A stretch of 64,000 nucleotides of DNA from Polyangiaceae bacterium (GTDB lineage: Bacteria; Myxococcota_A; Polyangia; Polyangiales; Polyangiaceae): the NCBI GenBank assembly GCA_020846005.1, contig JADLEQ010000085.1, positions 1-64,000 of the forward strand, in the 5' to 3' direction. Below the pieces are notes generated by a model. It ran no database searches, was not told the origin of the DNA, and saw only the letters and a list, made by a program, of their open reading frames with translations. Each line of letters opens with the position of its first letter. The first letter of the stretch is position 1. Both the position numbers and the translations under genes were made by a program. Shown here piece after piece: positions 1 through 64,000 of this stretch.

Positions 1-120
1 GACGCAGACGACGCAGACGACGCAGACGACGCAGACGACGCAGACGACGCAGACGACGCAGACGACGCAGACGACGCAGACGACGCAGACGACGCAGACG
101 ACGCAGACGACGCAGACGAC
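1..120 (+). repeat. 9-bp tandem repeat encoding Asp-Ala-Asp
   Basis: The unit GACGCAGAC is repeated perfectly with a period of 9 bp, about 13 copies in the window, and continues off the left edge. Because the period is a multiple of three, copy-number change keeps the reading frame and only changes the length of the acidic tail. I see no interruption or base change between copies, which suggests recent expansion or active homogenisation. Confidence 0.9.
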
Positions 121-144
121 GACGAGTTCGAGGAGGAGCCGTGA
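1..144 (+). CDS. C-terminal end of an Asp/Ala-repeat protein (partial)
   Basis: Only the last 47 codons are visible; the gene begins before the window. Frame 1 reads as an Asp-Ala-Asp tripeptide repeated about 13 times, then a short acidic tail (D-D-D-E-F-E-E-E-P) and a TGA at 142-144. The tail is extremely acidic and must be disordered; a calcium-binding or charge-spacer role is possible but cannot be shown from this fragment. The stop overlaps the GTG start of the next gene in a GTGA junction, so the two are probably translationally coupled. The family of the missing N-terminal part is unknown. Confidence 0.6.
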   Translation, partial: DADDADDADDADDADDADDADDADDADDADDADDADDADDDEFEEEP

Positions 145-1118
145 GGGCGAAGTACGGAGCGCTGGCGAACGACCCGGTCGCGGACGAGGCGGCGAACGAC
201 TTCCTGCTCTCTGGGGGCTCCGCCGTGGGGGCGGTGGCGGCGGGCTTCTTCGCGGCGTCCGGCGCGGCCGCGGGCGTGCTGCTCGGTCCGCTGAGCGCGC
301 TCGTCGTCGGTCTCGGCGCCGGCGCGCGCGCCTTCGACGGCCGCCTCCGCCAGCCCGGGCTGGGGGTGAGGCGGCTCCGCGCAGCGAAGGCGAGCGAGCC
401 CGTGCCGGACGCGGCGCGGGTGGCCGTGCCCACCGCCGTGCAGGCGCTGGTGGTCGCGCTCGGGTACGACGGGGGGCAGAAGCTCGGCACCGTCCTCCGC
501 GCGGGGATCGCGCGGGCCCAGCGGGCGGGCGCCCCCGCGCGCGCCGAGGCGCTGCAGCGCGTCCGCGAGCTCGGCGGCGGGGCCATCGCCTCGAGCCACT
601 TCGTGCGGCCGTTCCTCCGAGTCGCCGGCCCGAGCCAGGGAGGGCTGCTCACGCCGCAGGATTTCGCCGCCATCCCCGAGATCGACAGCCAGGCCGAGAC
701 CGTGGGCGACGCGATCGAGGTGCCCTGGGCGGCCGCGGCCGACGAGCCAGCGGGCGACGCGGGGCCCGGGGTCGGCTGTGCGGTGATCGCCGTCGATGTG
801 CGAGGGGTGTTCGCCGCGGTGGCGTATCGGCGGGTCGTCGACGGCTTCTTCCTGGATGAGCTCGATCTCGAGGCGCCGCTCGTCCAGCTGGGCCCGGAGG
901 GCACCGCGAAGGCGAAGCGGCAGGCCCGCGGCGCCGCGCGGCCGAGCCCCGGCGATCGCCTCCCGGCGGCCGCCCCGGTCGCCGTCCGCTGCGACGCAGA
1001 GGGCCGCGCCGTCGCCGTCGTCGCCACGCCGTCCGCGCGCCGCGCCGGCGCCGGGTCGCCCACGTTGACGCTCCGCCGCGACCCGAGCACCGGCGCGGTC
1101 GAGTCGGCGCGGGGCTGA
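141..1118 (+). CDS. Gamma-glutamyltransferase-like protein, apparently degenerate
   Basis: 325 aa, starting with a GTG that overlaps the preceding stop. The N-terminal region resembles the large-subunit start of gamma-glutamyltranspeptidases: a hydrophobic Gly/Ala-rich helix beginning near residue 25 (SGGSAVGAVAAGFF) corresponds to the GGNAVDAAVA segment, and GGLLTPQDF near residue 172 matches the family's GG-x-LT-x-x-DF element. The usual enzyme has over 500 residues and cleaves itself before a catalytic Thr; this protein is much shorter and I see no such T-T-H-x-S site, so it is probably not an active transpeptidase. No lipobox or clear signal peptide is present. The homology is my judgement from motifs; an unrelated Ala-rich protein is the alternative. 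Confidence 0.45.
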   Translation: MRAKYGALANDPVADEAANDFLLSGGSAVGAVAAGFFAASGAAAGVLLGPLSALVVGLGAGARAFDGRLRQPGLGVRRLRAAKASEPVPDAARVAVPTAVQALVVALGYDGGQKLGTVLRAGIARAQRAGAPARAEALQRVRELGGGAIASSHFVRPFLRVAGPSQGGLLTPQDFAAIPEIDSQAETVGDAIEVPWAAAADEPAGDAGPGVGCAVIAVDVRGVFAAVAYRRVVDGFFLDELDLEAPLVQLGPEGTAKAKRQARGAARPSPGDRLPAAAPVAVRCDAEGRAVAVVATPSARRAGAGSPTLTLRRDPSTGAVESARG

Positions 1119-1150
1119 GCCGGCGGCGGGGGCGTCGCGCAGACGAGAAC

Positions 1151-1178
1151 TTGCGTTCAGGTGCGCGGGGGCTATGTT
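1151..1178 (+). promoter_or_regulatory. Candidate sigma-70-type promoter of phoU
   Basis: TTGCGT at 1151-1156 and TATGTT at 1173-1178 are separated by 16 bp, close to the -35/-10 consensus and unusual in such GC-rich DNA. Transcription would start near 1185, which is after the ATG at 1174 and before the ATG at 1201. This supports 1201 as the phoU start. Confidence 0.5.
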
Positions 1179-1200
1179 TCGCAGCGGAGCTGCGACTGCC

Positions 1201-1884
1201 ATGAGCCGCCACATCGACCGCGAGTACGAAGGAGAGCTCGTCGGGCTGCGGGAGCGAGTGCTCCTGATGGGCGCGCGGGTCGAGGAGATGATCGGGCTCG
1301 CGATGCGCGCGTTTCTCACGAGGGACCCAGAGCTCGCCGCGTCGACCATCACGCTCGACCGACAAATCGACGCGGCAGAGAAGGAGATCGATGAGCTCGC
1401 GATCCGCGTGCTCGCGCGGCGGCAGCCGGTGGCGTCCGATCTCCGGCTGATCACCACGACGCTCAAGCTCGTGACGGATCTCGAGCGGATCGGCGATCTC
1501 GCGGTGAACATCTGCGAGCGCGTGAAGGAGCTCGCGAGCTACCCGCCGCCGAGCGTGACCCAGAGCCTGGTGCGCATGGACAACGCCGTGCGTGCCATGC
1601 TGGCGGATTCCCTCGACGCCTTCGGGCGCCGCGATCCGGTGCTCGCCGCGCAGGTCGTCGAGCGAGATCGCCCGGTGGACGCATACTACGCCCAGCTGTT
1701 CCTCGAGCTCGTGAGCCACATGATGGCCGACGCGGCGAACGTCGCGTGGGCGACCCGGATGCAGTCGATCGGCAAGTGCCTCGAGCGCATCGCGGACCAC
1801 GCGACGAACATCGCCGAGATGGTCGTGTTCATGGTCGACGGCGAGGACGTGCGCCACGCGCCTCACCTCGTCGGCACCGCCTGA
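1201..1884 (+). CDS. phoU: Phosphate transport system regulatory protein PhoU
   Basis: 227 aa, two tandem PhoU helical-bundle domains. The first holds the family pattern of acidic metal-binding motifs (D-R-Q-I-D-A-A-E-K-E-I-D near residue 52, DLERIGDLAVNI near residue 92), and the second repeats it (residues about 120-215, ending CLERIADHATNIAEM). PhoU represses the PhoR-PhoB phosphate response by bridging the Pst transporter and the kinase. No pst or pho genes lie beside it, so this is an orphan copy. ATG 1201 was chosen over the in-frame ATG at 1174 because the latter sits inside a candidate -10 box and because PhoU homology begins after 1201 (SRHIDREYEGEL). Confidence 0.93.
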   Translation: MSRHIDREYEGELVGLRERVLLMGARVEEMIGLAMRAFLTRDPELAASTITLDRQIDAAEKEIDELAIRVLARRQPVASDLRLITTTLKLVTDLERIGDLAVNICERVKELASYPPPSVTQSLVRMDNAVRAMLADSLDAFGRRDPVLAAQVVERDRPVDAYYAQLFLELVSHMMADAANVAWATRMQSIGKCLERIADHATNIAEMVVFMVDGEDVRHAPHLVGTA

Positions 1885-1897
1885 TCCCCCCGGCGAG

Positions 1898-2845
1898 CTA
1901 GGCCGTCAGCGATCGGCAGAGCGCCTCACCCGCGCTCCCCTCGAGCCGGAACGCGAGCGGCCCGCGGGACGTCTGCACGAGGACGTGCCAGGTGTCCTCG
2001 CCGGCGGTGACGGGCCAGGCGCCCCCGATCTCGCCGCGCGGCAGCGTGAGGAGCGCGCGCGTGCCGAGCACCCCCCGCCGTTGCACCTCGAGGCGCGACG
2101 CGTCGAGCGAGACGACCGTCCGATGACGGAGCACCGCGACGCCCGTCGCGAAGATGGTGCCGAGCAGGCAGGCGGCGAGCGCCAGCGAGAGGGCGCTCGG
2201 GGGCGCGCCGCGCTCGGCGTGGTTCCGCGCCCAGCGCGCGATGAGGAGGGTGAAGAGGGTCCCCCCGACGAGCGCCGCAATCGCCACGCGTCGGGACGCG
2301 GGTCGCACCTCGCCCACGAGCTCGACACAGCCCGCGGCCCCGCCGCCGCCGCGCGCCACCCACGGGTCCGCGCCGGCGGGCAGGCCCCAGCCGGGCAGCA
2401 CGGGGACGCCGATGGCGGAGGCGATCTGCCCCGCCACGAGCGCCGCCGCTGCGGGGTCCTCGTCCACGAACGCCTCCACGCGCGAGTCGTCCCGCAGCGC
2501 GAGGAGGACGCGGTAGCGCTCCACGCCGGATCGCGCGAGCGGCAGGTCGAGGCTCCCGAGGAGGGCGACGCCCGCCACCTCGTCGAACGGGATCGAGCGA
2601 TCGCCGTCCGTCACCGACCGTCTGCGGGGCGAGACCGCCAGCTCGGTGCGCCCGCGGGGGCGGACCAAGGCGACCGCGAAGGCGAGGAGCGTAGCGGCGA
2701 CCCCCGTGCGGAGCAGCGTCACCTCGCCGGGGGCGATCAGCGGCACCGCGCCGAGCGCGCCCAGCGCCACCCCGACGAACGTCGACGTGGGCCGGCGGCC
2801 CTCCCGGACGAAGGCGAAGTCGGAGGTCGGTACGCTCGGCGCCAA
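1898..2845 (-). CDS. Hypothetical four-helix membrane protein
   Basis: 315 aa, no family recognised. There are two likely membrane helices at about residues 21-40 and 45-62, a soluble region of about 120 residues, two more helices at about 187-206 and 219-242, and a C-terminal soluble tail. The layout looks like a duplicated unit: each half has a helix pair followed by a beta-rich stretch containing a short Arg-rich turn (residues near 65-80 and 245-265), as in PH-like membrane-anchored domains. That reading is speculative. It is convergent with phoU (13-bp gap) and divergent from the L,D-transpeptidase gene. Confidence 0.6.
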   Translation of the reverse strand: MAPSVPTSDFAFVREGRRPTSTFVGVALGALGAVPLIAPGEVTLLRTGVAATLLAFAVALVRPRGRTELAVSPRRRSVTDGDRSIPFDEVAGVALLGSLDLPLARSGVERYRVLLALRDDSRVEAFVDEDPAAAALVAGQIASAIGVPVLPGWGLPAGADPWVARGGGGAAGCVELVGEVRPASRRVAIAALVGGTLFTLLIARWARNHAERGAPPSALSLALAACLLGTIFATGVAVLRHRTVVSLDASRLEVQRRGVLGTRALLTLPRGEIGGAWPVTAGEDTWHVLVQTSRGPLAFRLEGSAGEALCRSLTA

Positions 2846-2943
2846 CGGCGGCGAACCTAGCGCGGCCTCGGTCGCGAGGCAGGCCTCCGCCGCGTGTGCG
2901 CCGATTTGCCAGCCACGCGCGATCCGTGCGAGCGAGCGGAGCG

Positions 2944-4548
2944 ATGCGCCGGTTCGTCGCCCTGCTCCCGCTCCTCGGGCTCGCCGCCTGCGGGCGAGGT
3001 GAGCGCTCGGGCGGCGCCTCGGGCGGAGGGCCGGCCGCCGCGCTCGCGGCCTCGGGCGACGCGCCGGCGGCCGCCGACGCGGCAGCGCCCGCGCGGCGTC
3101 GGGCCCCCCCGCTGCCCGCCGTCGGCCTCGACGGCGCGCCGGGGCTACACGCGGCGACGGTCCCCGCGCCCGGCCGCCCGCGCGTCCACGCGAAGGCGCA
3201 GCGCGTCTGGATCCACGAGCGGCCCAGCGCGCGCGCGGCGCGCGTCGGCTACCTCCGCGCGGGTGCGTCGTCCCCTACCGGCGACGGGCCCGCGGGTCGT
3301 GAGGGCTGCCGCGACGGGTGGTACTCCGTCGAGCCCGAGGGGTTCGTCTGTGTCGGCTCGGGGGGCGCCACCCTGGACGGCGAGGATCCGATCGTCGTCG
3401 CGACGCGGGAGCACGCACCCGATCCGCTCCGCAAGCTCCCGTACATCTACGGGACCGTGCGGCGGCCGGGACCGGTGTACGCGGGGCCGCCGGCGCGGAG
3501 CGATCTCGACGCGGCGGAGCCCGATCTCGGCCAGCGGATGGAGAGCTGGCTGCGCGCGGAGGGGGAGGTGGGGGCCGGGTACGCCCAGCACGTCTGGCTC
3601 GGCGGTCCGGGTGAGCCTCCGGACCCGGCCCGCGCGTGGGAGCAACGCGCGAGCGACCCGCTGCCCGCGGGCCTCACCCTGGGCCGGACGGTGCCCGGGT
3701 TCGGCAAGCCGCGCGAGGGGATCTCCCTCGGGCGGATGAAGCCGAAGGTCGGCTACTCGTTCCTCCACACGTTCCTCCACGAAGGCCGACGCTACGGGCT
3801 CACCACGGCGCTCGAGGTGGTCGCCACCGACCGCCTGCGTCCGATCCAGGGATCCGACTTCCAGGGCTTCGCGATCGGCCTGGACGTGACGTTCCCGTTC
3901 GCGATCGTGCGCCGGCCCGACGCGCGGCTTTGGACGCGCTCGAAGGGCAAGCTGCTCGACGCCGGCGCCGCGCCCTACCGGGCGCCGTTGGCCCTGAGCG
4001 GAAAGCAGAACTTCTTCGACGGCCGGCTCCACTTCGAGACGCGCGACGGCCGCTGGGTCAGCGATCGCGACGCCTCGCGCCTCGACGCCGTGCGCCGGAT
4101 GCCGAAGTGGGGCAAGGACGGTGAGCGGTGGATCGACGTGAACGTCACGAAGCAGACGCTCGTGCTCTACGAGGGCACCCGCGCCGTCTACGCCACGCTG
4201 GTCTCGACCGGCGAGGCCGGGCTCGAGGATCCGAACCACTCGACCGCGACCAAGCGCGGCATCTTCCGCATTCACACCAAGCACGTGTCCGCGACGATGG
4301 CGAGCGACGAGATCGGGGAGGAGTTCGAGCTGCGCGACGTCCCCTATGTGCAGTACTTCGATGAAGGGTACGCGCTCCATGGGGCGTACTGGCACGATCG
4401 TTTCGGCGTGCCGAAGAGCCACGGGTGCATCAACCTCGCCCCCGAGGACGCGCGCCGGATCTTCTACTGGACGGAGCCCGCGCTCCCCACGGGGTGGCAC
4501 GGCGTGCTCCTCCCGCTCCGCGGGACGACGATCTTCGTCCACCCGTGA
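2944..4548 (+). CDS. L,D-transpeptidase (YkuD domain) lipoprotein
   Basis: 534 aa from ATG 2944, chosen because it gives a lipoprotein signal (LLGLAAC, Cys at residue 17); an in-frame upstream ATG at 2896 would bury it. An Ala-rich linker follows, then an SH3-like region around residues 70-140 (WIHERPSARAARVGYL), a long middle domain, and a C-terminal YkuD domain with the signature H479-G...S492-H-G-C495-I-N; Cys495 is the expected nucleophile. Such enzymes make 3-3 crosslinks in peptidoglycan or attach proteins to it, in the periplasm. A second gene of the same architecture starts at 62603. It is much longer than simple YkuD enzymes (about 160-300 aa). Confidence 0.9.
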   Translation: MRRFVALLPLLGLAACGRGERSGGASGGGPAAALAASGDAPAAADAAAPARRRAPPLPAVGLDGAPGLHAATVPAPGRPRVHAKAQRVWIHERPSARAARVGYLRAGASSPTGDGPAGREGCRDGWYSVEPEGFVCVGSGGATLDGEDPIVVATREHAPDPLRKLPYIYGTVRRPGPVYAGPPARSDLDAAEPDLGQRMESWLRAEGEVGAGYAQHVWLGGPGEPPDPARAWEQRASDPLPAGLTLGRTVPGFGKPREGISLGRMKPKVGYSFLHTFLHEGRRYGLTTALEVVATDRLRPIQGSDFQGFAIGLDVTFPFAIVRRPDARLWTRSKGKLLDAGAAPYRAPLALSGKQNFFDGRLHFETRDGRWVSDRDASRLDAVRRMPKWGKDGERWIDVNVTKQTLVLYEGTRAVYATLVSTGEAGLEDPNHSTATKRGIFRIHTKHVSATMASDEIGEEFELRDVPYVQYFDEGYALHGAYWHDRFGVPKSHGCINLAPEDARRIFYWTEPALPTGWHGVLLPLRGTTIFVHP

Positions 4549-4572
4549 CGCGGGGAGTCCCGGCGGGGCGGC

Positions 4573-5148
4573 TCAGTCCGTCGAGCCGGCGTCGGCCGAG
4601 GGGAGCACACCGCAGCCGCCGGGAGCGCGGATCTCGACCTCCACGGTCGCGGCGAGCACGCCGTCGACCGTGGTGAACGCCGTGAGCGAGACGGCGTGGT
4701 GGAGCTCGGCGCGGAGCGTGTGCGGGCCGTCCGGGGCCGGGAGGCTCCCGAGCGGGAGCGCGACCGAGGTGGCGGAGGCCGAGACGCTCAGCGCCTCGCC
4801 GCCGTCCGCCCCCGGGTCGACACGGAGGACGACGTAGCCGCAGCGCGAGTCGTCGCAGCCGTATCGCGGGCGCAGCGTCCAATTGGACAACGTCCCTGGC
4901 TGCGGGTTCGGGCCGAGGGAGACCGCCACGGTGCCGCTGGCGTCGCGCCCGCGCTCGAGGCACGGGTCGCCGGGAGACCACGCCGGGCCGCCGGCGGGCT
5001 GCATGCCCAAGATCTCGAGCTCTGGGGGCGGGAGCGGCGCTGCGACCGCGGCCCCGGAGTCTTCGTCGCTGCACGCTGTGGCGCCGGCGAGACCGACGAC
5101 GACCAGCCCGAGGCGGGAGCGTCGCACCCAGCAGGAGGCGGCGGTCAC
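4573..5148 (-). CDS. Hypothetical lipoprotein co-translated with a chemoreceptor
   Basis: 191 aa, GTG start, signal peptide ending LAGATAC (Cys near residue 26) followed by S-D-E-D. The mature part is a beta-rich, Pro/Gly-rich domain with conserved-looking pieces (GTVAVSLGPNPQPGTLSNW near residue 72, RCGYVVLRVDPG near 100) that suggest an Ig-like extracytoplasmic fold. No family recognised. Its GTG overlaps the TGA of the upstream methyl-accepting protein (GTGA), implying coupled translation and a possible shared job such as ligand binding for the receptor. That link is inference from position only. Confidence 0.7.
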   Translation of the reverse strand: MTAASCWVRRSRLGLVVVGLAGATACSDEDSGAAVAAPLPPPELEILGMQPAGGPAWSPGDPCLERGRDASGTVAVSLGPNPQPGTLSNWTLRPRYGCDDSRCGYVVLRVDPGADGGEALSVSASATSVALPLGSLPAPDGPHTLRAELHHAVSLTAFTTVDGVLAATVEVEIRAPGGCGVLPSADAGSTD

Positions 5149-7139
5149 GTGCCCCTCCCCGGGAGGGACCGGCGCTCCGCACCAGCGAGCTCGCCGGCCT
5201 CGAGGGCCAGCTCCGCCTCCTCGGTGGCCCGGGCCGGATCCAGCTTGAAGCCCTTCACGCTGCGCTCGAGCTCCTCGGCCAGTCGCTGGAGCTGGTCGCC
5301 CTCCGACACCGCGTTCTCGCTCGAGGCCAGCACGTTCGTTGCGATCTGCTGCACCGCGTCCATGTTGCGGGCGATCTCGTCGGACGCGATCGCTTGCTCT
5401 TGCACGGCGCTGGCGGTGTCGTCGATGACGCTGATGAGGGTCTTCAGATCCGCGAGCGTGGCCTCGACGAGGCCCGTGCCCTCCTCGACCTCGCGCGTCC
5501 CGGTCTGCATCACGCGCACCGCCTCGCCGGTCTGGTCCTTGATGGTGGCGATGAGATCCTCGATGTCCCGGGCGCTCTGACCCACGCGCTTGGCGAGCGA
5601 GCTCACCTCGTCGGCGACCACGGCGAAGCCGCGGCCGTGCTCCCCGGCGTGCGCAGCCTCGATGGCCGCGTTGAGCGCCAGCATCGTCGTCTGCTCGCTG
5701 ATCTGGCGGATCACGTCGACGATGTTGCCGATCCGTTTTCCGCTGTCGCCGAGCTGCCCGATCCTCGCGGCGGCCTCCTCGACCGTCCGCCGGATCTGCG
5801 CGAGGCGGTGGATCGCTCGCCCGACCGCCTCGCCGCTCGCCTTCGCGGTGCGCGTAGCCGCGGCTGCGTTCTCTGCCACCTGCTGGATCGAGCTCGAGAG
5901 CTCGGTCACGGCCGCGGTGGAGCTCGAGATCCGGGTCGCCTGCTGCTTGGCGCCGTCGTGCATCTGGCGGCTCACGGCGGAGATCTGGCCGCTCGAGGCG
6001 TTCACCTGGAACGCCGAGCGCTGCACGCCGAGCGCGAGCCCGTGGATCTTGGCGAAGACGCGGTTCAAGTTCCCGGCGAGCTGGCCGAGCTCGTCTCGCG
6101 TCTGCACCTCGAGCCGGCGGGTGAGGTCACCTTGCCCGTGGGCGAGGGCGTCGGTGGCGTCGATGTACCGGCGGAGCGGCCGCGTGATCTGCACGGCGAG
6201 CAGGTAGCCCACGATGATGGCGACGAGCGTCGCGGCGAGGAAGATGCCGAGGACGCCCTGGTACGCGGCGCGCATCTGCGCGAGGTGGTCCTCGCGCTCC
6301 TTGACGAGCAGGAGGGTGCCGACCTCGTTCGTGGCCGGGTCCGCGGCGCGCTCGTAGCCGACGAGCGGCTCGCTCCAGAAGTCGTAGGTGCGACCGGCGA
6401 CCTCGAGCACCGGGACGCGCTGCGAGCCCTCCGTGAGCTCGCGTGGCGCCTTGAACGCCGCGAGCAGGGCGGACTGGTCATCCTTCGGCAGCACGCTGGT
6501 GACGACCCGGTCATCGGCGAGGAGCGAGAACCGGTGCTGGGCGGCCGCCACGTCCGAACCGGAGTGGGTGGCGATGTCCTGGAACAGGTGCTCGAGCTCG
6601 TTGGCGATCATCACGGCGCCGAGCACGCGGCCGTCGCTCGCGCGGATCGGCGCGCCCGAGACCCGGAAGGCCTGGCGCGCGATGATGGCGACCTTGCTGC
6701 GGATCACGCGCCCCTCGCGGAGATCCTGGAAGAGCCGCGAGATCCGCCACTGATCCTCGCGCACGGGGTTGATCCCCTCCGCCTTGAGGGTCACCCCCGC
6801 GGCGTCCGACACGGTGAGGTAGCGCGGCGCGACGGTGCTCTGGAGCGGCTCCGTGAGGCGCTTGGTCGCGGTGAGCGCGGCGGCGACGTCGCCGGCCTCG
6901 TACGCCGAGACGAGGCTCGGATCGGTCGCCAGCAGCCGCACGACGGCGTACTCGGCCGTCCCTCCCGTGTCGAGCCCGGCGCGGTAGCGCTTGAACGGCG
7001 CCTCGAGGTACCGGCCGGTGTGTCGGGCCGCGCGGACCGCGTCGAGCGCCGCCCACGCACCGAGCGCGAGGACGACCGTCGAGACGAGGACGATCGTCCC
7101 CATGATCTTTCCGCGGACGCTCAGTCGGGGCCAGCGCAT
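5145..7139 (-). CDS. Methyl-accepting chemotaxis protein
   Basis: 664 aa transmembrane chemoreceptor. Helix 1 at about residues 11-32, a periplasmic sensor of about 260 residues (Cache-like: R-F-S-L-L-A-D-D-R-V-V then YDFWSEPLV), helix 2 near 295-318, a HAMP domain (TRPLRRYIDATDALAHG) and a cytoplasmic signalling hairpin whose tip is the classic EQTTMLALNAAIEAAHAGEH. It should control a CheA-CheW complex. There is no C-terminal CheR-binding pentapeptide and no che gene in the window, so its partners are elsewhere. It lies downstream of the large kinase gene and overlaps the following lipoprotein gene by four bases. Confidence 0.95.
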   Translation of the reverse strand: MRWPRLSVRGKIMGTIVLVSTVVLALGAWAALDAVRAARHTGRYLEAPFKRYRAGLDTGGTAEYAVVRLLATDPSLVSAYEAGDVAAALTATKRLTEPLQSTVAPRYLTVSDAAGVTLKAEGINPVREDQWRISRLFQDLREGRVIRSKVAIIARQAFRVSGAPIRASDGRVLGAVMIANELEHLFQDIATHSGSDVAAAQHRFSLLADDRVVTSVLPKDDQSALLAAFKAPRELTEGSQRVPVLEVAGRTYDFWSEPLVGYERAADPATNEVGTLLLVKEREDHLAQMRAAYQGVLGIFLAATLVAIIVGYLLAVQITRPLRRYIDATDALAHGQGDLTRRLEVQTRDELGQLAGNLNRVFAKIHGLALGVQRSAFQVNASSGQISAVSRQMHDGAKQQATRISSSTAAVTELSSSIQQVAENAAAATRTAKASGEAVGRAIHRLAQIRRTVEEAAARIGQLGDSGKRIGNIVDVIRQISEQTTMLALNAAIEAAHAGEHGRGFAVVADEVSSLAKRVGQSARDIEDLIATIKDQTGEAVRVMQTGTREVEEGTGLVEATLADLKTLISVIDDTASAVQEQAIASDEIARNMDAVQQIATNVLASSENAVSEGDQLQRLAEELERSVKGFKLDPARATEEAELALEAGELAGAERRSLPGRGT

Positions 7140-7254
7140 GAAACGGTGCTCGTAGAGTCGCGGCCCGGCGCGGGACGCTCGGCTGCCGGCCGGACGCTAG
7201 CGCGGGTCGGGGGCCGCAGGGTAGGGCGAGGTCGCCGCGCGGCGGCGGCGTGCC

Positions 7255-10200
7255 TCAAGCCGTCCGGCCGAGGGCGGCCGGATCGCCCGGGGCGGGCGCC
7301 AGCGCGAGGGGCCAGGTCGACCCCGCGACGCGGCGCGCAGCCGCCGCCAGCGCGGGGCGGGTCTCGTCCGCGCGGGGACGCTCGCGCGGATCGTGTCGCA
7401 GGCAGGCGGCGAGCACCACCGCGAGGTCCGCCTGCTCCGGTCGCGTGGCCAGTCGCTCCAGGCGCTCGGGCCAGCCGTCGTGGCCGAGGTGCTGGCTCAT
7501 CAGCTCCATCTCGTCCGCCCCCTGGAACAGCTGCTGGCCGGTGAGGAGCTCGAACGCGGTGCTGGCGAAGGCGTACAGATCGGCGGCCGGCGGGCTCGCG
7601 ATGTGGCCCTCGTGCACGACGCCGAGCACCTCGGGGGCCGTGTACTCCAGCGTGCCGCACCCCGGCCGGAGCTGGCGCCCGCTCAGGCCGAAGTCCACCA
7701 GGACCGGCGTGCCCGTCTCGCGCACGATGACGTTGCTGGGCTTCACGTCGAGGTGGCCGACGCCCGCGGCGTGCATCGCCGCGAGGCCCGCCAGCATGCC
7801 GTCGAGCAGCTCGATCGCCTTCGGGATGTCGAGCGCGCGGCTCCGGAGGAGGCGCTCCGCAGACATCCCCTTGATGAGCTCCATCACGAGGATCGGCTTG
7901 GGTCGCGCGGCGAGATCGAACGTGACGAAGCGCGCCAGGTTCGCGTGGTGGGGGAGCGACAGCAGCGCCCCGGCCTCCTCGCGGAAGAGCTGGAGGAACT
8001 CATGCTCGGAGAGGCTCCGCGCGGTGCTCGGATCGTACTCCGGCACCTTGAGGGCGAAGGACTCCGCTCGCGGATCGTTGCGCTCCTCGTAGCGGCGGGC
8101 GACGAACACGCTGCTCGCGCCGCCGCCGCCCAGCGCGCGCACGACGAAGAACGCGCCGAGCGCGCGGCGCGGCAGGAGCCAGTCGGGGAGCTCGGCGCGC
8201 CGCTGCTCCAGCGGGATGACGACGACCTCGCTCGAGGGCTCGGCGGGCAGCGTCGCGAGACGGCGCAGCACGCGCGTGACCGCGAGCGCGAGCGGCTCGG
8301 GCACGTCGGCGCAGAGCTCGCCGATCGCCATCGAGGCCTGCTGCGGGCTGGGCGGGACGCCGGTCGTCACCGTCCGCTCGTAGAGGGCCGAGAGCCGCGC
8401 GACGTCCGCCACCACGGCGATGCTGCCGCCCACCTCCTCGGCGAGGACGCGGCGGCGGGCTCCAGCCGTGAGCTGCCGGAGCTGGTCGACGGCGACCTCG
8501 AGCTCGGCGAGGGGCGCGCTCCCGGAGCCGGACGTGTCGACCGTCTCGGCGAGTCCGCGCGCCGCTGCCAGCGCCTCGAGGGCTCGCCCCAGCCGCAGCA
8601 TCACCTGGCGGAGCGCCTCGCCGCGATACGAGCCGTCCGCGCCGAGGCGCTCGCTCAGCAGGGACACGCGGCGCGCCACGGGCTGCACGTCGTCGTAGCC
8701 GACGCTGCGCGGACCGGTCTCCGTGTCGTGGAGGCTCGCCTCGGCGTCTCGGGGCGGGTCGAGGAACGCCCGGTAGGCGCTCAGCGCCGCCGAGACGTCC
8801 GGGTGGGTGCTCGCCTCGCACAGCGCGCCGAAGCTCGCCCGCTCGACCACGGCCTGCGCGGCGAGGAGCACGACATCGCTGGCGTCGGCGAGCCCCTCGC
8901 GCACGGCGGCGTCGAACGAGCGCGCCAGTGTCGCGCACAGGATGCGGTGCGTCGCGGGGTCGCCGCCGTGGCTCAGCCGGGCCAGGAGCACGGAGAGCGC
9001 CCGCCGGAGCCGCGCGCGCAGCTTGCCGCCAGCGTCCTCAGCGTCGCCTCGCGCGCTCTCCACGTCCACCAGGTGGAGCAGGCAACGCAGCCGGCGCCCC
9101 CGGAGCTGCCGGTCCTCGTCGCCCCGAGGGATCAGCAGGCCGCGCTCCTCGGCGTCGAGGATGGCGCGTCCCAGCCGCTCGTGCAGGCGCTCGAGCTCGG
9201 GGACGGTGGCGTCGGCGTCACCGGGGCGGCGCGCGAGCAGCAGCAGGCTCGCGAGCCGCGGGCGCTCCAGGATGCTCTCGTCTAGATCGGCGAGCAGGGT
9301 CGTCAGGCCGTGGCTCTGCGCCGGATCGGCGGCGCGCTCGATCCGCTCGGTAGCGCGGTGCGCGAGCTCGAGCGCCTGCGTCGCGCGGTCGTGCGCGGCG
9401 CGTGCGCCGGTGGCCTCGAATTCCGCCAGCGCGCGGCGGACGTGCGCGTGGATCGAGCCGTCGTCGTGGCGCGCGCGCTCCAGGTGGCTCACCGCCTCCT
9501 CGATCGCCACCCGATCGGCCCCCGACTCGTGCTGGATACGTGGCACGAGCGCCTGTCGGAGCGTCTCCGCCGCGCGGGCGCCGAAGCTCGAGCTGGCGCA
9601 GTTGGAGAGGAGCCGCGCCAGCGACCCGGCCACGTCGGCCCGCCGCAGAGTGCTCAGCCGGTCGAGGAGCTCCTCGGCGGCGTCGGGCTCCGACTCGATC
9701 ACGCGCGGGAGTCCCCAGAGCATCGCCGCGCACAGCCCCGGATCTCGCCGCGCGAGGTCCCCCTCGAGCAGCGCGCGGCACGGCTTGCGCGCGCCCTCCG
9801 GATCGCTCGCGAGGGTCGCGACGAGCGAGACGGCGGCGCGCCGCCACTCGGTAGGAGTCAGCGCTGGGTCGAGCGCCTGGGCGATCTCGTCGGCCAGCGT
9901 CGCGTCCGCGTGCGCCAGCAGGCCGCGCGCGACCGCGGCGTGGCGCCAGACGAGCGGCTCGCGATCGGCGAGCAGGCGCTCGAACGTCGGGTGCAGCGCG
10001 CCGCGCAGCAGGCGCCCTGCGGCCGGATCGCCCTGCTGGGCCCGCATCGCCGCCTCTCGGCTCGCGCGCTCGAGGAGCAGCGCGGCCGTCCGTCGGGCCG
10101 GCAGCGCGCCGGTGGACGCCCGCACCACCCAGCGATCGGCCAGCTCGCGCCGCGAGACGAGCGCCAGCGCGAGCGGATCCGAGCTCACGGTGCTCCCGAT

Positions 10201-10635
10201 CGGGAGGTCGAGGACGAGCTCGACGCGGGCCCGCAGCGCCGGCTGATCGAGCGCCCGCCCCGTGCCGATCGCGACGCGCGCGCCGACGGCGGCGAACGTC
10301 GCCGCGGTGCCCTCGTAGAGTCGGGTGAACGCTCGTCGCGCGAGCTCGCGCCGCTCGCGTCCCGGCGGCAGCGCCACGGAGAGCTCGTACAGCGCCACCG
10401 CGGCGGGCCCGGGCGCGATCCAGTCGAGCTCGTCGCACAGCCCGGACCCGAGGGCGACGTGGACGGCGCGCACGAGCTCGGAGGGCTCCACGCCGTCGAG
10501 GGGAGGGGGCCCGGTGACGCGGACCGCCTGGCCGAGCGCCGCCACCCCCTGGCGGAACGCCGCGCGCCGCTCGGCCGGGTCCGCGAGGCGCGGGAGCGCG
10601 AGCAGCGCGTCGACCGGGTTCTGCCTGCCGCGCAT
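7255..10635 (-). CDS. Large protein with C-terminal Ser/Thr protein kinase domain
   Basis: 1126 aa. The kinase domain is at the C-terminus, from about residue 815 (Gly loop LGGGGASSVFVA, ALK lysine, catalytic HLDVKPSN, DFG, APE). The HRD arginine is replaced by Leu (HLD), a non-RD kinase, so activation-loop phosphorylation may not be needed. The first ~800 residues are helical, Ala/Arg/Glu-rich and repeat-like, suggesting HEAT/ARM-type repeats. No transmembrane helix is seen, in contrast to the usual myxobacterial layout of N-terminal kinase plus membrane span. It starts a minus-strand run with the chemoreceptor and lipoprotein; a link to chemotaxis is only positional. Confidence 0.9.
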   Translation of the reverse strand: MRGRQNPVDALLALPRLADPAERRAAFRQGVAALGQAVRVTGPPPLDGVEPSELVRAVHVALGSGLCDELDWIAPGPAAVALYELSVALPPGRERRELARRAFTRLYEGTAATFAAVGARVAIGTGRALDQPALRARVELVLDLPIGSTVSSDPLALALVSRRELADRWVVRASTGALPARRTAALLLERASREAAMRAQQGDPAAGRLLRGALHPTFERLLADREPLVWRHAAVARGLLAHADATLADEIAQALDPALTPTEWRRAAVSLVATLASDPEGARKPCRALLEGDLARRDPGLCAAMLWGLPRVIESEPDAAEELLDRLSTLRRADVAGSLARLLSNCASSSFGARAAETLRQALVPRIQHESGADRVAIEEAVSHLERARHDDGSIHAHVRRALAEFEATGARAAHDRATQALELAHRATERIERAADPAQSHGLTTLLADLDESILERPRLASLLLLARRPGDADATVPELERLHERLGRAILDAEERGLLIPRGDEDRQLRGRRLRCLLHLVDVESARGDAEDAGGKLRARLRRALSVLLARLSHGGDPATHRILCATLARSFDAAVREGLADASDVVLLAAQAVVERASFGALCEASTHPDVSAALSAYRAFLDPPRDAEASLHDTETGPRSVGYDDVQPVARRVSLLSERLGADGSYRGEALRQVMLRLGRALEALAAARGLAETVDTSGSGSAPLAELEVAVDQLRQLTAGARRRVLAEEVGGSIAVVADVARLSALYERTVTTGVPPSPQQASMAIGELCADVPEPLALAVTRVLRRLATLPAEPSSEVVVIPLEQRRAELPDWLLPRRALGAFFVVRALGGGGASSVFVARRYEERNDPRAESFALKVPEYDPSTARSLSEHEFLQLFREEAGALLSLPHHANLARFVTFDLAARPKPILVMELIKGMSAERLLRSRALDIPKAIELLDGMLAGLAAMHAAGVGHLDVKPSNVIVRETGTPVLVDFGLSGRQLRPGCGTLEYTAPEVLGVVHEGHIASPPAADLYAFASTAFELLTGQQLFQGADEMELMSQHLGHDGWPERLERLATRPEQADLAVVLAACLRHDPRERPRADETRPALAAAARRVAGSTWPLALAPAPGDPAALGRTA

Positions 10636-10800
10636 GGGACGCGCAGTCTACCGGATCCGCGCGCCCGGGCGGCGCTGGCGCGGGGGCGCGCGCTGGAACC
10701 CGGGTTCACGGCGCCCAGGCGCCCGATGGTCACGGCCGAGGGCGGCTGCGCGCCGTCGGTTGGTGTTCGGCGTTGGCCCGGTCCTTGTATGGCTGGAGCC

Positions 10801-11832
10801 ATGATGACCCGTGACGCCGGCCAGGGCCGGTCGAGGTGGACGTTGATCGTCGCCGGCTCGCTCGCGTGGCCGGCCCTGGGCGGGTGCCTGCGGGAGGACG
10901 GCGACGACGCCGAGCGTTTTCGCGACGCCATCCCCACCGCCGCGCAGATCGAGGTCGCCGGCCCCGAGGCGGGCGAGGCGACCTCGACCGCCGCGGCTGC
11001 GCGGGGCCCGCTGGCGCCGGGCGCGTGGGACGACGGCCCGTGGGCCAAGTACTACGGGCTCACGCGCGAGATCCGCGACGGTGTGAACGACGTGACGGCG
11101 ATCGTCCTCGGATCCGCGTGGGTGATCGTCCACACCGAGCCGTCGAGCCTCGGCCAGCGAGAGGCCATCTGGGGACCTTGGGCGGACTCGCTCTCGCCGG
11201 CCGAGTACCGCTTCCGGGTCACCGAGCGCGCCCCGGACGAGTACGACTACGCCCTCGAGGGCCGGAAGAAGGGGACCGCGGGGGCGTTCGTCCCGGTGCT
11301 GTCCGGACGGGGCCACGGCCGCGGCGATCCGCGACACGGGGACGGCTACTTCGAGATCGACCTGGACCGAGCCCGCGAGCTCGACCCGTTCGAGGTGCGA
11401 GAAGGGAGCGGGCGGATCCGTATCGAGCACGATCTGGACCCCCGCGTCACCCGGGAGCTGTTCGTCGGCGACCGGTGGGTGTCGGCCGAGGTGAGCCCCT
11501 CGGACTCCGAGGTGACGTGGGTGGCGGAGAGCGTGTCGAGCGAGGATGGAACGGGCACGCTGTACGTCCGCGCCCACGACGACGCGCAGGAGACGCGCCT
11601 CACGCGCCTCGAGGACATCGAGCTGGCCAGCGCCTGGCGCGGTGACGGCGCCGGACGCGCGGACGTGTCGGTGAGCGGTGGGGACGTTCCGGCCTCGGTG
11701 GGGACGGTACACGCCGTCGAGTGCTGGGGGGCGGACTTCGCCACCCGCTACTACTCCGACACGATCGAGTGGGAGCCGACGACCGGCGATCTGTCGGCGT
11801 GCGTCTTCGCCGAGCCGATCGCGCCGCGCTGA
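10801..11832 (+). CDS. Hypothetical lipoprotein
   Basis: 343 aa. A signal peptide ends in PALGGC (Cys near residue 25) followed by a short acidic stretch. The mature part reads as a secreted beta-rich protein: PWAKYYGLTREIRDGVNDV near residue 80, an acidic middle and a Trp/Tyr-rich C-terminus with a single Cys near residue 310. No family recognised. ATG 10801 is followed at once by another ATG; GGAG at 10795-10798 gives better spacing to the second. An in-frame ATG at 10789 is also possible. It is divergent from the large kinase gene across 165 bp, in which a weak TTGGTG/TTGTAT pair is the only promoter-like signal. Confidence 0.7.
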   Translation: MMTRDAGQGRSRWTLIVAGSLAWPALGGCLREDGDDAERFRDAIPTAAQIEVAGPEAGEATSTAAAARGPLAPGAWDDGPWAKYYGLTREIRDGVNDVTAIVLGSAWVIVHTEPSSLGQREAIWGPWADSLSPAEYRFRVTERAPDEYDYALEGRKKGTAGAFVPVLSGRGHGRGDPRHGDGYFEIDLDRARELDPFEVREGSGRIRIEHDLDPRVTRELFVGDRWVSAEVSPSDSEVTWVAESVSSEDGTGTLYVRAHDDAQETRLTRLEDIELASAWRGDGAGRADVSVSGGDVPASVGTVHAVECWGADFATRYYSDTIEWEPTTGDLSACVFAEPIAPR

Positions 11833-11891
11833 GGCGCGGAGCGCGGGCACCTCGCCGCCTCGCGCGCGGCCAGTGGTAACGTGTGCGGCCG

Positions 11892-13505
11892 ATGAACCCC
11901 GCGCCCCAGAACGAGCCCGTGCTCGCGTACGCCCCCGGATCGCCCGAGCGCGCCGCGCTGCGCGTCGAGCTCGCGCGCCAGTCCGGCGCGGTCGTCCAGG
12001 TGCCGATGCGGATCGGCGACGACTCGCTCTTCACGGACGACGGCGCCGCGATCCGTGCCCCGCACCGGCACGCGCTCGTCCTCGCCACCCACCCGCTGGC
12101 GCGCCCGGAGGACGTCCGCCGCGCGGTCCAGGCGGCGGAGCGCGCGCGTCCGGACTGGGCGGCGCTGCCGCAGGCGGCGCGGTCGCGGATCTTCCAGCGC
12201 GCCGCGGAGCTCCTCGCGGGGCCGTGGCGGCAGCGGCTCAACGCCGCCACGATGCTCGGCCAGAGCAAGACCCCGCGCGAGGCGGAGATCGACGCGGCCT
12301 GCGAGCTCGCCGACTTCTTCCGCTTCAACGCCTGGTTCGCGGAGCGGCTGATGGACGAACAGCCGAGCTCGCCGCCGGGCGCCCGCAATTGGCTGGAGGC
12401 GCGCCCGCTCGACGGCTTCGTCTACGCGGTGACGCCCTTCAACTTCACCGCCATCGCCGGCAACCTCCCGGCGGCGCCCGCGTTGCTCGGGAACACCGTG
12501 GTGTGGAAGCCGTCGCCGCTCGCCGTGCTCTCCGCGCACCACGTGATGGAGCTGCTCCGCGAGGCCGGGCTCCCGCCAGGAGTCGTGAACCTGGTGATCG
12601 GTGACGCGGAGCTGGTGACGACCGAGGTGCTCGAGAGCCGGGAGTTCGGCGGGCTGCACTTCACGGGGTCGGGCTCGGTGTTCCGCTCGCTCTGGCAGCG
12701 GATCGCCGAAGGCCTGCCCCGCTACCGTTGCTACCCGCGGATCGTGGGGGAGGCCGGCGGCAAGGATTTCGTCCTCGCGCACCCGTCGGCCGATCTCGAG
12801 GCGCTCACCGTGGCGCTCGTGCGCGGGGCGTTCGAGTATCAGGGGCAGAAATGCTCGGCGGCCAGCCGCGCGTACGTCCCGCGGTCGCTGTGGCCCCGGC
12901 TCGAGGAGCGCCTCCGCGCGGTGATCGCCGAGCTGACGGTCGGCGACCCGACGGACTTCCGGAGCTTCCTCGGCGCGGTCATCGGTCGCGCCGCGTGGGA
13001 GCGGGTCCGTCGCTGTCAGGAGCTCGCGGCGACCGACGCCGGCTGCCGCGTCGTTGCCGGGGGCGGCGGGTCCGACGCCGAGGGATGGTTCGTCGACCCG
13101 ACCGTCGTGGAGGTCGGTGATCCGCGACACGCGCTCCTGCGCGAGGAGATCTTCGGCCCGATCCTCTCGGTGTTCGTGTACGAGGACGCGCGGCTCGACG
13201 AGGCGGTCGCGCTGGTGGACGAGGCCGATCTCGCCCTGACGGGCGCGATCTTCGCGGAGGACCGGCTGGCGCTCGAGCGCCTCGCGGGGCGGCTGCGTGG
13301 AGCGGCCGGCAACCTGTACCTGAACGACAAGCCCACCGGGGCCGTCGTCGGCCAACAGCCCTTCGGCGGCGGCAGGCTCTCCGGCACGAACGACAAGGCC
13401 GGCAGCGCGTGGAACCTCACGCGCTGGGTGAGTCCGCGCGCCGTCAAGGAGACCTTCGTCTCCCCACGGGACTGGCGTTACCCGTACCTGGTGCCCGGCG
13501 ACTGA
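11892..13505 (+). CDS. pruA: L-glutamate gamma-semialdehyde (P5C) dehydrogenase
   Basis: 537 aa aldehyde dehydrogenase that oxidises glutamate-5-semialdehyde to glutamate with NAD+, the second step of proline breakdown. The sequence matches the ALDH4A1-like stand-alone type rather than the PutA-fused type: MLGQSKTPREAEIDAACEL, the FNFTAIAGNLPAAPALLGN segment, and the catalytic Cys321 in GQKCSAASRAY, then EIFGPILSVFVY and the C-terminal PFGGGRLSGTNDKAG. Length is normal for the group. No proline dehydrogenase gene is beside it. ATG 11892 was preferred to an in-frame GTG at 11883. A strong 13-bp hairpin begins inside its stop codon. Confidence 0.93.
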   Translation: MNPAPQNEPVLAYAPGSPERAALRVELARQSGAVVQVPMRIGDDSLFTDDGAAIRAPHRHALVLATHPLARPEDVRRAVQAAERARPDWAALPQAARSRIFQRAAELLAGPWRQRLNAATMLGQSKTPREAEIDAACELADFFRFNAWFAERLMDEQPSSPPGARNWLEARPLDGFVYAVTPFNFTAIAGNLPAAPALLGNTVVWKPSPLAVLSAHHVMELLREAGLPPGVVNLVIGDAELVTTEVLESREFGGLHFTGSGSVFRSLWQRIAEGLPRYRCYPRIVGEAGGKDFVLAHPSADLEALTVALVRGAFEYQGQKCSAASRAYVPRSLWPRLEERLRAVIAELTVGDPTDFRSFLGAVIGRAAWERVRRCQELAATDAGCRVVAGGGGSDAEGWFVDPTVVEVGDPRHALLREEIFGPILSVFVYEDARLDEAVALVDEADLALTGAIFAEDRLALERLAGRLRGAAGNLYLNDKPTGAVVGQQPFGGGRLSGTNDKAGSAWNLTRWVSPRAVKETFVSPRDWRYPYLVPGD

Positions 13506-13541
13506 CGCCCGCGGCGCGCGCGCGCGCCCGCCGCGGGCGTC
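13504..13541. terminator. Bidirectional hairpin terminator, 13-bp perfect stem
   Basis: GACGCCCGCGGCG at 13504-13516 and its exact reverse complement at 13529-13541 enclose a 12-nt CG-repeat loop. It separates two convergent genes and overlaps the pruA stop codon. No T-tract follows on either strand, which is usual in such GC-rich genomes. Confidence 0.65.
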
Positions 13542-13560
13542 GCGCGCCCTGGCGCGAGGC

Positions 13561-14880
13561 TCACGGCCCGACGTGGCTCGGGTTGCCGGCGATCACGTCG
13601 GACACCCAGCTCACGAGCGACGTGCCGGCGGCCGACGTCGTGTAGAACCCGCCCCCACCCAGGTAGGTGTGCGTGGAACCGTTGATGTAGAAGGTCCCGA
13701 CGTTCGAGTACCCGGCCCACAGCGACCCACGGAGCTCATCGAGTCCCTGCGCGAACATCGTCGCGGACATGGGGAGCGCGAAGGCCGGGCAGTTGTTCTG
13801 GCCGAACCCGTAGAAGAACGTGATGACGCTGTCCGCGCGGCTCGAGATGAGCGACACCGTCCTGTTGCCGTACGAGGCGAGGAACTTCGCGAAGTCGCCG
13901 AGGAAGTCGTTCTGCTTCGGGCAGGCCGGGCCGCAGTCGGCGATGATCGTCTGATCGAGCCCCCACGTCGTGCGGAACTTCTCCTGCAGGCACTCGCTCA
14001 CGTACGTCTTGCTCATCGGCGGGCCGGAGTCGTCGATCAGCGTCACCGGGATGCTGCCGAAGATGCGCTGCGTCTGCGGGAAGTTCGCCGCCGCGCCGAA
14101 GCCGCCCGCGCTCACGCCGGTGAGCAGCACCTGCGCGGCGCTCGGGAAGGTCGCGGCGACGCGGAGCAGGAACTTCGTCATGTTCGTGTAGCCGACGAAC
14201 TGGTTCGTCCCCGAGATCCCCGGGATCCCGCTGGCGTCGGGGCGCGCGCCGGCGTGCACGTCGCCGGTGCAGTACGGGACGTAGACGTGGCTCCAGTCCT
14301 TCACCGGGTTCTCGTTCTTCGACTGGTCGAAGACGCCGCGCGTGCCGCCGTTGTCCTTCCACGCGTCGAACTGGCTGGAGCCGAACGAGCTCGGGTTGGT
14401 CCCGCACGTGATGCCGTTGAAGCACGCGCCGCCGCCCTCGAGGAAGATCATCACCTTGTCCGAGGACGGGTTGATCCGAATGCCGAAGCCCGTCTCCGAG
14501 CCGTTTCGGCAGCGCGCCGTCGGATCGGGTACCCACGTCCACTCGTTGTCGGGCGCCGTGACGGGGACGCCGCCACCGACGCCGCCGCCGCCGCCCGTGC
14601 CGGCGGCGCCGCTGGTGCCGCCGGTTCCACCTCCGCTGGTGCCGCCGGAGCCGGCGCCGCTCGCCCCGCCCGCGCCCGAGGCGCCGGCCGCGCCGGCGCC
14701 CGCCGCGCTGCCGCCCGCCCCGGACGAGCCGCCGCCCGTGCCCGCCGCGCCTCCCGTGGCGGCGCCGCCGCCGCCGTCCGTCCCGCCCCCGGCGAGATCG
14801 TCGCCGTCCGAGCCGCCGCATGCCGCTGCGAGCAGCGCCGCCCCGCCGATGAGCCCCAAGCGTCGAAGAGTTGCCACCAT
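13561..14880 (-). CDS. Pectinacetylesterase-family lipoprotein
   Basis: 439 aa. The signal peptide ends ALLAAAC-G-G (Cys near residue 21), then a very long Gly/Ala/Ser/Thr low-complexity linker (about residues 25-100) leads to an alpha/beta-hydrolase domain of the pectinacetylesterase (Notum-like) family. Visible elements are FLEGGGACFN (oxyanion region), the nucleophile in GVSAGGFG, an Asp in SSRADSVITFF and a His in NGSTHTYLGG, which together form the expected Ser-Asp-His triad. Several paired Cys suggest disulfides. It probably removes acyl groups from an external polysaccharide or lipid; the substrate cannot be read from sequence. Confidence 0.85.
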   Translation of the reverse strand: MVATLRRLGLIGGAALLAAACGGSDGDDLAGGGTDGGGGAATGGAAGTGGGSSGAGGSAAGAGAAGASGAGGASGAGSGGTSGGGTGGTSGAAGTGGGGGVGGGVPVTAPDNEWTWVPDPTARCRNGSETGFGIRINPSSDKVMIFLEGGGACFNGITCGTNPSSFGSSQFDAWKDNGGTRGVFDQSKNENPVKDWSHVYVPYCTGDVHAGARPDASGIPGISGTNQFVGYTNMTKFLLRVAATFPSAAQVLLTGVSAGGFGAAANFPQTQRIFGSIPVTLIDDSGPPMSKTYVSECLQEKFRTTWGLDQTIIADCGPACPKQNDFLGDFAKFLASYGNRTVSLISSRADSVITFFYGFGQNNCPAFALPMSATMFAQGLDELRGSLWAGYSNVGTFYINGSTHTYLGGGGFYTTSAAGTSLVSWVSDVIAGNPSHVGP

Positions 14881-15086
14881 GCCGGCACTCTACCGGCTCG
14901 CGGCGCGGCCGACCACGGGAAAAGTGCGGCCGGCCGGTGGATTCCAGGAACCCAGCGGGGCTCCGGATCCGATGACATCACAAACCTCCGCTCTCGCGCG
15001 AGGCGTGACGTTCGTCGCCGCTCCGGAGGTGCGCGGTCGCGCCCCTCGCCGCTGCCGCGCGCGCTTCGGCTACGCTGCCTCCCGGC

Positions 15087-16364
15087 ATGGCTACCGTCCG
15101 CCCTCTGCGCGGCCTCCGCTACGCGGCGGCCGCAGGTCCCCTCTCCGCGCTGCTCGCGCCCCCGTACGACGTGCTCTCCGCCGAAGATCGCGACCGCCTC
15201 GCCGCGCGCGATCCGAGGAACATCGTCCACGTGACGCTCCCTCGCGCGCCGGGCGCGCCCGGCGACGAGCTCGCGCCGTACCGGGCAGGGGCATCGACGC
15301 TCGACGCCTGGCGGCGCTCGGGCGCCCTCGTGCGAGACGAGCGGCCGGCCCTGTACCGCTACGTGCAGCGCTTCACCGTGCCGGGGACCGACGACCGGCG
15401 GGAGCGGGTCAGCCTGATCGCGCTGCTCCGGGTCGAGCCGTACGACCGCGGCGTGGTGCTCCCGCACGAGCGGACCTTCCCCAAGCACAAGGCCGACCGC
15501 CGCCGGCTGCTCGAGGCGACGCGCACGCACGTCGAGTGCATCTACGGCCTGTACGAGGATGACGCTGGCGAGGTGCAGGCGCGGGTCGCCGCCGCGCCCG
15601 CGTCGTGCTGCGTGCGGGCGACGACCGAGGACGGCCTCGAGCACGCGCTCGACGTGATCGACGACCCGGGCGTTACGGCGGCCTTGGTCGAGGCGCTCGG
15701 TCCCCGCCGGGTGTGGATCGCCGATGGCCACCACCGCTACGAGACGGCGCTCGCGTTCCGCGAGGAGGTCGGTGCGCGCGCGCAGCCGATCGCGGAGGAC
15801 TACGTGCTCATGGCGCTCGGCTCGATGAGCGATCCGGGGCTCGTGCTGCTACCCACGCACCGCGTCCTGCAGTCGCTCCCGCTCGCGCACGAGGAGATCC
15901 GCGCGCGCCTCTCCGAGCACCTGGCGCTGAGCGAGGTCCCCGCCGCGGAGCTGCCGGGCCGGCTCGCCGCGGTGCGCGATCCGGCGCGCGCGTTCGGGGT
16001 GGTGCTGCCCGGGGTCGCGTGGCTCGGGGCGGTGCGCGACGTCGACCGGGCCGTGGCCGCGCTCGGAGACGTGGGGAGCCTCGCCCTCCGGTCCCTCGAC
16101 GTCTCGATCCTGCACGGGCTGCTGCTGGAGCGCGCGCTCGGCGTGCAGGGCCTCGAGTCGATCGCGTACACGCGGGACGCCGCTGACGCGCTCGCCCGCG
16201 TCGCGGGGGGAGCCGCGGCGGCCTTCCTCATGAACCCGCCCACGGTGGACGACATGCGCCGGATCGCGCTCGGCGGCGAGCGCATGCCGCAGAAGAGCAC
16301 CTACTACCACCCGAAGATCACGAGCGGGCTCGTGCTCTGGGCGCTCGCGGACCTCGACGGCTGA
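15087..16364 (+). CDS. DUF1015 family protein
   Basis: 425 aa, the usual length for this family of unknown function. Recognised by the start (VRPLRGLRYAAA then APPYDVLS), the central IADGHHRYETALAFREE and the C-terminal YYHPKITSGLVLWALAD. DUF1015 proteins are cytoplasmic, widespread, and not biochemically defined in anything I can cite. The gene stands alone, 206 bp after the divergent pectinacetylesterase gene and convergent with a small lipoprotein gene. Confidence 0.9.
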   Translation: MATVRPLRGLRYAAAAGPLSALLAPPYDVLSAEDRDRLAARDPRNIVHVTLPRAPGAPGDELAPYRAGASTLDAWRRSGALVRDERPALYRYVQRFTVPGTDDRRERVSLIALLRVEPYDRGVVLPHERTFPKHKADRRRLLEATRTHVECIYGLYEDDAGEVQARVAAAPASCCVRATTEDGLEHALDVIDDPGVTAALVEALGPRRVWIADGHHRYETALAFREEVGARAQPIAEDYVLMALGSMSDPGLVLLPTHRVLQSLPLAHEEIRARLSEHLALSEVPAAELPGRLAAVRDPARAFGVVLPGVAWLGAVRDVDRAVAALGDVGSLALRSLDVSILHGLLLERALGVQGLESIAYTRDAADALARVAGGAAAAFLMNPPTVDDMRRIALGGERMPQKSTYYHPKITSGLVLWALADLDG

Positions 16365-16386
16365 GCCCTCGACGGCTGGGCGCGGT

Positions 16387-16401
16387 CCGCGCGCAGCGCG
16401 G
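16387..16401. terminator. Short hairpin between convergent genes
   Basis: CCGCGC (16387-16392), loop GCA, GCGCGG (16396-16401): a perfect 6-bp stem with a 3-nt loop in the 52-bp gap between the DUF1015 gene and the small lipoprotein gene. No T-tract. Confidence 0.4.
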
Positions 16402-16416
16402 CGTGGCGTGGGGCGT

Positions 16417-16833
16417 CTACTGCGCCGTCAAGGTCATCCCGAGCCGGTTCGAGTCGTGCCCCTCGGTGTCGCCGACCCACAGCTCGAGCGGGTACGCGCC
16501 CGGTGCCTGGACGGTCAAGGTGAGGGTGAACATCGCGGTGCCCTCGGTGATGCCGCCGGTGCCCGCCAGCGGCCCCTCGATGAGCGGCGCCGCCTGCCCG
16601 GCCGGGTTCCGAAGCTCGATCTTCAGCGTGGACACGTCGCCGGTCGGGTCGGAGAAGTCGACGCTCCCCTGGAGCTCCGCCTGCTGGGCCACCGGGACGG
16701 TCGCCGGCGCGAGCTGGAGGTTGGTGATGACCGGCGCGTTGGAGGGCGCCGGCGACCCCTCGTCGTCGCCGCCGCAGGCGACGGTGAGCAGGAGGGCGGC
16801 GGCGCACGGGACGAGGGGAGGGAGGAGACGCAT
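16417..16833 (-). CDS. Small Ig-like lipoprotein, hypothetical
   Basis: 138 aa from ATG 16833, chosen because the signal peptide (MRLLPPLVPCAAALLLTVAC) then starts at residue 1; the frame is open upstream but lacks a signal there. After Cys20 comes G-G-D-D-E and a single beta-sandwich-like domain: APVITNLQLAPATVPVAQ, then DFSDPTGDVSTLKIELRN, ending GAYPLELWVGDTEGHDSN. This pattern (fluid beta-strands with D-x-x-G-D and a final SN-R/L) is common in extracellular Ig/cadherin-like domains of myxobacteria. Function unknown. Divergent from the radical SAM gene (58 bp). Confidence 0.75.
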   Translation of the reverse strand: MRLLPPLVPCAAALLLTVACGGDDEGSPAPSNAPVITNLQLAPATVPVAQQAELQGSVDFSDPTGDVSTLKIELRNPAGQAAPLIEGPLAGTGGITEGTAMFTLTLTVQAPGAYPLELWVGDTEGHDSNRLGMTLTAQ

Positions 16834-16891
16834 CGCGGGCAGCCTACCACGCGCGGTTGCGGGCCCGGCCGCCGGGTGCCATGAACTGGGC

Positions 16892-18628
16892 GTGCGCGTT
16901 CCTCCCGCGGCGCGAAGGCCGGGGGCCTTGTCGGTGCTCTCGGAGCGCGACCGGGCGGAGGCGGGCGTCGTCACCGCGCACCAGGCCGGGCACGACTTCG
17001 AGCTCCAGCTCGGTCACCTGTGCAACAACCGGTGCGTGTTCTGCTCCAGCGGGCAGCTCACCGAGCTCGGCATCGCCCGCCACATCCCGCTCGAGCCGAT
17101 CCTCGGCGCCTTGGAGGCTGCGCGCGCCGCCGGCGCCCGCAAGGTGACGTTCCTGGGCGGTGAGCCCACGCTGCACAAGGGGCTCCCGCGCGCGCTCGCG
17201 CGGAGCGTGGAGCTCGGCTTCGAGCAGGTCGTGATCTTCACGAACGGCGTGCTCTTCCCCAAGCCCGGCTTCCTTGAGGAGCTGTGCGGCCTCGGCCGCT
17301 TCGAGTGGCGGGTCTCGATCCAGGGGGGCGACGAGGCGACGCACGTCGCCGTCACGGGGCGCGCCGACTCGTTCCGGCGGATCGTGATCGGGCTCGCGCG
17401 GCTCCGCGCGCTAGGCCAGCGCGTGACGGTGAACGTCTGCGCGAACGAGCTGAGCCACGCCTCCCTCCCGGGGTATGCGTCGCTGATCCGCGAGCACGGG
17501 ATCTCGCAGCTCCACGTGGACGTGGTGCGGCCGGCCAGCACCGGGGAGCGGAGCGCGGACCACCTCCGGGCGATCCTCCCTCGCTATGTCGCCATGGCGC
17601 CGAACGTGGCGGCGCTCCTCGCGTCGATCGATCGGGACGACCCGGCCTTCGACGTGAACGTCGGCAACCTGCCCTTCTGCGTGCTCCCGGAGTGGGGGCA
17701 CCGGATTCACCACGGTGGCGACGAGACGATCACCCAGCCCTGCGACGCGACCGATCTCACCGCGAGCGTCGACAAGTACGCCTGGCATGGCTCGCTCCGC
17801 CGGCACCTCCCGGCGTGCGACGGCTGCGTGTTCCTGCCCGACTGCGCGGGGGTGTTCTCCGAGTACCTCGAGATCCACGGGGGCGCCGAGTTCGCGGCGG
17901 TGTCACGGGAGCGGCTCCTGGCGCTCGATCCGGAGCGTCGGCAGCTCGTTCGCCTGGTCGAGCCCTGGCTGGGCGAGCTCGTGGCGGCCATCGGGGCCGG
18001 GGCGCTGGGGCCCGGGTGGCGGGTGGACGGGGTGGCGCGCGACACGCGCGCGGCGAGCGTCGAGCTCCGCCTCGGGTGGGCGGGGCGCGGCGCGACGCTG
18101 CGCGTGGTGCCGCCGGGGCGGGCGGGCCCGGAGACGCTCGTCGTGACCTCGCTCGCCGCGATCGGGCTCGGCGGCGCGGCCACGGCGCCGCCAGCGGACC
18201 TCGCCGCGCTGTGCGAGGCGCTCGTCGGGTGGTGCGTGAGCGCCGAGGGCGGCGACGTCGTGGAACAGCGGGCGGTCGCGCCCGTGGTGGCGCGCGCGGT
18301 CGCGAGCGCGGGGCGAGCGGACCCAGCGATCGGGCTGTGGCGGCTCGCGGCCCGGCTCCAGGCGCGGCGGCAGCTCGGGGAGTTCGCGTGGGCGGGCGCT
18401 CGGGCGCGCGAGGGGCGGGTGGTGGTGACGTTTCGTGAGGCGTCGCGCGCTGAGTTCGACATCGAGCTCCGCTGGGTGAGGCGCGGGGCGCGGGCGCGGC
18501 CGTGGGCCGATTTCCGCATCCGGGCGCCGGGGCGCGAGGCCGCGGCCGAGGCGGCCGTGCTGGAGGCGATCGGGGCCCTGCGGGAGGGCGGGGCGGGGCG
18601 CGCTGCGGCTGGGCGGCTCCTCGGCTGA
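16892..18628 (+). CDS. Radical SAM protein with auxiliary Cys cluster and novel C-terminal domain
   Basis: About 578 aa. The radical SAM core holds C44-x3-C48-x2-C51 (CNNRCVFC) for the [4Fe-4S] cluster, GGEPTL for SAM binding and FTNGVLF. A second set, Cys284, Cys309, Cys312 and Cys318, resembles a SPASM/twitch site for an extra iron-sulfur cluster, as in peptide- and sugar-modifying enzymes. From about residue 370 to the end there is an Arg/Ala-rich region I do not recognise, seemingly two related halves (VELRLGWAGRG and IELRWVRRGARAR). The start is uncertain: GTG 16892 is used; TTG 16928 or a nearby GTG are alternatives. The substrate is unknown, and no precursor-peptide gene is evident beside it. 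Confidence 0.85.
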   Translation: MRVPPAARRPGALSVLSERDRAEAGVVTAHQAGHDFELQLGHLCNNRCVFCSSGQLTELGIARHIPLEPILGALEAARAAGARKVTFLGGEPTLHKGLPRALARSVELGFEQVVIFTNGVLFPKPGFLEELCGLGRFEWRVSIQGGDEATHVAVTGRADSFRRIVIGLARLRALGQRVTVNVCANELSHASLPGYASLIREHGISQLHVDVVRPASTGERSADHLRAILPRYVAMAPNVAALLASIDRDDPAFDVNVGNLPFCVLPEWGHRIHHGGDETITQPCDATDLTASVDKYAWHGSLRRHLPACDGCVFLPDCAGVFSEYLEIHGGAEFAAVSRERLLALDPERRQLVRLVEPWLGELVAAIGAGALGPGWRVDGVARDTRAASVELRLGWAGRGATLRVVPPGRAGPETLVVTSLAAIGLGGAATAPPADLAALCEALVGWCVSAEGGDVVEQRAVAPVVARAVASAGRADPAIGLWRLAARLQARRQLGEFAWAGARAREGRVVVTFREASRAEFDIELRWVRRGARARPWADFRIRAPGREAAAEAAVLEAIGALREGGAGRAAAGRLLG

Positions 18629-18644
18629 GCGGGCCGGGCGCTCA
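18626..18644. terminator. Palindrome formed by two convergent stop codons
   Basis: TGAGCG (18626-18631), 7-nt loop, CGCTCA (18639-18644). The stem includes the stop codons of both convergent genes. It may act as a minimal shared terminator; the stem is only 6 bp. Confidence 0.3.
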
Positions 18645-20852
18645 CGGGGCGGGGGGCGGCCCGGGGAGCACGCCGAGCTGCCAGAGCACGAACCCGTAGA
18701 TGTCGGCGTACTCGTCCGCGACCTTGCGTGTCGGCTTGCCGGCTCCGTGCCCCGCCTTCTCCTCGGTGCGGAGCAGGATCGGGCGGTCGGACGAGGTCGC
18801 GTGCTGAAGCACGGCGGTGAGCTTGCGCGCGTGCATCGGGTCGACGCGGGAGTCGCCCTCCGCCGTCATCACCAGCGTCGCGGGGTAGGCGGTCCCCTCG
18901 CGGACGCGGTGATACGGGGAGTAGGCGAGGAGCCACGCGAGGTCCTCGGCGCGCTCCGGATCGCCGTACTCGGGGATCCACAGGCGCGCGATGAGGAAGC
19001 GGTGGTAGCGGACCATGTCGGTGAGCGGGACGCCGACCACCGCCGCCTGGAACAGCTCCGGGCGCTGCGTGAGGGCCGCGCTGGTGAGCAGCCCGCCGTT
19101 CGAGCGCCCGTGGATGGCCAGGCGCGCGGGGCGCGTCACCCCCGTCGCGATGAGCTGCTCCGCGACCGCGATGAAGTCATCGAAGACGGCCTGCTTCTTC
19201 TCGCGCACGCCCGCCTGGTGCCACGCCTCTCCGAGCTCGCCGCCGCCCCGCAGGTTCGCCTGCACGTAGACGAGCCCGCGCTCGAGCGCCGCGACCAGCG
19301 TCCGCGAGAACCGCGGCTCCAGGTTCACGTTGAAGCCCCCGTAGCCGTAGAGCAGCGTCGGCGCGTCTCCTCGCGCGTGCCGGAGATCACGCCGGCGGAC
19401 CATCTGCCAGGGGACCGCCGTCCCGTCCCGGGATCGGGCCTCGCCGCGCGTCACCTCCAGAGCGTCCGGCGCGAGCGGGGACTCCACCGCGCTCCACGTG
19501 CTCTGCGCTCCGCTGCGTAGCTCGAGCCGGCGCACCACCGTGGGCTGGGCGAAGCTCTCGAAGTCGAAGAACGCCTCGTCGCCGTCGGGCAGGCCGTCGA
19601 AGCCGTCGCTCGTCCCGACGCCCGGCAGCTCCACGGCGCCCAGGCTCTTGCCGCTCCGCGCGTCGAAGCGCTCCAGGCGGGAGACGCCGGCCGAGAGGTA
19701 TGTCGCGAGGAGCTGGCCGCCGACGACCTCGATCGAGCCGAGAACGTCGGTGGCGTGCTCGGGCACGAGCGTCGCCCAGCGATCGCGGGTGGGCGCCGTG
19801 TAGTCGACGCGGTGCACCTGGTAGCGGGAGGCGCCCTCGTTCGTCCGCACGTAGAGCGCGTCGTCTCGCGCCACCGTGTCGTAGACGTGCTCCAGGCCGG
19901 TCGTGAGCCGCGCAGGACGCAGCGGCTGGCGCGTGGTGTCGGCGACGTAGAGCTCGCTCTTGCTCCAGCCCTGATGCACGCGCAGGATGAGCCACCGGCC
20001 GTCGGGCGAGAGCGCGCACGAAGGGAAGTCCGTCATCGGCAGCTCGCGCCCGAACACCAGAGGGTCCGTGGATGGGTCCTGGCCGAGGACGTGCAAGTAC
20101 ACCTTGCGGTGATACCCCTCCTCCTCCCGGGGCACGCTGCCCCGGGTGGGGAAGCGCGTGTAGTAGAAGCGCTTGCCGTCGGGCAGCCACGCGATCGAGG
20201 CGTAGCGGGTGCGCGGGATCACGTCGCGCAGGTCCTTCCCCGTCTCGACGTCGCGGACTCGGAGCGTGCTGTCCTCGCTGCCGCTCTCGCTCGTGCCGTA
20301 CGCGAGGAGCGAGCCATCGTGGCTCGGCACCGCGAAGTCGAGCGCGACGCTGCCGTCCGCGGCGAGCTGGTTCGGATCGACCAGCGCCCGATCGGCGCCG
20401 CCCACGCCGTCCCGGACGTACAGGACGGGCTGGTCTTGCGTCCCCTCGCGACGGCTGTGGAAGTAGCGGAGCGGCCCCTTCGGCGGACGCCGCACGCTCG
20501 GGCGCGTGACGGAGCCGATGCGCAGGAGCGCCTCCATGCGCGCCCGCAGCTCGGCGCGCCCGGGGAACGAGTCGAGCGCCTCGCGCGCGAGCGCCTGCTG
20601 GGCGCGGGTCCACTCGGCGACGGCGGGGGCCTCGCCCTCCTCGAGCCAGCGGTACGGGTCCGCGACGCGGTGCCCGTGGAGGGTCTCGACCAGATCGAGT
20701 CGGCGGGTCATGACGGGGGGCGCGCGCCGGGGGCTCCGTTCGACCTCGACGGACGCGGGCGGAGCCGGACCCGGCTCGCCGACCGTCTCGGGGGGCAGCG
20801 GCGCGCCGCAGGCGGCCGTGAACAGGAGAGGCAACCATCGCCTGGGGCGCAC
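18642..20852 (-). CDS. Prolyl oligopeptidase (S9A) lipoprotein
   Basis: 736 aa. Signal peptide with lipobox LFTAAC-G (Cys near residue 15), a short Pro/Glu linker, then a full S9A enzyme: N-terminal start DPYRWLEEGEAPAVAEW, a seven-bladed beta-propeller (about residues 110-460) and an alpha/beta-hydrolase with nucleophile GRSNGGLLT, GVPLTDMVRYH and a final His in EEKAGHGAGKPT. These enzymes cut short peptides after proline. The usual enzyme is cytoplasmic or periplasmic; this one is predicted to be membrane-tethered outside the cytoplasm, consistent with predatory or scavenging peptide use. It is divergent from the MaoC-like gene. Confidence 0.93.
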   Translation of the reverse strand: MRPRRWLPLLFTAACGAPLPPETVGEPGPAPPASVEVERSPRRAPPVMTRRLDLVETLHGHRVADPYRWLEEGEAPAVAEWTRAQQALAREALDSFPGRAELRARMEALLRIGSVTRPSVRRPPKGPLRYFHSRREGTQDQPVLYVRDGVGGADRALVDPNQLAADGSVALDFAVPSHDGSLLAYGTSESGSEDSTLRVRDVETGKDLRDVIPRTRYASIAWLPDGKRFYYTRFPTRGSVPREEEGYHRKVYLHVLGQDPSTDPLVFGRELPMTDFPSCALSPDGRWLILRVHQGWSKSELYVADTTRQPLRPARLTTGLEHVYDTVARDDALYVRTNEGASRYQVHRVDYTAPTRDRWATLVPEHATDVLGSIEVVGGQLLATYLSAGVSRLERFDARSGKSLGAVELPGVGTSDGFDGLPDGDEAFFDFESFAQPTVVRRLELRSGAQSTWSAVESPLAPDALEVTRGEARSRDGTAVPWQMVRRRDLRHARGDAPTLLYGYGGFNVNLEPRFSRTLVAALERGLVYVQANLRGGGELGEAWHQAGVREKKQAVFDDFIAVAEQLIATGVTRPARLAIHGRSNGGLLTSAALTQRPELFQAAVVGVPLTDMVRYHRFLIARLWIPEYGDPERAEDLAWLLAYSPYHRVREGTAYPATLVMTAEGDSRVDPMHARKLTAVLQHATSSDRPILLRTEEKAGHGAGKPTRKVADEYADIYGFVLWQLGVLPGPPPAP

Positions 20853-20924
20853 GGCGGCAGCCTAGCAGGAGCCCGGGCCGCCCGGCGCCCGCCCGGCGCA
20901 GCCTGGACATCGTTGCGCGGTGAA

Positions 20925-20942
20925 CTAGAATGGGTATTCTAG
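20925..20942. promoter_or_regulatory. 18-bp palindromic operator upstream of the MaoC-like gene
   Basis: CTAGAAT-GGGT-ATTCTAG is a perfect 7-bp inverted repeat in an AT-rich pocket of otherwise GC-rich DNA, flanked by AA and AAAA. It lies 42 bp before the ATG at 20985, and a good ribosome-binding site (AGGAG at 20974-20978) follows. The form suits a dimeric repressor such as a TetR-family protein; the regulator is not in the window. Confidence 0.6.
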
Positions 20943-20984
20943 AAAAGACCCGCGCTAATCGGCGCGCGAGAGCAGGAGCCTCCC

Positions 20985-21872
20985 ATGAGCGACCCCGGCC
21001 CGAGCCTCCGCTGGACCCGCCCGCCCTCGGCGGCCGCCTACATGCTGAGGGCGTTCTGGCCGGGGCGCCGCGAGCGGACCCTCCACCCGCGCCTGGCGCT
21101 CGCGTGGGCGGGCGCACGTTGGAGTGAGGAGGACCTCGCCGCGTTCGAGGCGCTGACGAGCTTGTCCGACACCACCGGGCTCGGGCTGCTCGCGCCGCAC
21201 GTGCTCGGCTTTCGCCTCACCATGGCGCTCCTCACCCGCCCCGAGATGCCGGTCCCCATCTGGGGGATCCTGCAGACGCGGAACCACCTGGTCGAGCTCT
21301 GCCCGGTCGCCCGCGACGCCGCCCTCGATCTCGACGCGCGGGTGAGCGCAGGGCGCGTCGTCGACAAGGGCGCCGAGCTCGACGTGCTGACCACGGCCCG
21401 CGTGGACGGAGCCGTGGTGTGGCAGAGCCTGGTGACGTTCTTCACGCGGGGGAGGTGGGGCGCCGCCGAGGCGCCGTCGCCCCTCGCGGCGCCGCCGCAG
21501 GTGCGCGCCGAGCCGAGCGCCACCTGGCGCCTGGAGGACGCCGGCCACGCGCTGGTCGGGCGCCTCACCGGCGACCACAACGGCCTGCACTACTGGGACG
21601 CCTACGCGCGGAGGTTCGGCTTCCCGCGCGCGTTCTACCACCCGCCGCGCGTGCTCGCCGAGTGCCTGGCGCGGCTCCCGGCGCCGCCGCCGTCGGGGCC
21701 CCGGCGCTTGGACGTCTGGCTGCGGGGCCCGGTGCCGCACGGGGCGGAGGTCCGGCTCGGAGTCGAGCGGGCGGGGGCGGGCGCGGCCTTCACGCTGCAC
21801 GCCGCCGACGCGCGCCCCTGCCTGGTGGGGCGGCTCGGCCCGGCGGGCGCCAGCGAGGCCGTCCTCGGCTAG
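20985..21872 (+). CDS. MaoC-like double hot-dog protein (acyl dehydratase family)
   Basis: 295 aa. The C-terminal half contains the MaoC/hydratase pattern: GRLTGDHNGLHYWDAYARRF then FPRAFYHP, which corresponds to the Asp and His active-site region (D-x-N-x-x-H) of (R)-enoyl-CoA hydratases. The N-terminal half (residues about 15-140) is probably a second hot-dog fold without catalytic residues, as in double-domain MaoC proteins. It would hydrate or dehydrate acyl-CoA or acyl-carrier substrates. It is alone under a palindromic operator, with a well-placed AGGAG six bases before the start. Confidence 0.75.
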   Translation: MSDPGPSLRWTRPPSAAAYMLRAFWPGRRERTLHPRLALAWAGARWSEEDLAAFEALTSLSDTTGLGLLAPHVLGFRLTMALLTRPEMPVPIWGILQTRNHLVELCPVARDAALDLDARVSAGRVVDKGAELDVLTTARVDGAVVWQSLVTFFTRGRWGAAEAPSPLAAPPQVRAEPSATWRLEDAGHALVGRLTGDHNGLHYWDAYARRFGFPRAFYHPPRVLAECLARLPAPPPSGPRRLDVWLRGPVPHGAEVRLGVERAGAGAAFTLHAADARPCLVGRLGPAGASEAVLG

Positions 21873-21982
21873 GCTCCCCGCTGGGTGTCCCGCCGCCGCT
21901 CCAGCCCGACACGACCGGCGCCCGGCGCCGCGCGCCCGAGGCGGGGCGCCGCGATCCAGGCGCGTGGTCGAGGCGGCGGGCG

Positions 21983-23239
21983 GTGCTGACGCCCGCGCTC
22001 GTCCGCGCGCGGCGGCGCAAGGGCGAGCTGCGCCTCGCCGAGCTCGACCCGGACGAGCGTCGCCGGGCGCTGGAGCTCGCGGGCGACATCCTGGAGACCG
22101 CGCGCGGGCACGTGGGGCTCACCCGGGGGGAGCTCACGGAGGCGTGGCGTGCGCTGCCGGTGCCCGCCCAGGATCGGATCCTGGCGCTCGGGCTGGTGAA
22201 GCTGGCCGAGGACGCCTGCGAGATCGACGCGGGTGAGGGCGCGCCTCCCGTCGAGCTGCGCCGCGCGGTGTTCGGGCGCGCCGCCGAGGCGCGCCGCCGA
22301 GGCGCGCTGGATCGCGGGCGTGTCCTCGCCGAGGTCGCCGTCGAGGTGGGGCTCTCCCCCGAGGCGCTCGAGCGCGGCCTCTTCTCCGATCTGGAGTCCG
22401 AGCACGTCGTGCGACGCGCTCCCGCGCTGGGCGCGGCCGCGCTCGTCGAGCGCTGGGAGGCCGGGCAGCTCCAGGGAGCGCTCCTCCGCTCCACGCGTCT
22501 CACCGCCACCGTGCGGTGCCGGAGCCCGCTCGGGTATCGAGCGCTGTTCCGCGCGCTCAAGTTCCATCGCCTGCTGTTTCGTATCGGGCGCGCGCCGGAC
22601 GGGGCTTACGTCCTCGAGATCGAGGGTCCGTTCGCGCTGTTCGAGTCCGTGACTCGGTACGGGCTCCAGCTCGCGAACGTCGTCCCCGCGCTCCAGGCGT
22701 GCGACGAGGTCGAGCTGGTCGCCGATCTGCGCTGGGGGCCGGCGCGCGAGCCGTGTCGCCTCACCTGGCGCGGCGGGACGTCCGTGGCGCCCGCCGGCTC
22801 CCGCGCGGCGGAGACCGGCGATCCGTTCGCCGGGCTGACGGACGACGCCGCCGCGCTCGCCCGCGACGTGCTGGCCGTCGGGGGCCCGTGGGTCGCCGCG
22901 CCGTCCGAGGCCATCCTGGAGCTGCCGGGCGTCGGGCTGTGCGTACCCGACTTCGAGCTCCAGCGGGCGGACGCGCCGGCGCCGGTCCACGTCGAGGTGC
23001 TCGGCTTTTGGAGCCGAGAGGCCGTCTGGCGCCGCATCGAGCTGGTCGAGCGTGGGCTCGCGGCGCCCATCGTGTTCGTCGTCTCGAGCCGCCTGCGCGT
23101 GAGCGAGGAGAACCTGCCCGAGGAGCTGCCCGGCGCGCTCTACGTCCACAAGGGGGCGCCCCGCGCCCGCCGGCTCCTCGAGGCGGCGGAGCGCGTGGTC
23201 GGCGCGCGCGCGCGCGGGGCGCGGGGGCGACGCGGCTGA
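21983..23239 (+). CDS. DUF790 / Bax1-family nuclease
   Basis: 418 aa, GTG start (VLTPALVRARRRKGEL). Matches the DUF790 family, whose archaeal member Bax1 is the structure-specific nuclease partner of the XPB helicase. Seen here: the N-terminal L-T-P-x-L-V-R start, a helical middle with LFSDLESEHVV and YRALFRALKFHRLLF (about residues 133-200), FALFESVTRYGLQLANVVP, and a PD-(D/E)xK-like core with CVPDFELQ and HVEVLGFWSRE near residues 317-345, the likely metal-binding acidic residues. Bax1 usually sits beside an XPB gene; here the neighbours are a MaoC-like gene and speD, and no helicase is in the window. Confidence 0.82.
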   Translation: MLTPALVRARRRKGELRLAELDPDERRRALELAGDILETARGHVGLTRGELTEAWRALPVPAQDRILALGLVKLAEDACEIDAGEGAPPVELRRAVFGRAAEARRRGALDRGRVLAEVAVEVGLSPEALERGLFSDLESEHVVRRAPALGAAALVERWEAGQLQGALLRSTRLTATVRCRSPLGYRALFRALKFHRLLFRIGRAPDGAYVLEIEGPFALFESVTRYGLQLANVVPALQACDEVELVADLRWGPAREPCRLTWRGGTSVAPAGSRAAETGDPFAGLTDDAAALARDVLAVGGPWVAAPSEAILELPGVGLCVPDFELQRADAPAPVHVEVLGFWSREAVWRRIELVERGLAAPIVFVVSSRLRVSEENLPEELPGALYVHKGAPRARRLLEAAERVVGARARGARGRRG

Positions 23240-23322
23240 GGTCCCGACCCGAGCCGGGCGCTGCGCGGACGCGCCATCGGCGCCGCTTGGACCGGCGGGC
23301 GCACGGCTGGTACACCGCGCGC

Positions 23323-23697
23323 GTGGACACCCGCGCTCGTCACGTGCTCGTCGACCTCTGGGGCTGCGATCCGGCGGTGCTGGACGACGTCGAGGAGCTC
23401 CGGGCGGTGATGCGCGCGGCCGTCGTCGCGGCCGGCTCGCGGGCGGTGGCCGAGACCACCCACCGGTACGTCCCCCAGGGAGTCAGCGTCCTCGTGGCGA
23501 TCGAGGAGTCGCACATGAGCCTGCACACGTGGCCCGAGGCGGCCTACGCCGCCGCCGATTTCTACACCTGCGGGAGCGCCACGCCGGAGCGGGCCGTCGA
23601 GGCGCTCCGCGAGGGGGTCCGCGCCGAGCGCCTCGAGGTGCTCACCGTGGAGCGGGGGCTCGGGCCGCCCGCGTCGCTCCGTGTCCGCGCACCGTGA
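23323..23697 (+). CDS. speD: S-adenosylmethionine decarboxylase proenzyme
   Basis: 124 aa, the short prokaryotic class 1B enzyme that makes decarboxylated SAM for spermidine synthesis. The proenzyme cuts itself in EESHMSLHTWPE before Ser63, which becomes the pyruvoyl group; the catalytic Cys in FYTCG (near residue 83) and His in HMSLHTW are present. GTG 23323 is the start that gives the family-standard N-terminus (RARHVLVDLWGCDP). No spermidine synthase gene is adjacent. Confidence 0.93.
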   Translation: MDTRARHVLVDLWGCDPAVLDDVEELRAVMRAAVVAAGSRAVAETTHRYVPQGVSVLVAIEESHMSLHTWPEAAYAAADFYTCGSATPERAVEALREGVRAERLEVLTVERGLGPPASLRVRAP

Positions 23698-23707
23698 CGC
23701 GGCGCCC

Positions 23708-23783
<76 letters not shown>

Positions 23784-23884
23784 GTCGCGCCCGGGAGCGC
23801 GCGGGGGCGAGTCGATAGCGCAGTCCCCCGGGTCGAGCAACCCGTCTCGGACGCCCGGCGTCTCGGGTATGCTGGGCGCACGCG

Positions 23885-24961
23885 ATGGCGAGCCAGAACT
23901 CTGGTGCGAGCAGCCCGTTCGAAGCGGAGGCGTACCTCCAGCAGCTCCTCAAGAAGGCCATCGCGGCCGGCGCGAGGGACGTCCACCTGAAGGTCGGGCA
24001 GCCGCCCGGCGCGCGGGTGCGCGGCGAGATGGTCTACTTCCGGGTGGACCGGCTGCGGCCGGAGGACACCGAGGCCGTCGCGCGCCACGTGATCCGGGAT
24101 CCGGGCGTGCGGGACGCCCTCCCCGCGCTCCGCGAGCACGACTGCGCGTACTCAGCGCCCGAGATCGGGCGGTTTCGCGTGAACGTGTACCGCCAGCGCG
24201 GCTCCATCGCGGTGGTGATGCGGGTGATCCCGGCTCGGATCCCCACCTTCGAGCAGCTCGGCGCGCCGGCGGTGTGCGCGGATCTCGCCCAGAAGGATCG
24301 CGGGCTCGTGCTGTGTGTCGGCGCCGCGGGCAACGGCAAGAGCAGCACGCTCGCCGCCATGATCGGGCACATGAACGCGACGCTGTCTCGCCACATCGTG
24401 ACCATCGAGGACCCGATCGAGTTCCTCCACGACGACGATCGGTCGTCCGTCAGCCAGCGCGAGATCGGCCACGACACGACCAGCTTCGCCAGCGCGCTGC
24501 GCTCGGCGCTTCGCCAGGATCCCGATGTCATCCAGGTCGGCGAGATCCGCGACGCGGAGACGATGCAGATCGCGCTCAAGGCGGCGGAGACCGGCCACCT
24601 CGTGCTGTCGACGCTCCACACCCCGGACGTGGGGCGCACGGTGAACCGCATGCTCGCGCTCGCCGAAGGGCAGACCGACGATCTCCGCGAGCGGATCGCG
24701 GACGCCCTCCAGGGGATCGTCGCGCAGCGGCTCCTGCCGCGCGCGGACGGCGCCGGCATGGCGCTCGCCGCCGAGGTCCTCGTGGCGACGGGCTCGGTCC
24801 GCGAGTCGATCCGGCGACCGGTCGGGAACCCGCCGCTCAAGGAGCTCATGGAGTCCGGCCAGGGGATCTACGGGATGCAGACCTTCGAGCAGCACCTGCG
24901 GCAGCTCGTCCGCGACGGCATCCTGGACCGCGAGGTCGCCAAGCAGGCGATGGGGTTCTGA
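23885..24961 (+). CDS. PilT/PilU-type pilus retraction ATPase
   Basis: 358 aa, GspE/PilT family. N-terminal PAS-like part (ARDVHLKVGQPPGARVRG), Walker A GAAGNGKSST, Asp box, Walker B-like VIQVGEIRD and His box TGHLVLSTLHT. Hexamers power type IV pilus retraction. Length fits PilT/PilU, but the end (DREVAKQAMGF) lacks the AIRNLIRE motif of PilT, so it may be a PilU-like or accessory paralogue. The gene stands alone, followed by a hairpin and bioB. Confidence 0.92.
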   Translation: MASQNSGASSPFEAEAYLQQLLKKAIAAGARDVHLKVGQPPGARVRGEMVYFRVDRLRPEDTEAVARHVIRDPGVRDALPALREHDCAYSAPEIGRFRVNVYRQRGSIAVVMRVIPARIPTFEQLGAPAVCADLAQKDRGLVLCVGAAGNGKSSTLAAMIGHMNATLSRHIVTIEDPIEFLHDDDRSSVSQREIGHDTTSFASALRSALRQDPDVIQVGEIRDAETMQIALKAAETGHLVLSTLHTPDVGRTVNRMLALAEGQTDDLRERIADALQGIVAQRLLPRADGAGMALAAEVLVATGSVRESIRRPVGNPPLKELMESGQGIYGMQTFEQHLRQLVRDGILDREVAKQAMGF

Positions 24962-24969
24962 CGCCGGCC

Positions 24970-24985
24970 GCGGCCGGGGGGCCGC
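24970..24985 (+). terminator. Hairpin after the PilT/PilU gene
   Basis: GCGGCC (24970-24975), loop GGGG, GGCCGC (24980-24985), nine bases after the stop. Six perfect GC pairs with a tetraloop; no T-tract. The rest of the gap to bioB (24986-25060) shows no clear promoter. Confidence 0.45.
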
Positions 24986-25060
24986 CGCGGGCGCGGCGCG
25001 CGCACGCGAGGGGGCGCCCGCGTCGAGCGGGCGCGGCCGGGAGGTGCTAGACGGCGCGCG

Positions 25061-26029
25061 ATGTCGAAGCTCCGCCACGACTGGACGCTCGCCGAGGCCC
25101 GCGCGCTCCACGACCTCCCGCTGTTCGAGCTGCTCGATCGTGCGCGCGAGGTGCATCGCGCCCACCACCCGACGGGGGAGGTGCAGCTCTGCACGCTGCT
25201 GAGCGTCAAGACGGGCGGCTGCCCGGAGGATTGCGCGTACTGCCCGCAGTCGTCGCACTACGACGCCGGCGTCGAGGGCAGCGGCCTCCTGCCGGTCGAG
25301 GAGGTCGTCCTCGCGGCGCGCCGCGCCAAGGACGGCGGTGCGACGCGGTTCTGCATGGGCGCCGCCTGGCGAGAGCCCAAGGAGGGCCCGGCGTTCGACC
25401 GCGTGCTGCAGATGATCCGTGAGGTGAAGGCGCTCGGCATCGAGACGTGCGTGACCCTCGGGATGCTCACCGACGACCAGGTGCGCCGCCTCGCGGAGGC
25501 GGGGCTGGACGCCTACAACCACAACCTCGACACCTCGCGCGAGCACTACCGCTCGATCATCACGACGCGCGGGTACGACGATCGCCTGGCGACGCTCCGG
25601 CGGGTGCGCGCCGCGGGGATCACGGTCTGCGCGGGCGGCATCATCGGGATGGGCGAGTCGATCGACGATCGCATGAAGCTGCTGCTGGAGCTGGCGCGGC
25701 TCGAGCCGCACCCGGAGAGCGTGCCGGTCAACGCGCTCGTGCGCGTCCCAGGGACGCCGGCCGCCGAGTTCCCCCCGCTCGATCCGCTGGAGCTCGTCCG
25801 CATGATCGCGCTCGCGCGGCTCCTCATGCCGAGCTCGAAGGTCCGGTTGAGCGCCGGCCGCTCCGACCTGCCGCGCGAGGCGCAGCTCCTCTGCCTCTAC
25901 GCCGGGGCGAACAGCATCTTCTGGGGTGATCGGCTCCTGACGACCCCCAACCCTCCGCCGGACGTGGACGGAGAGCTGCTGCGCCTCGCGGGGCTGCGCC
26001 CGCTGGCGCCAGCGTCCGCGGCGGAGTGA
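25061..26029 (+). CDS. bioB: Biotin synthase
   Basis: 322 aa radical SAM enzyme that inserts sulfur into dethiobiotin. The cluster motif is [10 protein letters not shown] (Cys near residues 52, 56, 59), followed by [16 protein letters not shown] and the C-terminal [22 protein letters not shown] that includes the conserved Arg for the [2Fe-2S] cluster. Full length. No other bio gene is in the window, so biotin genes are scattered in this genome. Confidence 0.96.
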
Positions 26030-26083
26030 CGCGCTGGAGGGTGGAGGCGGGCTCGGCGGGGGGACGCCCGCGCGGAGGCGGCG

Positions 26084-27643
26084 TCACGGCGCGGAGGTCG
26101 CCGCCGCGCCGCGGGCGGTCGCCTCGTCCAGCTCCAAGTGGGTCACCGTGAGCGTGCGGACGACGCGGCCGCCGCGCATCACGTCCCACCGCGCGGCCTC
26201 GACGACCCGGCGCCCTGGCAGCTCGGTCGCCGGATCACGCGGGAAGCGCGAGTCCGTGACGTAGAGCACCGTCGGGTGCACGATCCACGCCGGCCGGGGG
26301 AGCCAGCGGTCGAAGTCGTCGCGGATCGGGCCGTTGCACCCGACCCGGCGCGCGAGCCGCTCGCCGCCCGGCGCCCGGGCGAGCGCGGCCGCGGCCTGCG
26401 CGCACACGATCCAGTGCGGCCCGACCACGACCGGCTCGGCGGCGCCCGCGCGGCGTGCGCGCTCGGCCGCCGCCGTCAGCAGCCCCGGCGCGTCGCGCCA
26501 GGCATGCAGATCGTTGGCCAGATCCCACCGTGGCTCGTAGCTCGCGCCGAGGACGCGCGGCACGACGCCCGTCGTGACGACGACGAGCGCGACCACGGCC
26601 ACGGTGATCCCAGTCGTCCCACAGGCGCGAGCGAGCCGGCGAGGGACCACGTCACCGCGACGCCCGAACTGCACCGCCACGGCGAGGTAGGCGGGGGCCA
26701 GCCAGTGCGGCTCCGCGACGCGCGACCACAGGCAGAGGGCCGCGAGCCCCGCGCCGGGGAGGACCGCGCACCACCACAGCAGCCGCGCGACCTCGCCTCC
26801 GCGCCGCTCGCGGTGGAGTGACCGGAGCGCCAGCCACGCGGCGAACAAGAACGCAGGCGTGACGTAGGCGAGCTGGCCGCCGAGCAGCGCGCCGAGGTTG
26901 CGGAGCGAGACCCCCGCGCGCGACTGCGTCGATACCATCCGGTGGACCACCATGGGGAAGCCCTCCCGGGACTCCCACACGAGGACCGGCGCGGCGAGGA
27001 TCGCGCCGAGCGCGAGCGCGAGCCAGGGCGCGGGCCCACGCAGGCGCGCGCGCGTCGTTGGTCCGAGCCACGTCACGACGAGCGCCGCGGCGAGGAGCAG
27101 CCCCGACGCCTTGGCGGCGCACGCGAGCCCGGTCGCGGCCCCCGCACCCAGCGTGAGCAGCGTCGTCGCGAAGCGTGACGGCTCCCCGCGGAGCGCGCCG
27201 GCCGCGCACGCCAGCGCGGTGAGCCACGCGAGCGCGAGCGGGAGGTCCGGGGTGAGCGCGTGCAGGCCGAGCGCGATCTCGGGGCAGAGCGAGAACCCGA
27301 GCACCGCCACGGCGGCGCCCGCGCTCGAAGCGCCGGCCGCCCGCGCGGCGACTCCGACCAGGAGGGAGGCGAGGGTGGCGAGCGCCGTCGTCGCCGCGTG
27401 CGCCGCCCAGGGAGAGGGCGCCGTGCCGCCGCCGACCCAGCCCGCGAGAGCGCCGACGAGGCCGGGGTGATCGAGGTAGGCCGGCTGCGGGTGGAGCGCG
27501 TAGGTCGCGTACAGCGCCTCCGAGTCTCCGAAGCCCGTCTCCCAGGAGGCCGCGAGCCGCAGCGCGGCGAGGCCGGCGAGCGCGGCGAGCGCCCACCCGA
27601 CGCGCCTTCGCGGTGGCGCAGCCCCGGCGTCGCCGCTCACCAT
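26084..27643 (-). CDS. ArnT/PMT-type membrane glycosyltransferase
   Basis: 519 aa, about ten predicted membrane helices. The N-terminal loop GFGDSEALYATYALHPQPAYL carries the acidic residues (D-S-E) typical of GT83/PMT_2 enzymes that move a sugar from a polyprenyl-phosphate carrier onto lipid A or proteins. A soluble C-terminal periplasmic region follows from about residue 390. Start ATG 27643 overlaps the end of lpxB by seven bases, so a lipid A target is plausible. ArnT adds aminoarabinose to lipid A, but the substrate here is not established. Confidence 0.82.
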   Translation of the reverse strand: MVSGDAGAAPPRRRVGWALAALAGLAALRLAASWETGFGDSEALYATYALHPQPAYLDHPGLVGALAGWVGGGTAPSPWAAHAATTALATLASLLVGVAARAAGASSAGAAVAVLGFSLCPEIALGLHALTPDLPLALAWLTALACAAGALRGEPSRFATTLLTLGAGAATGLACAAKASGLLLAAALVVTWLGPTTRARLRGPAPWLALALGAILAAPVLVWESREGFPMVVHRMVSTQSRAGVSLRNLGALLGGQLAYVTPAFLFAAWLALRSLHRERRGGEVARLLWWCAVLPGAGLAALCLWSRVAEPHWLAPAYLAVAVQFGRRGDVVPRRLARACGTTGITVAVVALVVVTTGVVPRVLGASYEPRWDLANDLHAWRDAPGLLTAAAERARRAGAAEPVVVGPHWIVCAQAAAALARAPGGERLARRVGCNGPIRDDFDRWLPRPAWIVHPTVLYVTDSRFPRDPATELPGRRVVEAARWDVMRGGRVVRTLTVTHLELDEATARGAAATSAP

Positions 27644-28839
27644 GGCCCGACGGGCGAGGGGGCCGGCGCGGAGGGGCGCCTCGGCGGACGGCTCGCCTCG
27701 CCGAGCTCTCGTGCGAGCATCGCCGCGACGCGCTCCGCGGGGCGGGTCGCGTCCGGTGCCCCGAGGCGTCGCGCCGCCTCCCGGCACAGCGCGTCCGACC
27801 GCGCGCGGTCGTGGAGCAGCTCCAGCGCGGCGTCCGCGAGGGCGCTCGGCGTCGCGGCGTCTTGCACGAGCTCCGGGAACGCGCCCGCCTGCAGCGCGAT
27901 GTTCGGGAGGCCGATCCAGCGCGTGCGGAGGGCGCGTCGCGCGACGCCGTACGAGATCGAATCGCCGCGCCACGCCACGACCGGCGGGACCCCGGCGACG
28001 ACGCACTCCGCGGTGACGGTGCCGCTCGCGGCGAGCGCGACGTCGAACGCGGGCAACATCGCCGGCGAGCCGTCGACCACCACCGGCAGGGCGGCAGCGC
28101 GCGCGCGCGCCTGCGCCCAGGCGAGCGCGCGGGTACCGAGCGCGCTCGTCAAGAGGACGCGCGCCTCCGCGCCGCTCCGCCGGTGGCGCAGCTCGGCCGC
28201 CGCGGCGAGCAGCGCGGGGAGCAGGCGGCGCACCTCGTGCGGGCGGCTCCCCGGCAGCACCGCGATGGCGTCCGCGGCGGCCGAGACGCCCAGCCGCTCG
28301 CGCAGAGCGCGCCTCGGCTCGAGGCGGGTGTCGTGCGCGGGGTGGCCGACGTGCTCGGCCCACGCGCCGCTCGCGCGCCAGAGCGCGACCTCGAACGGCA
28401 GGACGACCGCGAAGCGATCCGCGCACGCGGCGAGGCGCCCGGCGCGCGACGGTCGCCACGCCCACACCTGGGGCGGGGCGTACCAGAGCACCGGGACGCC
28501 CAGGTGACGGAGCGCCCTGCCGAGCAGCGCGTTGGGCTCGGACCACCCGACCAGCAGCGCGGCGCGCGGTCGCTGCCGCGCGGCCAGTCGCACCACCGCG
28601 GCGAGGGCGACGGCGACACGCGGCGCGCCGAGCACGGCGCTCGCGAAGCCCATCGCCGAGAGCTCCTCGGCGCGCGCGAGCTGGCGTTGGCCCGCGGCGC
28701 GGAGCGCCGGGCCCCCGACACCGGTCGACGGGGCGCCCATCGCCTCGACGACCCGCGCCGCCATCACGTCGCCGGACGCATCGCCGGCGACCACCAGCAG
28801 CGGCGCTGGCCCAGGCGCGGGGGCGGCCGGAGGTCGCAT
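27637..28839 (-). CDS. lpxB: Lipid-A-disaccharide synthase
   Basis: 400 aa GT19 enzyme that joins UDP-diacylglucosamine and lipid X. Family landmarks: VVAGDASGDVMAARVVEAM at the N-terminus, GVGGPALRAAG, WYAPPQVWAW, GHPAHD, LPGSRPHEVRRLLP and SGTVTAECVVAGVPPVVAWRG. LpxB normally reads GEASGD at the start; this one has GDASGD. It is a peripheral inner-membrane protein. The gene is in a run with a lipoprotein gene upstream and the glycosyltransferase overlapping downstream. Confidence 0.95.
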   Translation of the reverse strand: MRPPAAPAPGPAPLLVVAGDASGDVMAARVVEAMGAPSTGVGGPALRAAGQRQLARAEELSAMGFASAVLGAPRVAVALAAVVRLAARQRPRAALLVGWSEPNALLGRALRHLGVPVLWYAPPQVWAWRPSRAGRLAACADRFAVVLPFEVALWRASGAWAEHVGHPAHDTRLEPRRALRERLGVSAAADAIAVLPGSRPHEVRRLLPALLAAAAELRHRRSGAEARVLLTSALGTRALAWAQARARAAALPVVVDGSPAMLPAFDVALAASGTVTAECVVAGVPPVVAWRGDSISYGVARRALRTRWIGLPNIALQAGAFPELVQDAATPSALADAALELLHDRARSDALCREAARRLGAPDATRPAERVAAMLARELGEASRPPRRPSAPAPSPVGPW

Positions 28840-28888
28840 GTCGCCGGGGCGAGGCTCCCGATCGCGCCACGGGCGCGACCGGCGGAGA

Positions 28889-30016
28889 TCAGTTCTGCGG
28901 GAGGTTCGGGCGGACGTAGTAGACCGTCACGGAGTTCTGCGAGATCTCGAGCGACTGCTCCGCGAACGCCCGAGGCGCGGCGTCGCTCTCGGTGAAGCGG
29001 CCGAGGAAGCGCACCTTGTACTTCTTGCCGGCGCCGGCGCCCGAGTCGTTCGTCGGCGCGTTGATCACGAGGAACAGCGACTGCCGGTAGTCGGAGTAGC
29101 CGCACTTGGGGTTCGGGTAGCTGCCGTCGAAGTAGAGGAGGCGCGGGTCGCGCGGGCCCGTCCCCGAGGGGATCGGCTGGCCCGTGCTCTCGTCGATCAG
29201 CTCGAAGATCACGTTGCCCACGTCGTCGCCCGCGCAGTCGCGGAGCCCGCCGGTCACGATCCCGAGATCCGTCGGCGGAGTCCAGCCGGGGAGGGGGACC
29301 GCGAAGGTCGCCAGCTGGTTGTAGAGCGAGGGTGAGACGGTGGCGCCAGAGAGCTTCGCGGGTGCGGGCTCGACCTGGAGGCCGATGCCGACGAACTGCT
29401 TCGCGATGCCGGGCTTCTCCGCGACGCGATAGGAGACGTACGGGGTCGTCGGCTCGGGGATGTAGAGCTGGCCGTTGTTCAGCTCCGTCGGGCCCGGGGT
29501 CGACGGGCCTTTCGTCGTGCCGGTCACGTACGGAGTCTTGCCGAGGATGCCGACGCCCTCGAACACCTCCACGTCGACGTCCGCCACCAGCGAGCTGCCG
29601 CCGAAGTCCTCTACCTCGAAGACGCGCTGAGCGGGCCCGGCGTCTCCGGCCCCCGCGTCCCCCGGGGCGCCCGCCGCCCCGCCGGCGCCCGCGCCGCCCC
29701 CCTGGATGCACGACCAGTCCGGCGCGACGAGCTGATCGTCCTTGCGCACGACCATCGGCGGCAGGGTCGCGCCGCAGCACTCCGCTGGCGCGCCCTTGGC
29801 GCACGTGCACGAGTAGCCGCTGGCGTCGCTGGTGCAGGAGGTCGCCGAGCTGCTGGAGCCGCCGCCGGTGGCTCCGGCGCCGCCCGAGCCGCCGCCGCCG
29901 GTGCCGCCGGTGGCCGTCGAGCCGGGCTTGGGGTCCTCGTCGCTGCCCGAGCAGGCGGCTGCCGCCACGACCAAGCTCGCGAGCGCCGCGAGCGCAAACC
30001 ACTTCGATTGAGTCAC
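28889..30016 (-). CDS. Hypothetical lipoprotein
   Basis: 375 aa from GTG 30016, chosen because a good Shine-Dalgarno (GGAGG) lies eight bases before it and the signal peptide (TQSKWFALAALASLVVAAAAC) then starts at once. After Cys22 there is S-G-S-D-E-D, a Gly/Ser/Thr linker, a small Cys-rich piece (SDASGYSCTCAKGAPAECCG) and a beta-rich domain in which FFELIDE..TGQPIPSGTG-like and CGYSDYRQSLFLVINAP segments stand out. No family recognised; the C-terminal domain resembles a beta-sandwich. Located upstream of lpxB, but the link to lipid A is only positional. Confidence 0.75.
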   Translation of the reverse strand: MTQSKWFALAALASLVVAAAACSGSDEDPKPGSTATGGTGGGGSGGAGATGGGSSSSATSCTSDASGYSCTCAKGAPAECCGATLPPMVVRKDDQLVAPDWSCIQGGGAGAGGAAGAPGDAGAGDAGPAQRVFEVEDFGGSSLVADVDVEVFEGVGILGKTPYVTGTTKGPSTPGPTELNNGQLYIPEPTTPYVSYRVAEKPGIAKQFVGIGLQVEPAPAKLSGATVSPSLYNQLATFAVPLPGWTPPTDLGIVTGGLRDCAGDDVGNVIFELIDESTGQPIPSGTGPRDPRLLYFDGSYPNPKCGYSDYRQSLFLVINAPTNDSGAGAGKKYKVRFLGRFTESDAAPRAFAEQSLEISQNSVTVYYVRPNLPQN

Positions 30017-30053
30017 TCGAGACCTCCGTGGGACGGAGGGCTCCTTAGCAGAT

Positions 30054-30088
30054 CCGGCCGGTCGCCCCAAGACGGCCGGCTCGGCCGT
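30054..30088 (-). terminator. Overlapping hairpins after the glutamine synthetase gene
   Basis: CCGGCCGgTC (30054-30063) pairs with GACGGCCGG (30071-30079) with one bulge, and ACGGCC (30072-30077) pairs with GGCCGT (30083-30088); the two use the same bases, so only one can form at a time. They lie in the 79-bp gap downstream of the minus-strand gene that ends at 30096. Confidence 0.4.
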
Positions 30089-30095
30089 ACCGCCG

Positions 30096-31544
30096 TCAGA
30101 TGATCTCGAAGTAGCGGCGGCGCTCCCAGTCGGTCACCGCCCGCGCGAATTGCCGCACCTCCCAGTCGCGCGTGCGGACGTAGTGGTCGACCGTCTCCGC
30201 GCCGAGGATCGCGCGCGCCGCCTCGCTGCGCCCGAGCGCGGCGTTCGCCTCCCCGAGCGTGGTCGGGAGCGGGGCGCCGCCGCCGGTGCCGGCCTCGCCC
30301 TGGACCGGGGCGGGCAGCTCCAGCTCGTGCTCGATCCCCCAGAGCCCGGCGCCGAGGCTGGCAGCCATGGCGAGGTACGGGTTCATGTCGGCGGCCGTCT
30401 GCCGGTACTCGACGCGGAGCGCCGGCGTCCCCGCGCCGATGATCCGGACGGCGGCTGTCCGGTTCTCGAACCCCCAGGTCGCGGCGAGCGGCGCCCAGAG
30501 GCCGGGCACGTAGCGTTTGTACGAGTTGATGGTGGGCGAGTAGACGGCGGTGAGCTCCGGCATCAGGGCGAGCTGCCCTGCGACGAAGTGCCGCATCGTC
30601 TTCGACATGCCGTGCGCCCCACGCGGGTCGAAGAACGCGCTCTTGCCGTCCCGCCACAGGGACTGGTGCAGGTGCCCGCTGCAGCCGGGGAGGGACGCGT
30701 CCCACTTCGCCATGAAGGTCGCCACCAGCCCGTTGTGGTGGGCGATCTGCTTGACCGCCGTCTTGAACAGCGCGGCCTGGTCCGCCGCGCGGAGCGCCTC
30801 GTCGTAGCGGATCGCGGCCTCGTAGACGCCGGGGCCCGTCTCGGTGTGCAGCCCCTCGATCTCCACCCCGAAGCCCGCGAGGCCCGTGAGCAACTCGTGC
30901 ATGAGGCCCGCGTCCTGGCCCGTCCGCAGCCACGAGTAGCCGAACATCCCCGGGTCGAGCGGCGTCAGATCGCGGAAGCCCTTCGCCTGCAGGGACTCGC
31001 GGGTCTCCTGGAAGAGGAAGAACTCGTACTCCGACCCGACCTTCACCTCGAAGCCCAGCGCGCTCGCGCGCGCGAGGACGCGCTTCAGCGTGGACCGCGG
31101 GCACGCGGGGTGGGGGCGCCCCCGCCCGTCGCGGAAGTCCGCGAGGAGCGCGACCACGCCGGGCTCCCAGGGGATCCGCCGCAGCGTCTCCGGATCGAGG
31201 ACGGCCAGCACGTCGGGGTAGGCGGTGTGCCAGCCCGTCAGCGTCGAGTTGTCGTACAGCGCGTCGCTGGTGTCCCAGCCGAAGATCACGTCGCAGAAGC
31301 CGAACCCGCCACGCAGCGCGCCCTCGAGCTTGTCGAGCGAGACGTACTTGCCGCGCAGCACGGCGTCGAGATCGAAGCCGCCGATCTTGGCCGCGTGCAC
31401 GCCCTCGCCTCGGAGCCGGGCGACCAGCGTCGACGCCGGCTCACCGCCGCCGCGCTCGCGGCGGACGCCGCGCCCGAGCCGCCCCGCGCCCGCCTTCGCG
31501 CCCGCCTTCGCGCCCGCCTTCGCGCTCGCCTTCGCCTTCGCCAT
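30096..31544 (-). CDS. Glutamine synthetase family protein (possible gamma-glutamylpolyamine synthetase)
   Basis: 482 aa. Catalytic domain shows KVGSEYEFFLF, the PGVYEAAIRY loop, NGLVATFMAKWD, GCSGHLHQSL (Gly-x-Gly-x-H-x-H type ATP site), SYKRYVPGLWAP, NRTAAVRI and the C-terminal RVEYRQTAADMNPYLAMAA. It resembles PuuA/GlnA-like ligases that glutamylate amines more than housekeeping GlnA (no adenylylation Tyr motif is obvious). The first ~34 residues are a Lys/Ala repeat (AKAG units, histone-tail-like) before homology starts near STLVARLR. That extension overlaps the end of the RluA gene. Confidence 0.85.
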   Translation of the reverse strand: MAKAKASAKAGAKAGAKAGAGRLGRGVRRERGGGEPASTLVARLRGEGVHAAKIGGFDLDAVLRGKYVSLDKLEGALRGGFGFCDVIFGWDTSDALYDNSTLTGWHTAYPDVLAVLDPETLRRIPWEPGVVALLADFRDGRGRPHPACPRSTLKRVLARASALGFEVKVGSEYEFFLFQETRESLQAKGFRDLTPLDPGMFGYSWLRTGQDAGLMHELLTGLAGFGVEIEGLHTETGPGVYEAAIRYDEALRAADQAALFKTAVKQIAHHNGLVATFMAKWDASLPGCSGHLHQSLWRDGKSAFFDPRGAHGMSKTMRHFVAGQLALMPELTAVYSPTINSYKRYVPGLWAPLAATWGFENRTAAVRIIGAGTPALRVEYRQTAADMNPYLAMAASLGAGLWGIEHELELPAPVQGEAGTGGGAPLPTTLGEANAALGRSEAARAILGAETVDHYVRTRDWEVRQFARAVTDWERRRYFEII

Positions 31545-32547
31545 GCGTCGCGCGTAGCGAAGGCACCGTGCCGGCGCAACGCTCGCCGGGCTGAGCGCGT
31601 CGCGCCCGCCCGAGCACCTCGAGGAAGTCCTCGGGCAGCTCGCGCTCGAACCGCAGCGGCTCGCCGGTGAGCGGATGGTCGAACCCGAGCACGCCCGCGT
31701 GCAGCATCAGGCGCGGCGCTGGCGGTGACGCCGCGCGCACGGCGGGGGCACCGTAGACGCGCTCGCCGAGCAGGGGGTGCCCGGCCTCGCCCAGGTGGAT
31801 CCGGATCTGGTGGGTGCGCCCGGTCTCCAGTCGACACTCGATCCACGTCACGCCCTCGAGCCGCTCCCGGACGGTCACGTGGGTCACGGCCTCGCGCCCG
31901 AGGCTCGGGTGGAGCGTGGAGCCGCGGCGCCCGTCGCCCCGATCCGCGACGAGCCGCGAGCGGAAGGTCCGCGCGCCGACGGCGCCGACGGCGAGCGCCT
32001 GGTAGCGCCGCTCGACGGTGTGGCGCCTGAGCTGGCCCTCGAGCCCGGCCTTCGCCGCGTGCGAGCGCGCGAACACGAGGAGCCCCGAGGTCTCCTTGTC
32101 CAGGCGGTGCACCACGCCGAGCGCGCCGCGCCCGCGCCCCGCGTGACCGAGGGCAGCGAGCAGGTGAGGCAGCCGCTGCGACAGGGCGCCGCGCTCGCCG
32201 TCGTCGAAGGGCACCGTGCTGATCCCGGCCGGCTTCGCCACGACCACGACGTGGGGGTCGAGCCAGACCACGTCGCGCGCGCCGAGGGCGACCCCGTCGT
32301 CGCGGCCGGGGCGAGGCGCCGCCATCCGGACCGCGAGGCGGTCGCCTGCGTGCACCCGAGCGGCCGGAGCGAGCTCGCGAGCGTCGTTCACCCAGACCTT
32401 GCCTCTGCGGACCAGCTCCCGCGCCCGCTCCCACCCGAGGCCCGGGACGACCTCGCGGAGCGCGCGATCGAGCGCGCGCGCCTCGCCCGGCGGCACCACA
32501 TGCACGGCGTCTGCCAGGGACGAGGGCTCGCGCGGGCGCTGGTCCAC
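31441..32547 (-). CDS. RluA-family pseudouridine synthase
   Basis: 368 aa. N-terminal S4 RNA-binding domain (ARELVRRGKVWVNDAREL, about residues 40-75) and a catalytic domain with the RluA motif HRLDKETSGLLVFA (catalytic Asp in HRLD), RYQALAVG, ETGRTHQIRIHL and GHPLLGERVYG. Modifies uridines in rRNA or tRNA; the exact site cannot be told. Normal RluA proteins end near LPEDFLEVLG; here about 50 extra residues rich in Arg, Glu and Gly follow (EGGREGGREGG), encoded by 12-bp repeats and overlapping the next gene by 104 bp. It begins three bases after the preceding dehydrogenase gene. Confidence 0.93.
   Translation of the reverse strand: MDQRPREPSSLADAVHVVPPGEARALDRALREVVPGLGWERARELVRRGKVWVNDARELAPAARVHAGDRLAVRMAAPRPGRDDGVALGARDVVWLDPHVVVVAKPAGISTVPFDDGERGALSQRLPHLLAALGHAGRGRGALGVVHRLDKETSGLLVFARSHAAKAGLEGQLRRHTVERRYQALAVGAVGARTFRSRLVADRGDGRRGSTLHPSLGREAVTHVTVRERLEGVTWIECRLETGRTHQIRIHLGEAGHPLLGERVYGAPAVRAASPPAPRLMLHAGVLGFDHPLTGEPLRFERELPEDFLEVLGRARRAQPGERCAGTVPSLRATHGEGEGEREGGREGGREGGRGAARARRPPRARRR
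31487..31534. repeat. 12-bp tandem repeat in the RluA/glutamine-synthetase overlap
   Basis: CGCCCGCCTTCG occurs three times perfectly (31487-31522) and once with one mismatch (31523-31534). In the minus-strand glutamine synthetase frame it encodes Ala-Lys-Ala-Gly-type units; in the RluA frame it encodes Glu/Gly/Arg repeats. A 12-bp unit preserves both reading frames. Confidence 0.85.
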
Positions 32548-32550
32548 GGC

Positions 32551-33711
32551 TCAGGCGCCGCCGAGCGCCGCCGCCAGCCACCGCCGGTGGTGGAGGGCGT
32601 CCCCGAGCAAGGCGCGCGACGCGACCGCGCGCTTGAACCAGAGCTGGATGTCACAGTCCCAAGTGAAGCCGTAGCCGCCATGGAGCTGCACCCCTCGCCG
32701 CACCGCGACCGCGAAGGCGTCGCTCGCGTACGCCTTCGCCATGCGCGACAGCGTGTCGTGGCGCGCCGGCTCGCGGGACCACGCGACGGCGGCCCCGAGC
32801 GCGAGGCTCCGCGCGAGCTCGGCGCTGACCATCGTGTCGACGATCGGGTGCTTCACGGCCTGGAAGGCGCCGATCGGCCTGCCGAACTGTTCGCGCTCGC
32901 AGGCGTACGCCCGCGTCCGCTCCAGCACCGCGGCGATGCCGCCCGCCATCTCGGCCGCCAGCAGCGTGCGCCCGCGGGCCTCGACGCGCTCGACGACGGC
33001 ACGCGACGACCGCTCCAGCCGGGCCGCCGCCGGGACGCTCGCCCCCTCGAGCACCAGCCGGGCCGCGCGGCGTGTCGTGTCCACGCTCCGCTCCGCCTCG
33101 ACGAGGACGCACGGGTGCGGGAGCTCGACGGCGAACAGGCCGACGCCGCCGTCGGGCTCGGTCGCGGGGACGATCACGAGCCCCGCCGACGCGGCGCCGA
33201 GGACGTGCGGGCGCACGCCCACGAGCACCCAGCCGCCGCGCGCCGGGACGGCGCGGGTGTCGGCCGCGCCGCGGCTGGCTCCCGAGGGCTCCTCGAACGC
33301 GAGCGTGGCGATCTGCTCGCCGCTCAGGATGGGTGGGATCCAGCGGGCGGCTTGCTCCGGCGTCGCCGCGAGCTCGAGCGCCGAGAGCGCCAGCTGGCAG
33401 GCGAGGAACGGGGAGGGGAGGAGCGCGCGCCCCTGCTCCTCGAAGAGGAGCGCCAGGTGGAGCGGATCCAGGGCGGCGCCGCCGAGCGGCTGCGGCACGG
33501 TGGTGCCCAGCCAGCCGAGCTCCGCCATCGAGCGCCAGGTGCTCGCGTCGTGCCCGACCGGATCGTCCATCAGGCGGCGGACCTCGGAGGTCGGGCAGCG
33601 CTCGGCGAGGAAGCGCCGGGCCGAGGCCCGTGTGAGCTCGTGCTCGTCGGAGAACGAGAACTCCTCGCCCACGTCGGGCAGCGCGAGCAGGTCGAGCGCG
33701 GTCATCGTCAT
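32551..33711 (-). CDS. Acyl-CoA dehydrogenase (shorter subunit-like)
   Basis: 386 aa flavoprotein of the ACAD fold: N-terminal helices, middle beta domain, and the C-terminal YACEREQFGRPIGAFQAVKH followed by QLHGGYGFTWDCDIQLWFK. Substrate binding is weakly conserved in the middle domain (VGVRPHVLGAASAG in place of the usual G-x-K-x-W-I/V-T segment), so it may be the non-catalytic or partner subunit of a two-gene ACAD. Its ATG overlaps the TGA of the next upstream ACAD (ATGA), suggesting a heteromeric enzyme as in steroid or CoA-ester catabolic ACADs. Confidence 0.9.
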   Translation of the reverse strand: MTMTALDLLALPDVGEEFSFSDEHELTRASARRFLAERCPTSEVRRLMDDPVGHDASTWRSMAELGWLGTTVPQPLGGAALDPLHLALLFEEQGRALLPSPFLACQLALSALELAATPEQAARWIPPILSGEQIATLAFEEPSGASRGAADTRAVPARGGWVLVGVRPHVLGAASAGLVIVPATEPDGGVGLFAVELPHPCVLVEAERSVDTTRRAARLVLEGASVPAAARLERSSRAVVERVEARGRTLLAAEMAGGIAAVLERTRAYACEREQFGRPIGAFQAVKHPIVDTMVSAELARSLALGAAVAWSREPARHDTLSRMAKAYASDAFAVAVRRGVQLHGGYGFTWDCDIQLWFKRAVASRALLGDALHHRRWLAAALGGA

Positions 33712-34916
33712 TTCCCCTTCGGGAGGCCGAGCACCCGCTCGCCGATGACGTTGCGGAGGATCTCGCTCGTGCCGCCGCCGATGGTCATCCCGAACGAGTT
33801 CATGTACCCGCGGGTCCAGTCGCCGCCGTGCGGGGCGCGCGGATCGTCGAGCCAGAGCGCCGCGTCGGCGCCGAGCAGCTCCGTCGCGAGCTCGGCGAGG
33901 CGCTGGTTCCACTCGCTGGAGACCAGCTTGTTCATCAAGGGGAGCGCGAACGGGCGCTCCGCGTTCAGCGCCGGCGCTCGCGTCCGCGCCATCGAGAGGC
34001 CGATGGCGGCGCACTCGATCCAGAGCTGCGCGATCCGATCGGCGAGCACCGGATCCGCGAGCGCCGGGGCACCCTCGCGCTCGCGCTCGCGGGCCAGCTC
34101 CACCACGCGCCCGAGCTGAGCGAGGAGCGCGGCCGCGCGCTCGCGCGCGTGGGTCTCCGCCGCGCCGCGCTCGAAGGTGAGCGTGGTCATCGCGATCGTC
34201 CACCCTTGCCCTTCCTCGCCGAGCAGCGAATCCGCGGGGCTCGGCGCGTCGTCGAAGAGCACCTGGTTGAAGCCGCCCTCGCCCGTCATCTTGAGCAGCG
34301 GCTCCACCGTGACGCCGGTCGCGTCCATCGGGAAGAGAAAATACGAGATCCCGGCGTACTTGTTCGCTGCCGGATCGGTGCGCGCGAGGAGGATCATCCA
34401 GCTCGCGAAGTGCGCGACGGTCGTCCACACCTTGTGACCGGTCACACGGTACGTGCCGTCCGCTTGGCGGACCGCGCGGGTCTGGAGGCTGGCGAGATCG
34501 CTCCCGGCCGCGGGCTCGCTGAAGCCCTGGCACCAGAGCTCGTCGCCGCGCAGGAGCGGTGGGAGCATCCGCCGCTTCTGCGCCTCCGTGCCGAAGGTGA
34601 GGATCGTGGGGCCCGCCCACTCCAGGCCGATGAAGTTCACGAGGAACGGGGCGCGGGCGCGCACCAACTCCTCCGTCACGACGCGACGCCGCTCGCGGTC
34701 GACCCCCCGCCCGCCGTACTCCTCGGGCACGTCGAAGCCGAGGTACCCCGCGTCGTAGAGCCGGCGCTGCCAGTCGCGGAGCCACTCGAGCTGCTCGCGC
34801 GCCTCGACCTCGAGGAACGTCTGCGGGAGCTTGAAGGACGGTCGCGCGGGGACGTTCGCGAGCAGCCACTCGCGCGCGCGAGCACGGAACGCCTCGAGCT
34901 CGTCGGGCTGCGACAT
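33708..34916 (-). CDS. Acyl-CoA dehydrogenase
   Basis: 402 aa ACAD. GFDVPEEYGGRGV, CQGFSEPAAGSDLASLQTRA, VTGHKVWTTVAHFASWMIL (the FAD/substrate-binding strand), and a C-terminal GGGTSEILRNVIGERVLGLP. It oxidises acyl-CoA thioesters, passing electrons to ETF. ATG 34916 was chosen because the family N-terminus starts there and the open frame further upstream belongs to the kinase region. The pair of ACADs, an RluA gene and a glutamine-synthetase-like gene form one minus-strand run. Confidence 0.93.
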   Translation of the reverse strand: MSQPDELEAFRARAREWLLANVPARPSFKLPQTFLEVEAREQLEWLRDWQRRLYDAGYLGFDVPEEYGGRGVDRERRRVVTEELVRARAPFLVNFIGLEWAGPTILTFGTEAQKRRMLPPLLRGDELWCQGFSEPAAGSDLASLQTRAVRQADGTYRVTGHKVWTTVAHFASWMILLARTDPAANKYAGISYFLFPMDATGVTVEPLLKMTGEGGFNQVLFDDAPSPADSLLGEEGQGWTIAMTTLTFERGAAETHARERAAALLAQLGRVVELAREREREGAPALADPVLADRIAQLWIECAAIGLSMARTRAPALNAERPFALPLMNKLVSSEWNQRLAELATELLGADAALWLDDPRAPHGGDWTRGYMNSFGMTIGGGTSEILRNVIGERVLGLPKGK

Positions 34917-34960
34917 GGGGCCGGAGGCTACCACGCGCTCGCGCACCGAGCGCGCGACGG

Positions 34961-36466
34961 TCAGCGGGCGTACGGGTTCGGTCGCGTGCCACGCGTCGGC
35001 GGCCGCGTCGCGGGCGGCGCCGACGTCGGCGGCGGCTCCTCGCGCGTCGGAGGCGGTGCGCCGGAGGGGGGCGCGGTCGGCGCGGGCCCGGCCGAGGCGG
35101 GCGCGGGCGCGGAGTCGGCGCCGCGGGCGCCCTTCGTCGGGCGTCGCGCAGCGCCGCCACCCCGCAGCGCGGGCAGGTCGTCGACGGAGACCACGCCGGG
35201 CTCGTCCGGCGCTGCCGGGTCGAAGTCCGCTGCGGGCGACGCCGAACCGCCGCCGGCGGCGGCCGTGCCCGGCTCGGGCTGGGTGAGCCAAGCGATCGCG
35301 CCGACGAGGGCGGCGGCCGTGGCGAGCGCGCCGAGCACCAGCGGGACCCGGCTCGAACGGAACGCGGGGAGGGATTCATCCACCGCGCGGGTCGTGGCGA
35401 GCTGCGGCGTGACCTGCCCGCCGGTGGGCGGGAGATCGGTCGCGGAGTGGCTCTCGAGCCGAGCCTCCCCATCGAACACGATCTCGATCTCGTCGCCGCC
35501 GTCCGCCAGGCCCTCGGCGCCGGGGATCGACGCGAACGCCGACGACGGCGCCGCGCGCGCCGCGGCGCCCGGATCGCTGGCGAGCGGGAGCATCTCGGCC
35601 CGAACGGCCGCCTGCATCGCGATCGCGCTCGGCCACCGGCGCTTCTTTTCGTACTCCAGCGCGCGGTCCACGATCGAGGCCACGTCGGGCGGTAGCTCGG
35701 GCGCCACGTTCGCGATGGGTCGCGCGCGCGCAGTGATGGCGAGCGCGACCGACTCGTTCAGCGTGCCGCCCTGGTGGACGAGCTCGCCGGTGAGCAGGGT
35801 GAACATCGTGGCGCCCGCCGCCCAGATGTCCGTCTGCGCGTCCACCTCGTCCCAGCGCCCGCGCGCCTGCTCCGGCGCCATGAACGCCGGGGTGCCGAGC
35901 GTCGTCCCCGGCTCCGTCTGCGCGTCGTCCGAGTGCGTGTCGGGGGCGTCGCGGAGGTGCGCGATGCCGAAATCGAGTACCTTCACGACGCCCTTCCGCG
36001 TGAGGAAGAGGTTCTCCGGCTTGATGTCGCGGTGGACGATCCCCTGCGCGTGCGCGGCCGTCAGCGTGGCCAGGAGCTGCTCCGCGATCGCGAGGACCTC
36101 ACCGACGCTCAGGCGGCCGCCCTTGCGCGCCTGCCTCGCCTGCGCCGTCTCGCCGCTGAGCAGCTCCATCACGAGGAACGCGGAGCCGTCCTCCGCGATG
36201 TCGTCGTCGTCCACTCGGACGGCGCCTCGATGGCCGACCGAGTTCGCGACGTAGCCCTCGCGCTGGAAGCGCTCGCGGATCGGGCGGATCCGGCTGAGCT
36301 CGCGGTGGAGCACCTTCACCGCCACCTGCTTCTTGTTCCGGTGCGTGGCCGCGTACACCGCCGCCGTCCCGCCGACCCCGAGCAGGCGATCGAGCCGGTA
36401 CTTCCCGGCAAGTAACGTGCCGACGCGCGCCTCGGCGGCGCTCTGCGGGTCGTCCGCCTCGTGCAT
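34961..36466 (-). CDS. Ser/Thr protein kinase with C-terminal membrane helix
   Basis: 501 aa Hanks-type kinase. N-terminal catalytic domain (about residues 20-285) with LLGVGGTAAVYAA, VAVKVLH, HRDIKPENLFL, DFGIAHL and MAPEQARGRWDEVDAQTDIWA. A linker, one membrane helix near residues 377-400 (LVLGALATAAALVGAIAWL) and a Pro/Ala/Thr-rich tail, presumably outside the membrane, complete it. It lies just downstream of recO; the 44-bp gap to the next ACAD makes co-transcription possible. Confidence 0.95.
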   Translation of the reverse strand: MHEADDPQSAAEARVGTLLAGKYRLDRLLGVGGTAAVYAATHRNKKQVAVKVLHRELSRIRPIRERFQREGYVANSVGHRGAVRVDDDDIAEDGSAFLVMELLSGETAQARQARKGGRLSVGEVLAIAEQLLATLTAAHAQGIVHRDIKPENLFLTRKGVVKVLDFGIAHLRDAPDTHSDDAQTEPGTTLGTPAFMAPEQARGRWDEVDAQTDIWAAGATMFTLLTGELVHQGGTLNESVALAITARARPIANVAPELPPDVASIVDRALEYEKKRRWPSAIAMQAAVRAEMLPLASDPGAAARAAPSSAFASIPGAEGLADGGDEIEIVFDGEARLESHSATDLPPTGGQVTPQLATTRAVDESLPAFRSSRVPLVLGALATAAALVGAIAWLTQPEPGTAAAGGGSASPAADFDPAAPDEPGVVSVDDLPALRGGGAARRPTKGARGADSAPAPASAGPAPTAPPSGAPPPTREEPPPTSAPPATRPPTRGTRPNPYAR

Positions 36467-36532
36467 GACTGGCCAGCGGAGGCTAGCACCGGCTCCGTGG
36501 CCGCGGCACCTATCCGGGATCCAGGGCCCGGG

Positions 36533-37234
36533 TCAGCTCGCGTGGAGCTCGAGGATCTGGTCCACCAGGGCCGCGCCGAGCCGGGCGTCGTCGGCGAGGA
36601 GGCCGCCGCCGCCCTGTAGCGCCTGCGCGAGCCGGGAACGCCGCGGCGCGTCGATCACCTGACGGCCACCGCCGCAGGCGCGGCACACCAGGCCTCCGCG
36701 GCGCGCGTCCACGCTCGCCGCGCGCGCCTCCGGACATGGGCGGCCGCAGCCCACGCAAGCCCCCAAGTCGAGGCCCCACCCGAGCGTCGCCACGAGCGCC
36801 AGGCCGGCCTCCGCCGCCGCGGCGTCCGGCCCGCGTGGGTCACCGGCGTCCAGGGCGTCGAGCGCGCGCGACACCTCGGCCCAGACCCGCGGTTCGGGCG
36901 CGCGCTGCGGCGTCGCGCGCCGCACCCAGCCGAGCAGGCGGCTCGCGGCCTCCATCCGCGCCAGGTCGCTCGCGAGCGCCAGCCGCGGGCGGGACAGCCG
37001 TGAGCCCCGGAGCGCGACCAGCTCGCCTCCGCCTCGCGGGCCGAGCTCGAGCTCGAGCTCGTGGAAGGGCTCGAGGCTCCCCGCGAACCGCCGGCGGCTG
37101 GCCCGGGCGCCGCGCGCGAGGCAGGCGAGCTGCCCGTACGCTTCGGTGAACACCGCGACGACCAGGTCGGCCTCGCCGTAGTCGGTGCGCCGCAGCAGCA
37201 GCGCACGCGCCTCGCTCGACGGCCCCCGCGTCAT
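36533..37234 (-). CDS. recO: DNA repair protein RecO
   Basis: 233 aa. N-terminal OB-fold starts EARALLLRRTDYGEADLVV, then the conserved region LACLARGARASRRRFAG; the C-terminal domain has the zinc finger C-x2-C...C-x2-C (CVGCGRPCPEA and CRACGG). RecO loads RecA on SSB-coated DNA with RecR. It lies 19 bp after the RodZ-like gene and before the kinase gene; the grouping with pilus and cell-shape genes is a chromosomal feature to compare with other myxobacteria. Confidence 0.94.
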   Translation of the reverse strand: MTRGPSSEARALLLRRTDYGEADLVVAVFTEAYGQLACLARGARASRRRFAGSLEPFHELELELGPRGGGELVALRGSRLSRPRLALASDLARMEAASRLLGWVRRATPQRAPEPRVWAEVSRALDALDAGDPRGPDAAAAEAGLALVATLGWGLDLGACVGCGRPCPEARAASVDARRGGLVCRACGGGRQVIDAPRRSRLAQALQGGGGLLADDARLGAALVDQILELHAS

Positions 37235-37253
37235 CGCGACGCCCGGGCGCCGT

Positions 37254-37676
37254 TCACGCGCCGCGGCTTGCCGCCGGCCGCGACGACAGCTCCTGCGGCA
37301 CGTCGTCTCCCCGCGGGCGCAGGACGATGCTGAGCGCGAGCGTGAACAGGATGAGCAGCAGCACGAACGCGACCGCGACGCCGATCCGGCGGCGCCGCGC
37401 CGGCCGAACCGGGCTGGTGATGGGGAGGGGGGTGACCCACGCGACGCGGCGGCTCGAGGTGTAGCGAGCGAGCACGTCCTCCGGTGGCAGGCCGAGCGCG
37501 CGCGCGTACGCGCGGAGGAAGCCGCGCACGAACACCTCGCCGGGGAGCTCGTCGAATTGGTCGGCCTCGATGCGCTCCACGCTCGACGACGGCACGCGCG
37601 TCGAGCGCGCGATCTCCTCGACGCTCATGCGCCGGGCTTCCCGCTCGCGGCGGAGGTACGCTCCCACGCTCTCCAT
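37254..37676 (-). CDS. RodZ-like helix-turn-helix membrane protein
   Basis: 140 aa. An N-terminal HTH_25 domain (YLRREREARRMSVEEIARST...VFVRGFLRAYARALGL, about residues 6-70) and one membrane helix near residues 97-117 (IGVAVAFVLLLILFTLALS). RodZ anchors MreB to the membrane through this cytoplasmic HTH. Standard RodZ has a longer periplasmic DUF4115 domain; here only about 20 residues follow the helix, so it is a short form. It lies 15 bp after the Tgl-like gene and 19 bp before recO. Confidence 0.85.
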   Translation of the reverse strand: MESVGAYLRREREARRMSVEEIARSTRVPSSSVERIEADQFDELPGEVFVRGFLRAYARALGLPPEDVLARYTSSRRVAWVTPLPITSPVRPARRRRIGVAVAFVLLLILFTLALSIVLRPRGDDVPQELSSRPAASRGA

Positions 37677-37691
37677 GGCGAGGGGCCGAGC

Positions 37692-38492
37692 CTACTTCAG
37701 CTTGCGGCGGAGCGTCGCGCATTCGCGTCCGGCGGGCGTCGAGGCGGAGAGCTCGACGCAGCGGTCGAGGTCGGCCAGGGCGTCCGCCGGGCGGCCGAGG
37801 GCGACCAGGACCCGCCCGCGCGCGGCGAAGCCGTCCTGCAGCGCCCGGCAGCCGGGGTCGTCCGTCCCGAGCGCGCGGTCGAGGGCCTCGAGGGCCCTGG
37901 CGAGCTGGCGCTTGCGCTCGAACGCGATCCCTAGCCGGAACGCCCCGACGCAGAACATCGGCTGGAGGGCCAGGGAGCGCTCCAGGGCGTCCACTGCCCG
38001 ATCGAGCGACCCGCGCTCGAGGTACGCCCAGCCGAGGTTGCCCCAGGCGTTCTCCGGGGTCTCGTAGAGGATGTCCTGGGTGAGGGGCGTGAGCACCGCG
38101 ATGGCTTCGTCGTACTTCCGGCGGTGGACGAGGACGACCCCGAGGGTGTTCCTGGCCTCGCGGTAGTCCTCCCGCACCGCCAGCGCCTGCCGCGCGTAGC
38201 GCTCGGACTCCTCCAGGCGGCAGTCAGCGGCGTCGCGCCGGCAGAAATCGAGGTAGATCAGCGCGACGAGGTGCGCGGCCTCGGCGTTCTCTTCGTCGTG
38301 CCCGACCGCGGCGAGCGCGTGCCCGAGCGCCTTCCTCGGGTTGCCTTGGCTGAGCCACGCGTCTCGCGCGAGGTCGTACTCGCTCTCGCTGATGCGACTC
38401 GGGTCGCCGGCGGGCTCGCCCCCGGCTGCCCCGCAGCCGGCCCACAGGGCGGCGCAGAGCCCCATCGACGCTGCGGTTGCGCGGCGGGACAC
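37692..38492 (-). CDS. tgl: Tgl/PilF-like TPR lipoprotein for PilQ assembly
   Basis: 266 aa. Signal peptide with Cys in ALWAGC-G (near residue 20), then about six TPR helix pairs, e.g. ALGHALAAVGHDEENAEAAH, RQALAVREDYREARNTLGVV, NAWGNLGWAYLERGSLDRA and ALDRALGTDDPGCRAL. This is the architecture of Myxococcus Tgl, an outer-membrane lipoprotein needed for PilQ secretin assembly and for contact-dependent stimulation of motility. The name is inferred from TPR pattern, length and lipobox, not from alignment. No pil genes adjoin it; the pilT-type gene is 13 kb away. Confidence 0.75.
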   Translation of the reverse strand: MSRRATAASMGLCAALWAGCGAAGGEPAGDPSRISESEYDLARDAWLSQGNPRKALGHALAAVGHDEENAEAAHLVALIYLDFCRRDAADCRLEESERYARQALAVREDYREARNTLGVVLVHRRKYDEAIAVLTPLTQDILYETPENAWGNLGWAYLERGSLDRAVDALERSLALQPMFCVGAFRLGIAFERKRQLARALEALDRALGTDDPGCRALQDGFAARGRVLVALGRPADALADLDRCVELSASTPAGRECATLRRKLK

Positions 38493-38577
38493 GATGGAGC
38501 CCTGTAACAGCGCGGCGCGGGGGCGTCAAACGCTCAGCGGGCCAGACGTTCAGTCCCGTGCGCCAGCGCGGGCGGCG

Positions 38578-39240
38578 CTATTCGCCGGGCGCCGCGCCGC
38601 GGATCTGCTGCTTCAGCGCCAGCAGGGACGAGAGCTCGCGCAGCGCCGCCGGGTCCGGCACCTCCACGCGCTCGTCGCGCACTCGCACGTAGCCCTGGTC
38701 CCGCAGCTCCTGGACGACGCGCTTCACGGTGTCCACGTCCAGCCCGACGCGCGTCGAGAGATCGAGGGGCGAGAGCGCGAGCGCGGCGCCGTCGCCGTGG
38801 TGCTGCGCCGCCTTGAGGAGCGCCAGCACGATCCTGGCCTGGCCGTCGCGGAGCATCGAGAGCTCGATCTGATCCTCGGCCTCGATCAGCCGGCGCACGA
38901 GCTGCTGCACGACGCGCCCGCCGACGGCCGCGTTCGTCTCGAGCACCTGGCCCAGCGTGTCGGGCGCGAGCGCGAGCGCCGCGCCGTCGCCGAGCGCGAT
39001 GGCCGTCGAGCTGCGGACGCTCCCGGGCACCAGCGCGCCCTCGCCGAAGAAGTCGCCGGGGCGCAGCACGCGGAGTCCACGCTCGACCCCGCCCGCGCGC
39101 TTGATCAAGCGGACCCTCCCCTCCTGCAGCAGGTACGCCTCGGTAGCGGGCGATCCCTCCTCGAACAACACGTCGCCCGCGCGGAAGGCGCGGCCGAAGC
39201 GCGAGGTGAGCCGCTGCGCGACGTCGTCCTGGGGGGCCAC
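38578..39240 (-). CDS. Crp/Fnr-family transcriptional regulator
   Basis: 220 aa. Cyclic-nucleotide-binding fold (about residues 15-115: GDVLFEEGSPATEAYLLQEG, VLRPGDFFGEGALVPGSVRSS) and a C-terminal winged helix (LSTRVGLDVDTVKRVVQELR, about residues 165-185). The phosphate-binding cassette reads FFGEGALVPGSVRSS, where the cAMP-contacting R-S-x is kept, so ligand binding is plausible. Target genes are unknown. It sits between tsaB and the Tgl-like gene with gaps of 75 and 85 bp. Confidence 0.92.
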   Translation of the reverse strand: MAPQDDVAQRLTSRFGRAFRAGDVLFEEGSPATEAYLLQEGRVRLIKRAGGVERGLRVLRPGDFFGEGALVPGSVRSSTAIALGDGAALALAPDTLGQVLETNAAVGGRVVQQLVRRLIEAEDQIELSMLRDGQARIVLALLKAAQHHGDGAALALSPLDLSTRVGLDVDTVKRVVQELRDQGYVRVRDERVEVPDPAALRELSSLLALKQQIRGAAPGE

Positions 39241-39315
39241 GCGGAGAGCCTACCGAGCCTCGGGCGCGGCGGCCATGGGAGCGGGCCGGCCGACGGGCTC
39301 GTACCGGCGGCGTCC

Positions 39316-40011
39316 TCAGCCGTCGCCCAGGGCCGGGACCAGCACCCTCAGCTCGGGGCGCCTGGCGTCGGCTTCCCGGACGTACTCGGGCTCGGCCGGG
39401 TGCTCGCCGGGCTCCAGTCGCTCGGCGAGCTGGCCGACGACGGCGGCGTGCGGGAGATCCGCGCGCTCGTCCTGGAACCACCCGAGGGGAGGCGCGGCGT
39501 CCCGCTCGAGGAGCGCGGCGGCCTCGCCCACGAGGACGACCGGCTCGGCGCCGAGCGCCCGAGCGATCCAGGCGCGTGCCTCGCCGACGGGCAGCGCGGC
39601 GGCCGGCCAGCGCACCGCGCCGAGCGCGTCGTACACGGCGACGAACAGCTCGCCTCGGCGGGCGTCGGTGCAGCAGACTCGAGCGCCGCCCACGCCCGCG
39701 GGAACGGCCGCGGCCATCGCCCGGAGTGACCCGACGCCGACGCACGGCACGCCGAGCCCGAGCGCGATCCCCTGGGCGAGCGCCAGGCCGATCCGGAGCC
39801 CGGTGAACGACCCGGGACCCCGCCCCGCCGCCACGCGATCGATGGCGCCGCGCTTCCACCCCGCCTCGGCGAGGACACCCTCCAGCAGCCCGGGGAGGCG
39901 CTCGGCGTGCTGGTCGATCGCGTCGTGGGAGCGGCTGGCGATCACGCGGCCGTCCTCGACGGCGGCGACCGTCCCGCGGCGGGAGGAGGTCTCGAACGCG
40001 AGGACTCGCAC
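39316..40011 (-). CDS. tsaB: tRNA threonylcarbamoyladenosine biosynthesis protein TsaB
   Basis: 231 aa ASKHA-fold protein: VLAFETSSRRGTVAAVEDG, the QHAERLPGLL segment, GRGPGSFTGLRIGLALAQG and EPEYVREADAR near the C-terminus. TsaB partners TsaD and TsaE in making t6A at position 37 of ANN-decoding tRNAs. Full length. Divergent from the PP2C gene across 68 bp. Confidence 0.94.
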   Translation of the reverse strand: MRVLAFETSSRRGTVAAVEDGRVIASRSHDAIDQHAERLPGLLEGVLAEAGWKRGAIDRVAAGRGPGSFTGLRIGLALAQGIALGLGVPCVGVGSLRAMAAAVPAGVGGARVCCTDARRGELFVAVYDALGAVRWPAAALPVGEARAWIARALGAEPVVLVGEAAALLERDAAPPLGWFQDERADLPHAAVVGQLAERLEPGEHPAEPEYVREADARRPELRVLVPALGDG

Positions 40012-40079
40012 CGGTCGCGGGTACCGCGCGGCGTCGTCGGGGGCAAGCCGGACCGGCGGGCTGGTGTAGGCTGGCGGCG

Positions 40080-41333
40080 GTGTTCCAGATCCTGCCTCGG
40101 TTCGACTACCGCGTGGACTGTGGCGTCGCGCAGAGTCTCGGGCCCGTGCGCGAGACGCAGGAGGACGCGATCCTCTCGGCGCCCGAGCACGGGCTCTTCG
40201 TCGTCGCGGACGGCATGGGAGGGCACGCGGCAGGCGAGGTCGCGTCGGCGCTCGCGCTCGAGGCCGTCCGCGACCAGCTCGCGGACCGTCGCGCGCTGCG
40301 CGTGGCGGAGGCCTACGTCACGGCCCCGGACTTGGGCGCGCGGCGGCGCGTGTTCGCCCTGCTGCGCCAGGTGGTGGAGGGCGCGAATCGGGCCGTTCGG
40401 GAGCGCGCCGGCGCCGACGAGGCGCTCCGCGGCATGGGCACGACGCTGGATGTCGTCTGGCTCCTCCGGGGGCACGCGTTCCTCGCGCACGCCGGGGATG
40501 GCCGCGTCTACCTCGCCCGCGCCAGCGCGGTCCTCCAGCTGACACAGGATCACGGCGAGCTCGACACGCTGCGATCGGAGGGGCGCGTCAGCCCGCTCGG
40601 TCGGCGCCGCGCGGCGGGCGACCGCCTGCTGAACGCAGTCGGCCTGGCGGACGAGATCACCGTCGACACGTCGTTCGTCGCCGTAGGCCGCGGCGACCGC
40701 CTGCTTCTGTGCACGGACGGCGTGCACGGGCCGCTCGGCGACGAGGCGCGGCTCGGCGAGCTGCTCCGGCGGGGCGACGCGCGGGCGGCGTCGAGCGCCC
40801 TCGTCCACGCCGCGTGCGAGCGCGGACGCGACAACGCCACGGCCGTCGTCCTCGAGATCGGGGAGCGCTTCGTGAGCCGCGCGGAGGCGCATCCGCAGCT
40901 CGCGTCCGCTGATCTGGAGTCCGTCCGCGCGAGCCCGCTCTTCGCCGGGATGCCCCCGGCGCAGGTGTGGGCGGCGCTGTCGATCGCGGTGGAGGTGGAG
41001 CTCGGCGTCGAAGCCACCGTCCCGTGCGCGGTGGCGAGCGACCTGGTCACGTACGTGGTGCTGGAGGGCATCATCGCCGCGGGCGGGCGGCGCGTCGCCG
41101 CAGGGGCGCTCCTCTTTCCCGAGTCCTTGGTCGGGGTGTGGTCGGGCGGCGCGCTCCCTCGCGTCGAAGAGCCCGCGCGCCTCCTCCGCTTCCGGCAGGA
41201 TGACTTCCTCGAGATCTGCGACGGCGACCCGGCGCTCTCGGCCGCGCTCCACCGGCGGCTCGCCGCGCACCTCGCGCGGGCGAGCGGCGGCGGGCGCGCG
41301 AGCGTGCCCCCGCCTCCCGGGGGCGCGGCGTGA
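40080..41333 (+). CDS. PP2C protein phosphatase fused to a cyclic-nucleotide-binding-like domain
   Basis: 417 aa, GTG start. N-terminal PPM/PP2C phosphatase (about residues 10-265) with VRETQEDAIL, VVADGMGGHAAGE, GMGTTLDVV, AHAGDGRVYLAR, LLLCTDGVHGPL and RDNATAVVLEI; the metal-binding Asp residues are present. The C-terminal ~130 residues resemble a cNMP domain (LFAGMPPAQVWAALS, YVVLEGIIAAGG, LLFPESLVG, EEPARLLRFRQDDFLEI) but lack the usual R-x-A phosphate cassette, so nucleotide binding is doubtful. It could dephosphorylate kinase targets under an allosteric signal. The fusion is unusual to me. Confidence 0.9.
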   Translation: MFQILPRFDYRVDCGVAQSLGPVRETQEDAILSAPEHGLFVVADGMGGHAAGEVASALALEAVRDQLADRRALRVAEAYVTAPDLGARRRVFALLRQVVEGANRAVRERAGADEALRGMGTTLDVVWLLRGHAFLAHAGDGRVYLARASAVLQLTQDHGELDTLRSEGRVSPLGRRRAAGDRLLNAVGLADEITVDTSFVAVGRGDRLLLCTDGVHGPLGDEARLGELLRRGDARAASSALVHAACERGRDNATAVVLEIGERFVSRAEAHPQLASADLESVRASPLFAGMPPAQVWAALSIAVEVELGVEATVPCAVASDLVTYVVLEGIIAAGGRRVAAGALLFPESLVGVWSGGALPRVEEPARLLRFRQDDFLEICDGDPALSAALHRRLAAHLARASGGGRASVPPPPGGAA

Positions 41334-41361
41334 GATTCGTGGGGGTCAGGCGATCTTTTCC

Positions 41362-41389
41362 TTGCGCTCCGCGCCGGCTCGGCTAGCTT
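41362..41389 (+). promoter_or_regulatory. Candidate sigma-70 promoter of tRNA-Pro
   Basis: TTGCGC (41362-41367) and TAGCTT (41384-41389) with a 16-bp spacer, preceded by a T-rich stretch (CTTTTCC). Between the promoter and the tRNA there is a 7-bp hairpin, CCCTCGC (41399-41405) with GCGAGGG (41419-41425), possibly a processing site in the 5' leader. Confidence 0.45.
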
Positions 41390-41429
41390 GCGCGCCAGCC
41401 CTCGCCCCCTCTCCGGGAGCGAGGGTGGC

Positions 41430-41504
41430 CGGGGCGTAGCGCAGCCTGGTTAGCGCACTAGACTGGGGGTCTAGGGGTCGTGGGTTCGAATCCCGCCGCC
41501 CCGA
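41430..41504 (+). tRNA. tRNA-Pro (GGG)
   Basis: 75 nt. Acceptor CGGGGCG pairs with CGCCCCG, anticodon stem CTAGA/TCTAG, anticodon loop CTGGGGG with GGG, T stem GTGGG/CCCGC. The 3' CCA is not encoded (CGG follows the discriminator A), in contrast to tRNA-Phe in this window. Confidence 0.95.
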
Positions 41505-41635
41505 CGGCCATGGATCGCCACGCAGGACTCGGGCCACGCGCCCGTCCTGCGGGGCGGCTCCACCTTGCGTTCGCGGGCCGTCGGGCGCGGCGTGCCGGTC
41601 GACCCTCGCCCTCGGGCGCGCTAACGTGGGTGACG

Positions 41636-42457
41636 ATGAGGCACATCCCCGATCGGGTGACGGACAGGGGGCTCGACTTGCTCGGCGGAGCGCTGCTCGT
41701 CGCTCGCAACGAGTACCCGAACCTCGACGAGGCGGCCGTCGTGCGCGAGATCGACGCACTCGGTGCCACCCTCGCGCTCCGCCTGGCGGATCGACCGACC
41801 GCCGAGGCGCAGGCGCGCGAGCTCGCGCGCCTGCTGGTCGATGAGGAGGGGTTCTGCGGCGACGAGACGGGCTACCGCGACGCGCGCAACTCCTACGTGA
41901 ACGACGTGCTCGCGCGTCGGCGGGGCATCCCGATCACGCTCAGCGTGGTCTGGGTCGAGGTCGCGCGCCGGGCCGGCATCGCCGCCAGCAGCGTGCCCTT
42001 CCACGGGTATTTCCTCGTGCGACTCGACGGCCCGAAGCCGGGCTCCCGGGTCCTCGTCGACCCGTGCAGCCACGGTCGCGTCGTCACCGACTCCACGCTG
42101 GTGCGCTTGCGGGCGGCGTCCACGGGCGCGTCGATCGTCCCGGACGAGCGGGAGCTGGCGCCCGCCGACGGCCGGGTGGTAGTCGTCCGCCTGCTGCTGA
42201 ACCTGCGGAGCCTCCACGCCGCGCGCGGGGACTACTCGCGGCTCCTCGTGGTGCTGGATCGGCTGGTCGACCTGCTCCCCGGCTCGCCGGAGCAGCTGCG
42301 TGATCGTGGTCTGGTCACGGCGCGCATGGGCGCTCCGCTCGCGGCGCGGGCGGATCTCGAGGAGTACGTGCGCCTCGCGCCGCGCGCGGACGACGTCGAC
42401 CACGTCCGCCGCGTCATCGCGCGACTCGCCGAGCGAGACGACGCCCCTGCGAGCTAG
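41636..42457 (+). CDS. SirB1-family transglutaminase-like protein
   Basis: 273 aa. N-terminal LLGGALLVARNEYPNLDEA and a transglutaminase-like core with YRDARNSYVNDVLARRRGIPITLSV (about residues 80-105), the conserved motif of the SirB1/DUF1815-type family; GFCGDETGY may hold a conserved Cys. The C-terminal part has a TPR-like helix pair (LVVLDRLVDLLPGSPEQLRD). Function in the family is not settled. The start codon ATG 41636 is preceded by an in-frame GTG at 41630. Confidence 0.78.
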   Translation: MRHIPDRVTDRGLDLLGGALLVARNEYPNLDEAAVVREIDALGATLALRLADRPTAEAQARELARLLVDEEGFCGDETGYRDARNSYVNDVLARRRGIPITLSVVWVEVARRAGIAASSVPFHGYFLVRLDGPKPGSRVLVDPCSHGRVVTDSTLVRLRAASTGASIVPDERELAPADGRVVVVRLLLNLRSLHAARGDYSRLLVVLDRLVDLLPGSPEQLRDRGLVTARMGAPLAARADLEEYVRLAPRADDVDHVRRVIARLAERDDAPAS

Positions 42458-42735
42458 CGCTTCGCGCAGCTCCACGCGCCGAGCAGCACGAGCGCGCGCC
42501 GGCAGGTGACGGTGACCGAGGCGCCGCCCGACAGCGCGTAGTCGTACTCGTGGCCGAGGGGCGAGCGCTCCCCGCGCGTGACCTTCGCCGAACAGCCGGC
42601 GGCGCCGCACGCCGCGCGCTCCGCCTGCGCCATCACCTCGGTCGGGTCCCCGTAGACGTTGTTCAGCCCGAGCGCCGTCAGCCCGATCAGCGTCGCGCTG
42701 ACCAGCGGGCGGACCCACCGCGCCCGCTCGCTCAT
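42454..42735 (-). CDS. Small membrane-anchored or secreted protein, hypothetical
   Basis: 93 aa, overlapping the convergent SirB1 gene by four bases. N-terminal hydrophobic helix (VSATLIGLTALGL, about residues 12-26) and a mature part with four Cys (AACGAAGC near residue 42, TCRRALVLLGAWSC near 80) that could form two disulfides. No family recognised. The reading frame is uninterrupted and codon bias matches its neighbours, but it could be spurious. Confidence 0.5.
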   Translation of the reverse strand: MSERARWVRPLVSATLIGLTALGLNNVYGDPTEVMAQAERAACGAAGCSAKVTRGERSPLGHEYDYALSGGASVTVTCRRALVLLGAWSCAKR

Positions 42736-42751
42736 CGGCTCCGCGTCGGCG

Positions 42752-43345
42752 TCACCCGGCGACCTCGAGCTCGTAGAAGGGCGCCTCGGTCTCCTTGGAC
42801 CACCAGAGCCCGCAGCCGACGAACACGAAGTGCTTGGCGAGGATGCCCCGGTAGTACGAGCCGTTGCGGACGAAGATGTCGGTGTCCGTCAGGTTGGGAT
42901 CGCAGCGGTCCCGCAGATCCGCGCGGGTCGTCACCTCGACGTAGACGAGCCCGCGCGACATGGCGGCGATGTTGGCGATGGCGGGCGCCACGTCTGGGTC
43001 CGGGAGGTACTGGAGGACGCCCTGGCAGACGATGAGATCGTGCTTCTTCCGGTCGCGCCAGCGCGCGATGTCACGGTGCTGGAACCCGTGCTTCTTGCAC
43101 ATCGCCTGGCTGACCTCGGTGCCCACGTAGGTCACGCCCTTGGCGTTCTGCTCGATCCATCGCTGCCACAGCCCGATCCCGGCGCCGATGTCGAGGACGC
43201 TCTTCATCTCGATGCGGTTGTGCCGCGCGAACGCGAACACGAACTCGGCCAGGTGGGCGTGCTCCTCGGGCGAGACGACGCGTGTCTTCGGCGACTCGTA
43301 GAAGCGGTGGTAGTACGCCTCGTCGAAGCGCCGGAACCGATCCAT
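42752..43345 (-). CDS. Class I SAM-dependent methyltransferase
   Basis: 197 aa. Motif I is [14 protein letters not shown] (near residue 52), followed by [11 protein letters not shown] and [17 protein letters not shown], with a C-terminal Phe/Trp-rich part. Substrate unknown. ATG 43345 gives a family-like N-terminus ([15 protein letters not shown]). It is divergent from ahcY, the gene that removes the SAH product of such enzymes; the 283-bp gap between them is described separately. Confidence 0.88.
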
Positions 43346-43628
43346 TCGGGCGAGTCTAGCCCGGAGGTCGCCCCGGTGTGTCCAGCAAAGCGGCGGGCCG
43401 CGCCGCCGGCGCCGGCTCGGCCCGCGCCGCCCCGCCGCCCCCCGCGGAGCCGGAGCGCGGCCCGGCGGCCGAGAATTGCCGTGCAATTGCGGGACGTTTC
43501 GCCACCTGAGGCGGCCCGAGGTGGCGCGCGCCGTGCCCGCCGTGCCAGAACGCCAGCGCCCCGGCCGCGCGCGGCCGGGCGCCCCCTGGCCCGGCCGGCC
43601 CACCCCGGCCCCCCATCCCCGAGGTCCC
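43346..43628. promoter_or_regulatory. Structured 283-bp divergent region upstream of ahcY
   Basis: Three inverted repeats are seen: AATTGC-CGT-GCAATT at 43474-43488, an AT-rich island that may be an operator; GCCACCT (43501-43507) with AGGTGGC (43519-43525); and a 13-bp GC stem with one bulge at 43556-43582, about 46 nt before the ATG. GAGG at 43621-43624 is the likely ribosome-binding site. I looked for the SAH-riboswitch core and could not match it. Confidence 0.5.
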
Positions 43629-45008
43629 ATGGAACAGAGCGCAGTCGTCGTCGAGAAGTCCGCACCCAAGGCCGGCGCCCGGAAGCGCGCGGTGCCCACC
43701 CAGGACGGCGGGACGTACGAGGTGGCGGATCTGTCGCTCGCCGAGTGGGGCAGGAAGGAGATCGCCATCGCGGAGACGGAGATGCCCGGGCTGATGGCGC
43801 TGCGCGCGGAGCTCGGGGCCAGCAAGCCCCTCGCGGGCGCTCGCGTCGCCGGCTGCCTCCACATGACGATCCAGACGGCCGTGCTCATCGAGACGCTCCG
43901 CGAGCTGGGCGCGGAGGTGACGTGGACCTCGTGCAACATCTACTCGACCCAGGATCACGCCGCCGCCGCCATCGCGAAGACGGGCGTGCCGGTGTTCGCC
44001 TGGAAGGGCGAGACGGAGGCCGAGTACGACGAGTGCCTCGAGCGCCAGATCTTCGCCTTCGCAGGCGGGCGCGGCCCGAACATGATCCTGGACGACGGCG
44101 GGGACCTCACCGTCTGGATCCACCAGAAGCACCCGGGGCTGTTCGGCGGCGCCGATCCGATCCGAGGCCTCAGCGAGGAGACGACGACCGGCGTGCACCG
44201 GCTGTACGAGATGTTCCGCGACGGGCGGCTCAAGTGCCCGGCGATGAACGTCAACGACAGCGTCACGAAGAGCAAGTTCGACAACCTCTACGGCTGCCGT
44301 GAGTCCGGGATCGACGGCATCAAGCGCGCGACCGACGTGATGTTCGCGGGGAAGATCGCCGTCGTCGCCGGGTACGGCGAGGTGGGCAAGGGCTGCGCGC
44401 AGTCGCTGCGGGGGCAGGGAGCGCGGGTCCTGGTGACCGAGGTCGATCCCATCTGCGCGCTCCAGGCCGCCATGGAGGGCTTCGAGGTGACCACGATGGA
44501 CGACGCCGCGCGACGCGGCGACATCTTCATCACCGCGACGGGCTGCTGCGACGTGGTGCGCGGGTCGCACCTCGAGGTGATGAAGAACGAGGCGATCCTG
44601 TGCAACATCGGGCACTTCGATAGCGAGATCGACATGCGGTACCTGGAGCGCACGCCGGGGATCCGCGAGGAGAGCATCAAGCCGCAGGTGGACCACTTCA
44701 TCTTCCCGAGCGGCAAGCGCCTCATCGTCCTCGCGCGCGGGCGCTTGGTGAACCTCGGCTGCGCGACCGGTCACCCGAGCTTCGTGATGAGCACGAGCTT
44801 CACCAACCAGGTGCTGGCGCAGATCGCCCTCTACGGGGAGAAGTTCCCGATCGGCGTCCACCTCCTGCCGAAGCAGCTCGACGAGCGGGTCGCGCGGCTC
44901 CACCTGGGCAAGCTCGGGGTGCAGCTGGACGTGCTGAGCGCCAAGCAGGCCGAGTACCTGGGCGTGCCGGTGGAGGGCCCGTACAAGCCCGACCGGTACC
45001 GCTACTGA
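43629..45008 (+). CDS. ahcY: Adenosylhomocysteinase
   Basis: 459 aa NAD-dependent enzyme that splits S-adenosylhomocysteine into adenosine and homocysteine. [48 protein letters not shown], the NAD motif [15 protein letters not shown] and the C-terminal KPDRYRY are all in place. Length is normal, with about 18 extra residues at the N-terminus. Monocistronic as far as seen; a TerB gene follows 99 bp later. Confidence 0.97.
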
Positions 45009-45107
45009 GGCGCGCACCGGCGGCGGGCGGAGGGGGGCGCCCGCGCGACCATCGCCACGGCGGCGGGAGGGCTGGTGTGCCGCGCGCGACCCGTCTACGC
45101 TCGTGGA

Positions 45108-45512
45108 ATGACGCCAGCGGAGAAGAACGTGGTCCGATCGCTGATCGCGGTCGCCTGGGCGGACGGCAAGATGGAGGGCTCGGAGTCGAGCGTGATCGAG
45201 GGGCTGCTCTGCGGCTTCGACGCGACCGACGAGGAGGAGCGCGAGCTGCTCGCGTACGCGAGCACGCGCCGGACACTCGATCGTGACGTGCCCCTGCACG
45301 AGCTCGGGCGCGAGGACCGGGAGCTCCTGCTGGCGAACGCCGCGCTGCTCACCCGCTCGGACGGCGACGTGAGCGAGAGCGAGAGCCAGGTGCTGGGCGA
45401 GCTCGTGAAAATCCTCGGGTTCACCGCCGACGAGGCCGACGCCATCCTGGAGTCCGTGGAGGACGGCGCGCTGGCGCTCGGGAGCCGCGTGCTGCAGGAG
45501 CTCCCGGATTGA
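45108..45512 (+). CDS. TerB-family protein
   Basis: 134 aa, TerB/DjlA-like all-helical domain: NVVRSLIAVAWADGKMEGSE then LLTRSDGDVSESESQVLGEL, the two repeats with acidic metal-binding residues (W-A-D-G-K and R-S-D-G-D). TerB proteins are linked to tellurite resistance and to stress membrane complexes; a single TerB domain does not define a role. ATG 45108 was preferred to an upstream in-frame GTG at 45075 because the family begins there (TPAEKNVVRSL). Confidence 0.85.
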   Translation: MTPAEKNVVRSLIAVAWADGKMEGSESSVIEGLLCGFDATDEEERELLAYASTRRTLDRDVPLHELGREDRELLLANAALLTRSDGDVSESESQVLGELVKILGFTADEADAILESVEDGALALGSRVLQELPD

Positions 45513-45524
45513 GACGCCGGTCGC

Positions 45525-45549
45525 GGGGGGCGACCTGATCGCGCCCCCC
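45525..45549. terminator. Bidirectional GC hairpin between convergent genes
   Basis: GGGGGGCG (45525-45532) pairs with CGCCCCCC (45542-45549) around a 9-nt loop, between the TerB gene and the minus-strand DUF502 gene. Confidence 0.55.
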
Positions 45550-45553
45550 CCGG

Positions 45554-46237
45554 TCAGCGGGCGCCGGGATCTCGCGGATCGAGGCGGGTCTCGAGCGTCT
45601 GCTCGACGGTCCGCTCCGGGTCCACGGGCGGACGCGCGCGCCGCGTCGGGATCGAGAGGGGAGGGATGCTCGGCGGCTCGCCGGGGGCGGCGATGCCGAA
45701 GCCCGAGACGCCGCCGCTGACGATGAACGTCATCAGATCTCCGCTCGCCACGTCGAGCGGCCGGACGCGGCCCCTGGGCACGAGGACGACGTTGCCGGCG
45801 AAGTTGTACGACTGCGGCAGGTACACCGCGACCACGCCCTCCAGCCCTGCGACGTCGAGCGCGTCGCGCGTGACGAAGCCGAGGAGCTGGATGTCGCTGC
45901 CCGTGAACAGCGGGACGGCGACCGGTCGCTCGAAGCGCTTGTGGTCGCCGACGAACGCCTCGATCAGGTCCTTGATCGAGTGGTAGACGAGCTTCAGCAA
46001 CGGGACGCGCACGAGCTGCTTCTCGAGCAGCTTCAGCAGCGTGCCGCCGAGCACGCTCGAAGAGAGGAAGCCGGCCAGCGTGACCAGGGCGACGGTGACC
46101 ACGAAGCCCAGTCCCGGGATGCCGATGGGCACGAGGCTGTCGACCGTCCGGAAGGCGAACACCAGGACCCAGAGGGTGACGCCGAACGGCGCCAGGGTGA
46201 GCGCGCCGCGCACGAGGTACTCGAGGAACCGTTTCAT
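45554..46237 (-). CDS. DUF502 family membrane protein
   Basis: 227 aa. Two membrane helices (about residues 12-30 and 40-60), a cytoplasmic or periplasmic loop with LVRVPLLKLVYHSIKDLIEAF and the conserved F-x-x-x-V-x-V-P-L-F / V-Y-L-P-Q-S-Y-N-F-A-G elements (residues about 110-165), then a Pro/Arg-rich tail. ATG 46237 gives the standard start (MKRFLEYLVRGALTLAPFGVT). Function is unknown in bacteria. Confidence 0.88.
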   Translation of the reverse strand: MKRFLEYLVRGALTLAPFGVTLWVLVFAFRTVDSLVPIGIPGLGFVVTVALVTLAGFLSSSVLGGTLLKLLEKQLVRVPLLKLVYHSIKDLIEAFVGDHKRFERPVAVPLFTGSDIQLLGFVTRDALDVAGLEGVVAVYLPQSYNFAGNVVLVPRGRVRPLDVASGDLMTFIVSGGVSGFGIAAPGEPPSIPPLSIPTRRARPPVDPERTVEQTLETRLDPRDPGAR

Positions 46238-46382
46238 GGGGTCGGCCGGGGGAGGCGCCGGGTCGCCACCCCTAGCTTGCCACGGGCGGAGCGCCCTCCA
46301 CGCGCCCGTCTGCGCCGGAGCGCAAAACCGAGCGTGATCGCGTTGAGCGAAGCCCGGCGGGGTGGGAGACTCCTGGCTCCCC

Positions 46383-46967
46383 ATGGCACGCGGAACGATC
46401 AAGGGCACGGCGTTCCGCGAGTTCGTCGTCTGGGTCGAGGCGCAGCGCGGCGCGGGCGCGCTCCGCGCCGCGCTCGAGGGGCTCCCGCCCGCGCTGGCCG
46501 GTGAGCTCGATCCGGAGCGACCGGCGCTTGGGGTGCTCGCTTCGAGTCGCTACGACGTAGCGCTCGTCCACGCGCTCCTCGACGCCCTGGTTCGGGAGCT
46601 GCCGGAGCGCGAGGTCGAGGTCCTCGTCGGCGGGGCGGCCCGCGCGACCATCCTCGGCATGATGCACGGGCTCCAGAAGGCCGCGTTCGCGCTCCTCGTG
46701 TCACCGGCCCGCTACCCGCGCATCATCAACGTGCTCTGGAAGCTGAACTACGACTCCGGGCGCGTCGAGGTCACCGTCCACGGGCCGAGGTGCCACGAGG
46801 GCGTCGTGACGGGGTGGGCGGGGCATCACCCGCTCGTCTGCCGGATCAACCACCAGGCGAAGCTCACGATGTACGAGGTCATGGGCTGCCGGAACGTGCA
46901 GGTGCGCCAGACGGCCTGCGTCTCGCGAGGGGACGCAGACTGTCGGTCGACCGTGACGTGGACGTAG
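46383..46967 (+). CDS. DUF2378/TIGR02265-like myxobacterial protein
   Basis: 194 aa. Resembles the Myxococcales paralogous family: starts [19 protein letters not shown], central RILG-like helix [30 protein letters not shown], and a C-terminal half with three Cys, ending [15 protein letters not shown], which also resembles V4R-type small-ligand domains. Cytoplasmic; no known function. Divergent from DUF502 (145 bp) and convergent with the amidohydrolase. Confidence 0.5.
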
Positions 46968-47040
46968 CGCGCGGCCTGCTGGAACGAGCCCGGGGCCATC
47001 GCGCTCTGCTGATCGCGTGACCGGAGCCGGTGGGCGGCGC

Positions 47041-48198
47041 TCACTCGAGGTCGAGGCGGAGTACCCGCCGGGCGTTGTCGACGTAGAGCTTCCGGAGCAC
47101 CTCCGGCGGGAGGTCGATGCCGTCGATCTGCCACTGGCCCTGGATCGGGGTCGGGTGATCGAAGCCGCGATCGCCGGTCTCGAAGAACCGCCGGGTGGCG
47201 TCGAAGAACCGCCGCTCGTCGTCGGGGGTCGGTGGCTCGGGGCCCTCGGATCCGAGCATCAGCGGTGTGCCGTCGGGCCCGACGCCGAGGTCCGAGCCGT
47301 AGAGGATGCGATCCTGGTGCTCGACGAAGAGCGCCCGCAGCTCCTCGGCGCGGTGGCGACCGAGCTCCGGGACGCGGGCGGCGGTGTCGACGTACAGGTT
47401 CGGGTAGCGACGCAGCCAGCGGGCGACGCGCGCGGGGTCCTCCGCGCAGTTGCCGAAGTGGACGCTCAGGAAGCTCGTGCGCGGGTGCCGCGCGATCCGT
47501 CGCTCGAGCTGCGCCAGGATCTCGTCGAACGTCGGCACGGGCTCACCCGCGAGCGCCCAGCCCGGGTGGGCTCGGAGCTCGGCGTACCGCTCATTGCGCG
47601 GAGTCACCGGCTCCCAGAAGGCGCGCGGATCCCCGGAGTGGATGGCCACCGGCATGCCGAGCTCCCCGGCCTTCTCGAACACCGGGTCGAGCTCCGGGTC
47701 GTCCACCGGTACGAGCCGGCCGTCGGGGCCCGTCAGCCCCAGGCCCAGCGCCTTGGAGATCTTGAGCCCGCGCGCCCCCATGCGGTGCGCGAGCTCGAGC
47801 AGCTCCGCCATGCGCTTGCCGTATCCAGGTCGCGCCGCCTGCTCGTAGGCGAGGCCGGTGAACACCGTCACCCGTCCGCCGGAACGGCGGGCGACCTCGA
47901 GCTGCTGGCGGAGCCCGCGGAGCGGGTGGGCACCGGACAGGTTGACGACGTGGTCGATCTCGTAGCGATCCATCAGCCGGGCGAGGCGCGGGAAGGCGTC
48001 GGACGAGAGGTGCACGTGCACGTCGACTCGGCGCAGGGGTCGACCCGCGGGGGGGAGGCCGCCGCCCGCCGTGGGGGCCGTGGCCGGAGGCGGCGCGCCG
48101 CCGGGCGGGTCGTCCGCCGGGGGCCGGCTCGCGAGGACGAGCACGGCGCCGAGCGCCGCGAGGAGCGCCAGGGCGAGAGCGAGCGGACCGCGACGCAC
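47041..48198 (-). CDS. Membrane-anchored amidohydrolase-family protein
   Basis: 385 aa. N-terminal membrane anchor ([19 protein letters not shown], residues 6-24) then an Amidohydro_2-type TIM barrel: [11 protein letters not shown] (H-x-H metal site near residue 60), [14 protein letters not shown] (Lys), [12 protein letters not shown] (His), LSVHFGNC (His) and ILYGSDLGV (catalytic Asp). It should hydrolyse or decarboxylate a small molecule outside the cytoplasm. The start codon lies only 24 bp from the divergent FKBP gene. Confidence 0.85.
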
Positions 48199-48222
48199 GG
48201 GGAGATGCTAGAAGGCGCCGCC

Positions 48223-48702
48223 ATGACTCGCCATCCGTTCTCGGTGTCCTTGAGCGCCCTCGCGATCGCCGCCGCCGCCGGCTGTCGCAGCGCGCCTGCC
48301 GAGCCGGAGCCGCCTCCGCGGCCGACGAAGGTCGACATGCGCCGGGAGCCGGCGCCGGTGTCGAGCGCGCCAGCGGTGACGGCGCTGAAGAAGGAGGACC
48401 TGAAGGTCGGGACTGGCCGCGAGGCGAAGCGGGGCGATCGAGTGAAGGTCCACTACACCGGGCGCCTCCTCGACGGGACCCAGTTCGACAGCTCCCTCGA
48501 TCGCGGGGAGCCGTTCGAGGTCACGCTGGGCAAGGGCGAGGTGATCCGCGGCTGGGACGACGGCGTCCCCGGGATGAAGAAGGGCGGCAAGCGCAAGCTC
48601 ACGATCCCCGCCGACCAGGCGTACGGCAAGGCGGGGAGCCCCCCTAAGATCCCACCGAACTCGCCGCTCGAGTTCGAGATCGAGCTGGTCGAGATCCTCT
48701 GA
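48223..48702 (+). CDS. FKBP-type peptidyl-prolyl isomerase lipoprotein
   Basis: 159 aa. Signal peptide with Cys in AIAAAAGC-R (near residue 21), a Pro-rich linker, and one FKBP domain from about residue 55: [76 protein letters not shown]. It would help fold exported proteins. The Arg after Cys suggests an outer-membrane destination by the myxobacterial rules known for Asp retention, but this is inference. Confidence 0.93.
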
Positions 48703-48732
48703 GCGGATCCCCGCCGCGGCGCGCGATCCGCT
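48702..48732. terminator. Inverted repeat between convergent FKBP and methyltransferase genes
   Basis: AGCGGATC (48702-48709) and GATCCGCT (48725-48732) form a perfect 8-bp stem around a 15-nt GC-rich loop, starting at the last base of the FKBP stop. Confidence 0.45.
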
Positions 48733-48738
48733 GACCGC

Positions 48739-49518
48739 TCAGCGGGGCAGGCCCACGACGCTCGTCACCCAGAGCGGCCGCCACGGGATCCGCCGCCGCT
48801 CGATCCGGAACCGATAGTCGTCGCGCTGGAGCGGACCGACGAGGTCCTCGAGCTCCACGGGGGAGTACGCGCGCAGGCACGACGCGAAGCCGTCCCAGAG
48901 CACCGCGGCGGGGACGACCGGCAGCCCGTACGTGAGCGCGAGCGCGCGGGCGTCGACCGGGCGCACGAACGGCAAGAGGCCGTAGACCGCGGCCGGCAAG
49001 CTGGCGACCAGGAGCCACCCCTGCGCGCTCCGCTCGACGATCTCGAAGGTGAGGATGGGCTGGCGCTGCGCCGCGGCGTCGGCCAGGACCGCCCTCGCCA
49101 CCTGAGGCGGCAGGTGGTGGAACGCGTTGAAGATGGTGCGCACCCCCGCGAGCTCGCTCGGCACACGGGTCGCATCGGTGGGCGCGCGTCGCCCGTGCAC
49201 GCGGCCGGGCAGCGCGGCCTCGGCCCGGGTGAACGCCGCGGTGTTCGGGTAGAGGTCGGTGAGGGTCGCCTCGACGCGGGTGCCGTCCTCGCGCTCGAGC
49301 CGGCGCAGCACGCTCAACACCGGCCCGCCGCCGCCCGAGCACAGATCGACGATCCGATCGGTGCGGCCGGCCGCGAGCGCCTCGCGGACGAGGGGCGCCG
49401 CGGCGGCCGAGACCCCGAGCACCTCCGAGCCGACGCGGAGGAAGCCCGTCATCGCGTCCCGCAACGGGGCCGGGAAGGCGGGGAGGTCCTCGAGCTCCGG
49501 GGCGTCGACGCGGCTCAT
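48739..49518 (-). CDS. SAM-dependent methyltransferase in the aromatic amino-acid cluster
   Basis: 259 aa. Motif [16 protein letters not shown] (near residue 57), [35 protein letters not shown] and a C-terminal membrane-like stretch ([16 protein letters not shown]). Its ATG overlaps the stop of the PDT-DAHPS fusion (ATGA), so it is surely co-transcribed and probably coupled. Whether it acts on an aromatic product is inference; a small aromatic or lipid substrate is possible given the hydrophobic segment. Confidence 0.88.
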
Positions 49519-51263
49519 GCGTCGACGCCGGTGCCGATGCGGGAGAGGTCGTCCATGATGCGCGAGAACTCGTCGTAGGTGAGCGCCTGCTCCGCGTCGC
49601 TCTTCGCCTCGGGCGGGTTCGGGTGCACCTCGACCATGATGGCGTGCGCGCCGACAGCCTTGGCCGCGCGGGCGAGCGGTCGGATCCAGCGCGCGATGCC
49701 GACCCCGTGGCTCGGATCGACGATGACGGGGAGGTGTGTCCGCTCCCGTAGGACCGGGATGGCCGAGAGATCGAGGGTGTTTCGGGTCGCCGTCTCGAAC
49801 GTGCGGATCCCGCGCTCGCAGAGGATCACGTGCGGGTTGCCCTCCGCGAGGATGTACTCCGCGGCGGCGAGCAGCTCGTCCAGGCTGGCGGAGAGGCCGC
49901 GCTTGAGCATCACCGGTCGGTCGACCTTGCCCACGGCCTTGAGCAGATCGAAGTTCTGCATGTTGCGCGCGCCGATCTGCAGGACATCGACCTCGCGCGC
50001 CATGCGCTCCACTTGGTCGACGCTCATCACCTCGCTCACGACGGGCATCCCGGTCGCGCGCCCCGCCTCCGCGAGGAGGGCGACGCCGTCCCAGCCCAGC
50101 CCCTGGAACGAGTAGGGGTTGGTGCGCGGCTTGAACGCGCCGCCGCGGAGCAGGCGCGCGCCGCGGTCGCGGACGGCGCGCGCGGTGTCCAACACCTGCT
50201 CGCGCGACTCCACCGAGCAGGGCCCGGCGATGACGACGAGCTCGTCGCCGCCGATCACCACGCCGCCGCCGACGGGGACGCGCGTCCCCTCGGGGCGCGC
50301 CGGCCGCGCAGCCTTCGGCCAGCCCTTCGCGGACGCGGGCAGCGCGGGGGCGGCCACCGGCGCGGCGGCCGCGGCAGGGCGCGGCGCGGCCGGGGGCGGC
50401 GCCGATCCGCTGGTCACGTCGTAGCTGCCGAGGAGCTGGACCGACGTGACGTGGGGTTGGAGCTGCTCGAGCGCTGCGGCGATCCGCGGATCGGAGACGT
50501 CGCCCTCCAGGTCGATGTAGAAGAGGTGGTCCCAAGGGCGACCGAGGACGGGGCGGGACTCGAGCTTCGCCAGGTTGATGCCCGACTCCGCGAGGACCCC
50601 GAGGCAGCGAGCGAGGGCGCCGCGCTCGTGCCGCGTGGTGAGCAGGAGGCTCGTCTTGCGCGAGGCGCCCAGGCGGTCGCCGAGGGCGCGCACCTCGTCC
50701 CGCGCGTCGCGCCCGCGAAAGGCGAGGAAGCGGGTGACGTTGTCCGGGTGGTCCGCCACGTTGGCGGCGAGCTCGATCAGGCCGTGCCGGGCGGCCGCCT
50801 CGGGCGGCCCGATCGCGGCGCGGCTCGGATCTGCGCCCGCAGCGACCTCGCGGGCCGCCACGCCCGTGTCGATCGAGGGGACGACCCGCGCGCCGGCGAG
50901 GGTACCGAGGAAGCGGCCGCACTCCTCGATGACCAAGGGGTGCGCCAGCACCTCGCGGAGCGCGCTGGCGGAGGCCCCGGGTAGCCCGAGGAGGCGGTGA
51001 TCCATGCGCCACGCGAGCTCGGTGAGCGGCACCAGCTCGTACTGGGCGACGAGGTCGTAGCCGTCGCGCACCGTGCCCGCGATCGCGTTGTCGATGGGGA
51101 GGAGGCCGACGTCGGCCTTGCCGCCCGCTACGGCCGTGGCGACGTGGCGAAACGTGGGCACCCCGACGAGCTCGTGCGCGACGCCGGCCGTCTTCAGCCA
51201 CGCCGTCAGCGCGACCTCCGAGTGAGCGCCCTCGACACCCTGGTACGCGGCGGTGATCGTCAT
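49515..51263 (-). CDS. Prephenate dehydratase-like/ACT/DAHP synthase fusion
   Basis: 582 aa, three domains. Residues about 1-185 are a prephenate dehydratase fold (GVEGAHSE start, NVTRFLAF with the Thr-Arg-Phe triad). Residues about 195-275 are an ACT domain with the Phe-binding ESRP motif. After an Ala/Pro linker, residues about 325-582 are a type I-beta DAHP synthase: [42 protein letters not shown] and KSDAEQAL supply the metal and substrate residues. DAHPS opens the shikimate pathway. The dehydratase half differs from active PDTs (PIDNA for [13 protein letters not shown] for HPQALAQC, DTG for STA), so it may mainly sense phenylalanine. ATGA overlap with the next gene. Confidence 0.9.
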
Positions 51264-51328
51264 GGCGCGCGGAGCCTAGTGCCCGGTGCCCGGTCCGGCA
51301 ATCAGCGAGCCGGCGGCCCGGCGCGCGC

Positions 51329-52294
51329 TCAACCGGAGACGACGCGCGCGAGCGCCTCGAGCCGCTGGACCGCGAAGCGCTCCGCTGGCCCGAGGCGCGC
51401 CGCGCGGCTCTGGAGCGTCTCGACGTACTTGCGGAGGAGCAACGGGTCCGCTCCACGCACCTGCCGGACGAGCTCGAGCAGCTCCTCCACCGTCGCGAGC
51501 GGGAGCGGGCGGCCGAGCGCCGCGTGGAGGCGGATCACGTAGTCGATCCAGCCCGCCCTGCGCGACGCGCGGGCGAGGCGCAGCGCGACGCGGGCCGCGG
51601 TGGCGACGGCCGTGTCGGCCACCTGCTGGCGAGCGGACGCGTCCTCGAGGAGCCCGGCCAGCGCGCGGGTCACCATGCGCTCCGCCTTCTCCAGTTGGCC
51701 GAGCGCGAGCAGGCGATCGAACACCACCGCGAGCATCTCCACGCTCGCGCTCGCGGAGGTCGTCACGCTCACCTCCGCGTCGTCAGCGGGGCCGGCCGCC
51801 GGGGGCGGGGAGCGGACGGCCACGAACGACTGCGTCTGGGCGTGGCGCAGGTCGGCGCGCGTCACGCTGCGCGGCGGTGCCTGGCGCGCGTCGACCAGCG
51901 TGAGCGTCGACTCCCCGACGGTGATGCGATCGCCGACCTGCAAGCGGGTCGACGCTCCGGCGAAACGGTCGTTCACCAGCATGCCGTTCCGACTCCCCAG
52001 ATCGACCAGCGTCACCCCCTCGTCGTCGACGACCAGCTTGCAGTGCTGGCGTGAGACCAACGGTGAGTCGAGCTGCACGTCCACGCTGCCGCTTCTGCCG
52101 ATGATCGTCTCGCCGACGGGGAGCGCGACCGGGCCGGCCGGCGTGCGGAGCGCGTAGGGAGCGGCCGGAACGAGGCCGCTCTCCGGACGTCGCGCGGGCG
52201 CATCCGGATCGAGGGGCTCGTGCTCGGACTCGGGCAGCGCCACGGGGACGGACCGTACACCGCCTCCGGATGGCGTCAAAACCTTGACGGTCAC
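51329..52294 (-). CDS. FHA-domain protein
   Basis: 321 aa from GTG 52294. FHA domain at about residues 48-115: IIGRSGSVDVQLDSPLVSRQH, then VDLGSRNGMLVN, with the phosphothreonine-binding Gly-Arg, Ser-Arg-x-x-His and Asn-Gly residues intact. A helical C-terminal region (about residues 160-320, AERMVTRALAGLLEDASARQ) has no recognised family. It is a reader of Thr phosphorylation and sits between pheA-like and DAHPS-fusion genes on the same strand (50- and 65-bp gaps), which is an unexpected place. Partner kinases could be those encoded at 7.3-10.6 or 35-36.5 kb. Confidence 0.92.
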   Translation of the reverse strand: MTVKVLTPSGGGVRSVPVALPESEHEPLDPDAPARRPESGLVPAAPYALRTPAGPVALPVGETIIGRSGSVDVQLDSPLVSRQHCKLVVDDEGVTLVDLGSRNGMLVNDRFAGASTRLQVGDRITVGESTLTLVDARQAPPRSVTRADLRHAQTQSFVAVRSPPPAAGPADDAEVSVTTSASASVEMLAVVFDRLLALGQLEKAERMVTRALAGLLEDASARQQVADTAVATAARVALRLARASRRAGWIDYVIRLHAALGRPLPLATVEELLELVRQVRGADPLLLRKYVETLQSRAARLGPAERFAVQRLEALARVVSG

Positions 52295-52344
52295 CCGTGG
52301 CGCCCGGCGCGCGGGCGCCGCGACAACAGCGCGGAATCCCGCGG

Positions 52345-53448
52345 CTATCCGCCGCTTCGGCGGGCGCGCGGGTACGAGCCGAGGACGCGGAGGAGGCCGC
52401 CCAGGCCGCGGAGCCGGTCCAACGCGGCGCTGACGGCCGGATCGGCGCGGTGGCCGTCCAGATCGGTGAAGAACACGTACTCCCACGGGCGGTCCCCGGC
52501 CGGGCGGGACTCGATCCGGGACAGGTTCACGCCCTCCGCCTCGAACGCGTCGAGCGCGCGCCGCAGGGCGCCCCGCTCGTTCGGCGTGGAGAAGACGAGC
52601 GAGGTGCGGTCGTCCCCCGTCGGCGGTGCGTCCTGCGGAGCGAGGACGACGAACCGGGTGGCGTTCAGCGCGCGATCCTGGATCGCCTCTCGGATCACGC
52701 GAAGACCGCCGAGCTCCGCCGCCAGCCGACTCGCGATCGCGGCGCCGGCGTCGTCTTGCTCCGCCTCGCGCGCGGCGGCCGCGGTCGACGGTGTGGTGAC
52801 GATCTGGGCCTGCGGGAGGTTGCTCGCCAGCCACCTCCGGCACTGCGCGATCGCCTGCGGGTGGGAGTACACGCGCTCCACGCGCGCGAGATCGTCGAAC
52901 GAGGCGAGCAGACACTGCGCCACGTCGAGCACCAGCTCGCTCCGGATCTGGACCTCGTGCTCGAGGAAGCCATCCAGCGTGAACGTGACGCTGCCCTCCG
53001 TGGAGTTCTCCATCGGGACGACGCCCACCGCGACTCGCCCGCGCTCCACCGCCTCGAACACCCCGCCGATGGTGCTCGACTCCACGTATCGCGCCGCGAG
53101 GCCGAACGCCGTCCGGGCGGCGAGGTGGGTGAAGGTGCCGGGGGGCCCCAGGTAACCCACCGCGATCGGCTGCTCGAGCGACAGACAGGCGCTCATCACC
53201 TCACGGAAGACGGGGCGGACGGACGCCGCCGGGAACGCGGCCGCCCCTCGCGCCGCCTGGCGCGCCGCGAGGCGGCTGAGCACCCGCTCCTCGCGCTCCG
53301 GATCGTGCAGCGTCACCGCCGCGCGCTCGCGCTTCACCCGACCGATCGCCTCGGCCACGCGCGCGCGGTCATCCAGCAGGTCGAGGAGGCGGTCGTCCAG
53401 CTCGTCGATCCGGGCGCGTAGCGCCACGAGATCCGGGGCGTCACTCAT
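52345..53448 (-). CDS. pheA: Bifunctional chorismate mutase/prephenate dehydratase
   Basis: 367 aa. AroQ chorismate mutase (about residues 5-88: LRARIDELDDRLLDLLDDRAR, the R...K...E set), prephenate dehydratase (about 93-270: GYLGPPGTFTHLAA, VPMENSTEGSV, YSHPQAIAQCRRW, STAAAAREAE, DRALNATRFVVL) and an ACT domain (about 280-355) with ESRP. Converts chorismate to phenylpyruvate with Phe feedback. All PDT motifs missing in the neighbouring fusion are present here. Its start overlaps the end of the upstream 224-aa gene by eight bases. Confidence 0.95.
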   Translation of the reverse strand: MSDAPDLVALRARIDELDDRLLDLLDDRARVAEAIGRVKRERAAVTLHDPEREERVLSRLAARQAARGAAAFPAASVRPVFREVMSACLSLEQPIAVGYLGPPGTFTHLAARTAFGLAARYVESSTIGGVFEAVERGRVAVGVVPMENSTEGSVTFTLDGFLEHEVQIRSELVLDVAQCLLASFDDLARVERVYSHPQAIAQCRRWLASNLPQAQIVTTPSTAAAAREAEQDDAGAAIASRLAAELGGLRVIREAIQDRALNATRFVVLAPQDAPPTGDDRTSLVFSTPNERGALRRALDAFEAEGVNLSRIESRPAGDRPWEYVFFTDLDGHRADPAVSAALDRLRGLGGLLRVLGSYPRARRSGG

Positions 53449-54115
53449 GGGTCGTGTCTTCGATCGCGAGCTTCACGGCGGTGGCCGCGTGGACTCGCGC
53501 CCACGCCTTCCACCCGAGCAGCTCGCTCGTCGCGTCCACCACCGCGACCCACCGATCCGCCTCCGAGCGGAGCTCACGCACCACGGCGACGACGCGCTCG
53601 TACGGCAGGTTTCGCTTGATCGAGGAGGGGAGGCCGGCGAGCAGCACCTGCGCGCAGTCGTTCACCACGGACTCGAGCTCCGGCCTCGTCGTGTCGCGGA
53701 TCGCCCCGTGCGCCCGGCTCACCACGTGGGCGACGCGGAGCACCTGGCGCGTCGACGCGCCGGCGAGCGCCCACGCCGTCCACGCGCGTGACACCGCGGC
53801 CTGCTCGATCGCGGTCGCGCGGCCGCGCGCGACGAGCGCGTCGAGTTCGCGCGCGAGGGCGCGCGCCGCCTGCATCCACTCCGGCGCGCCGGGCGGGAGT
53901 GTGCGGCGCGACGACGCCACCACCGCGCGCGGCTCCGGATGTTGGCCGAGGTCCGGCAACGACTCGAGCACGGGCCGCGCGTGGAGCGCCGCGAGATCGG
54001 AGCTCGGAGGCGAGAGGTGATCGAGCGCCCGGAGCGGATCGGCGGGGAGCTCGTGATCCGTCCATTCGCCAAGGAGCGGGGTGCGCGACAGATCGGGCAC
54101 GCGGGGCGGCTTCAT
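53441..54115 (-). CDS. Hypothetical protein leading the aromatic operon
   Basis: 224 aa, no family recognised. Pro-rich N-terminus (residues 1-70), then a helical domain with AARALARELDALVARGRATA, AWTAWALAGASTRQVLRVAH and SELLGWKAWARVHAATAVKLA. No signal peptide. It overlaps pheA by eight bases, so the proteins are probably made together; a regulatory or scaffold role is a guess. Upstream lie tandem hairpins. Confidence 0.65.
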   Translation of the reverse strand: MKPPRVPDLSRTPLLGEWTDHELPADPLRALDHLSPPSSDLAALHARPVLESLPDLGQHPEPRAVVASSRRTLPPGAPEWMQAARALARELDALVARGRATAIEQAAVSRAWTAWALAGASTRQVLRVAHVVSRAHGAIRDTTRPELESVVNDCAQVLLAGLPSSIKRNLPYERVVAVVRELRSEADRWVAVVDATSELLGWKAWARVHAATAVKLAIEDTTHE

Positions 54116-54158
54116 GGGCGACGCCGCAGGATAGCCCCGATCGAGGCGCGCGGGGAGC

Positions 54159-54227
54159 GCCGCTCGACGGCCGGCGCGGGCGCGCCCGGCCGGCCGTCGA
54201 GCGGCTGCCGGGGGAGGTGCCCCCGGC
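54159..54227 (-). terminator. Tandem hairpins after the SCP-2 gene
   Basis: First encountered on the minus strand: an 8-bp stem (54207-54214 with 54220-54227, 5-nt loop). Then a perfect 17-bp stem (54159-54175 with 54189-54205, 13-nt loop). They lie between the SCP-2 stop and the next start at 54115. No T-tract. Confidence 0.65.
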
Positions 54228-54235
54228 GGCCGAGC

Positions 54236-54562
54236 TCACTTCATCACTTCCATGACCTTCTGGAGCTTCATGGCCAGGCCCATGTCGCCCTCGATCTTCA
54301 GCTTGCCCGAGAAGAACAGCTGCTGGCCGTTGGCGCGCCCCTCGACCATGTCGACGTAGTCGCTGGCCTTCATCTTGATCGTGCACTGCGCGGTGCCGTC
54401 CCCCTCGGTGATGCCGGGGTCGTCCTTGAGGTTCATCACCCAGGTGCCGCCGCCGTCGCCGTCGAGCACGAACTTGTACGTCGCGCCGACGGTCTTGGCC
54501 TGGTCCGCGTTCGCGGCGATCTTCGTTGCGGCCTCGTCCATCTTTTCCTTAGCGGTTGCCAT
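54236..54562 (-). CDS. SCP-2 sterol-transfer family protein
   Basis: 108 aa from ATG 54562, which has AGGAG eight bases before it. A single SCP-2 domain: TYKFVLDGDGGGTWVMNL, GDGTAQCTIKMKASDYVDM, GQQLFFSGKLKIEGDMGLAMKLQ. The family binds lipids or acyl-CoA in a hydrophobic pocket. It follows the GntR gene by 67 bp and may be its target. Confidence 0.93.
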   Translation of the reverse strand: MATAKEKMDEAATKIAANADQAKTVGATYKFVLDGDGGGTWVMNLKDDPGITEGDGTAQCTIKMKASDYVDMVEGRANGQQLFFSGKLKIEGDMGLAMKLQKVMEVMK

Positions 54563-54629
54563 CGGTCGTTCTCCTGTCTCGTTCTCGGTCCACACCTCGC
54601 GGCACGTCCGCGGGGTGCGAGGATCCCGG

Positions 54630-55433
54630 CTAGAGTCCGGGTCCGTCGCTCGTCGTCGCGGCTCCCTCGACGGGGGGCGGCCGCTGGCTGGCGCGCGCCG
54701 CGCGCGCCAGCGAGAAGCGCTCGGCGGCCTCGACGAACCGCTCCCGCCGGCTCGTCCAGATCCACGTCACCAGCTCTCGTGCCCGCGCGGCGTCTCGAGC
54801 GCGCACCGCGGCGACGACGTGGACGTAGCCCTCGGCGATCGTCCCCGGGGTCGTCCAGAGCGTCTCGAGGAGCGGCGCGTGGCGAGCCAAGAGCTCGCGC
54901 ACGCTGTTGAGCAGCAGCCGCGGCACGACGTTGCGCGCGGCCGTCGCCAGCGCCCAGTTCAGCTCGAAATCGAGCCAGAACAGGCGCCCGACGTTCGACT
55001 CGCGCTCTAGCCTCTCTACCGCCACGTCGAGCGCCGCGAGGTCCGAAGACGACCGGCGCTCCGCGGCGAGGCCGGCGATCTCGGTGGACACGAGCCGGGC
55101 GAACTCCAGCGCGTCGGACAAGACCTCGACGGCGACCGTGCCGTCCTCGCGGAGCACGAGGTACTCCAACACCTCGACGCTGGCGTGGCTCGCGAAGTCG
55201 AGCACCACGGTACCCGAGCCGGGCCGGCGCTCGACCAGTCGCATCTGCTCGAGCTGGCTCAGCGCCTCGCGCACCGTGAACCGGTGCACCCCGAGCGCTT
55301 CGGCCAGGGCAGGTTCCGCGGGGAGCTTGGCGCCGGGGGCGTAGCTGCCGCCGAGGATGCGTCGCTTCAGCGTCTCGGCGACACCGTCGGCGCGGGTCCT
55401 GCGGGCAGTCGCGGCCGTCACGGCGCCGCACAT
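54630..55433 (-). CDS. GntR-family (FadR-type) transcriptional regulator
   Basis: 267 aa. Winged helix at about residues 15-80 (LKRRILGGSYAPGAKLPAE, EALGVHRFTVREALSQLEQM, VERRPGSGTVV) and a helical FCD-type ligand domain (about 90-245; the His/Asp metal sites are only partly present). FadR-type members respond to organic acids or acyl-CoA. A 10-bp inverted repeat lies nine bases before the start, so it probably controls itself. With the SCP-2 gene downstream a lipid signal is plausible. Confidence 0.92.
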   Translation of the reverse strand: MCGAVTAATARRTRADGVAETLKRRILGGSYAPGAKLPAEPALAEALGVHRFTVREALSQLEQMRLVERRPGSGTVVLDFASHASVEVLEYLVLREDGTVAVEVLSDALEFARLVSTEIAGLAAERRSSSDLAALDVAVERLERESNVGRLFWLDFELNWALATAARNVVPRLLLNSVRELLARHAPLLETLWTTPGTIAEGYVHVVAAVRARDAARARELVTWIWTSRRERFVEAAERFSLARAARASQRPPPVEGAATTSDGPGL

Positions 55434-55441
55434 AGCGCAGC

Positions 55442-55475
55442 GCTGTCCAACGTGGAAGACAGAATGTTGGACAGC
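55442..55475. promoter_or_regulatory. Inverted-repeat operator before the GntR gene
   Basis: GCTGTCCAAC (55442-55451) and GTTGGACAGC (55466-55475) form a perfect 10-bp inverted repeat with a 14-bp spacer, 9-42 bp upstream of the GntR start. Likely site of self-regulation by a dimer. Confidence 0.6.
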
Positions 55476-55520
55476 TCTCGGCCCGGAGGCCGAGAGCTCT
55501 GGAGGCCCGCTAGGCTGGGC

Positions 55521-55808
55521 TCAGGGCGTGCCGCCGTCCGCAGCGGGCGCTGCGCCGCCGTCCGTCGCGGTCGTCGCGGCCGGGGCCGGTGCGGCCTTGA
55601 GGCGCGGGGGGCCCTTGGCGGGCGCGGCCGTCGTCGTAGGCGTGGCGGTCGCCGCCGGGGTCGTCGCCGCGGGGCCGGGCGTCGCCGTCGGGGGCGCAGG
55701 AGGGGTCGCCGTGGCGGCTGGCGACGTGGCGTCCGCCGGCTTCTGCTGGATGATGCAGCCCCCCGCCACGAGCAACGCGAGGACGGAAACGGAAGCAATG
55801 GTCTTCAT
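55521..55808 (-). CDS. Small Ala/Pro/Thr-rich lipoprotein
   Basis: 95 aa. ATG 55808 is favoured over the ATG at 55820 because GAGG lies seven bases before it. Signal peptide with VLALLVAGGC (Cys near residue 18) then I-I-Q-Q-K and a long disordered Ala/Pro/Thr tail (SPAATATPPAPP, TTAAPAKGPP). No fold is expected; it may be a spacer or surface-layer lipoprotein. It lies downstream of the sulfatase-like genes, separated from them by tandem hairpins. Confidence 0.7.
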   Translation of the reverse strand: MKTIASVSVLALLVAGGCIIQQKPADATSPAATATPPAPPTATPGPAATTPAATATPTTTAAPAKGPPRLKAAPAPAATTATDGGAAPAADGGTP

Positions 55809-55855
55809 GGTGAGCCTCATCGGGGTCAGACGGGCGGCACCCTAACGCGATTCAA

Positions 55856-55935
55856 CGCGACGCGCGAGCCTCGCCGGGCAGCCCTCGAGGCTCGCGCGTC
55901 GCGGGCGGGGGGGCCGCCCCGCCGCCCCGCCCGCG
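55856..55935 (-). terminator. Two overlapping long hairpins between sulfatase and small lipoprotein genes
   Basis: An 11-bp stem (55900-55910 with 55925-55935) and a perfect 18-bp stem (55856-55873 with 55886-55903, loop of 12) share bases 55900-55903, so they compete. The first lies 11 bp after the minus-strand sulfatase stop. Could be terminator plus attenuator. No T-tract. Confidence 0.65.
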
Positions 55936-55945
55936 GCGGCGGGAG

Positions 55946-57424
55946 TCAGTTCGCCGGGCCGCTCGCGGTGCCGCCGCCCTCGAGCTTGTTGCCGCCGAAG
56001 GGCTTCACGCGGGGCACGGCGCCCCACACCTCCCCGTAGAGCTTCTTCATGCGCGCCAGCTCCTCGGGGCGCTTGCGGGCGAGATCCTTCGACTCCCCAG
56101 GATCCGCTGCGAGGTCGAAGAGCTGGAACGCCTGGTCCCGGCCGAAGACGAGCAGCTTCCACGTGCCGTCGATGAGCGCACGTCGCTCCGGGTTGTTGCT
56201 GTCGGCGGGGAGGTCGAGCAGCACCGGCCGTGGCTCCGCTACGCCGCCGCGCGCCTCGGGCACCAGGCTCTTGCCGGCGAGGCCCTCGCCGGGCGGCTGT
56301 CCCATCAGCTCCAGGATCGTGGGCGCGAGGTCGACCCCGCTCCGCGCCACCTCGACGCGGCGCGGCGCGAGGCCGGGCGCGAACAAGAAGAGCGGGACGC
56401 GGACCAACACCTCATAGAGCTCGAACGCGTGCCGGAAGCGCTTGTGCTCGCCGAAGGCCTCGCCGTGGTCCGCGCTCACGATCACCGCGGTGGTGCCCCA
56501 CCACGGCTGCGCGCGGCACCACTCGAGGAGCTTGCCGATCCAGACGTCGGTGTAGAAGATCTCCGAGTCGTACCGATCGCGGAGGCCCGTGCCCCACCGG
56601 GGGCTCTCCTCGTGTTGCACGTACTGATCGTGGGGATCCATGTAGTGCACATACGCGAAGAAGGGCTTGCCGGAGGGTGCGCGTGAGAGCTGCTCGATGA
56701 CCAGCTTCGTGAGCTTGTCGCTGGTGACGTGGTGGTCCGTCTGCGCGTCGAACGAGATCCCGCCGACGACCTGCCAGTCGACGAACCCTTGGTCGAGCCC
56801 GTTGCCGCGGCTCATGTACGCGTGCGCGTGCGCGCTCACGGTGTGCACGCCAGCGGCCTGCAGCAGCTCCGGGAAGAAGACGTTGCTCGGCGGGTACTTC
56901 GTGAAGAAGTACCCGCTGCGCTTGAGAGAGCTCGGGTAGCGCCCGGAGAGCGCGGCGGCGACGCTCTTCGCCGTGTACGAAGACACCGAGTAGCCGCGCG
57001 TCCAGCTCACGCTCTGCTTCTCGAGCGCGGTGAGGTGGGGCGCGATCTCGCGAGGGTAGCCGGCCCAGGGCATGTCTGCGCGCATGCTGTCCACGAACAG
57101 CATCAGCACGTTGAGCGGCGCGCTCGCGGGCGCGGGCGTGGGCGCCGCGGCGGACGACGCCGTCCATGCGCTGGTCGGCGCCGCCGCGGAGGGGGAAGCC
57201 GCCGCCGAGGGGTCCACCTCCGGCATCATGCTGTGGGTCGTGGTCGTGGCGGTGGAGGCGTGGTGCTCCTCGGCGCCGGGCGCGGCGGGCCCGCCGGGCG
57301 CGGGCGCGGGCGCGGCGCCGCCGGCGCACGCGAGCTTCCCGGCGACCGCGAAGGCGAAGCAGGCCGCCGGCGTCGCGGCGCGCCGCAGCGTGCCGGACGC
57401 TCGCGCGAAGCGGCGGCGGGTCAC
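55946..57424 (-). CDS. Sulfatase-like lipoprotein (second of two)
   Basis: 492 aa, GTG start. Signal peptide with Cys in VAGKLAC-A (near residue 35), a Pro/Ala/Thr/His linker, and an alkaline-phosphatase-fold domain from about residue 100: LMLFVDSMRADMPWAGYPR, the segment SSYTAKSVAAALSGRYPSSL, YVHYMDPHDQY, VSADHGEAFGEHKRF. Metal ligands (D in VDSMRAD, DH in ADHGE) are kept but the active-site C/S-x-P-x-R motif reads S-Y-T-A-K. So formylglycine chemistry is doubtful; phospho- or sulfo-ester transfer is open. Its GTG overlaps the stop of the upstream paralogue (GTGA). Confidence 0.88.
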   Translation of the reverse strand: MTRRRFARASGTLRRAATPAACFAFAVAGKLACAGGAAPAPAPGGPAAPGAEEHHASTATTTTHSMMPEVDPSAAASPSAAAPTSAWTASSAAAPTPAPASAPLNVLMLFVDSMRADMPWAGYPREIAPHLTALEKQSVSWTRGYSVSSYTAKSVAAALSGRYPSSLKRSGYFFTKYPPSNVFFPELLQAAGVHTVSAHAHAYMSRGNGLDQGFVDWQVVGGISFDAQTDHHVTSDKLTKLVIEQLSRAPSGKPFFAYVHYMDPHDQYVQHEESPRWGTGLRDRYDSEIFYTDVWIGKLLEWCRAQPWWGTTAVIVSADHGEAFGEHKRFRHAFELYEVLVRVPLFLFAPGLAPRRVEVARSGVDLAPTILELMGQPPGEGLAGKSLVPEARGGVAEPRPVLLDLPADSNNPERRALIDGTWKLLVFGRDQAFQLFDLAADPGESKDLARKRPEELARMKKLYGEVWGAVPRVKPFGGNKLEGGGTASGPAN

Positions 57425-58821
57425 GGCTTCCTCGGTGCGGACGGGCCCTTGGCCTCCTTGCCGCCTTTCAGCTTCATCCCCCCGTACGGCTCCACGATCG
57501 GCAGCTTGGCGACCTCGGCGTCGTAGATCTGCCGGAGCTCGTCCAGCTTGTCCTTCCTCGTTCGGGAGAGGTCGCTCTTCTCGCCAGGGTCGCTCGCGAG
57601 ATCGTAGAGCTCGACCTTCCAGCCGTTGCCCCAGACCTTGAGCTTCCAGTCGCCGACGACGATGGCGCGGACCTGCGGGTTGTGGCTGTCCTCCGCGAGC
57701 TCGGTCATGATGAACGGCCGGGGCGTGGCGTCGGCGCCGTGGAGCTCGGCGACCAGGCTCTGGCCCGTGAAGCCGGCGAGGGGAGGGAGCCCCATCAGCT
57801 CCATCACCGTGGGCGCGAGATCGAGGTGCGAGCGGCGCACGTCGATGCGGCGGGGGGCGACGCCCGGCAGCTTCCACATCCAGGGGACCCGCGTGAGCGT
57901 CTCCCAGAGGTCGAACGCGTGGCGGTGCGCGTCGTTCTCGCCGAACGCCTCGCCGTGGTCGGCGCTGATGACGAGCGCCGTGGTCGCCCACCACGGCTGT
58001 TTCGCGCACCAGGCGAGGAGCTCCCCGATGTGTTTGTCCGTGAACCAGATCTCGCTGTCGTAGCGATCGCGGTTCTTGTTGCCGAAGTCGGGCGACTCCT
58101 CGTGCTTCAGGTACTTGTCGTGCGGGTCCATGTAGTGGAACCAGGCGAAGAACTGCTTACCGGGCTCCACCTTGCCGAGGTGCTCCATCGCGAGCTTCGT
58201 CAGCTTGTCGCTGGTCACGTGGTTGTCCGTCTGGGCGTCGAACGTGATCCCGGGGACGATCTCCCACACGTCGAAGCCCTGCTCGAGCCCCTTGCCGCGC
58301 CCGAAGTACATGTGCGCCTGCCCGCCGATGGTCCGGATCCCCTTCGCCTGCATGGCCTCCGTGATGAACTCGTTGGCGGGGGCGTAGTTGGCGAAGAACC
58401 AGCCGGATCGATAGAGCGTCGACGCGTGCTGCCCGGTCAACATCGTGGCGACGCTCTTCGCCGTGTAGCTGGAGGCGGAGTACGCATGCGTGTAGACGAC
58501 GCTCTCCGCGGCGAGCTTCGTCAGGTTCGGCGCGATCGGGCGCGGATAGCCGTTCCACGGCATGTCCGCGCGCATGCTGTCGATCGTGAGGTAGAGGACA
58601 TTGAGCGGCCTCGACGGGCGCGCCGGCCCCTCGGCGGACGCGGGCGCAGCGGGCGCGGAGCCGGCGCCCGCCGAGGGGCGTGCGGCGCCTGCAGCCGAGC
58701 CGGCGGGGCGAGCCGACGCGGCGGCGCTGGCCGTGTTCGAGCCCGCGCCGGACGCAGCGGGCTGGGGCCCCGCGTCACACGCGAGCGCCGCCAGGGAGAG
58801 AGACACGATCACCGGGCGCAT
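57421..58821 (-). CDS. Sulfatase-like lipoprotein (first of two)
   Basis: 466 aa paralogue of the downstream protein. Signal peptide MRPVIVSLSLAALAC (Cys at 15) followed by Asp. The Asp at +2 is a known inner-membrane retention signal in other bacteria. Domain start LYLTIDSMRADMPWNGYPR, active-site segment SSYTAKSVATMLTGQHAS, FHYMDPHDKYLKHEESPDFG, ISADHGEAFGENDAHRH. As in the paralogue the Ser/Thr position replaces the canonical motif. ATG 58821 was chosen because the lipobox follows directly; the open frame upstream lacks a signal. Confidence 0.88.
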   Translation of the reverse strand: MRPVIVSLSLAALACDAGPQPAASGAGSNTASAAASARPAGSAAGAARPSAGAGSAPAAPASAEGPARPSRPLNVLYLTIDSMRADMPWNGYPRPIAPNLTKLAAESVVYTHAYSASSYTAKSVATMLTGQHASTLYRSGWFFANYAPANEFITEAMQAKGIRTIGGQAHMYFGRGKGLEQGFDVWEIVPGITFDAQTDNHVTSDKLTKLAMEHLGKVEPGKQFFAWFHYMDPHDKYLKHEESPDFGNKNRDRYDSEIWFTDKHIGELLAWCAKQPWWATTALVISADHGEAFGENDAHRHAFDLWETLTRVPWMWKLPGVAPRRIDVRRSHLDLAPTVMELMGLPPLAGFTGQSLVAELHGADATPRPFIMTELAEDSHNPQVRAIVVGDWKLKVWGNGWKVELYDLASDPGEKSDLSRTRKDKLDELRQIYDAEVAKLPIVEPYGGMKLKGGKEAKGPSAPRKP

Positions 58822-58903
58822 GGTCCGCCGGTAGCGAAGAACCCCGCGACCGGGCAAGATAGTCCTCCACCTGGCCCGGCGCGGGCGGCGGCGCTCGCCG
58901 GGC

Positions 58904-59149
58904 TCACTCGCCGATCTCGCGCTCCAGCTGGTCGAGGGCGGAGTCGAGATCGGCGGGGCCGAGCTTCTCTGCCTCGCCCTCGAAATCCTCCTCGGTGGCG
59001 AGCTCGGCCGGCTCCTCGCCCGGCGGGATCGCCGGCGCGACCGCCGCCGAGGTCGCGCCGGCGCTCGCGCTCGGCGCGGGGCCGCCGGGCGCACGATCGC
59101 ACCCCGCGATCGCGAGGACGATCGGGCCGACGGCGGCCAGCCGCCTCAT
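58904..59149 (-). CDS. Small acidic lipoprotein
   Basis: 81 aa. Signal peptide ending VLAIAGC (Cys near residue 17) then D-R-A-P, an Ala/Pro/Ser-rich stretch and a Glu/Asp-rich end (ELATEEDFEGEAEKLG, ALDQLEREIGE) likely helical. No family recognised. Asp follows the Cys, as in the neighbouring sulfatase-like lipoprotein. Its start overlaps the stop of the upstream 170-aa gene (ATGA). Confidence 0.75.
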   Translation of the reverse strand: MRRLAAVGPIVLAIAGCDRAPGGPAPSASAGATSAAVAPAIPPGEEPAELATEEDFEGEAEKLGPADLDSALDQLEREIGE

Positions 59150-59658
59150 TCGACGCCGCCCTGGGCCGACAGGGCCTCCATCCGCCGCTGGTGGCGGGCG
59201 TTCTCGCGCGTGCGGAGCCGCTGGACTCGCTCGACCGCCGCCGTCTTCCCCGCGTCCCGCGCGAGTCGCTCCAGGCGGGCGAGCCGGGCGAGGCGCCAGG
59301 CGTGCGCGCGAAGCTCGCCCCGCACCGCCGGCTTCGAGAGGACGCCGTCGCCCCAGCGCTCCTTCAGCGCCGCGCGCTTCTCCCGGCGGCGCTCGGCCCG
59401 GGGCCTCAGGGGGTAGTCGCTACCGGCCGGATGCGCGTGTGAACTCGAAGGGTTGGCGCCACCATCTTCAGATCTCTCGTGAGGGTGCGGTGGTCGCACC
59501 GGCGCCACGCGCCCGTCGGGCGCGCGGCGGTCCCGCCCGAGCAGGTGCGGCCGCGGGCGGGTGGGCGGCTCGGGCTGGGCCCCGGCCGTGAGGGCTGCGA
59601 GGGCCAGCCCGAGCGAGGCGGCGGCCGCGTGGAGGCGTCGTCGGGGCGGGGCGCGCAT
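59146..59658 (-). CDS. Exported Arg/His/Pro-rich protein, hypothetical
   Basis: 170 aa. Signal peptide (RLHAAAASLGLALAALTAGA, cleaved near residue 28) then a Pro/His-rich segment (RPPHPHERSEDGG) and a highly basic helical domain (ERRREKRAALKERWGDGVL, RLARLARLERLARDAG). With the small lipoprotein that overlaps it, it could form a basic/acidic pair, one soluble in the periplasm and one anchored. Reminiscent of CpxP-like chaperones only in being small, basic and helical; no motif match. Confidence 0.65.
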   Translation of the reverse strand: MRAPPRRRLHAAAASLGLALAALTAGAQPEPPTRPRPHLLGRDRRAPDGRVAPVRPPHPHERSEDGGANPSSSHAHPAGSDYPLRPRAERRREKRAALKERWGDGVLSKPAVRGELRAHAWRLARLARLERLARDAGKTAAVERVQRLRTRENARHQRRMEALSAQGGVE

Positions 59659-59772
59659 GGGAAGTCCTCGGGTGCGGGGCCGCTGCTGGAAGGGGACGGG
59701 GCCCGGTCCACTGCGCTCCGCAGCCTAGCACGCGACTTGGCACCCCGCCGAAGGCGTGAGAGACTCACCCAC

Positions 59773-60327
59773 ATGATGCTTCGACTCGCCAGCCTCCCTC
59801 TGATCGCGCTCACGGCCTTCGCGTTCGTCGCTTGCGGCGACGACGACGACGACGGGAAGAACACCGGCGGCGTGAGCACCGGCGGGACGGCCGGCGGCGG
59901 CTCCGGCGGCAGCTCGGGCGGCGGCGGGGCCAGCGGGTCGACGAGCGACGCGCCCGCCGGCGCGTGCATCTCGGCCTCCGACATGGCGGCGCTCGACGCC
60001 ACCTACGACGGCGGGAAATCCTCGACGGACGTGGCGAAGACGTGCGCGATCGGCTGCCTCGCGGATCCCGATCCGAACCAGTGTGCCCTCGACTGCATCG
60101 GCGTGCAGACGAACAACGCCATCAGCACGCCGTGCTCGAGCTGCATCCTCGGCGCGATCAACTGCGCCAAGGACAGCGGCTGCACCGGCAAGTGCTTGAA
60201 CCCGGACGACCCGCAGCTCGTCCAGGAGTGCAACGACTGCCGTTGCGGCGGGGGCGTCTCCACGACGCAGCGCAACTGCATCCAGGAGTACGAGGTTTGC
60301 TCCGGCCGCGACGACACGACGTGCTGA
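59773..60327 (+). CDS. Cys-rich lipoprotein, first of a tandem pair
   Basis: 184 aa. Signal peptide ending AFAFVAC-G (Cys near residue 20), an Asp run, a Gly/Ser linker (residues about 30-60) and a C-terminal domain with about 14 Cys in repeating pairs (CAIGCLADPDPNQCALDC, CSSCILGAINC, CTGKC, CNDCRCGG), ending with CSGRDDTTC. The pattern of C-x2-C and spaced Cys suggests disulfide-rich extracellular modules; I know no named family. A second gene with the same layout follows with a 7-bp overlap. Confidence 0.78.
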   Translation: MMLRLASLPLIALTAFAFVACGDDDDDGKNTGGVSTGGTAGGGSGGSSGGGGASGSTSDAPAGACISASDMAALDATYDGGKSSTDVAKTCAIGCLADPDPNQCALDCIGVQTNNAISTPCSSCILGAINCAKDSGCTGKCLNPDDPQLVQECNDCRCGGGVSTTQRNCIQEYEVCSGRDDTTC

Positions 60328-60911
60328 GGCGCAGCGGCCTCGCGGCGGTCGCCCTCGGGGCCGCGCTCGCCTCCGGCGTGAGCTGCGCGGACGACCCCGA
60401 GGCGTCGTCCGCGGGCGTGGTGTCCACCGGCGGCGCGTCGTCGACGGGGGGCGCGTCGTCGTCGGGCGGCGCCGCCGGCGAGGCGGGGCTGGACGCCGCC
60501 CCTGGGGTCGATCTCTGCAACAACCCTGCGGACATCACAGGGGTCCACGCGAACTACGACGCCCCCGGCACCGAGGGGGGCACCAACCTCCAGACCTTGA
60601 ACCAGGTCGCCAAGCAGTGCGGGATCGATTGCCTGTTCATGCACGGTGAGGACGAGGCCGCCCAGCGTGTCTGCGCCACCGACTGCATCCAGGAGGTGAC
60701 GAAGCAGGCGATCAGCCTCCCGTGTACGAGCTGCGTCATCCTCTCCGTCGAGTGCGGGCGCACGTACTGCCTGAACGAGTGCATCGGCTCCGACGAGGCG
60801 CTGTGTGATCGGTGCTTGTGCGGGGAGAACGGCCTCGGCATCAACTGCCTGGTCGACTACGAGGCCTGCTCCGGGATCCCGAACACGACCTGTACGGACG
60901 CCGGTCCCTGA
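60321..60911 (+). CDS. Cys-rich lipoprotein, second of a tandem pair
   Basis: 196 aa, GTG start overlapping the previous stop. Signal peptide ends SGVSC-A (Cys near residue 20), then a Ser/Gly linker (GGASSTGGASSSGG) and a Cys-rich domain like the upstream gene: CGIDCLFMHGEDEAAQRVC, CTSCVILSVEC, YCLNEC, CDRCLCGENG, NCLVDYEAC, SGIPNTTC. Same number and order of modules, but low identity, as in duplicates that diverged. Role unknown; likely surface or periplasmic. Confidence 0.75.
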   Translation: MLRRSGLAAVALGAALASGVSCADDPEASSAGVVSTGGASSTGGASSSGGAAGEAGLDAAPGVDLCNNPADITGVHANYDAPGTEGGTNLQTLNQVAKQCGIDCLFMHGEDEAAQRVCATDCIQEVTKQAISLPCTSCVILSVECGRTYCLNECIGSDEALCDRCLCGENGLGINCLVDYEACSGIPNTTCTDAGP

Positions 60912-61080
60912 GCGAGCTGCGGCGGCGCTCGGCGCCGATCCGCGCCGTGGGAGCCGCAGCGAGGCGTCCCCGCCGATCGGGGAAGACGCCGCCCCGCCCG
61001 AGCGTCCGAGGGAGGGCGACCCGCCGCTCGCAGACAACTGGCCGGCGCGCGCGCGGTTCGCGGTACGATCGGATCCACCC

Positions 61081-62520
61081 ATGAGGAACCTCCTGCTCCG
61101 CGCCGGGCTCGTGCTCGCGGCGGGCTGCGCCGCGACGACGGGCGCCTACGCTGGTGCGCGCCACGCCTTCCCGTCGGGGCGCTCGCTGCCCGGGACCTGG
61201 ATCGGGGACGCCGTGCAGCCGAGCGACGAGCCGCTGGAGGCATGGCTCGCTCGCCGGGCGGCGGCGGCGGGGGCGCGCGAGGCGTGGCTCGCGACCGACC
61301 GCGGCTGGGTGCGCACGTCGTGGGCCGAGCTCGGCATCGAGCTGGACGTCGAGTCCACGGCGGCGGCCGCGCGGGGGCACGCGCGCGCCGGGGCGCCGCT
61401 CGCGCGCGCCGCGCGCGCCTGGCGCGCGCGGCGCGGCCGCGAGCGCCTCGATCCGATCTGGAGGGTCGACCGTGCGGTCGCGCGCGCGGCGGTGGAGCGC
61501 GTGGCCCCCCTCGTCCGGCGCGATCCGGTCGATGCGCGGCTCGATCTCACCGCGCATCGGCGCGTGGACGAAGAGCCCGGCGCCGTGCTCGACGTGGAGG
61601 GGACGATCGCCGCGCTCGAGCGGCTGGTCCCGGCCGATCTCGACGAGCCGCTCGTGGTCGAGGTGGCGACGGCGAGCGTCCCGGCGGGCGTCACCTCCGC
61701 CATGCTCGCGGCCGTCGACCCGAGCGTCGTGCTCTCCCAGTTCGAGACGAGCTTCGGCGGAACGGGGCGCGGGCGGGCGGTCAACATCGCTCGTGCCGCG
61801 GCGTACCTGGACGGCACGGTGCTCGCGCCCGGAGCTCGGTTCAGCTTCAACGAGACGGTGGGCGCACGGACGATCGAGCGCGGTTTCACCTGGGCGCCCG
61901 TGATCCGGGATGACGAGCTCGAGCCCGGGATCGGGGGTGGGGTGTGCCAGGTGGCCTCCACCGTGCACGCGGCGGCCGTGTACGGCGGCCTCGAGGTGCT
62001 CGCCCGCCGGAGCCACAGCCGGCCGAGCAGCTACACCCGGCTCGGGCTCGACGCGACGGTCATCTGGGGCGAGGTGGACCTCGTGCTCCGCAACCCGCAC
62101 CCGGCGCCCGTGATCGTCCACGCGTACCTCTCGACTCCGACCACGCTCCGCGTCGAGCTGCTCGGCGCGCCGCCCCCAGCGAAGGTCGAGTACTCGTACG
62201 GCGTCGCGCGGACGCACGACTTCTACCGGCGTGTGACCACCAAGCCGTGGATGAGGGATCGCACGCTGAAGCGCCAGCGGGGGATCCGGGGGCTCGACGT
62301 GGTGAGCGTCGTTCGCGTGATCCTCGCCGACGGCCGCGCCCGAGAGCACCGATACTTCAGCGAGTATCGCCCCGTCCCCGAGGTCTTCTGGGTCGGACCG
62401 GACGCGGCGCCGGCCGGGCTCCCGGAGCTCCCCGAGGGCGCGGTGCGCGTCGAGGTCGACGGCGCGGAGCAGCGCGGCGCCTTCCTCGCAGCCGGCGCCC
62501 CGGATCGACAGGGGACGTGA
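61081..62520 (+). CDS. VanW-family lipoprotein
   Basis: 479 aa. Signal peptide with lipobox LVLAAGC-A (Cys near residue 16). The first ~200 residues are a divergent domain of the type often before VanW (PG-binding-like, RRVDEEPGAVLDVEGTIAALE). The VanW domain at about 230-380 has GSRFSF-like ARFSFNETVG, the signature GGGVCQVASTVHAAAVYGG and SRPSSYTRLGLDAT. VanW occurs in vancomycin-resistance clusters and cell-wall genes, but its reaction is unknown. An L,D-transpeptidase gene follows 82 bp later. Confidence 0.88.
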   Translation: MRNLLLRAGLVLAAGCAATTGAYAGARHAFPSGRSLPGTWIGDAVQPSDEPLEAWLARRAAAAGAREAWLATDRGWVRTSWAELGIELDVESTAAAARGHARAGAPLARAARAWRARRGRERLDPIWRVDRAVARAAVERVAPLVRRDPVDARLDLTAHRRVDEEPGAVLDVEGTIAALERLVPADLDEPLVVEVATASVPAGVTSAMLAAVDPSVVLSQFETSFGGTGRGRAVNIARAAAYLDGTVLAPGARFSFNETVGARTIERGFTWAPVIRDDELEPGIGGGVCQVASTVHAAAVYGGLEVLARRSHSRPSSYTRLGLDATVIWGEVDLVLRNPHPAPVIVHAYLSTPTTLRVELLGAPPPAKVEYSYGVARTHDFYRRVTTKPWMRDRTLKRQRGIRGLDVVSVVRVILADGRAREHRYFSEYRPVPEVFWVGPDAAPAGLPELPEGAVRVEVDGAEQRGAFLAAGAPDRQGT

Positions 62521-62602
62521 GCCGCGCCGGCTGGTCCCGGCCTCGGCGGGCCGGCGGCGCCGGTTGACCTGGGCGCCGCCGGGTGACAATTGCGCCCGTG
62601 CC

Positions 62603-64000
62603 GTGGGGCGCTCTCTCCCCCTCTACGCCGCCTGCCTGGTGGGCGCTCTCGGGCTCGCCTGCCAGCGCGGGGCGCCCAGCGCCGAGGCCGTGCCCAGCGC
62701 GAGCGTCGCCGGGGACGGCGGGCCGGCGCCGCTGTCGTCGATCGCAGTCGATCACGGTGAGCTCGACACCCGGCCGCCGTCCGCGGCGCCGAGCGTCGCC
62801 GCTCGCGTCATCGCGGCGACGATCTACAAGCTGCCGGACATCGAATCGCGGCGGCTCGGCTACGTCCGGCTCGGTGGTTCCGTCCCGCGCGACCCGGCGC
62901 CCGTCCGCGGGAAGGGGTGCAAGGGCTCGTTCTGGCGCGTCTACCCGATGGGGTACATGTGCGACGAGGACGTGACGACGGACCTCGACGCGCCCCTGGT
63001 GCGCGCGGCCGCGGTGCGCCCGCGGCTCGACCGCCCGCTCCCGTACGCGTACGGGTTCGTGCGCGCCACGGCGCCGCAGTACCTCCAGGTGCCGACCCGC
63101 AAGCAACAGCTCGCCAGCGAGCTCCAGCTCGAGGAGCACCTCGCGTGGTACGAGGAGCACCGCGCCGAGGTGCAGACGGTCGTGCGCGGCGCCAACGATG
63201 TGCTGCTCGACTCGCGCGGCGTGCCCTCGCCCCGCGCGGAGCCGGCGGCGGGGCACCGCGAGTCGACGTCGCTCTCGCTGCTCGAGCTGTTCGGCGCTGC
63301 TACGCCCGCGGGCGAGCTCCCGGAGTGGCTCGCCGGGGGCCGCCGCGCCGTCCCGAACGTCTCGGCGTTCCAGGTCCCCGAGTACGCCGTCTTCGCGGAC
63401 CGCGTCCGCCGCAAGACGGGCCTCTCGTTCGTCGGCGCGTTCCTGGCCGAGGACGACGGCCTCGCGCGGCCGTTCGGCATCACCGTCGATCTGCGGCTCA
63501 TCCCGCTCACGAAGGTGAAGCCCGACACCGGCTCGGCCTTCCACGGCCTGGACCTCCGGCAGCTCGAGCTGCCCATCGCGTTCGTCTCGCGGTCGGGCGC
63601 GCGCGCCTGGCACCTCCGCCGTGGTCGGGACGAGACCGTGGACGCGGGCGAGGTGCCGTATCGCGCGGTCGTCCCCCTCACGGGCAAGGCGAGGATCAAG
63701 GCGGGGAAGCGCCACTACCAGACACGGAAGGACCCGAAGCTGTGGCTCCGCGCTGAGGATCTCGGGATCGTCGCTCCGCCGCCCACCTGGCCCGAGGCCG
63801 CGGAGAAGGGGGAGAAATGGATCGACGTGTCGCTCGTCCAGCAGACGCTGGTGCTCTGGGAGGGCAAGCGGCCGTTCTACGCGACGCTGGTCTCGACTGG
63901 GCGCGATCGCCTCGGCGACCCGAAGACCTCGCTCGCCACCCCGCGCGGCGAGTTCCGTCTCCAGAGCAAGCACGTCGCCGCCGCGATGGACTCCGAGGAG
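62603..64000 (+). CDS. L,D-transpeptidase lipoprotein, 3' end outside the window
   Basis: 466 codons visible, frame open to the window end. GTG 62603 gives a lipoprotein signal (VGALGLAC, Cys near residue 19). The protein aligns in order with the 2944-4548 L,D-transpeptidase: an SH3-like region (IYKLPDIESRRLGYVR), PYAYGFVRATAPQYLQVP, and WIDVSLVQQTLVLWEGKRPFY...LVSTG. The window stops before the expected YkuD HGC motif. Follows the VanW gene, so both probably act on the cell wall. The paralogue pair is about 60 kb apart. Confidence 0.8.
   Translation, partial: MGRSLPLYAACLVGALGLACQRGAPSAEAVPSASVAGDGGPAPLSSIAVDHGELDTRPPSAAPSVAARVIAATIYKLPDIESRRLGYVRLGGSVPRDPAPVRGKGCKGSFWRVYPMGYMCDEDVTTDLDAPLVRAAAVRPRLDRPLPYAYGFVRATAPQYLQVPTRKQQLASELQLEEHLAWYEEHRAEVQTVVRGANDVLLDSRGVPSPRAEPAAGHRESTSLSLLELFGAATPAGELPEWLAGGRRAVPNVSAFQVPEYAVFADRVRRKTGLSFVGAFLAEDDGLARPFGITVDLRLIPLTKVKPDTGSAFHGLDLRQLELPIAFVSRSGARAWHLRRGRDETVDAGEVPYRAVVPLTGKARIKAGKRHYQTRKDPKLWLRAEDLGIVAPPPTWPEAAEKGEKWIDVSLVQQTLVLWEGKRPFYATLVSTGRDRLGDPKTSLATPRGEFRLQSKHVAAAMDSEE

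Follow-up and report, generated by a model that had tools for sequence, protein, structure and literature searches.

The window analysed here, 64,000 nucleotides of contig JADLEQ010000085.1 (positions 1 to 64,000, forward strand) from the Polyangiaceae bacterium assembly GCA_020846005.1, carries an apparently intact gene for a Bax1-type (DUF790) nuclease, and very probably its partner is the single XPB helicase that the same genome encodes on another contig, the ancestral operon having been broken and the helicase-nuclease still being formed in trans. The first-pass annotation had correctly named the nuclease and noted that no helicase adjoins it, and it left three possibilities: a helicase elsewhere in the genome, a nuclease that works alone, or one that works with another helicase. 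The helicase gene is indeed elsewhere, whereas the latter two ideas are not supported; a single archaeal-type XPB is retained. That annotation also held that an XPB elsewhere forming a complex with this protein would count against an unpaired nuclease; the gene is present, and we infer the complex on the grounds of co-occurrence, of synteny and of a single interface pair that coevolves, and infer its substrate and pathway as well.

The open reading frame is a full-length match to PF05626 (DUF790; E 1.2e-65, profile positions 2–385 of 387), and the Bax1 PDB chains 8gy8, 6p66 and 6p4f are among its sequence matches. An AlphaFold2 model made from 71 related sequences has a mean pLDDT of 93.3, and the only PDB chains that Foldseek retrieves with it at E ≤ 0.001 are Bax1; a second structural aligner places the model on Bax1 chains with VIA Z scores of 20–23 over 350–373 residues. 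The predicted model contains the N-terminal helix bundles, the Cas2-like domain and the nuclease fold. The protein scores 95 and 60 bits against the NCBIfam Bax1 equivalog models, below their cut-off of 500 bits, but judging by their names these models represent two archaeal lineages, and the shortfall concerns equivalog naming rather than family membership. The source genome, a 99%-complete draft in 119 contigs, has no other DUF790 gene. The coordinates of the gene, its key codons and its neighbors are given in Table 1.

Table 1. The Bax1 gene of the window, its domain and residue positions, and flanking genes
Feature	Position in window	Strand	Basis or remark
HtdX-like hotdog dehydratase gene, now where XPB stands in relatives	20985..21872	+	PDB HtdX, E 1e-17
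Bax1/DUF790 nuclease gene	21983..23239	+	GTG start, 418 aa
Bax1 N-terminal domain, residues 1–168	21983..22486	+	Hairpin, two three-helix bundles, long helix; model secondary structure and AfBax1 alignment
D136 codon (AfBax1 Asp133), XPB interface	22388..22390	+	Alignment to AfBax1
E138 codon (AfBax1 Glu135), strongest coupling to XPB 369	22394..22396	+	Alignment and coupling analysis
D288 codon, motif I acid (AfBax1 E275)	22844..22846	+	Placed via bacterial multiple alignments, not direct AfBax1 alignment
D323 codon, catalytic acid (AfBax1 D305)	22949..22951	+	HMMER alignment
E338 codon, catalytic acid (AfBax1 E318)	22994..22996	+	HMMER alignment
speD (S-adenosylmethionine decarboxylase), retained ancestral downstream side	23323..23697	+	PF02675, E 4e-35; TIGR03330
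PilT-like ATPase gene (presumed name), retained ancestral downstream neighbor	23885..24961	+	Synteny with relatives
bioB-like gene (presumed name), retained ancestral downstream neighbor	25061..26029	+	Synteny with relatives

All three nuclease-domain acids, the equivalents of E275 (PMC7293015), D305 and E318 of Archaeoglobus fulgidus Bax1 (AfBax1), are present in the window protein; the first-pass annotation had named their absence on alignment as refuting its reading. D323 and E338 are invariant across 71 aligned sequences and nearly so across 209 Bax1 proteins, and 182 of the 209 have E or D at position 288, the window protein having the rarer D. On its sequence and predicted fold, then, we take the gene to be a genuine, intact Bax1-type DNA repair nuclease and an orthologue of archaeal Bax1. 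It is highly improbable that the gene is decaying after a rearrangement: at 222 bits it scores towards the lower end of the family against the profile, and motif I reads D, but the frame is open over its full length, every acid is in place, including the two invariant ones, and its end branch of 0.68 is close to the median of 0.55. The XPB end branch is 0.82 (median 0.49), and relaxed selection was considered and rejected, both branches being somewhat long and not outliers. In other genomes we note a Bax1 (L365, on G112:C23) whose catalytic columns hold T, C and E, which may be an inactive nuclease and has its XPB about 8 kb away, and a 250-aa frame (L075, G022:C9:68850-69134) that matches only the DUF790 nuclease domain (positions 292–386) in a genome with a normal XPB-Bax1 pair elsewhere.

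A genome-wide profile search found one XPB gene in the source genome, at 7205–8596 of contig C68 (G000:C68:7205-8596; NF045503 match), flanked by acyl-CoA dehydrogenase and arylsulfotransferase genes, one on each side. Its product aligns with A. fulgidus XPB at 349 bits over residues 28–457, with the thumb region ungapped, and matches PF18458 (XPB_DRD, the damage recognition domain; E 6e-15) and PF16203, so that the DRD, the two helicase domains and the thumb are all accounted for. Because it has the DRD and the thumb, its sequence marks it as an XPB of the archaeal type and not of the mycobacterial type, which is without both (PMC3353954). The genome search proposed in the first-pass annotation, for an XPB with a ThM/RED motif, thus succeeded as regards the thumb but not the RED motif, which reads R222-A223-D224 here. 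Residues 222–224 follow the pattern R-x-D in the 209 bacterial pairs, with R and D kept in about 95% and the middle E mostly replaced by A, T, P, S or Q; the RED motif has been described as absolutely conserved among XPB proteins.

We considered whether C68 is contamination and rejected this. Its GC content is 0.737 against 0.734–0.758, and its tetranucleotide usage correlates with that of the window at r = 0.963, where window chunks correlate among themselves at 0.964–0.982 and the sister genome at 0.831. C68 thus fits the window as well as pieces of the window do, and a contaminant origin is unlikely because its composition matches the window while that of the sister genome does not.

Archaeal XPB and Bax1 genes are known to lie in close proximity, and the same holds across the Myxococcota, where we surveyed DUF790 neighborhoods as the first-pass annotation had advised. 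Among 282 genomes drawn evenly from the phylum, 149 have both genes, three have DUF790 alone, three have XPB alone and 127 have neither, each gene occurring in 152 genomes (Fisher p 1.3e-72, a value that ignores phylogeny and is descriptive only). XPB lies directly upstream on the same strand of 133 of the 176 DUF790 genes, the two frames overlapping by a median of 8 nt. Seven further DUF790 genes adjoin XPB in other orientations, for 140 adjacent genes. When 80 named loci, including those of Sorangium cellulosum, Minicystis rosea and Polyangium, were retrieved by XPB, Bax1 was directly downstream on the same strand in 76. Adjacency is thus the rule in this phylum, and the novelty that the first-pass annotation implied, of a bacterial Bax1 unpaired with XPB, does not hold. 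Adjacency is usual and not required for membership, and in the source genome the two genes lie on different contigs.

Some of these genomes carry further copies or damaged frames. A second, diverged XPB-Bax1 pair is present in many related genomes (G004:C33, G010:C281, G014:C205, G017:C255, G024:C71, G026:C117, G031:C66, G036:C1 at 5.94 Mb and G038:C142), with an XPB 40–44% identical to that of the source genome; these pairs are mostly adjacent, those of G024 being about 10 kb apart. Three XPB frames (G085:C95, G132:C310 and G186:C100) contain one in-frame stop, TAG or TGA, and are sequence errors or pseudogenes.

Comparison with relatives points to how the two genes were parted. The window order is Bax1-speD-tRNA-Phe-pilT-like-bioB; a sister genome of the same genus (G001) has XPB-Bax1-speD, about 6 kb, and then pilT-like-bioB, and three other loci (G022, G023 and L150) have XPB-Bax1-pilT-like-bioB. 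The pilT-like gene lies downstream of XPB-Bax1 in L065, L072, L076, L114 and L150, and bioB follows it in all of these except L114; the names of the PilT-like and bioB-like genes are presumed from sequence. Upstream, the first-pass annotation had rightly placed speD on one side of Bax1 and had called the gene on the other side MaoC-like; Pfam MaoC matches it only below threshold, and it is better described as an HtdX-like hotdog dehydratase. No homologue of it or of the other new upstream genes was found near XPB-Bax1 in 94 related loci. The window thus keeps the ancestral downstream side of Bax1 and has lost only the XPB side, and this pattern, with the downstream side intact and the XPB side alone replaced, argues for a rearrangement. 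A search for an XPB remnant upstream of Bax1 and for a Bax1 remnant downstream of the C68 XPB saw neither.

Might XPB truly stand directly upstream of Bax1, with two misjoins having parted them in the assembly? The genome is a draft, the two breakpoints coincide with the ends of genes, the pair is linked in nearly all close relatives, and a second genome with the same breakpoint was not seen. Bax1, however, lies 21.9 kb into a 212-kb contig and XPB at 7.2–8.6 kb of the 13.4-kb C68, both well inside their contigs; no repeat above chance length is common to the window and C68 junctions, and five other families show the same separation. We consider a misassembly at the split unlikely. It is also very improbable that Bax1 took a different helicase as its partner, as could in principle follow once linkage was lost: nothing found supports this, the neighbors characterized (S9 peptidase, SpeD, HtdX-like, pilT-like and bioB) include no helicase, and the genome keeps a single matching XPB.

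Separation has in fact recurred, in about six families (f1, f6, f30, f38, f42 and f43, among others), and in each of the 15 separated pairs inspected the XPB and Bax1 frames are long and intact. This recurrence of natural operon splits suggests that linkage is dispensable for the XPB-Bax1 partnership.

Further evidence for the partnership comes from coevolution. Mean-field coupling analysis of 208 linked pairs plus the window pair, with nine residue classes and an effective number of 161, gave Bax1 138 and XPB 369 as the top inter-protein coupling, with a score of 1.207 against 0.795 for the next best. The best coupling in 15 shuffled pairings was 0.777, although shuffles break phylogeny along with pairing and are a lenient control. 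More weight attaches to the wide lead of this pair over about 174,000 other column pairs, which share its phylogeny, and to its coincidence with a residue that experiments have placed at the interface: AfBax1 Glu135 is at the XPB interface, and in the double mutant D133A/E135A the Kd for XPB is 157 nM instead of 15 nM, a tenfold weakening (PMC7293015). XPB 369 is located in HD2, and in archaeal structures it is HD2 that the second Bax1 helix bundle contacts. In linked pairs, R or K at Bax1 138 occurs mostly with Q369 and P138 with H, R, E or D, and P138 with Q369 is nearly absent (1 of 43 linked pairs). Separated genomes obey the same rule, with P/H in G160, P/R in G016 and P/N in G064, while nine more combine Q with R or K. 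The window pair, E138 with Q369, is found in five linked pairs against 9.5 expected by chance; this combination is permitted and not favored, so that by itself it is not informative. The second-ranked coupling, Bax1 4 with XPB 462, lies in the gene overlap, and we discarded it as an artefact that the overlap of the two frames creates. The top couplings were not enriched in the block of the Bax1 N-terminal domain with XPB HD2 and thumb (5, 13, 25 and 67 of the top 20, 50, 100 and 300, against 6.8, 16.5, 28.7 and 77 in shuffles), and we therefore use only the single outstanding pair.

AfBax1 Asp133 and Glu135 have been proposed to form a second, N-terminal nuclease site (PMC7293015), a question on which these data have a bearing. 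The first of these positions, D136 in the window protein, is D in all 209 bacterial Bax1 proteins. At the second, 177 of them carry R, K or P, and 15, the window protein among them, carry E. Because it is mostly R, K or P and is coupled to XPB, the bacterial sequences suggest that this position contacts XPB rather than being a conserved part of a catalytic site in these proteins.

The same coupling bears on the idea that Bax1 acts alone as a structure-specific nuclease while XPB has another role. The A. fulgidus and Thermoplasma acidophilum enzymes are active by themselves (PMC7293015), and the operon is broken in the source genome, but position 138 sits at the XPB interface and only six of the 155 Myxococcota genomes with either gene have one without the other (in three of the six, G299, G033 and G278, the hit is 8 bases or less from a contig end). 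We regard such independent action as quite improbable.

Thus we favor XPB and Bax1 as partners that the ancestor encoded in one operon of two overlapping genes. In the source lineage a rearrangement would have cut this operon precisely where the two genes meet, so that speD, pilT-like and bioB stayed beside Bax1 while XPB came to lie elsewhere, and the two proteins most likely still assemble in trans. By analogy with archaeal complexes, in which the N-terminal Bax1 domain is the XPB-binding part, the N-terminal domain of the window protein would bind XPB, its Cas2-like domain would position forked DNA, and its PD-(D/E)XK-type (VRR-Nuc-like) domain would be the nuclease. XPB may then use its thumb to open DNA where a lesion or junction occurs, and Bax1 may cut one arm at the double/single-strand junction.

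XPB is central to nucleotide excision repair in eukaryotes. The source genome has UvrA and UvrB genes, including a normal UvrA on C40, and XPB-Bax1 would probably supply an accessory, junction-specific repair incision alongside UvrABC. Its presence beside UvrA and UvrB would make the role of the complex testable by gene deletion. We also observed a 1954-aa frame (G000:C2:42008-47299) with two UvrA copies head to tail, in addition to the C40 UvrA.

We give about even credence to a wider proposal, that archaeal-type XPB-Bax1 is a widespread bacterial repair machine, found in roughly half of the sampled Myxococcota, which forms in trans wherever its operon breaks and in which the AfBax1 Glu135 position is, in bacteria, an XPB contact instead of part of a second nuclease site. 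DUF790 was listed in Archaea and Cyanobacteria in 2005 (PMC1189080); in 2012 no bacterial XPB-Bax1 complex was known and the thumb was considered unique to a subset of archaea (PMC3353954); a 2014 review described Bax1 as archaea-specific (PMC4080772), and as late as 2026 a review presents the complex as archaeal (PMC13024598). A phylum-wide operon of the archaeal type is therefore of moderate interest; bacterial homologues may have been mentioned earlier, in the original JBC Bax1 papers.

The closest known systems are the archaeal ones. The window protein shares with the Bax1 proteins of A. fulgidus (6p66), Sulfurisphaera tokodaii (6p4f, 6p4o and 6p4w) and Pyrococcus furiosus (8gy8) their domain order, fold, nuclease acids and XPB-interface Asp (D136, AfBax1 D133). 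It differs in being bacterial and only about 20% identical, and the AfBax1 E135 position, although E in the window protein, holds R, K or P in the majority of the bacterial proteins. The C68 XPB has the DRD, HD1, HD2 and thumb of archaeal XPB (AfXPB, 2fwr; StXPBII, 5tnu), but has R-A-D for RED and is encoded apart from Bax1. With XPB of the mycobacterial and eukaryotic type it shares the SF2 XPB helicase core, whereas those proteins have an unrelated N-terminal domain and are without the thumb (PMC3353954).
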